This document shows, piece after piece, positions 1 through 22,008 of a stretch of DNA of 22,008 nt. The notes beneath the pieces were generated by a model, which saw only the letters and a program-made list of their open reading frames with translations, ran no database searches and had not been told where the DNA came from. Source of the DNA: a virus; IMG/VR virus record IMGVR_UViG_3300027779_000184, positions 1 to 22,008 of that record; one strand, 5' to 3'. The number at the start of each line of letters is the position of its first letter. Positions within the stretch are counted from its first letter, which is position 1. Position numbers and translations under genes: made by a program.

Positions 1-3000
1 CTAAATTTAAAGAAGTGACAAATGTTTTCTTATTAATTCTAATCAGTTCATCATATTGAGTTGGAGTATAATATAACTTTGTGGCAGAACCATCAGAGTC
101 AACTCCATTACCAATAACAACAGTAGCACCACTTATAGAGGCTACTTGTCCTACTAAATATCCATCTTTTGAATACAATATGTCTCCTGCATCTAGATTA
201 GTAACAGTATCAAAACAAGTTATAGTTAAACTACTGATTGAATTTACTACATTACCTGTGTATTCAGAAAAACTCTTAGCAGAATTATAAATTAACCCAC
301 TATCTTTTACTAAATTTCCTACTTCTTTTTCTATGCTACTTCCTATAAGATATGAACTTCCTATATGACAAGTTTTTATATTTTTTAGTTTAGGTCTTCT
401 ATTAAGAACAACATCGAAAACTTCACCGAAAGAAACTACACCATATGCAGTTAATGAACCCTCATAAGTCATAACTAACCCTGCTTGTGTTTTAGAACCT
501 GAACTTCCTTTCTTTCTTGTGGTAGCAATTTTTATTTCTTTTCTCTGTGTATTATTTCCATCTGTAATATATGTATCAATAATTTCTTCATTTGTAAAGT
601 TGTCATCTATTGCTGTATTTGTTCTTCTTTCAATAAAGGTAGAAGCATTATCTATATCTAATAAAAGATGCATCTCATATACTGATTCTTGAAATTGTGT
701 ATCTGAATCACCTTCTCCACCTGTTTGCCAATTGAAGGCTACTTCTTGTGGTTTCATAACATTAAATTCAATTATATCTTTATGTCCATCAAAAGTGTTT
801 TCAGAAATTCTCATCAATCTATATTTCCCTTCATACCCAGTTCCACTTTGTACAGATAAAGTGCTATCAAATGTAATAGTGTGTGTTTCAATGTTACCAT
901 TTGTTCCATTTCCGGCAGTTGGTAATGTAGACACAGTATGACTTATTATTTTATGGATATCTGCTGGATGACCACCATCAGGGTCATCGCTTAGTTTACC
1001 TGCTACAGCAGTAGAAGAATTGGAAATATCGGTAAGAGCCTCCGATACAATATAATACCCTGTTAGGTTAGGCATATAACTCAACCAACTGTGTGTAGTA
1101 CTATGATTTAATGTTAACGCTATACTATTACCTGATTCACCTGTTAAATCAAAACGAGGTTTCACTAACATTTGAGCAGAACCAACCGTCCCAGTATCAC
1201 CCGCAAGAGAAGCAGAATGTGTTATTTTGGGGTTTGCATATATAGAAATACCTGCGGGGTTTTTCACGCCAAAGAAATCTGCGGTAGTTCTTGTTCCAAT
1301 CATAGATAGTGTTTTACTACTAGGATACGATTGTATAAAAGAAGTTCTTGTATGTTGGTCTAATGTAGTACCCACTGAAGCAACATACGCAGCATAGTTA
1401 GCATCTGTATCTAATTGTAATGGTGCGCTAGTAATGGTTAGTTTATCCATCTTTACATACGGACTATTTTTTTCTGCTAATCTAACATCTTTGAATACAC
1501 CAATACAGTTGTCATAAGGATGAGCAAAGGAAGTAGAATTCGTATCAGTTATTCCCATTCCATATTTATCGTAAAAATTAATAAAAGTATTTCCTGTACC
1601 AGCACTTTTATATCTTTCTATTAAACCAGCAATTACTCTTGACATATGTAAATAATGTCTACTACTACCATCCCAATTTTTCCCATGAACAAATGGACTA
1701 AATGTTCTAGCATCAGCATTTCCTGTATTTAGTTTTTCTTCTATAATTATTGGTAATATAACGTTTGGTGGACTATAAGAATCACCACTCTTTGTTAAAT
1801 CAGCAAATTTAAAGTTAGTAAGTTTAGTATTTTTTCGAGTAAAGAAAACATCAGTCCATCTAATATTTTTTAATGCATTTTGTCTATCATTTAAGAAAGT
1901 AGCATCAGTAGTAGTATCTAAATTATCAATCATATAATCAATAGTTCTATGAATTCTAAATCTTTCTATTCCTTCTACCGCATTATTACCATCAAATCTT
2001 AACATGTCTTTGTTAGTAGCATTACCATAGGTATAAGTTGAACCGTTATCGAAAATAAGGTTAGTTTTGAAACGGTCAGCACTTGTTCCATCAACCTTAG
2101 TAATTAAACCATTAGACTCAGTAGCAACTACATCTCCACTTTGATTAGTTGTTGTTGCATACCCACTAGCCACATTTGGGCCAGTAGAGGGATAATCCCC
2201 AATTTTATCTTCATCATAAAATACATCTCCACCACCTTCAGTAAGACCTTCAGAAGTCATACTACCATCACCACCTATTACTATTGTACCTGTATCTACC
2301 GTTGGTTTAGGAAACGTCACATAATCAAAATATGGTATAGTTGGTATCTGTTCAGAAGGTTTTAATGATTCAAAATCTACAGGGTTAAAATGCCAATCAA
2401 ATGTTGCTTCTACTAACTTAATAACTCCCCATCTTCTAAGTTGATTAGTAGTCTGAGTTGCACTACTTATTTGTGCTAATTCAAACATGTTTTCTGTTTT
2501 TTCTGTTTGTTTTGTAGAGCCTTCATACAGTTGATGTGAAGTAGACCCAGTTACCGAAGACTTAGATTCTAATAATATAGCAAAATCGTCATATGAAAGA
2601 GTATGATAACCTAAGTTGTTCCATCTTAATTTAGAAAGAGGATATATATCTCCTACTGCCATTAACTCATAAGGAATAGTTCTAGGGTCTATTTGCTCAA
2701 ATGCACGATACATAATATCATATTCGCTTACATTGTTTCCAGCAGTATATTGATAAGATTCTATTAAATCACTCGTTCCATAAAAGGCATCTTTTTGAGT
2801 ATAACCTTGTAATGTATTACTTCCAAGTATAGGTTTGTTATCTATTGTTGGTGTAGGAGTAGTAACTATTCCTGTAACCGTTGTTCCATAACCAACTGCA
2901 TAACCTTGTATTCGTTGTGGCTTTTTTCCTTCTGCATAAATAGTGTCAGATTTTCTTCTCAATGTTCCTGAATTAAATGTTTGTAAATCCCAATATCTAA

Positions 3001-6000
3001 TAGTTTCTTTTGGATGATAGACACCATTAAAGGTATTAGGTAATCTATGTATATACCCACCTGTATTAATATTATTATTCACCATATAAATATGCGTATT
3101 TCCTCTACTATCTGATGTATTGGTATCAAGTCTACCTAGAACAATAGGCATCTTAGGTGCAATAGAAATAGTGGTATTACCTTCACTCTTTTCATTTACT
3201 TCAACTACACTAAAGGTTTCAGAATTAAGTGTGTTATAATTTGTTATTGTATTAGTAGCACCATTCTCATCACCTATATGGAAAGCATGAGATGCATCAT
3301 CAGTAGACACACTCTTAAAACTACTAATATCAAATCCTAAAGTCCCATCATCAAAATTAACTCCACTCGCAGATGTACCCTGTACATTACCAATACTGTG
3401 ATTAGGCACTCTACCATCTACTTTAATTGCTTTATCAAAGATTAATCCTTTTTCACTAAATGAAGTAAAATCGTTTACAGTATTTGTATGAAGAGGATTA
3501 GATTGTAATGATTTTAAACCAATCATACGTGTATTATCTACAAACGGGTCATAGTGTTTTATTGCTGTAGTAGAAGTAGTTGGAGTATCACAAATAGTAT
3601 GAGCCAAAGTAATAGTTGCTCCACTAATACTAACAACTTCTCCTAATAGTTCTCCTTCTTGGTTTACCACAATTTCATATTTATTAACAACTCCACCACT
3701 AGCATTTAATTTTACATTTTTACCTACTAACATACTACTACTATTACCAGTTAAACTTGTACCGCTTCCAGTCTTAAATGCCTCAACTGTACCTGTATAA
3801 GGTGACATAGTACTCATTACTAAATCCTCTCCTGAGACCATATTCTTATTGATAGTTTTAGATAAAAATTTAGACATATTATCTCTACCTGTTATTGTAA
3901 CTATGTTAAGACCATTTTCAGTAGCAGTTTCGATATCTTCAATTAAACCACTAAATACTTCTTCATGTACTGCATAAGACCCATTATAATAATAGAGTCT
4001 TTGTCCTGTTGTCTGATAGAATTTAGTATCTTCATTTTGTAGTTTAACTATTTGGTGAACTCTATCAGCATAATCTATTTTATTAACATGTGAACTAAAT
4101 GTTTTAAATGCACACAATGCATTATATAATTTAGCATCTTCTTTGTTTATTGTTCTATCATTTAATGTTAATCTATTTTGTGTAAAGTTGAACACGGTAT
4201 CTGCTTCAAAATCTACATTTAATGTCTTTGTATAAGGAGCAACTCTAATTGGATGGTTATTACCTGCTGCGGCTTCAGGTGTAGTACCAACAGTCCAATT
4301 AGCAGCACTTACTGCTCTCTTTGCTTTAATGTTAATAATTTGGTAATCTCCACTAGAAACACGAACTTTAGCAGGAACAGAACTAACAACGTAATAGTAT
4401 CCTTTTATTAAAATAATAGAATTGTCTGCTAATATGTTTCTTAAATCATAATTAGAATCTAAATCCATAATTCTGAATACATTGCTTACTATTGTTGTTC
4501 TGCCTTTAATTAATTTATATCCAAGATTGTCTGTAAAAATAGTTTTTCTCATTTTTAATATTTCATTTTCTTTAATCTTTTTATGGCTAATGCCACTGTT
4601 ATCAAGAAAACTTACTTGTGCTATCTTAGTCATTTTATTTTTAGGATTATTTAGATTAGACCCTTGAACTAATGGTATTCTATCATTCTTTAATTCAGAT
4701 TTTTCAAATGTTAAATATTTACTTGGCCCTGTCATTCCACCATCTACGGCACTACTTACAACTAGAAGATTAGCAGCCTGTCTATGCATTCTAGGAAATG
4801 CCTTATGCCATCTAATAGGATTAAAATCAGGAATATGTCTTTTTAGGTTTTCATCATTTGCTAATGCCACTACATTGTTTGCTAGTAATGTTATCTGTGT
4901 AGAGGTAATAGCACTAATAACTCCTACAACTGCGTCAGCATTATCATATACTGTATCACCTATTGCAAATTTAGTAGTTGCATTAACAGTGTCTACTGCT
5001 ATTGTTGTTCCAGCGTTGGCATTTTTTGCCCCATTGATTAATACACCTGTTGACTCTACTGCAAAATTATATTGTTTACCAGCATCATCTAAGTCTCTAT
5101 TAGCATCTATAAGTAATGCATCTAATCGGTGCTTACCTATGTTTGGGATAGTATCACCAAATTTAGATTCAGTTCTAAATACTACATTCTGAATTGTTTT
5201 ACCTATTTTCAATGTAACATTACTAGCAGCAGATATAGCAACCCTAGCAAAATCTAAGTGTACATAAGAATTAAAACCACTAGATAATGTTCCTGTAGTC
5301 CACCTTGCTTCTACATTACCTAAGTAAACACCATTTGTATCAAACAAAGATATTCCTTCAGATAATTTAAATGCGTCTGCGACTGATAATTTTATAGACT
5401 TTGCAGAAGTACTTTCTAACCCCTCATCAAATTGAGCATGTACTTTAACACTAGTACCCGTAACTGTAGTTCCATAATTCCACCAACGTAATACAGTTAC
5501 AGTATATTTTGTTGTATAATCTAATTGGTCATCTTCATCTAGCCTATCATTATAGAAATAAAAAGTAGGTCTACTTGCTACATTAAACACATCAAATTTA
5601 TCGGTAGATGCATCTACATCTCCTCTTAAACCATAACTAACTGCTACTATATCTGTATCTGTTTTTGCTGGCCCTTTGAATATTTCAATATTACAACCAT
5701 TAGGTACACCTGTAGGATAACTAGGACTGAACTCCAACCCATCTCCAAAGGTATCAAATCCTACAATACCTGTAATTTTAGCAAAGTGAGGTCTAACTGT
5801 ATCTGCACCAACACTAACAATTTCAGGATTAATTATAATAAAGTAATCGTAATTATCTATATCTATTCCAACAAAATCAGAACTAGGATAATCAGTTGTT
5901 GAAAACATAAACTTTCTATTTGTTGCTGAAGCAGAGATAATACTATCATATAATTTAACTTTAAACCCATGAGTTTCTTCTTTGTTAGTAGCATATAGTG

Positions 6001-6307
6001 CTAAAGAACTCGCATTAGGACTACTTTCTACAGGTAATATCCTATTTCCTATTCTTGAAACTGCATCATTGGAAATACTTCCTGTATGAGAACTCTTTCT
6101 AATTTCTGTAAAGATAGCAGAATTAACAAAGGCAGCAATTTGAGCAGAATTTTCCTCATTGATATGTACTGTTTTTAATACAGGATTAACAGATACATTA
6201 CTAAAGGCTCTATTATTATTAAATTCTGTAACTCTAGAATCATAATCACTAACTACCGCAGAATCTAATATTCCTGCGTTAACTGGATACGTTAGTTTAC
6301 CTACCAC
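1..6307 (-). CDS. Giant tail-tip/baseplate hub-like protein, 3' end beyond the window
   Basis: A single minus-strand frame stays open from 6307 to the left edge, about 2,102 codons without a stop, so the C-terminus is missing. I chose GTG at 6307, three bases after the preceding gene's stop, with a weak GGGG element just upstream; the first in-frame ATG is more than 100 codons later. The composition is that of a secreted/virion beta protein, rich in Thr, Ser, Asn, Asp and Gly, with no transmembrane segment seen. Around residues 790-820 an ITGRD segment preceded by FSGLIEDIE resembles the GRD-containing strand seen in gp27/Tal-type tail hub proteins. A short barrel-like motif recurs near residues 447-478, 859-905 and 2041-2069. 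Its place downstream of tape measure, distal-tail and LamG genes fits a tail hub, tail-associated protein or fibre. Virion tail-tip role is likely; the specific activity is unknown. Confidence 0.72.
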   Translation of the reverse strand, partial: MVGKLTYPVNAGILDSAVVSDYDSRVTEFNNNRAFSNVSVNPVLKTVHINEENSAQIAAFVNSAIFTEIRKSSHTGSISNDAVSRIGNRILPVESSPNASSLALYATNKEETHGFKVKLYDSIISASATNRKFMFSTTDYPSSDFVGIDIDNYDYFIIINPEIVSVGADTVRPHFAKITGIVGFDTFGDGLEFSPSYPTGVPNGCNIEIFKGPAKTDTDIVAVSYGLRGDVDASTDKFDVFNVASRPTFYFYNDRLDEDDQLDYTTKYTVTVLRWWNYGTTVTGTSVKVHAQFDEGLESTSAKSIKLSVADAFKLSEGISLFDTNGVYLGNVEARWTTGTLSSGFNSYVHLDFARVAISAASNVTLKIGKTIQNVVFRTESKFGDTIPNIGKHRLDALLIDANRDLDDAGKQYNFAVESTGVLINGAKNANAGTTIAVDTVNATTKFAIGDTVYDNADAVVGVISAITSTQITLLANNVVALANDENLKRHIPDFNPIRWHKAFPRMHRQAANLLVVSSAVDGGMTGPSKYLTFEKSELKNDRIPLVQGSNLNNPKNKMTKIAQVSFLDNSGISHKKIKENEILKMRKTIFTDNLGYKLIKGRTTIVSNVFRIMDLDSNYDLRNILADNSIILIKGYYYVVSSVPAKVRVSSGDYQIINIKAKRAVSAANWTVGTTPEAAAGNNHPIRVAPYTKTLNVDFEADTVFNFTQNRLTLNDRTINKEDAKLYNALCAFKTFSSHVNKIDYADRVHQIVKLQNEDTKFYQTTGQRLYYYNGSYAVHEEVFSGLIEDIETATENGLNIVTITGRDNMSKFLSKTINKNMVSGEDLVMSTMSPYTGTVEAFKTGSGTSLTGNSSSMLVGKNVKLNASGGVVNKYEIVVNQEGELLGEVVSISGATITLAHTICDTPTTSTTAIKHYDPFVDNTRMIGLKSLQSNPLHTNTVNDFTSFSEKGLIFDKAIKVDGRVPNHSIGNVQGTSASGVNFDDGTLGFDISSFKSVSTDDASHAFHIGDENGATNTITNYNTLNSETFSVVEVNEKSEGNTTISIAPKMPIVLGRLDTNTSDSRGNTHIYMVNNNINTGGYIHRLPNTFNGVYHPKETIRYWDLQTFNSGTLRRKSDTIYAEGKKPQRIQGYAVGYGTTVTGIVTTPTPTIDNKPILGSNTLQGYTQKDAFYGTSDLIESYQYTAGNNVSEYDIMYRAFEQIDPRTIPYELMAVGDIYPLSKLRWNNLGYHTLSYDDFAILLESKSSVTGSTSHQLYEGSTKQTEKTENMFELAQISSATQTTNQLRRWGVIKLVEATFDWHFNPVDFESLKPSEQIPTIPYFDYVTFPKPTVDTGTIVIGGDGSMTSEGLTEGGGDVFYDEDKIGDYPSTGPNVASGYATTTNQSGDVVATESNGLITKVDGTSADRFKTNLIFDNGSTYTYGNATNKDMLRFDGNNAVEGIERFRIHRTIDYMIDNLDTTTDATFLNDRQNALKNIRWTDVFFTRKNTKLTNFKFADLTKSGDSYSPPNVILPIIIEEKLNTGNADARTFSPFVHGKNWDGSSRHYLHMSRVIAGLIERYKSAGTGNTFINFYDKYGMGITDTNSTSFAHPYDNCIGVFKDVRLAEKNSPYVKMDKLTITSAPLQLDTDANYAAYVASVGTTLDQHTRTSFIQSYPSSKTLSMIGTRTTADFFGVKNPAGISIYANPKITHSASLAGDTGTVGSAQMLVKPRFDLTGESGNSIALTLNHSTTHSWLSYMPNLTGYYIVSEALTDISNSSTAVAGKLSDDPDGGHPADIHKIISHTVSTLPTAGNGTNGNIETHTITFDSTLSVQSGTGYEGKYRLMRISENTFDGHKDIIEFNVMKPQEVAFNWQTGGEGDSDTQFQESVYEMHLLLDIDNASTFIERRTNTAIDDNFTNEEIIDTYITDGNNTQRKEIKIATTRKKGSSGSKTQAGLVMTYEGSLTAYGVVSFGEVFDVVLNRRPKLKNIKTCHIGSSYLIGSSIEKEVGNLVKDSGLIYNSAKSFSEYTGNVVNSISSLTITCFDTVTNLDAGDILYSKDGYLVGQVASISGATVVIGNGVDSDGSATKLYYTPTQYDELIRINKKTFVTSLNL

Positions 6308-6309
6308 AG

Positions 6310-7437
6310 TTAGACCCCGAATGCATAATAGAACAGAATGTTATTATAACTAGGGGTCAATGTCTTATATGTTGGACATGGTTGTTTACCTTTGTGCATA
6401 CTTATTTCAAATATCTCCCCATAGAATTGTTCTTGATTAGTAGTACCTCTTCCAATTTGACAATCACTTGCATCTAATTGTAATGGCTCCATGCTAATTT
6501 GTTCTCTTTTAATTAAACCATTATTAACGTACATTTCAACATAGCCTCCTTTTAGATATACTAAAGAAAACTTATACATTTGTTCTAAATACATTGCTTC
6601 TTTAAGTTGAGAAACATATACAATTCCATTAGAGTTAACATCAGTTAATCTATTTTCCTTTAAAGTAATCCTGTCCTTGCCAGCAAGAATTTGTATAGAA
6701 TTTGCTTCTCCAATTAAATTTAAATCAGAATCATATAGTTTTGCACCCTTTGCTACTAATGAATCTGCTTCACCCTCTTGAACATATACTCTATCATTAC
6801 TAACATTAGTTGCATTACTAGAAAGTTTAGTAAAACTTGTATTATTACCATGATAATATCCACTTGTATCATAATAGTTATACAATGTATTATTGGGTTT
6901 AATAACAACTTCTGAAGTTATAGTTTTTGTAACTCCTCCACTTGTTAACTCTGCAACCAATTTATATTCAGCAGGTTGATTGTAAGAACTTTCAGTTGTA
7001 TTCTGTAAATAAAATTTTAAATTAGTATTATAGAACAACATCATTTTTTGTGTTCTATAATCATTACCTCCTAATGTACTTACACTTTCATATGTTGTCA
7101 ATCTATTACTTATAGAATTGTTAGGGTATGGTGGTGTTCTAGTGGAGTCTAACACTCCATGACCTGTTGTTCTATTACCAACTCCATTAACATCATAGGG
7201 AGTAACAATGGCTTCTAATGTAAATGAATCTTTATGTGCCCATATGCTTCTTTCTCTTGTTGCTGTAATAGTATCTGTTGTAGGTGTTACTCCGCTAGGG
7301 TCATCCCCTGTACCTCCTACAGTAGCCGTAGTTCCTTCTATCTGTGTAACAGTATCATCATAATTTAATAATAAATATCCGTTAGATAGTATAGGAAATA
7401 CTAATCTATAGGCTTCTCCTGCATAAGCATTAACCAT
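6310..7437 (-). CDS. LamG/concanavalin-like tail-tip protein
   Basis: A 375-residue protein whose two ends look like halves of a LamG/concanavalin A-like jelly roll. Near residues 66-82 the string WAHKDSFTLEAIVTPYD matches the first strands of such domains. Residues 288-350 (YKFSLVYLKGGYVEMYVNN, then IGRGTT and FYGEIFEISMHKG) match the strand pair and the closing G-x-I-x-E-I strand. Residues 216-262 between them carry the barrel-like motif YDxxxxxIGxxxSI...ITL also found in the tail tube and giant hub proteins. Such domains in phage tails bind glycans or trimerise with fibres; here that is inferred from fold and position. ATG at 7437 has a GAGG element 7 nt upstream. The stop lies three bases before the giant gene's GTG, implying tight co-translation. 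Confidence 0.6.
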   Translation of the reverse strand: MVNAYAGEAYRLVFPILSNGYLLLNYDDTVTQIEGTTATVGGTGDDPSGVTPTTDTITATRERSIWAHKDSFTLEAIVTPYDVNGVGNRTTGHGVLDSTRTPPYPNNSISNRLTTYESVSTLGGNDYRTQKMMLFYNTNLKFYLQNTTESSYNQPAEYKLVAELTSGGVTKTITSEVVIKPNNTLYNYYDTSGYYHGNNTSFTKLSSNATNVSNDRVYVQEGEADSLVAKGAKLYDSDLNLIGEANSIQILAGKDRITLKENRLTDVNSNGIVYVSQLKEAMYLEQMYKFSLVYLKGGYVEMYVNNGLIKREQISMEPLQLDASDCQIGRGTTNQEQFYGEIFEISMHKGKQPCPTYKTLTPSYNNILFYYAFGV

Positions 7438-7446
7438 AATAATTCC

Positions 7447-8142
7447 TCAGTCGAATGGGTTATCTCCTATAACCATAGCCTCTTCAAAATCTAAACTAAA
7501 AGATATTGCAGGAAAATCTGAAGCAGTTATTTGTGTACTAAAAGAACGTATGAATCCTGTCATACCAACTACTGCCTTTGAGTTATCTGTATAAGGTGTA
7601 AAATGTTGCTTCCCATCACCAACACCAATAGCAAAATCATTGTCATATAATCTGTTTTTCCAAGAGAAAGGAATTAATGGTAATTGATTAATGTCAGTGT
7701 TACCATCATATCCGGTATGATATTCAAAATTTTCATCAGCACGACTTGGTATTAAGAAAACTATCTTTGCAATATTTTGGTCATCTTGTAATGAAGAAGC
7801 ATCTGTATATGAATGGAGTAATTGTGCCATTTCAAAGGAAGTTAAAGTTACTTCTTTTAAATTGTCACCCCCTTTATCTTTAATAATAGTTTGACCTAAT
7901 AACATGCCTGACATATTAATTGTCTTTTCCGACATACCAACATCGAATGCCAATTTTAAAGATTCACCTCTTACCATACCAACAAAAGGAACACCCATAT
8001 TCATTACAGTTTTATTAGTACTAATCCCGATTTCTGTAACAAATAGTGGAATACGATTTACTTGTGTATTACTACCACTTATTTCATTACGCCTTTGTAA
8101 TTCTAAAAAAACTCTGAACTCACTAAAATTTTTGCCACTCAT
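7447..8142 (-). CDS. Distal-tail/baseplate-like protein
   Basis: A 231-residue soluble protein directly after the tape measure gene, overlapping it as TAATG. This is the slot of the distal tail protein (Dit) in long-tailed viruses. The sequence supports a tail-tube/Dit-like beta fold only loosely. Residues 55-85 contain GMVRGESLKLAFDVGMSEK followed by a hydrophobic GMLLGQTIIKD strand. The C-terminus has GFIRSFSTQITASDFPAISF, resembling the final strands of tube-like proteins that state a GxIxSxS...F.F.L.FE pattern. No enzymatic motif is seen. It probably forms the ring joining the tube to the hub encoded downstream. The role rests mainly on gene order; a minor tail or LamG-adaptor protein is the alternative. 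Confidence 0.5.
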   Translation of the reverse strand: MSGKNFSEFRVFLELQRRNEISGSNTQVNRIPLFVTEIGISTNKTVMNMGVPFVGMVRGESLKLAFDVGMSEKTINMSGMLLGQTIIKDKGGDNLKEVTLTSFEMAQLLHSYTDASSLQDDQNIAKIVFLIPSRADENFEYHTGYDGNTDINQLPLIPFSWKNRLYDNDFAIGVGDGKQHFTPYTDNSKAVVGMTGFIRSFSTQITASDFPAISFSLDFEEAMVIGDNPFD

Positions 8143-9479
8143 TAGAATCTACCTGCCGATGCTCCTGTTCTATTCATGCGTAAGTTTATCTCTCTTGCAA
8201 CTTTATTTGCAATATCTTTTATTTCTGCATCATTTGCACCAACTCTTCCACTAACATGAACGTGAATAGTACTTCCTCCCATCCCTCTTGATTCTCTATT
8301 AGAATGTACTCTTGCACCTGATGGTAAAGAAACTAATTCCGGCCCTCTTTCTCCAACAACTGTAAGTCCACCACTAGAAACTCCTCCACTTGCCATGAAT
8401 GGAATTTTCTTCCGTAGTGCTTTGAAAGCCGCATGAAGACCATGTACTATAAAACTACCAAGAGCGAACAGAAGATTTTTCATTAGTAACATCATATTTT
8501 TTAATATAGGCCAAAGTCCTTCCATAAACGCCCTTCTAAAATCTCCTTTAAAGAGACCAACTACTAAATTATATACACCCAATAAAATTCCTTTTATATT
8601 TTCAAAGGCTTTTTCTAAATGAGGTAATGCTTTAGTAAATACTTTTTTGATAGTAGGCCAACTACGATATAGTACTCCAAATAATAGCATCGCTAATGAA
8701 AAATATATTAGTAATTTACCTAAAGCAAAGACACCCATAGTAATCATCTGTGAAAAAGGCCCAGTACCAATTGCCTTAAATGCTCCAATAAGATTACTAA
8801 CTTTTAATTTAGCAAACATATTAGTGACTTTCTTTCTTGCATTTAATAAACCTCTACTAACTTTTTCCTTTCCACCCATTGCACCTTCTCTACTCGCAAC
8901 TTTTCTAAATCCTTTGAACTTCTCTGCAAATATGTTTTTGTCTTTACCATATCCTTTATCTTTTAGATAAGAACCTACTCGGCCAAGTTCTTCTACATCT
9001 ACCCTTTTTCTCATTACTTTATGTAATTCTTCTTGAGCGTCCATTAGTTTCTTAGTAGCCTTTTCTTGAGCGTTAATTTCATTTAATATTTCGTCACTCT
9101 CATCTATAATAGGATTTTTCAGATTTTCAAACAATAAAAGTTGTTCATATAAACCACCAGCAAATGATTCTGCTTGAGAATGTGCTTTTTGCATTTCACC
9201 AAGACTAGATGTTAATTGCATATTAGAATCTAATGCTTTACGTTGTGCTTCTGCTTGTCCTGATAGGTTATCGTTGTATATATTAATCATATTTCCAACG
9301 GCTCTAATTCTGTTTTGTAATTTCCATAAACCTGAACCTGAAATTAATCTAGATGCAAAATTCCACGTTTTACTAGATTGAGCCATATCACCAAAACCAG
9401 CAGCAACTCCTGCTTGTTGGTCTTGTATAATGCCTAATGCTCTACCTAATTCACTAGTGGATTCGTATGCATCTCCCAT
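8142..9479 (-). CDS. Tail tape measure protein
   Basis: The 445-residue product fits a tape measure protein, which sets tail length and leaves with the DNA at ejection. The N-terminal 220 residues are helical and charged, suited to coiled coil. Three hydrophobic stretches follow (about 242-272, 297-311 and 328-349), typical of tape measures. The C-terminus contains GGLTVVGERGPELVSLPSG near 370-388, a hallmark segment of many tape measure proteins, then a Gly/His-rich end. I prefer ATG at 9479: AAGGTGA sits 5 nt upstream, while the in-frame GTG at 9488 lies within that ribosome-binding site. At roughly 1.5 angstrom per residue the length predicts a tail of about 65-70 nm, short for a siphovirus. 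It follows the frameshifted chaperone gene closely. Confidence 0.88.
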   Translation of the reverse strand: MGDAYESTSELGRALGIIQDQQAGVAAGFGDMAQSSKTWNFASRLISGSGLWKLQNRIRAVGNMINIYNDNLSGQAEAQRKALDSNMQLTSSLGEMQKAHSQAESFAGGLYEQLLLFENLKNPIIDESDEILNEINAQEKATKKLMDAQEELHKVMRKRVDVEELGRVGSYLKDKGYGKDKNIFAEKFKGFRKVASREGAMGGKEKVSRGLLNARKKVTNMFAKLKVSNLIGAFKAIGTGPFSQMITMGVFALGKLLIYFSLAMLLFGVLYRSWPTIKKVFTKALPHLEKAFENIKGILLGVYNLVVGLFKGDFRRAFMEGLWPILKNMMLLMKNLLFALGSFIVHGLHAAFKALRKKIPFMASGGVSSGGLTVVGERGPELVSLPSGARVHSNRESRGMGGSTIHVHVSGRVGANDAEIKDIANKVAREINLRMNRTGASAGRF

Positions 9480-9484
9480 TAATG

Positions 9485-10059
9485 TCACCTTCTTTTATTT
9501 GCTTCTTTTTCCATGTGTTCTGCTTTTATTTCTTCTACTGTTCCATGTATCATTATCATTTCGAGCATGTCTTTTACAGGAGTATGTTTTGCAGTATTAG
9601 GGTCTATCCCAAATATTTTGCAATAAGAGTATAATAAAATACGAAGGGCAATTACAGGGTCTACTTGACCACCATCTAAGGCTCTGCGTATTACTCTTCT
9701 TTTCCCGTATCAGCCTCCGTGCCTAAATCGTTGAATGGGTTAGGTAATACATCTTTTAATTGAGAACCTACATATGGGTTTAAGCGGAGTAAATCAAGTG
9801 AAGATAGAGAAGGCTCTGTTTTTTCTACAAAATTTTCTACCATAAACTTATACATTTTATTCAAATCTATATCCATTTTTTGAGTACTAGAATCTATCTT
9901 CATTACAGATGAAAGGGCTTGTTCTACTTGAAGCCATGTAGGTTCCTTAACCCACACTTTCATTATCTGTTCAGAGTCAGGACTAACTCTTAATTCATAC
10001 ATCGTTGTTTCTTCTGCCGCAAACAGGACACTCTTATCATTTACTATTTCTTTATTCAT
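9485..10059 (-). CDS. Tail assembly chaperone, -1 frameshift fusion (gpGT-like)
   Basis: Reading the upstream chaperone frame to the AAA codon at 9702-9700 and slipping back one base gives 120 upstream residues plus 71 more, ending at TGA 9487-9485 (191 residues in all). The extension starts RRVIRRALDGGQVDPVI and is charged and helical, ending EKEANKRR; the frame is fully open over 210 nt that otherwise hold no gene. In lambda, gpG and the frameshifted gpG-T bind the tape measure and recruit tube subunits, at a few percent frameshifting. The same arrangement appears here: slippery heptamer just before the first stop, T-like extension ending at the tape measure start. No strong downstream stem was found by eye. 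The fusion is supported by frame, position and known conservation of this mechanism in tailed viruses. Confidence 0.8.
9691..10059 (-). CDS. Tail assembly chaperone, unshifted product (gpG-like)
   Basis: A 122-residue acidic protein starting MNKEIVNDKS and ending EADTGKEE. ATG at 10059 is chosen because AGGTGG lies about 8 nt upstream; the longer frame beginning upstream adds only a Trp/Leu-rich run translated from the TTTG repeat. It contains YELRVSPDSEQIMKVWVKEPTWLQVEQALS-type sequence, then MDIDLNKMYKFMVENFVEKTEPS, consistent with the compact helical fold of gpG-like chaperones (tube-to-tape-measure loaders). It sits between tail tube and tape measure, the standard slot. The slippery heptamer lies in its last five codons. 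Sequence identity to a family cannot be checked here; the assignment rests on order, size and the frameshift. Confidence 0.75.
   Translation of the reverse strand: MNKEIVNDKSVLFAAEETTMYELRVSPDSEQIMKVWVKEPTWLQVEQALSSVMKIDSSTQKMDIDLNKMYKFMVENFVEKTEPSLSSLDLLRLNPYVGSQLKDVLPNPFNDLGTEADTGKEE
9700..9706 (-). promoter_or_regulatory. GGGAAAA -1 programmed frameshift site
   Basis: On the minus strand the heptamer reads G GGA AAA in the chaperone frame, an exact X XXY YYZ slippery site, one base different from lambda's GGGAAAG. The zero frame ends two codons later at TAA, while the -1 frame continues 71 codons to the tape measure start. Confidence 0.82.
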
Positions 10060-10079
10060 TTTCTTTCCACCTAACCATA

Positions 10080-10108
10080 ACCAACAAACAAACAAACGTA
10101 TTGTTGGT
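10080..10108 (-). other. Hairpin in the gap between tail tube and chaperone genes
   Basis: An 8-bp perfect inverted repeat (ACCAACAA / TTGTTGGT) with a 13-nt loop made of TTTG repeats lies in the 94-nt gap after the tail tube gene, upstream of the chaperone ribosome-binding site. It might tune mRNA stability or lower chaperone expression relative to the tube. The stem is short and partly low-complexity, so it may be fortuitous. The rest of the gap has only an orphan GGAGG at 10149-10153. Confidence 0.35.
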
Positions 10109-10153
10109 GGAACTTAAAACACTAGAATATCTTATTACTTCTGATATTCCTCC

Positions 10154-11728
10154 TTAATCATTTAGATGGAAAACAGCCCATCTACTTTTTGAAGTACAAC
10201 CACTTAATGTTCTAGGACTTAACATAACTTCTACTTCTACTGGCCCTTTATCATCAGGATAAGGAACAGAAACAGAACGTGTAACATAGTCTGTAAATTG
10301 TAAATCTACAAAATCAGTTGCACTTCTTTCAAATCGTAATTTTAAGGTACTAGTATTTTCTCCCCCTTCTCTTAATAAATCCCAAATCTTTGTATCTGTA
10401 ATCAATAGAGTTAAAGATATTTCATATGTTCTTTGTCCAGCAGTATGAAGAGACATTAATTGATTATTATAGTTACCAATAAATCTGTGAGGCGTTATGT
10501 TATTGCTAATAGAAAGAGAACCAGTTTTGACTCTAGCAAAATTTTGTCCATATACTTCGATTGTACCATCATGGAATAAGTATGGTATTTTATTTTCTGA
10601 ATAATTAGTATATGCAGTTACATCTGTAACTTTTCTATGAGGAGCATAATGTATAGGAGCATCAAATGCTCTACGAGTAACTAACTCTACAGTGTTTTTA
10701 ACCTCTTGTCCTTCTTCAAAATTCATAGTGTAAGAGTTAACTTGACAACCTGTAAAGATTCTAGAATATACTTGTTCTTCCGGTGTACCTGATGCTTGTA
10801 CAGTTTGAACTGAAAAATCTCCACCACTTGCTCTATTTGCTCCTTTAGAATATGAAACGTCTAAAGCAAAAGAGGGTAATGTTCCTGAGTTATCTTCTGT
10901 AAAACTATATACAAATGCGTCTGTTGCAGTAGATGATATTTTTTTATAATCGTCAGTCAATACTGTGCCATCAAAATCTATAGGGCTAGTCGTATCTGCA
11001 AGTGTAGGGTGAGGATAACCTTCAGCACCCGTTGTACCACTTGGAACAATATTACGAACAATTCCCTGTGGTGAATCTACGGCAATTTGATTAGTACCGC
11101 CAGCAGTATTAAGTGCTGCTACATTAGTCATGCTATCTAGTGTTACATTACCTAATGCATAGTATAACCACATTGGATTATTCATTGATACTTCTATGCT
11201 TCCACCACTTACTGTTTCACCTTTAGTAAATTGAAACCCTAAATTTCTAGAACCACCAGCAACTAAGTTTAATTCACCTGTTTCTACTTCTACGTTTGGT
11301 GGTGTAAATGTGTTTACAAGCCCTAACCAGTTATCAGAGAGTATAGATGTCTTACCTGAAGCAGGAGCAAAAACAGGAACAGGTGCTCCAAATCCTTGTA
11401 TTGCTACTATACAGCCTGTTTCTCCTGTTATAGTAGAAGCATTTTCTCCTATAGTAAGAGTAGTAGTTGTATTAGATATAATAGTTGCCATAACTTTTTT
11501 TGTTCGGTCACCTTCGTCAATTATTTCAACTTGGCAACCAACATATAAATTAGGAACTAAACTTAATGTTTGAAAATCTCCATTTGTATATTGTGCATCA
11601 ATAGTGATTGTGTTAGCAGGGTTGGCTGTAGAGTTACTAACTGCACAATTATCTCCAAGAAATATCTTACATTCCGGTGCATAACTCGCAATTACTCCTG
11701 ACCCTACAAATATCTCATTACTTACCAT
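10154..11728 (-). CDS. Major tail tube protein
   Basis: A 524-residue beta-rich protein placed between the tail terminator and the chaperone pair, the position of the tube subunit that polymerises around the tape measure. The segment from about 145 to 195, NVEVETGELN...GGSRNLGFQFTKGETVSGG and then WLYYALG, and the C-terminal region with YEISLTLLITD and LQFTDYVTRSVSVPYP have the alternating strand character of tube proteins. It is long for the family: residues 37-110 carry an inserted barrel-like module (TITIDA..., VGCQVEIIDEGD, ATIISNTTTTLTIGEN), the same kind seen in the tail-tip proteins. ATG at 11728 has AGGTGAG five bases upstream. The gene is followed by a 94-nt gap with a hairpin, like the capsid gene. 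Tube assignment is strong by order, moderate by sequence. Confidence 0.72.
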   Translation of the reverse strand: MVSNEIFVGSGVIASYAPECKIFLGDNCAVSNSTANPANTITIDAQYTNGDFQTLSLVPNLYVGCQVEIIDEGDRTKKVMATIISNTTTTLTIGENASTITGETGCIVAIQGFGAPVPVFAPASGKTSILSDNWLGLVNTFTPPNVEVETGELNLVAGGSRNLGFQFTKGETVSGGSIEVSMNNPMWLYYALGNVTLDSMTNVAALNTAGGTNQIAVDSPQGIVRNIVPSGTTGAEGYPHPTLADTTSPIDFDGTVLTDDYKKISSTATDAFVYSFTEDNSGTLPSFALDVSYSKGANRASGGDFSVQTVQASGTPEEQVYSRIFTGCQVNSYTMNFEEGQEVKNTVELVTRRAFDAPIHYAPHRKVTDVTAYTNYSENKIPYLFHDGTIEVYGQNFARVKTGSLSISNNITPHRFIGNYNNQLMSLHTAGQRTYEISLTLLITDTKIWDLLREGGENTSTLKLRFERSATDFVDLQFTDYVTRSVSVPYPDDKGPVEVEVMLSPRTLSGCTSKSRWAVFHLND

Positions 11729-11738
11729 TTTTTCTCAC

Positions 11739-12287
11739 CTAAACTGTGCTTCGCCCAAACCGCTTAATCTCTACCGATAGTTTGTAGCCCAATAACCTTT
11801 TGCCCCTATCATTTGCTTCGCTTCTACTTGCTAATGTAATTAATTCAGCACTATCCTCGACTGTTCCTGATGTCCCGCCATTAACATATATAGTAGGGCT
11901 ACGAGCGTTATTCTCTAAAATGTATCGGGTAATACGGTATATACTCTGTAGTCTATCTCTTGAATCTGTAAGGGTAGAAAAATCTCTTCTATGTAGTACT
12001 CGCATATGTATTGTCATATTAAAACTTTCATTTCTAACGCTTGTATCTATTGTTGGGGTTATTTGAGACATACCATCTTCAAATACTAAAATAATAGAAT
12101 TTGAATCAGCATCTACTCTTCGACCTTCTTTTGGTTCAAGAGAACGTATGTCTAAAAATTTTATAGAAGCACTGTTTCCTGTAGAAAGAGGTCTATGATT
12201 TGTTGGCAATTGAGTTCCTAATGCAGTAACAGATGCATCCCATCTATCAGATAATAAACGAATTAAAAAAGTAACTTCATCCATCAT
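11739..12287 (-). CDS. Tail terminator/completion-like protein
   Basis: A 182-residue alpha/beta protein immediately upstream of the tail tube gene, where the tail terminator (Tc1/gpU-like) that caps the tube and contacts the head normally sits. Its N-terminus DEVTFLIRLLSDRWD forms an amphipathic helix. The middle has a strand run SIILVFEDGMSQITPTIDT and SFNMTIHMRVLH, then a helix with RLQSIYRITRYILENNARS, and the end LGYKLSVEIKRFGRSTV is a final strand. That helix-strand-strand-helix-strand layout matches terminators. ATG at 12287 overlaps the preceding stop as ATGA; a second ATG follows directly. No catalytic motif. Moderate confidence; a head-closure protein is the alternative. Confidence 0.58.
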   Translation of the reverse strand: MMDEVTFLIRLLSDRWDASVTALGTQLPTNHRPLSTGNSASIKFLDIRSLEPKEGRRVDADSNSIILVFEDGMSQITPTIDTSVRNESFNMTIHMRVLHRRDFSTLTDSRDRLQSIYRITRYILENNARSPTIYVNGGTSGTVEDSAELITLASRSEANDRGKRLLGYKLSVEIKRFGRSTV

Positions 12288-12466
12288 AGTTCTTTAAACT
12301 CCTTTTTAAAACTTTTAGCGAAAGCAGAATCAAATGCCTTATGTGCTTCTTCTATAACCTGTTCATCAGATAATGCAAATTCTGCATAAATACTATCCTT
12401 TAACATTTCATTACGTTCTTTTTGTATCGCAACAATATCCTGAAACATTTTAGTTACTCTTTCCAT
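12284..12466 (-). CDS. Small helical protein, unknown
   Basis: A 60-residue protein rich in Lys, Glu, Ala and Phe, probably one long helical hairpin (MERVTKMFQDIVAIQKERNE, then EQVIEEAHKAFDSAFAKSF). It lies between the adaptor and the tail terminator, overlapping the latter by ATGA. I chose ATG at 12466 because GTGAT precedes it at the usual spacing; GTG at 12475 overlaps the adaptor's stop. In long-tailed viruses this slot often holds a head-closure or gp10-like neck protein, but those are larger. It may be a reduced relative or a virus-specific neck or chaperone peptide; I do not recognise it. Confidence 0.6.
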   Translation of the reverse strand: MERVTKMFQDIVAIQKERNEMLKDSIYAEFALSDEQVIEEAHKAFDSAFAKSFKKEFKEL

Positions 12467-12471
12467 AATAA

Positions 12472-13572
12472 TCACAATATAAAATGCACTATATTTTGTT
12501 TACCTTTCAAAATTGCATTGGCCTCTTCTAGTAATATATCGTGTTTAGCCTTCAAATCAATATTAGAACCGGTTTCAGCAATTAATATTGAATTATCATC
12601 ATGTCTAATTATTTCAGCCGCTACTATCTTAGTTGCTGCTTCATGAATAGGAGCAGGTACTCTACCTTCTCCGGCAACATATGTTACTCGAATAGAATGA
12701 TGATGATTATGAGGATACTCTTGTCTAAAGAAAATCTTTCCTTCATCATTCATAGTCCAATAATCATTTTGTCTTCCTGAATTTTGATTATCAGTAAAGG
12801 ATGTAACTGAACCATATGTTGAACTAAGACCACAATAAGTTCCATCTTCTCCCTCTAACAGTGAACTAATAACTATTCTTTTTTTATTTTCACTATCTAA
12901 AGTAGCATAAAAGAAATCAGAAACATGCACACTAGGAGCACCGTTTGCAGTAATAGTTTTCTTAGCAGTTTCCCCTGTAAACTTAGCAGTTTTCATAGGG
13001 TACACTTCATTAATAGCATCTACAATTTGACTTGCAGTAGTTTTTGGGCCAAAGTTATCATAGAAATGTCGAATACTATTATTTGCTAAATTTTTAATTT
13101 CAAAGGTATATGTTGTTGGATTACCAACAGTTAATGATATTGTCCAATCATTTGTAGTAGCAGAATCAGGAACTATTAATGTTGCAGAAGCAGAAGCCAA
13201 GTCTTTCCAAGTATCTCCTTGGTAAACTTCTAACCGTACTAATTTTTGTACTTTAGGGTAACTTAATTGAACAAAACCCACATAATCTTTATATGTAGAA
13301 ATTGGATAAGAATTAAGTCTCATAGTATCAAACGAATGAAATTCATCTTTGTAAATAATAGGTCTATATGATGACTTAATAGAATCATCTATTTTTTCTT
13401 CTACTCTTTTGATTAGTTTACCTATCTCAATAAGATTAGGAGTAGTATTAGCAGTAAATACACCAATTTGTAGTAGGTTAGATATATCAGTATGAGTAGT
13501 ATAATGCCCCTTACCTGCGGCATAGTCAACATCTATATTTGTAAAATCACTAGGGGAGGAAACTTTACCCAT
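12472..13572 (-). CDS. Head-tail adaptor with a large beta-rich insertion
   Basis: The ends of this 366-residue protein look like a gp6/gp15-type head-tail connector, the ring beneath the portal. At the N-terminus, ISNLLQIGVF and IGKLIKRVEEKIDDSIKSSYRP (residues 30-71) form the first helices. At the C-terminus, HSIRVTYVAGEGRVPAPIHEAATKIVAAEIIRHD (292-325) is the strand plus helix that closes such proteins. Connectors usually run 100-200 residues; here about 150 residues from 125 to 280 are inserted, Thr/Ser/Asn-rich, with a TTASQIVDAINEVYP helix inside. ATG at 13572 has GGTGA six bases upstream, one base after the preceding stop. The insertion may decorate the neck. Good confidence in neck role, moderate in the exact family. 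Confidence 0.65.
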   Translation of the reverse strand: MGKVSSPSDFTNIDVDYAAGKGHYTTHTDISNLLQIGVFTANTTPNLIEIGKLIKRVEEKIDDSIKSSYRPIIYKDEFHSFDTMRLNSYPISTYKDYVGFVQLSYPKVQKLVRLEVYQGDTWKDLASASATLIVPDSATTNDWTISLTVGNPTTYTFEIKNLANNSIRHFYDNFGPKTTASQIVDAINEVYPMKTAKFTGETAKKTITANGAPSVHVSDFFYATLDSENKKRIVISSLLEGEDGTYCGLSSTYGSVTSFTDNQNSGRQNDYWTMNDEGKIFFRQEYPHNHHHSIRVTYVAGEGRVPAPIHEAATKIVAAEIIRHDDNSILIAETGSNIDLKAKHDILLEEANAILKGKQNIVHFIL

Positions 13573-13573
13573 G

Positions 13574-15652
13574 TTAATTCACCAACGCCTTTAATCTATT
13601 ATACCCTTGCTTGATATTTAAAAAGTGTTTTATTGCTAAGTTATATGAACCATCAACTGTTCTATTGTTTACTGTTTCTTTTCTTCCACCAGTTAATGTT
13701 TTACCACTAAAAGTTAATTTATAATTTTGAGGAGTAGTATCTATTATTGATTCTGAACTATATACTGTATCTGCAAAAATGATAGGTACTCTAGATTCAC
13801 CAAATACTATAGTTTTTCCTGTTTTTCTCATTAAGTCTTTAACATATGGACTTAATGTTACAAAATCAAATGCTACCATTGTATTATCATCGTTTGAAGT
13901 ATCAATACCTCTTTTCAATTCTTGATATTTTGCAAATAAATCTTCTAATTCAATATCTAATTTTCCTTTTATTACTTCATATGAAGATAGAATTTTTGTC
14001 CATGAAATATCTTCTTCCGGTTTGTCTTCTACTTCTTCCGGTTTGTCTTCTTCTTCAGATACAGGCATAGATAATTCTTTTATTTGTTCACGTAGATTAT
14101 CTGATATCTGAATATTGTTAATTTTATCTTCTAATGTTTCAATATCCATTTTATCCATATGACCCATCATAATAAGCATTTCTTTAAGAACTTCTTTTTC
14201 TTCTTTGGTTAGTGTAATTTCTACATCTTTATCTAAATTCAATTTAGTTTTTGTGCTTTCTACCCAACTAGTTTTCTTTTTTTCACTACCACTTTCAGTA
14301 TTACTTACAGATATCTTTAATTCACCTAACTTTAATTTTCTTTTTTCAGGTATTAAATATGAATAAATAATATCTTTTAAAGGATGTTTGTCTTGTGACA
14401 ATATGATTTTTTCTATATATTTTTCTAGCACTTTAGGATTAGTTTGTAATTCTGACATTTCATCATATACTTCTTCTAAAGAATTATATATTTTACTTCC
14501 TGTGAATCCTTCAATTTTAAACTGGACATCTTCTGTAGAATAGCCAACTCTTTCATCACCTTGTAAAATAACATATAATAATGGAATGTTATCTTGTTCA
14601 TCCTTTTCAGAAAAAACTTTAACTTTCCCTTCAAACTTTTTACCCTTGAAATCAGTTCCACTTTCTGTTTTTGTTTCCGACCTTGTTTGTCCTACCTTAA
14701 ATGGTGAGTCCTTTGCATTTATATCACCAAAACCTTCTTTTTTAAACAAGTCTTCTATATATGTTTTAATATCAAAATCTATACGAGTAGATTCATAATT
14801 AAAATAATCTGTAATATCTTCAAAAAGAATAGGTTTAGATTTATCAAAGGCATCTATAAGTTCTCCACTCTGTTGAGGTTCACCTTCACTAGAACTACCT
14901 TCACTAGAACTACCTTCACTAGAACCACGTTCATTAATAAATAATAAATTATCAATTGCTGACCTATCATCTATTTGAGATAACGTAAATTCTTTCAATT
15001 CATCTTCATTTAATTCTAATGGTCTATCTTCAAAGGGCGTTATTTTTTTCTCACCTGAATCTGTAGCATCTAGTTTACCATTTCCAATTGACTGGTTATA
15101 GGATGTTTTTTGTCCCTCTATGGGTCCATCATATTCTTCTACGCCTGTACTTAATTTCTTTCCTTCATTTTCATCTTCTTGTGTATAGGTATAACTCTCT
15201 CTTGGTATTTTATATACCTTTTCTCTTGTTTCTTGATTAATCCAATATAATACTTTTTCACTCTTCATTCTTGTAGGAAAGAAATCTGTTTTACTTAATG
15301 TCTCTAGTATAGTATACATATCGGTACTTTCTATTACTTCTAAATAATGTTTAATATAATTATTAAAGGATTTTACATCAATATCATATAACCCACCATA
15401 TTTATTACTTATTTTATCAAACTCTCCACTATCATATTGTAATAATTTAGGAATAACTTTTTTTGCTTGTTTCATATTAGCAGGTCTTTTTTTTGCCGAT
15501 GTAGTTCTATGAAACACATATGCTAACATACCCATAAAAATAGGATTATTTTCTGATACTAATTCATTAAAACTTTTACTATTATCTTCTTGAGTGAGTG
15601 TTAAATCCTCTTTACTATTAGGTAAAATTTCAGAAGGAATTGTAAAACTCAT
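13574..15652 (-). CDS. Large acidic protein of unknown function
   Basis: A 692-residue protein I do not recognise. Residues 1-160 are mixed alpha/beta, with YGGLYDIDVKSFNNYIKHYLEVI and a basic patch at 52-66. Residues 160-265 are low-complexity and charged, including three SSSEG-type repeats (243-258). A second ordered region spans 280-450, followed by a helical region 480-530 with EEKEVLKEMLIMMGHMDKMD. The acidic EEDKPEEVEDKPEED (533-548) leads to a last domain ending FLNIKQGYNRLKALVN. No transmembrane segment, signal peptide or nucleotide-binding motif is evident. It lies between the Gly/Met-rich protein and the adaptor, a place where most long-tailed viruses have nothing of this size. Its position favours an internal virion, neck or assembly protein. 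ATG at 15652 follows AAGGTGG. Confidence 0.7.
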   Translation of the reverse strand: MSFTIPSEILPNSKEDLTLTQEDNSKSFNELVSENNPIFMGMLAYVFHRTTSAKKRPANMKQAKKVIPKLLQYDSGEFDKISNKYGGLYDIDVKSFNNYIKHYLEVIESTDMYTILETLSKTDFFPTRMKSEKVLYWINQETREKVYKIPRESYTYTQEDENEGKKLSTGVEEYDGPIEGQKTSYNQSIGNGKLDATDSGEKKITPFEDRPLELNEDELKEFTLSQIDDRSAIDNLLFINERGSSEGSSSEGSSSEGEPQQSGELIDAFDKSKPILFEDITDYFNYESTRIDFDIKTYIEDLFKKEGFGDINAKDSPFKVGQTRSETKTESGTDFKGKKFEGKVKVFSEKDEQDNIPLLYVILQGDERVGYSTEDVQFKIEGFTGSKIYNSLEEVYDEMSELQTNPKVLEKYIEKIILSQDKHPLKDIIYSYLIPEKRKLKLGELKISVSNTESGSEKKKTSWVESTKTKLNLDKDVEITLTKEEKEVLKEMLIMMGHMDKMDIETLEDKINNIQISDNLREQIKELSMPVSEEEDKPEEVEDKPEEDISWTKILSSYEVIKGKLDIELEDLFAKYQELKRGIDTSNDDNTMVAFDFVTLSPYVKDLMRKTGKTIVFGESRVPIIFADTVYSSESIIDTTPQNYKLTFSGKTLTGGRKETVNNRTVDGSYNLAIKHFLNIKQGYNRLKALVN
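14011..14051 (-). repeat. Two tandem 21-bp repeats inside the acidic gene
   Basis: A 20-base identical unit occurs at 14011-14030 and 14032-14051. It encodes the doubled acidic motif EDKPEE, so it is a coding microrepeat able to change copy number in frame. Confidence 0.85.
14881..14925 (-). repeat. Three tandem 15-bp repeats inside the acidic gene
   Basis: The unit ending CCTTCACTAGAAC (plus strand) occurs three times at a 15-base period, encoding repeated SSSEG in a low-complexity linker. The period is a multiple of three, so gain or loss keeps the frame. Confidence 0.88.
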
Positions 15653-15665
15653 ACATCAAACCACC

Positions 15666-16376
15666 TTAAGCAAGCCATTTAGCCCAAGCAACACCTTTTG
15701 TTAATGCTGCTCCTAAACCTAAACCACTTGCCGGAGGTGTATATGTCATCTGTCCTGTAGCAGGGTCAATCCAATATGCATTGTTCATGTTATCATATCC
15801 AGCAGGAGGAACAGGATATCCTGATGTATTGTTCATAGCCATCATTTGTTGATTCATAGTATTGTTCATACCAACTCCCATATTACTTCCTTGGATATTT
15901 GAAGGATTCATACCCATTTGATTAGGTACACCCATTCCACCCATTCCACCCATTTGTGGTTGATTAGATGCTGCTTGTCCTCCAAATCCTTGAGATTCTA
16001 AGTATTGTGCTTTTGCCATTCTACGTTGCATAACGACTTCTGTATTTATTGCAGAGGCTAATAGACCTTGTAAATCTAATTCAATATTAGCCGCAGAAAT
16101 TTGTTCATATTCAGCCTTGATATTTGTGTTCAGAGTTATCCCTGCACTTGTGGTTGTAAATTCAAGTTTAGATAACATCTGCCCAACTACTCTTTGTGTC
16201 ACATCTTCCATTAATTGTTCTAAAGCAGACAAGAATGCTTCACCATGATATTGGAAAAAATCTTCTACATGGTTTTCTTGTAGAGTTAATAAATTGTTCA
16301 TTGTCTTAAATTGACTTTGTTGGTTAGTTGATATTGATGATGCTAATTGTCCATTGCTCGTTCCGAATAATCCCAT
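15666..16376 (-). CDS. Gly/Met/Asn/Gln-rich protein with helical N-terminal domain
   Basis: A 236-residue protein with three parts. Residues 18-125 are helical (FKTMNNLLTLQENHVEDFF, EQLMEDVTQRVVGQMLS) and may oligomerise. Residues 131-185 are dominated by Gly, Met, Asn and Gln, including MGGMGGMGVPNQMGMNP, resembling prion-like or phase-separating segments. The last 50 residues contain YWIDPATGQMTYTPPASG and end in a hydrophobic LGAALTKGVAWAKWLA helix that could touch membrane or partner. ATG at 16376 overlaps the preceding stop as TAATG, so it is translationally coupled to the putative zinc protein. No known family is recognised. It may be a self-associating virion or assembly protein working with the acidic protein and GTPase encoded on either side. 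Confidence 0.72.
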   Translation of the reverse strand: MGLFGTSNGQLASSISTNQQSQFKTMNNLLTLQENHVEDFFQYHGEAFLSALEQLMEDVTQRVVGQMLSKLEFTTTSAGITLNTNIKAEYEQISAANIELDLQGLLASAINTEVVMQRRMAKAQYLESQGFGGQAASNQPQMGGMGGMGVPNQMGMNPSNIQGSNMGVGMNNTMNQQMMAMNNTSGYPVPPAGYDNMNNAYWIDPATGQMTYTPPASGLGLGAALTKGVAWAKWLA

Positions 16377-17053
16377 TACTTTTCACTCTCCGCTTGTGTC
16401 ACGGTATTAGGGACCTTAACGCCTTCGGTCAATAAGACTTTCACTCTATTACTGTTAGATTCATTCTCAATTAACAATCTGAACAATTCATCTTCTTTAC
16501 TTTCACCTGACATTGTAGGTGGTTTAACAGTCCAACCTAATCCAGCAAGTGAAGTTATATCTCCTTGTTTAAGACTAGTTAATGGTCCTGATGATAATGG
16601 ATTTAAGTTAGGCATTTTAGGTATATATGCACTATAACTTAAACCATGTTCTTCTGCTAACATTTGCTGTTCTAACATTTCATATTGTCTATGCATTTGT
16701 GCATGTTTCATACAATAAGTTCCTCTCATTGGATATCCCTTTCTAACTTTATGTAGTGGTAGTGGTGGTCTCATTTGGTCACTCGCTTCCCATATTTTCT
16801 GTGTTCCACAAACTACACATCTATCTTTTATATTATATTTGAAACTATAAGGGATTTTTAAGAAAGTTTTTTTCTCAGGTAACATAACCTTTATTATTTC
16901 TTTTAATTGTTTTTTAGGTTTAATATTTTTATAGTCGTACAACATTATTGTACCTGCTGCTCTTGCTTGAGCATATCTATCCATAAAAGCATTTGATGCG
17001 ACATTTGTGGTAGTAGCACCTATTAAATTAGGGGGTTGGTAGTTCATCGTCAT
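16376..17053 (-). CDS. Putative zinc-binding protein (CxxC...CxxH)
   Basis: A 225-residue protein with a treble-clef or zinc-ribbon-like set of ligands: C79-x2-C82 (RCVVCG) and C114-x2-H117 (YCMKH), with H121 nearby. Basic residues precede the first pair (KPKKQLKEIIK, 46-56) and separate the pairs (HKVRKGYPMRG). The N-terminal 35 residues (YQPPNLIGATTTN...DRYAQARAAG) look disordered; a helix with EMLEQQMLAEE follows the zinc site, and the C-terminus is a Pro/Ser-rich linker ending in a charged helix. Nothing in it resembles a nuclease active site. ATG at 17053 follows AGGTGG; the stop overlaps the next start, and the GTPase gene ends 11 bases upstream. A GTPase partner or nucleic-acid/protein-binding assembly factor are both possible; function unknown. 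Confidence 0.68.
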   Translation of the reverse strand: MTMNYQPPNLIGATTTNVASNAFMDRYAQARAAGTIMLYDYKNIKPKKQLKEIIKVMLPEKKTFLKIPYSFKYNIKDRCVVCGTQKIWEASDQMRPPLPLHKVRKGYPMRGTYCMKHAQMHRQYEMLEQQMLAEEHGLSYSAYIPKMPNLNPLSSGPLTSLKQGDITSLAGLGWTVKPPTMSGESKEDELFRLLIENESNSNRVKVLLTEGVKVPNTVTQAESEK

Positions 17054-17064
17054 GGTATTCCCAC

Positions 17065-17736
17065 CTAGTAGTCCTTTATCATTGTTAAGATTCCTCTATA
17101 AACCATCTCTGAGTCTGATTTAGCACTCACAATATACTTATGACATGGAATTCCTTTTTCATTTAATTTTTGCATACCACCTGTAAATGCATCAAATATA
17201 GGGTGTTTTTCTATTGGCCCATCATGGTCATATTTGTCTTTCCACAAATCATATTTGTTAGCCCACAATGATACGGCAATAGGATAATCATTTTCCTTTT
17301 TCCTTTTTCTTTTATTATTAGTATTCCATTCTGATGCACAAATAGTATCTACTAGAAAAGTCCAACATAACTGTTGTTCTATATCATAGTGCTTATTCAT
17401 ATGTCTATCATCAAATAAAAATATGATATATTTATTTTTACGTTCTTTCATATCTTTAACCCATTCAGTCCAATAAATAGTCTGCCCACCAATATCAGCA
17501 GTTTTAACGGTATGAGCATCTCCATCTAATTTTATAAATTTTCTAGAAGCCTTCTCTAAACCAACAGTTCTTTCCATAACATCAGGCACTTCACCTCTAG
17601 TCCTCAATTGGTGGTGTAATGTTGTCTTCCCTGCTTTACTCGCACCATATACACCAAAAGGAATTGAATGTAATCTTTGATAAATCTTATTCATTCCTTC
17701 CACCAATAAGATAGCGAAACCTGCCATTACTGACAA
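17065..17736 (-). CDS. Arf/Ras-like small GTPase
   Basis: All five G motifs are visible in this 223-residue protein: G1 GASKAGKTT (31-39), G2 Thr57 in RTVG, G3 DIGGQ (81-85), G4 NKYD (160-163) and G5 SAK (204-206). DxGGQ plus the TVG switch resembles the Arf/Sar branch, and Gln85 is the expected catalytic glutamine, so hydrolysis looks intact. A basic KRKRKK patch (142-147) is inserted before G4, and residues 5-12 are hydrophobic (AGFAILLV), which could help membrane docking. TTG at 17736 is preferred: GGTGAT lies 3 nt upstream, overlapping the membrane gene's TGA stop, while ATG at 17727 is too far away. It is encoded between a membrane protein and a putative zinc protein inside the virion operon. 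A membrane-associated assembly or egress switch is an inference. Confidence 0.9.
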   Translation of the reverse strand: MSVMAGFAILLVEGMNKIYQRLHSIPFGVYGASKAGKTTLHHQLRTRGEVPDVMERTVGLEKASRKFIKLDGDAHTVKTADIGGQTIYWTEWVKDMKERKNKYIIFLFDDRHMNKHYDIEQQLCWTFLVDTICASEWNTNNKRKRKKENDYPIAVSLWANKYDLWKDKYDHDGPIEKHPIFDAFTGGMQKLNEKGIPCHKYIVSAKSDSEMVYRGILTMIKDY

Positions 17737-17740
17737 CTTA

Positions 17741-17965
17741 TCACCACAAATGATGCCAAAGGTCTATCAATCCATTCCATAATATTGAGATTGTATTTAT
17801 CCCAAAAATGGCTAATGCTTGACCGATGAAAAAACTAGATACTACTGAGGCCATTCCCCATATCCAAAACCTTGCTCGTATAAACCATATATCTGCTGAA
17901 TGCGCCCTTTGTAAGTCATACGCCATAGTAGACTCATCAAAACCCATTAGGATTTCGCCTACCAA
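17741..17965 (-). CDS. Small Trp-rich membrane protein
   Basis: A 74-residue protein with an acidic, soluble N-terminus (FDESTMAYDLQRAHSAD), a transmembrane segment at about residues 33-56 (FWIWGMASVVSSFFIGQALA) and a Trp/His-rich amphipathic tail ending LWNGLIDLWHHLW that may lie on the membrane surface. TTG at 17965 is chosen because AGGTGAT lies 3 nt upstream, the same geometry as the next gene; ATG at 17947 would give 68 residues and is the alternative. Its TGA stop forms part of the GTPase ribosome-binding site, so the two are probably co-translated. No family is recognised: holin-like size fits, but the single-segment layout and pairing with a GTPase suggest an anchor or receptor instead. 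Confidence 0.68.
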   Translation of the reverse strand: MVGEILMGFDESTMAYDLQRAHSADIWFIRARFWIWGMASVVSSFFIGQALAIFGINTISILWNGLIDLWHHLW

Positions 17966-17973
17966 TTAATCAC

Positions 17974-18399
17974 CTACTGCTCCAATGTTAAGAAAGAAGG
18001 ACTTACTCCTTCTGTTGTTCCTTTTATTGTTGGTAAGTTGTTGTCACCATAAACATTAGGAGGAGATTGAACTGAGTTATTCCATGTTTGTTGGAAGTTT
18101 CTAAAGGACTCTCTAACTCTTTTACGGTTCTCTTCTTCTCTTGCTCTACGACTCCAATACGAATCAATCCTTCTTTGTAATAATGTCTCTTCAATATAGT
18201 CATTGGCTACTAAATCAAATACTGCTTTCATTATCATAATGCCACCAATAGTACTTATGCCGAATAATAAAGCATGAGCCTCAACACCGTAAGGGAAACC
18301 TACTCCATATTGTGCATAAAAGTAGACATTCATTCCACTAACTGCACCTACAAAAAGAATAGTCATGACTAATCTTGTATCAGTATCAATACTTGCCAC
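17974..18399 (-). CDS. Two-helix membrane protein with charged cytoplasmic tail
   Basis: A 141-residue protein with two hydrophobic helices, about 11-31 (VMTILFVGAVSGMNVYFYA) and 41-65 (AHALLFGISTIGGIMIMKA), joined by a short Gly/Pro loop. A long charged helix follows (66-107, rich in Arg and Glu: RRAREEENRKRVRESFRNF), then a Pro/Asn/Thr-rich end. The positive residues after helix two suggest the tail faces the cytoplasm, available to the GTPase encoded two genes on. GTG at 18399 follows GGAG by 8 nt and starts four bases after the previous stop. Holin is possible from topology, but there is no lysin nearby and the tail is long for a holin. Function unknown. Confidence 0.68.
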   Translation of the reverse strand: MASIDTDTRLVMTILFVGAVSGMNVYFYAQYGVGFPYGVEAHALLFGISTIGGIMIMKAVFDLVANDYIEETLLQRRIDSYWSRRAREEENRKRVRESFRNFQQTWNNSVQSPPNVYGDNNLPTIKGTTEGVSPSFLTLEQ

Positions 18400-18403
18400 A
18401 AAA

Positions 18404-18682
18404 TCAACTCCACTCTAGGGAGAAAAAGCCAGTTCCAGTTTTAACTGCGTATAGTCCTTTAGCGCAGATACGACCATGCATATCAAATTCACTAGATGTT
18501 CCTGCTAATAATACCATTCTGCAAACTTCTACATCACCTGATTCAGACGCATCATCACTATCATAAACTGAAACAGTAAAGGCTGACCCTGAAGTATTAG
18601 CCACATGTAAACTATTTAACTTACATCTACCTTTGTATACTAATGTATTTACTGCTAAAACTCCACTACCACTACAACCTAT
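18404..18682 (-). CDS. Small beta-rich virion-like protein with abnormal start
   Basis: The conventional frame starts at GTG 18604 (66 residues), but the frame is open for 26 codons before it, and that stretch (GVLAVNTLVYKGRCKLNSLH) continues the beta pattern VANTSGSAFTVSVYDSDD convincingly. Small phage beta proteins with this VYxG...LxVxNTSGSxxTVxVYD layout are common among head or decoration proteins. No ATG, GTG or TTG exists in the extension. An ATA at 18682 has AGTGAT three bases upstream, the spacing used by the two TTG starts in this window, and overlaps the preceding stop as ATAG. I give 18682 as the likely but unproven start (92 residues). The C-terminal half, VCRMVLLAGTSSEFDMHGRIC and YAVKTGTGFFSLEWS, closes the fold. 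A decoration or head-completion role is inferred. Confidence 0.6.
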   Translation of the reverse strand: MGCSGSGVLAVNTLVYKGRCKLNSLHVANTSGSAFTVSVYDSDDASESGDVEVCRMVLLAGTSSEFDMHGRICAKGLYAVKTGTGFFSLEWS

Positions 18683-19056
18683 GCAATCACTTCCTTAATA
18701 TCTTCTGTAAGGCTTTCTTTCTTAGGAGTTGCTATCGCTTTTGCTTTTTTAACAGGTTTTGCTTTTGCTTTCTTTGCTTTTTTAGGAAATAGTATTTTTG
18801 TTGCTTGACTACGAGTGTCGCCTTCTTTTAATTCATCACATAATCTAATTAGTTCACTAAATTTATGATTATTTAATCTTGCAATATCTGCTTTGTCCAT
18901 ATCATCAAATGTGCAGATAAAACCATCACTATGTAACATGGTTATGGCATGGTTTAATGGTATTGTTGTTGGGTGGCTAAATCCTACTGGATATATAACT
19001 CCACCAATTTTTAAATCTTTAGTCATTTCTTCTTTTTCTAATGATATTTGTGTCAT
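18679..19056 (-). CDS. Small protein with Lys/Ala-rich tail
   Basis: A 125-residue protein encoded directly after the capsid gene. Residues 12-80 form a compact domain (LKIGGVIYPVGFSHPTT, then HAITMLHSDGFICTFDDMDKADIARLN, then SELIRLCDEL). Residues 92-113 are Lys/Ala/Pro-rich (KKAKKAKAKPVKKAKA), like histone H1 or DNA-condensing tails. ATG at 19056 is preferred since AGGTGA sits 5 nt upstream; the in-frame GTG at 19065 is part of that site. I do not recognise the family. The slot fits a head-completion or minor capsid protein; the basic tail could touch packaged DNA or the acidic proteins nearby. A 94-nt gap with a hairpin separates it from the capsid gene. Confidence 0.66.
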   Translation of the reverse strand: MTQISLEKEEMTKDLKIGGVIYPVGFSHPTTIPLNHAITMLHSDGFICTFDDMDKADIARLNNHKFSELIRLCDELKEGDTRSQATKILFPKKAKKAKAKPVKKAKAIATPKKESLTEDIKEVIA

Positions 19057-19079
19057 GTGTTTCACCTTTTTTAATAGTG

Positions 19080-19121
19080 GTAGTATCCCCTACCCCGATA
19101 GTTCGGAGTAGAGGGTACTAC
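19080..19121 (-). other. Long hairpin between capsid gene and downstream genes
   Basis: A 19-bp stem with a four-base loop (19099-19102), interrupted by one C-A mismatch and containing two G-U pairs when transcribed leftward. It lies 29 nt after the capsid stop and 23 nt before the next start. No U-run follows, so it is not a classical intrinsic terminator. Likely roles are protecting the capsid mRNA 3' end, RNA processing, or partial attenuation of downstream genes. It is the strongest non-coding structure in the window. Confidence 0.8.
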
Positions 19122-19150
19122 TTTACGTTTTCACTTTCTAATGAAGTACC

Positions 19151-20539
19151 TTAAGCACTCTTTAAGTTAGTAATCTTACCTTGTCCCTTAAAGAAAGAAC
19201 AACATACTTCTGCTATAGTCCTGTACATTGCTTGGTTTCCTAAAGTTCCAACACCGAATGGGTTTCCGTTAGAAATACCGTCTTCGAAGTATTCTGTAGG
19301 TTTCAGAACTGATAACCATAGATGGTCTGTATCTAAGATAAAGATATCACTTAGGCCACCTGTTGTACCTGCTGCTGTTGTTGAAGCCATATCCTTACAA
19401 GGGATTAATGGTATATCATAGTATGTTGCAACTCTGAAACCAACTTCAGCACCTTTAACTCCACGTACACCATTATGTGTAGGAACAATTTCTTTCCTAT
19501 CCATAAATCTCTCTTGTGACTGTAATAAGTCAGAGATGTGTTGTATGGTATCGTATCCTGTTAAGATACACTTTGGGTTTCCACCATTTTGACGGATTCT
19601 ACGAATCATGTCATTTAATAGTGTTAGAGTTAATACTCTAGCAGAACCGCTTCCGTAACTTGCACCGAAGTCAACTTCAGCATCCAAGAAACTTGGTACT
19701 AATACTATGTCTTCAATACTGTCAGCGTCACTTGGAGTGTTAGTGTTATCTGCGGCAGCAGTAACTCCTCTGTTATCACCATAAATACCCTTGATTTTTG
19801 GGTCAATTGCTACTGTAGTACCACTATTTTCACTGTCTTCTGTTATATTGTTCAAATACATTTGTCCTATTTCAGCAGCACTTGCTACAACTTTATACAA
19901 AGATGTATAGTTGTTGTCTACTTCTGTAATACCTGATTGAGAGTAAGATTCAAGAGGCATTAATAGCATCTTGTTCTGTACTTCAGCATGGTGTTTACCC
20001 ATATCTTCACGAACTATAGCACGTATATCGCCAACACCGTCATCAATAGCAGCCATTTCCATTGCAAGTTCAGAGAACTCAAATTTATGTGCTATTGTTT
20101 TAGGGCTTACGAATAGTTTTGTATATTCAGGGGCTAATGCTGGAATACTAGCAAGAGTGGCATTCTCTGCAACTCCACCTATTTCATCCAATCTTGGTGC
20201 TGCACTTCCTGCTGCATCTGCTCCAACTGCAAAAGAAGAACCACTACCACCTTGAGGTCGGCTCTTTAGAACTCTCCAACCACTTGATGTATATGGCCTC
20301 TTAGCAATCATTGACAAAGCATTAACTTCTTGGTTAAGCATTGACCAAACTTTCTGTCCATAAAGAACGTTGTACAAATCAGTTAATCCTGTTGCACCAC
20401 TAAAAGCCGTTCCACCGTCATGAGAACCATGTAGTCCTCCTACGATGCCGGCACTCTTCAACAAAGCATTACCACTACCGCCTGTTAAGCCGTATGATGC
20501 TGCTTCTAAATCTTTCATTGTTTTTATATATCCACTCAT
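19151..20539 (-). CDS. HK97-fold major capsid protein
   Basis: A 462-residue protein encoded right after the protease/scaffold gene, the position of the major capsid protein. The N-terminal 50 residues are Gly/Ser/Ala-rich and may be trimmed during maturation. Residues 52-95 (LTDLYNVLYGQKVWSMLNQEV, then AKRPYTSSGWRVLKSRP) and 140-192 (KLFVSPKTIAHKFEFSELAM, then the spine-like helix GVGDIRAIVREDMGKHHAEVQNKM) fit the HK97 fold. The second half has ILTGYDTIQHISDLLQS and the closing DIFILDTDHLWLSVL strand. ATG at 20539 has AGGAGG nine bases upstream, a strong site suited to an abundant protein. The large hairpin after the stop probably separates its dosage from downstream genes. Strong by order and composition; alignment was not possible. 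Confidence 0.88.
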   Translation of the reverse strand: MSGYIKTMKDLEAASYGLTGGSGNALLKSAGIVGGLHGSHDGGTAFSGATGLTDLYNVLYGQKVWSMLNQEVNALSMIAKRPYTSSGWRVLKSRPQGGSGSSFAVGADAAGSAAPRLDEIGGVAENATLASIPALAPEYTKLFVSPKTIAHKFEFSELAMEMAAIDDGVGDIRAIVREDMGKHHAEVQNKMLLMPLESYSQSGITEVDNNYTSLYKVVASAAEIGQMYLNNITEDSENSGTTVAIDPKIKGIYGDNRGVTAAADNTNTPSDADSIEDIVLVPSFLDAEVDFGASYGSGSARVLTLTLLNDMIRRIRQNGGNPKCILTGYDTIQHISDLLQSQERFMDRKEIVPTHNGVRGVKGAEVGFRVATYYDIPLIPCKDMASTTAAGTTGGLSDIFILDTDHLWLSVLKPTEYFEDGISNGNPFGVGTLGNQAMYRTIAEVCCSFFKGQGKITNLKSA

Positions 20540-20553
20540 TTCTTCATTCCTCC

Positions 20554-21183
20554 TTAATTGTATTTCCTTGCTATGTTAGCGATTTCATCCCATGATAAGT
20601 TACTTACATCACTTGGAATTTCTATTGATTGAGATTTAATAATCTCGTCATTTCGTGTTGCTAATGATTTGCGTAGGTCTGCAAATTCTTCTTTTAATGC
20701 ATTTACGTCTGAACGAGCATCGTATGATGCTGCTTCAGCCATAGATTTCTTAACTGTTAATTCAGTTCCTAACCTTGCTTCAAATTGTTTACTTAGAGAA
20801 TCATATGCAATCTTTTCCATTTTTTCTGCTTTAAATGCTGCATATGCTTTTTCTACATTTTCTGACGTTAGATTAAGAGTTGCAAAATCTGCATTCTCTA
20901 ATCCTTTAGATACGTTAAGTTGAGTAGGGGTAGCAACGGGGTTTCCATTACTTACTACTTCTTCTCCGGCTTCGTAATCTCTTGTTGAATCTTCATCAAG
21001 AGCCTTCTCTTCCATATCTTCATCTAAATCAGTAGGCATTTCATCTAATTCCTCTTCTTCATCAGTGTCCATGTATTCCATAGACTTGGCTTCTTCTAGC
21101 GGGGCTTCTTCCTTGTGGATAGAATTAACTTGTTTCATCAAGTCATTCAGTTCCTCAAGTGCTTTTTCCAGTTTTTCACTCAT
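20554..21183 (-). CDS. Scaffold protein from internal in-frame start
   Basis: Within the protease gene, ATG at 21183 is preceded by a perfect GGAGG seven bases upstream (21191-21195), and the codon begins exactly where the protease domain ends and the coiled coil begins. The product would be 209 residues: coiled coil, acidic linker, helical C-terminus. Nested scaffold inside protease is known from lambda C/Nu3 and related viruses, letting the virus make many scaffolds per protease. The site is stronger than that of the full gene, supporting the expected excess. Proof would need protein N-terminal data. Confidence 0.72.
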   Translation of the reverse strand: MSEKLEKALEELNDLMKQVNSIHKEEAPLEEAKSMEYMDTDEEEELDEMPTDLDEDMEEKALDEDSTRDYEAGEEVVSNGNPVATPTQLNVSKGLENADFATLNLTSENVEKAYAAFKAEKMEKIAYDSLSKQFEARLGTELTVKKSMAEAASYDARSDVNALKEEFADLRKSLATRNDEIIKSQSIEIPSDVSNLSWDEIANIARKYN

Positions 21184-21735
21184 TTTTTTTCCTCCTTTTT
21201 CTACATTTTTTTCCATTTTTAAAATGTCGAATCTTGCTTCGGGATTTATCCCTTTTTCACAGATGGTTACTTCATGTAATTCCAACTTTTCTATTTCGTT
21301 GTATTCTCCATACTCATCATTAGTCTTCTGTTTCTTAGATATTGCTTGTCCACCAATACTAAAAGAACGAAGAGTTCCTTTTCTAATACCTCTTGAAATT
21401 TCCTTTGCCTTTTCTATGTCATCTCTTAATTTAATAACTACATAGAAACCAACATCATCTACTGCGGTCTTATGTAAGACACCATTACTATCTCTATATT
21501 TTTCTACTACTTCTCCTACTTGTACATTAGAATGATTAGACATTACATTTCTGTATTTCTTTTCTCCCATGTATTTGTGAACTGCTTCATCTAAAGCCTG
21601 TAATGTGATTAAATCATTTTGTTTGTCTACAATTTCTATAGATGCATATCCACCTATAATTAAGTCATCAGACTTTAATATTTTAAAATTATGGGAAGTA
21701 TCCGCCTTCATTAAAAGGGATTCCGCCATAAGCAT
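20554..21735 (-). CDS. Prohead protease fused to scaffold domain
   Basis: Residues 1-175 match the HK97-type prohead protease family (S78-like): His68 in MSNHSNVQVGEV, the Ser in TLRSFSIGGQA (Ser124 or Ser126) and the closing LELHEVTICEKGINPEARF segment with Glu residues that may complete the site. Residues 185-393 are a scaffold-like region: a coiled coil (EKLEKALEELNDLMKQ), a very acidic linker (about 205-250), and a helical C-terminus with KMEKIAYDSLSKQFEARL and VNALKEEFADLRKSL. The protease would cleave scaffold and capsid N-termini during maturation. A strong internal start at residue 185 allows scaffold alone to be made. ATG at 21735 has AAGG upstream and a TATA-like box 27 nt away. It precedes the capsid gene by 14 bases. 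Confidence 0.86.
   Translation of the reverse strand: MLMAESLLMKADTSHNFKILKSDDLIIGGYASIEIVDKQNDLITLQALDEAVHKYMGEKKYRNVMSNHSNVQVGEVVEKYRDSNGVLHKTAVDDVGFYVVIKLRDDIEKAKEISRGIRKGTLRSFSIGGQAISKKQKTNDEYGEYNEIEKLELHEVTICEKGINPEARFDILKMEKNVEKGGKKMSEKLEKALEELNDLMKQVNSIHKEEAPLEEAKSMEYMDTDEEEELDEMPTDLDEDMEEKALDEDSTRDYEAGEEVVSNGNPVATPTQLNVSKGLENADFATLNLTSENVEKAYAAFKAEKMEKIAYDSLSKQFEARLGTELTVKKSMAEAASYDARSDVNALKEEFADLRKSLATRNDEIIKSQSIEIPSDVSNLSWDEIANIARKYN
21191..21195 (-). promoter_or_regulatory. Internal ribosome-binding site for scaffold
   Basis: GGAGG followed by seven A residues and ATG inside the protease gene; one of the best-matching ribosome-binding sites in the window. Confidence 0.75.
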
Positions 21736-21758
21736 TAACTAAGTACCTTCAAACTTTA

Positions 21759-21766
21759 CTATATAA
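21759..21766 (-). promoter_or_regulatory. Possible archaeal TATA box before the protease gene
   Basis: TTATATAG lies in the 32-nt gap upstream of the protease gene, centred about 27 nt before its ATG, the archaeal spacing that would give a near-leaderless transcript. AT-rich DNA yields such boxes by chance and no BRE was recognised. Confidence 0.25.
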
Positions 21767-21767
21767 G

Positions 21768-22008
21768 TTAGTCGGCATTTTTAGATGGAAACTTCAATTT
21801 CGAGTATCTATCCTCTTGTATATTCCATAAATTTTCATTATCTTTATTATCTAACATCTCTTGTTTTTTACCAGTCCATGCTATCCATGTATCTTTCTCA
21901 TCTAATGGTACAACTCTAAGATGCATTCTTGTATCAAATTTATCACCTTCTAACTTATATTCGTGATATCCATCCTTCTGAACTCCTAGTATTAAATCGC
22001 CACTGTCT
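21768..22008 (-). CDS. C-terminal end of an unidentified protein
   Basis: An open frame enters from the right edge and ends at TAA 21770-21768, giving the last 80 residues. They include LILGVQKDGYHEYKLEG, then MHLRVVPLDEKDTWIAWTG and LWNIQEDRYSKLKF. The pattern (KDGYxEYxLEG...HLRVVP...WIAWTG) is loosely like the His-Asp/Leu-Arg strands of ligase-associated phosphoesterase-like domains that are sometimes encoded next to phage proteases, but this is recollection of a pattern, not a match. The position, just before the protease, is where a portal gene would end, yet portal C-termini do not look like this. The start and identity lie outside the window. Confidence 0.6.
   Translation of the reverse strand, partial: DSGDLILGVQKDGYHEYKLEGDKFDTRMHLRVVPLDEKDTWIAWTGKKQEMLDNKDNENLWNIQEDRYSKLKFPSKNAD

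Follow-up and report, generated by a model that had tools for sequence, protein, structure and literature searches.

A predicted Arf-like small GTPase encoded between the capsid and neck genes of magroviruses

A small GTPase gene located between the capsid and neck genes can be identified, from its distribution across viral capsid loci, as a core late gene of magroviruses. It was found in a 22,008-base virus record from IMG/VR (IMGVR_UViG_3300027779_000184, the whole of which is referred to here as the window), and its product is strongly supported by motifs and by a structural model as a member of the Ras superfamily, with a lean toward the Arf family. Although the superfamily itself is known, a tailed virus that keeps one of its members as a fixed late gene appears to be new; the magrovirus literature examined mentions no GTPase, although an earlier annotation in some table or supplement is possible. 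By a narrow preference we read the protein as a switch, controlled by GTP, that acts in a membrane step late in infection, either assembly at the host membrane or exit through it.

The gene is located on the minus strand at 17065-17736, including the stop codon, and encodes 223 amino acids from a TTG start codon that lies 4 nt past the stop codon of the upstream gene. All five nucleotide-binding motifs can be followed through 186 distinct relatives, namely the G1/P-loop GASKAGKTT (residues 31-39, 17620-17646, G31 and G36-K37-T38-T39 invariant), the G2/switch I Thr57 within RTVG (17566-17568, T57 in 186/186 and G59 in 185/186), the G3/Walker B sequence DIGGQ (residues 81-85, 17482-17496), the guanine specificity motif G4 NKYD (residues 160-163, 17248-17259, with N160, K161 and D163 invariant) and the G5 motif SAK (residues 204-206, 17119-17127, invariant). 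D81, G83, G84, S204, A205 and K206 are likewise present without exception, so that the conservation of the G-motifs, as read from the alignment, is far above chance. Position 85 is Gln in 62 of the 186 relatives, and in the window protein, and Glu in 124, with at least five Gln/Glu switches on the GTPase tree and nine on the capsid tree. A Trp seven residues after this position (W92) occurs in 186/186 and aligns with a Trp of PDB chain 8oun_A, and other Trp positions also show no variation among the relatives, which in addition have a hairpin formed by residues 136-145. The initial annotation had described a complete Arf/Ras-like GTPase with five nucleotide-binding motifs and the catalytic Gln of DIGGQ, and with translation signals overlapping those of its neighbors. 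The reading frame and the motifs are as described, and so is the overlap, as the GGTGA ribosome-binding site read from the sequence (17741-17745, minus strand) shares bases with the upstream stop codon; the catalytic Gln holds for the window protein, but not as a conserved trait of its relatives. On one contig the GTPase reading frame is split in two pieces (8001-8669), owing to a frameshift or a sequencing error.

An AlphaFold2 model built on 70 relatives (pLDDT 86.7, pTM 0.85) has the canonical G-domain order of strands and helices, preceded by an N-terminal helix at residues 2-22; an earlier model from 12 close sequences (pLDDT 52.7) was discarded. Foldseek matched the model to 1405 PDB chains at E ≤ 0.001, and the matches listed are small GTPases throughout. 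In VIA-align the best match is Arf6-GTP (Z 18.3, 161 residues, rmsd 2.3) and the first 28 rows are all Arf or Arl (Z 17-18.3), followed by one Rag entry at 17.0 and then by Rab5 and the Asgard ArfR at 16.9. Because Z gaps of about 1 count as ties, 'Arf-like' is used here only as a lean, which is backed by the sequence signatures GKTT in the P-loop, T-x-G in switch I, DxGG (DxGGQ in the window protein) and the Trp at Q+7, and an N-terminal helix ahead of the G domain is a further likeness to Arf and Arl proteins. The viral proteins differ from these in having only about 20% identity to them, Glu instead of Gln85 in most relatives, and invariant Trp residues and the 136-145 hairpin of their own. 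The G5 motif SAK is one that we take to be of Ras/Rab type, where an Arf-type motif would be CAT. Residue 2 is Ser in 174 relatives, Thr in 11 and Glu in one, hence the Gly2 myristoylation site of eukaryotic Arf is lacking.

Sequence searches place the protein at the edge of the known families. The window protein scores 15.4 against Pfam PF00025 (Arf; cut-off 22.3), its profile matches to Ras and Arf are marginal (best E 0.008), and a sequence search against solved structures gave no significant match. Some relatives do pass the Pfam cut-offs (Arf 23.3/22.3, Ras 23.3/21.6, MMR_HSR1 24.5/21.9). The PHROG search returned no match for the window protein, which together with the Ras-superfamily fold agrees with the view of the initial annotation that it stands outside the routine phage families; the structure prediction that the annotation had proposed as a check thus gave a G domain whose nearest solved structures are Arf and Arl. 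One relative weakly matches the thymidylate kinase PHROG (E 0.006), an identity rejected in view of motifs and fold, and the window protein has weak AAA matches in the Pfam scan. PADLOC detected nothing for the GTPase and one neighbor marginally, at E 0.04, so that a defense role is not supported. Taking motifs and model together, the protein is very probably a GTP-binding switch.

The window can be assigned to its source from its capsid protein and from its larger relatives. Its capsid protein is about 24% identical to those of the Druskaviridae HCTV-1, HVTV-1 and HCTV-5, and the large GTPase-bearing relatives, of 84-103 kb, encode a family B DNA polymerase in 12/12 cases tested, with two separate matches per record. 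The Magrovirales, viruses of Poseidoniales, have been described as kin to the Druskaviridae, with a low G+C content, genomes of 90-110 kb and a PolB in two parts (PMC10768690; PMC12999244), and these traits place the window in that order, as part of a magrovirus genome; the assignment of Poseidoniales as host is taken from the same two studies. A GroEL-type chaperonin was detected in 5 of 18 large records, and MCM helicase stayed below the cut-off in all 18. The two are traits reported for the Aoguangviridae and not for every magrovirus clade, and the partial presence of the one and the sub-threshold matches of the other therefore suggest that several clades, at least two, are represented in this set.

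Within the window the GTPase gene stands in a run of structural genes, all on the minus strand. It includes the prohead protease (20554-21735; Peptidase_S78, E 9e-10) and the HK97-fold major capsid protein (19151-20539; SU10_MCP; phrog_24667, E 6e-22), which is a homolog of the Druskaviridae capsid protein. These are followed by a 128-aa protein with a Lys/Ala-rich tail (18679-19065; 29 of 116 loci), a small 66-aa protein conserved with the block (18404-18604; 89/116), a membrane protein of 141 aa with two transmembrane segments and a charged tail (17974-18399; 113/116) and a small membrane protein of 74 aa with one transmembrane segment and a conserved RAHSAD motif (17741-17965; 115/116). Directly downstream of the GTPase gene lie a zinc-knuckle protein of 225 aa (CxxC ... 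CxxH; 16376-17053; 113/116) and a 236-aa protein with a conserved helical N-terminal half and a second half rich in Gly, Met and Asn (15666-16376; 106/116). A poorly conserved acidic protein of 692 aa (13574-15652) separates this block from the head-tail adaptor (12472-13572), a homolog of HCTV-1 gp117 (hhalign 97.9%), which is itself placed as adaptor from gene order, and the tail tube protein (10154-11728; PF18906, E 4e-13; HCTV-1 gp121, 93.4%) and the tape measure protein (8142-9488; phrog_991, E 5e-11) lie further downstream. The acidic protein occurs in 25 of 116 loci, though its neighbors are near-universal. The C-terminal tail of the 128-aa protein just past the capsid gene, KKAKKAKAKPVKKAKA, resembles a DNA-binding tail.

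Across 116 distinct loci the order of the 141-aa and 74-aa membrane proteins, the GTPase, the zinc-knuckle protein and the 236-aa helical protein is fixed wherever the sequence reaches. Since the genes here follow one another on a single strand, a few bases apart, the GTPase gene is part of the late operon and, judging from this arrangement, is not an insertion with signals of its own. The initial annotation had called the gene integral to the late operon, a view borne out by the fixed synteny, the same-strand packing and the co-inheritance with the capsid gene described below. It had also seen the gene as flanked by membrane proteins, which is correct for the upstream side but not for the downstream side, where the zinc-knuckle protein, a soluble one, and the helical Gly/Met-rich protein are encoded. 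Pfam scans of the neighbors revealed no family match to known regulators, egress or membrane-remodeling proteins. The zinc-knuckle protein, with its Cys and His residues kept across loci and no Pfam or PHROG match, is a candidate regulator.

Scans of IMG/VR yielded 24, 358 and 402 related stretches in overlapping lists, and more than 400 stretches encode the gene. Counting only capsid loci with at least 3.5 kb of downstream sequence, 182 distinct loci were obtained, of which 179 have the GTPase 1.4-3.5 kb past the capsid gene; the other three belong to HCTV-1 and two methanogen viruses. Every magroviral capsid locus that extends far enough downstream, 179 in all, thus encodes the GTPase, always between the capsid and neck genes, and the search among related viruses that the initial annotation had suggested, where absence would have spoken against its reading, found the gene throughout. 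Exactly one copy is present in each of the 18 large magrovirus records. No match was obtained in 50,697 phage records and no relative in plasmid collections, and a scan of 84,980 cellular species, which reaches close relatives only, found no copy except on two magroviral contigs in one MAG. These two GTPase-bearing contigs are binned in a MAG labeled Maricaulis (NZMJ01) and are taken as misbinned virus, an apparent contamination of the public genome.

The GTPase has evolved along with the capsid protein. Pairwise distances of the two are correlated (Mantel r 0.81, compared with a maximum of 0.08 in 999 permutations), the mean pairwise distance is 0.33 for the GTPase and the MCP alike, and the median dN/dS is about 0.07 for the GTPase versus 0.12 for the capsid gene. 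From these comparisons the GTPase is an old, vertically inherited and strongly constrained viral gene.

The hydrophobic N-terminal helix (residues 2-22; 17671-17733, minus strand) is predicted, and we propose it as a membrane anchor. Over the 186 relatives its mean Eisenberg hydrophobicity is 0.49, with Glu13, Tyr/Trp19 and Lys/Arg21 near-invariant, and on this composition it seems suited to a membrane interface. The window helix, with a Kyte-Doolittle value of 1.33 over 19 residues, stays under the 1.6 commonly taken to mark a transmembrane segment, whereas 51% of relatives exceed it. The hydrophobic helix and the two transmembrane neighbors together suggest a membrane-anchored switch, and the GTPase is probably membrane-associated.

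In the mechanism that we propose, the GTPase would be anchored in the host membrane by its N-terminal helix, with the two transmembrane proteins alongside, GTP binding would turn it on late in infection, and the zinc-knuckle protein would serve as its regulator or effector. The switch would then drive a membrane step of the late cycle, in which capsid assembly might be recruited to the membrane, or the membrane might be deformed and opened for exit, by analogy with ArvA vesicle budding in Euryarchaeota and with Arf1 in eukaryotes. Whether the switch acts in a membrane step of late assembly or egress is finely balanced, and the choice of exit rather than assembly is about even. The fuller scenario, in which the virus's own Arf-like GTPase, the two membrane proteins and the zinc regulator bud or open the host membrane as a normal part of virion assembly or release, is offered tentatively and is less likely than not.

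The closest functional parallel is found in Haloferax volcanii, where the small GTPase ArvA, which carries an amphipathic helix at its N terminus, is required for vesicle formation; the arvA operon also encodes a Zn-ribbon protein for which a role as GAP of ArvA has been proposed (PMC10927574). Compared by its published description, ArvA of the ArvA/OapA system shares with the magroviral protein the character of a small GTPase of an archaeal system, the N-terminal membrane-interacting helix and the zinc-protein neighbor, while the magroviral GTPase is viral and lies beside capsid genes. ArvB (PF09846) and ArvC (PF09845), or OapB/OapC, were not found among the neighbor genes scanned with Pfam, and by gene content the viral block does not amount to an ArvABC operon. 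A whole-record search with PF09845 (the OapC/ArvC zinc-ribbon) gave sub-threshold matches (E 5e-4 to 0.007) far from the GTPase, located at 80360-80575 in one large record and at similar places in five others.

The synteny with capsid and neck genes would equally suit a component of the virion or its assembly without a membrane role, for example a conformational timer in head completion or head-tail joining, with the helix buried in a partner protein. That the GTPase gene always lies between the capsid and adaptor genes, and that the protein is as conserved as the capsid protein, at a lower dN/dS, would fit such a factor. However, the colinear HCTV-1 makes its head and neck without the GTPase, no such GTPase turned up in other tailed viruses, to judge from the PHROG search with the window protein and from the 50,697 phage records, and its fixed upstream neighbors are transmembrane proteins, hence we regard a virion factor as rather unlikely. 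A still less probable explanation is host takeover, in which a small-GTPase mimic competes for host regulators and rewires the polarity, motility or vesicle traffic of Poseidoniales. The Arf-like fold and the occurrence of ArvA-type vesiculating GTPases across archaeal phyla (PMC10927574) are in line with this explanation. The gene is nevertheless present throughout, evolves slowly and keeps a fixed place within the late structural cluster, and apart from the misbinned contigs the cellular scan, within its reach of close relatives, found no copy. Takeover genes usually have a patchy distribution, evolve fast and act early.

The two remaining explanations concern the biochemistry of the protein. 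Since Glu replaces the catalytic Gln in 124/186 relatives, it might be a pseudo-GTPase, that is, a nucleotide-binding scaffold without hydrolysis that its partners hold in a single state. In Ras, a Glu here is compatible with hydrolysis, all other defining nucleotide-contacting residues are invariant and the window protein carries Gln, which makes a pseudo-GTPase improbable. Another P-loop enzyme that only resembles a GTPase, such as a nucleotide kinase, an AAA ATPase or a packaging factor, could be read from the thymidylate-kinase match of one relative and the weak AAA matches of the window protein, but with NKxD and SAK invariant in 186 proteins and a fold that matches small GTPases we consider this highly improbable.

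The fuller scenario, with a GTPase that buds or opens the host membrane, would, if true, describe a GTPase-driven assembly or egress machine of a kind not known in any virus of prokaryotes. Archaeal cells are without the murein wall that is targeted by phage lysis, and how tailed viruses assemble in and leave such cells is largely unknown. The hosts of magroviruses are among the most common archaea of the surface oceans, and a universal, virus-owned Arf-like switch beside the capsid genes provides a concrete candidate for assembly or exit of an archaeal virus. It also adds archaeal tailed viruses to the range of membrane-type small GTPases, next to eukaryotes, giant viruses and the vesicle systems of archaea, which bears on the spread and evolution of such switches. 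Among predicted viral structures, all named entries within the best 50 matches (one row is unnamed) belong to giant eukaryotic viruses, with E-values down to 2e-10. The Rab, Ras and Ran proteins of these viruses are likewise virus-encoded Ras-superfamily GTPases, and a role in virion membrane biogenesis has been proposed for the mimivirus Rab (PMC4569851), but they belong to another host domain and virus realm, have about 9 to 21% identity to the magroviral protein and are encoded outside any tailed-virus capsid-neck block.

The Druskaviridae (HCTV-1, HVTV-1) offer the nearest comparison for the structural cluster itself, with a related capsid protein and the adaptor and tail tube matches to gp117 and gp121 given above, in colinear order. 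They differ in having no GTPase between MCP and adaptor, nor any recognizable homolog of the other block proteins there. A comparison of HCTV-1 gp113-gp116 with the magroviral block gave no hhalign match above 20%, and the block, in the interval from capsid to neck genes, was therefore either gained by magroviruses or lost by Druskaviridae. HCTV-1 gp116 (16203-16532), a small protein that has a transmembrane segment and a coiled tail, lies just before the adaptor gene, in the slot of the magroviral membrane block. Upstream of the HCTV-1 capsid gene, gp109 (7621-11253) is annotated with a zeta-toxin domain, which is odd in a structural operon.
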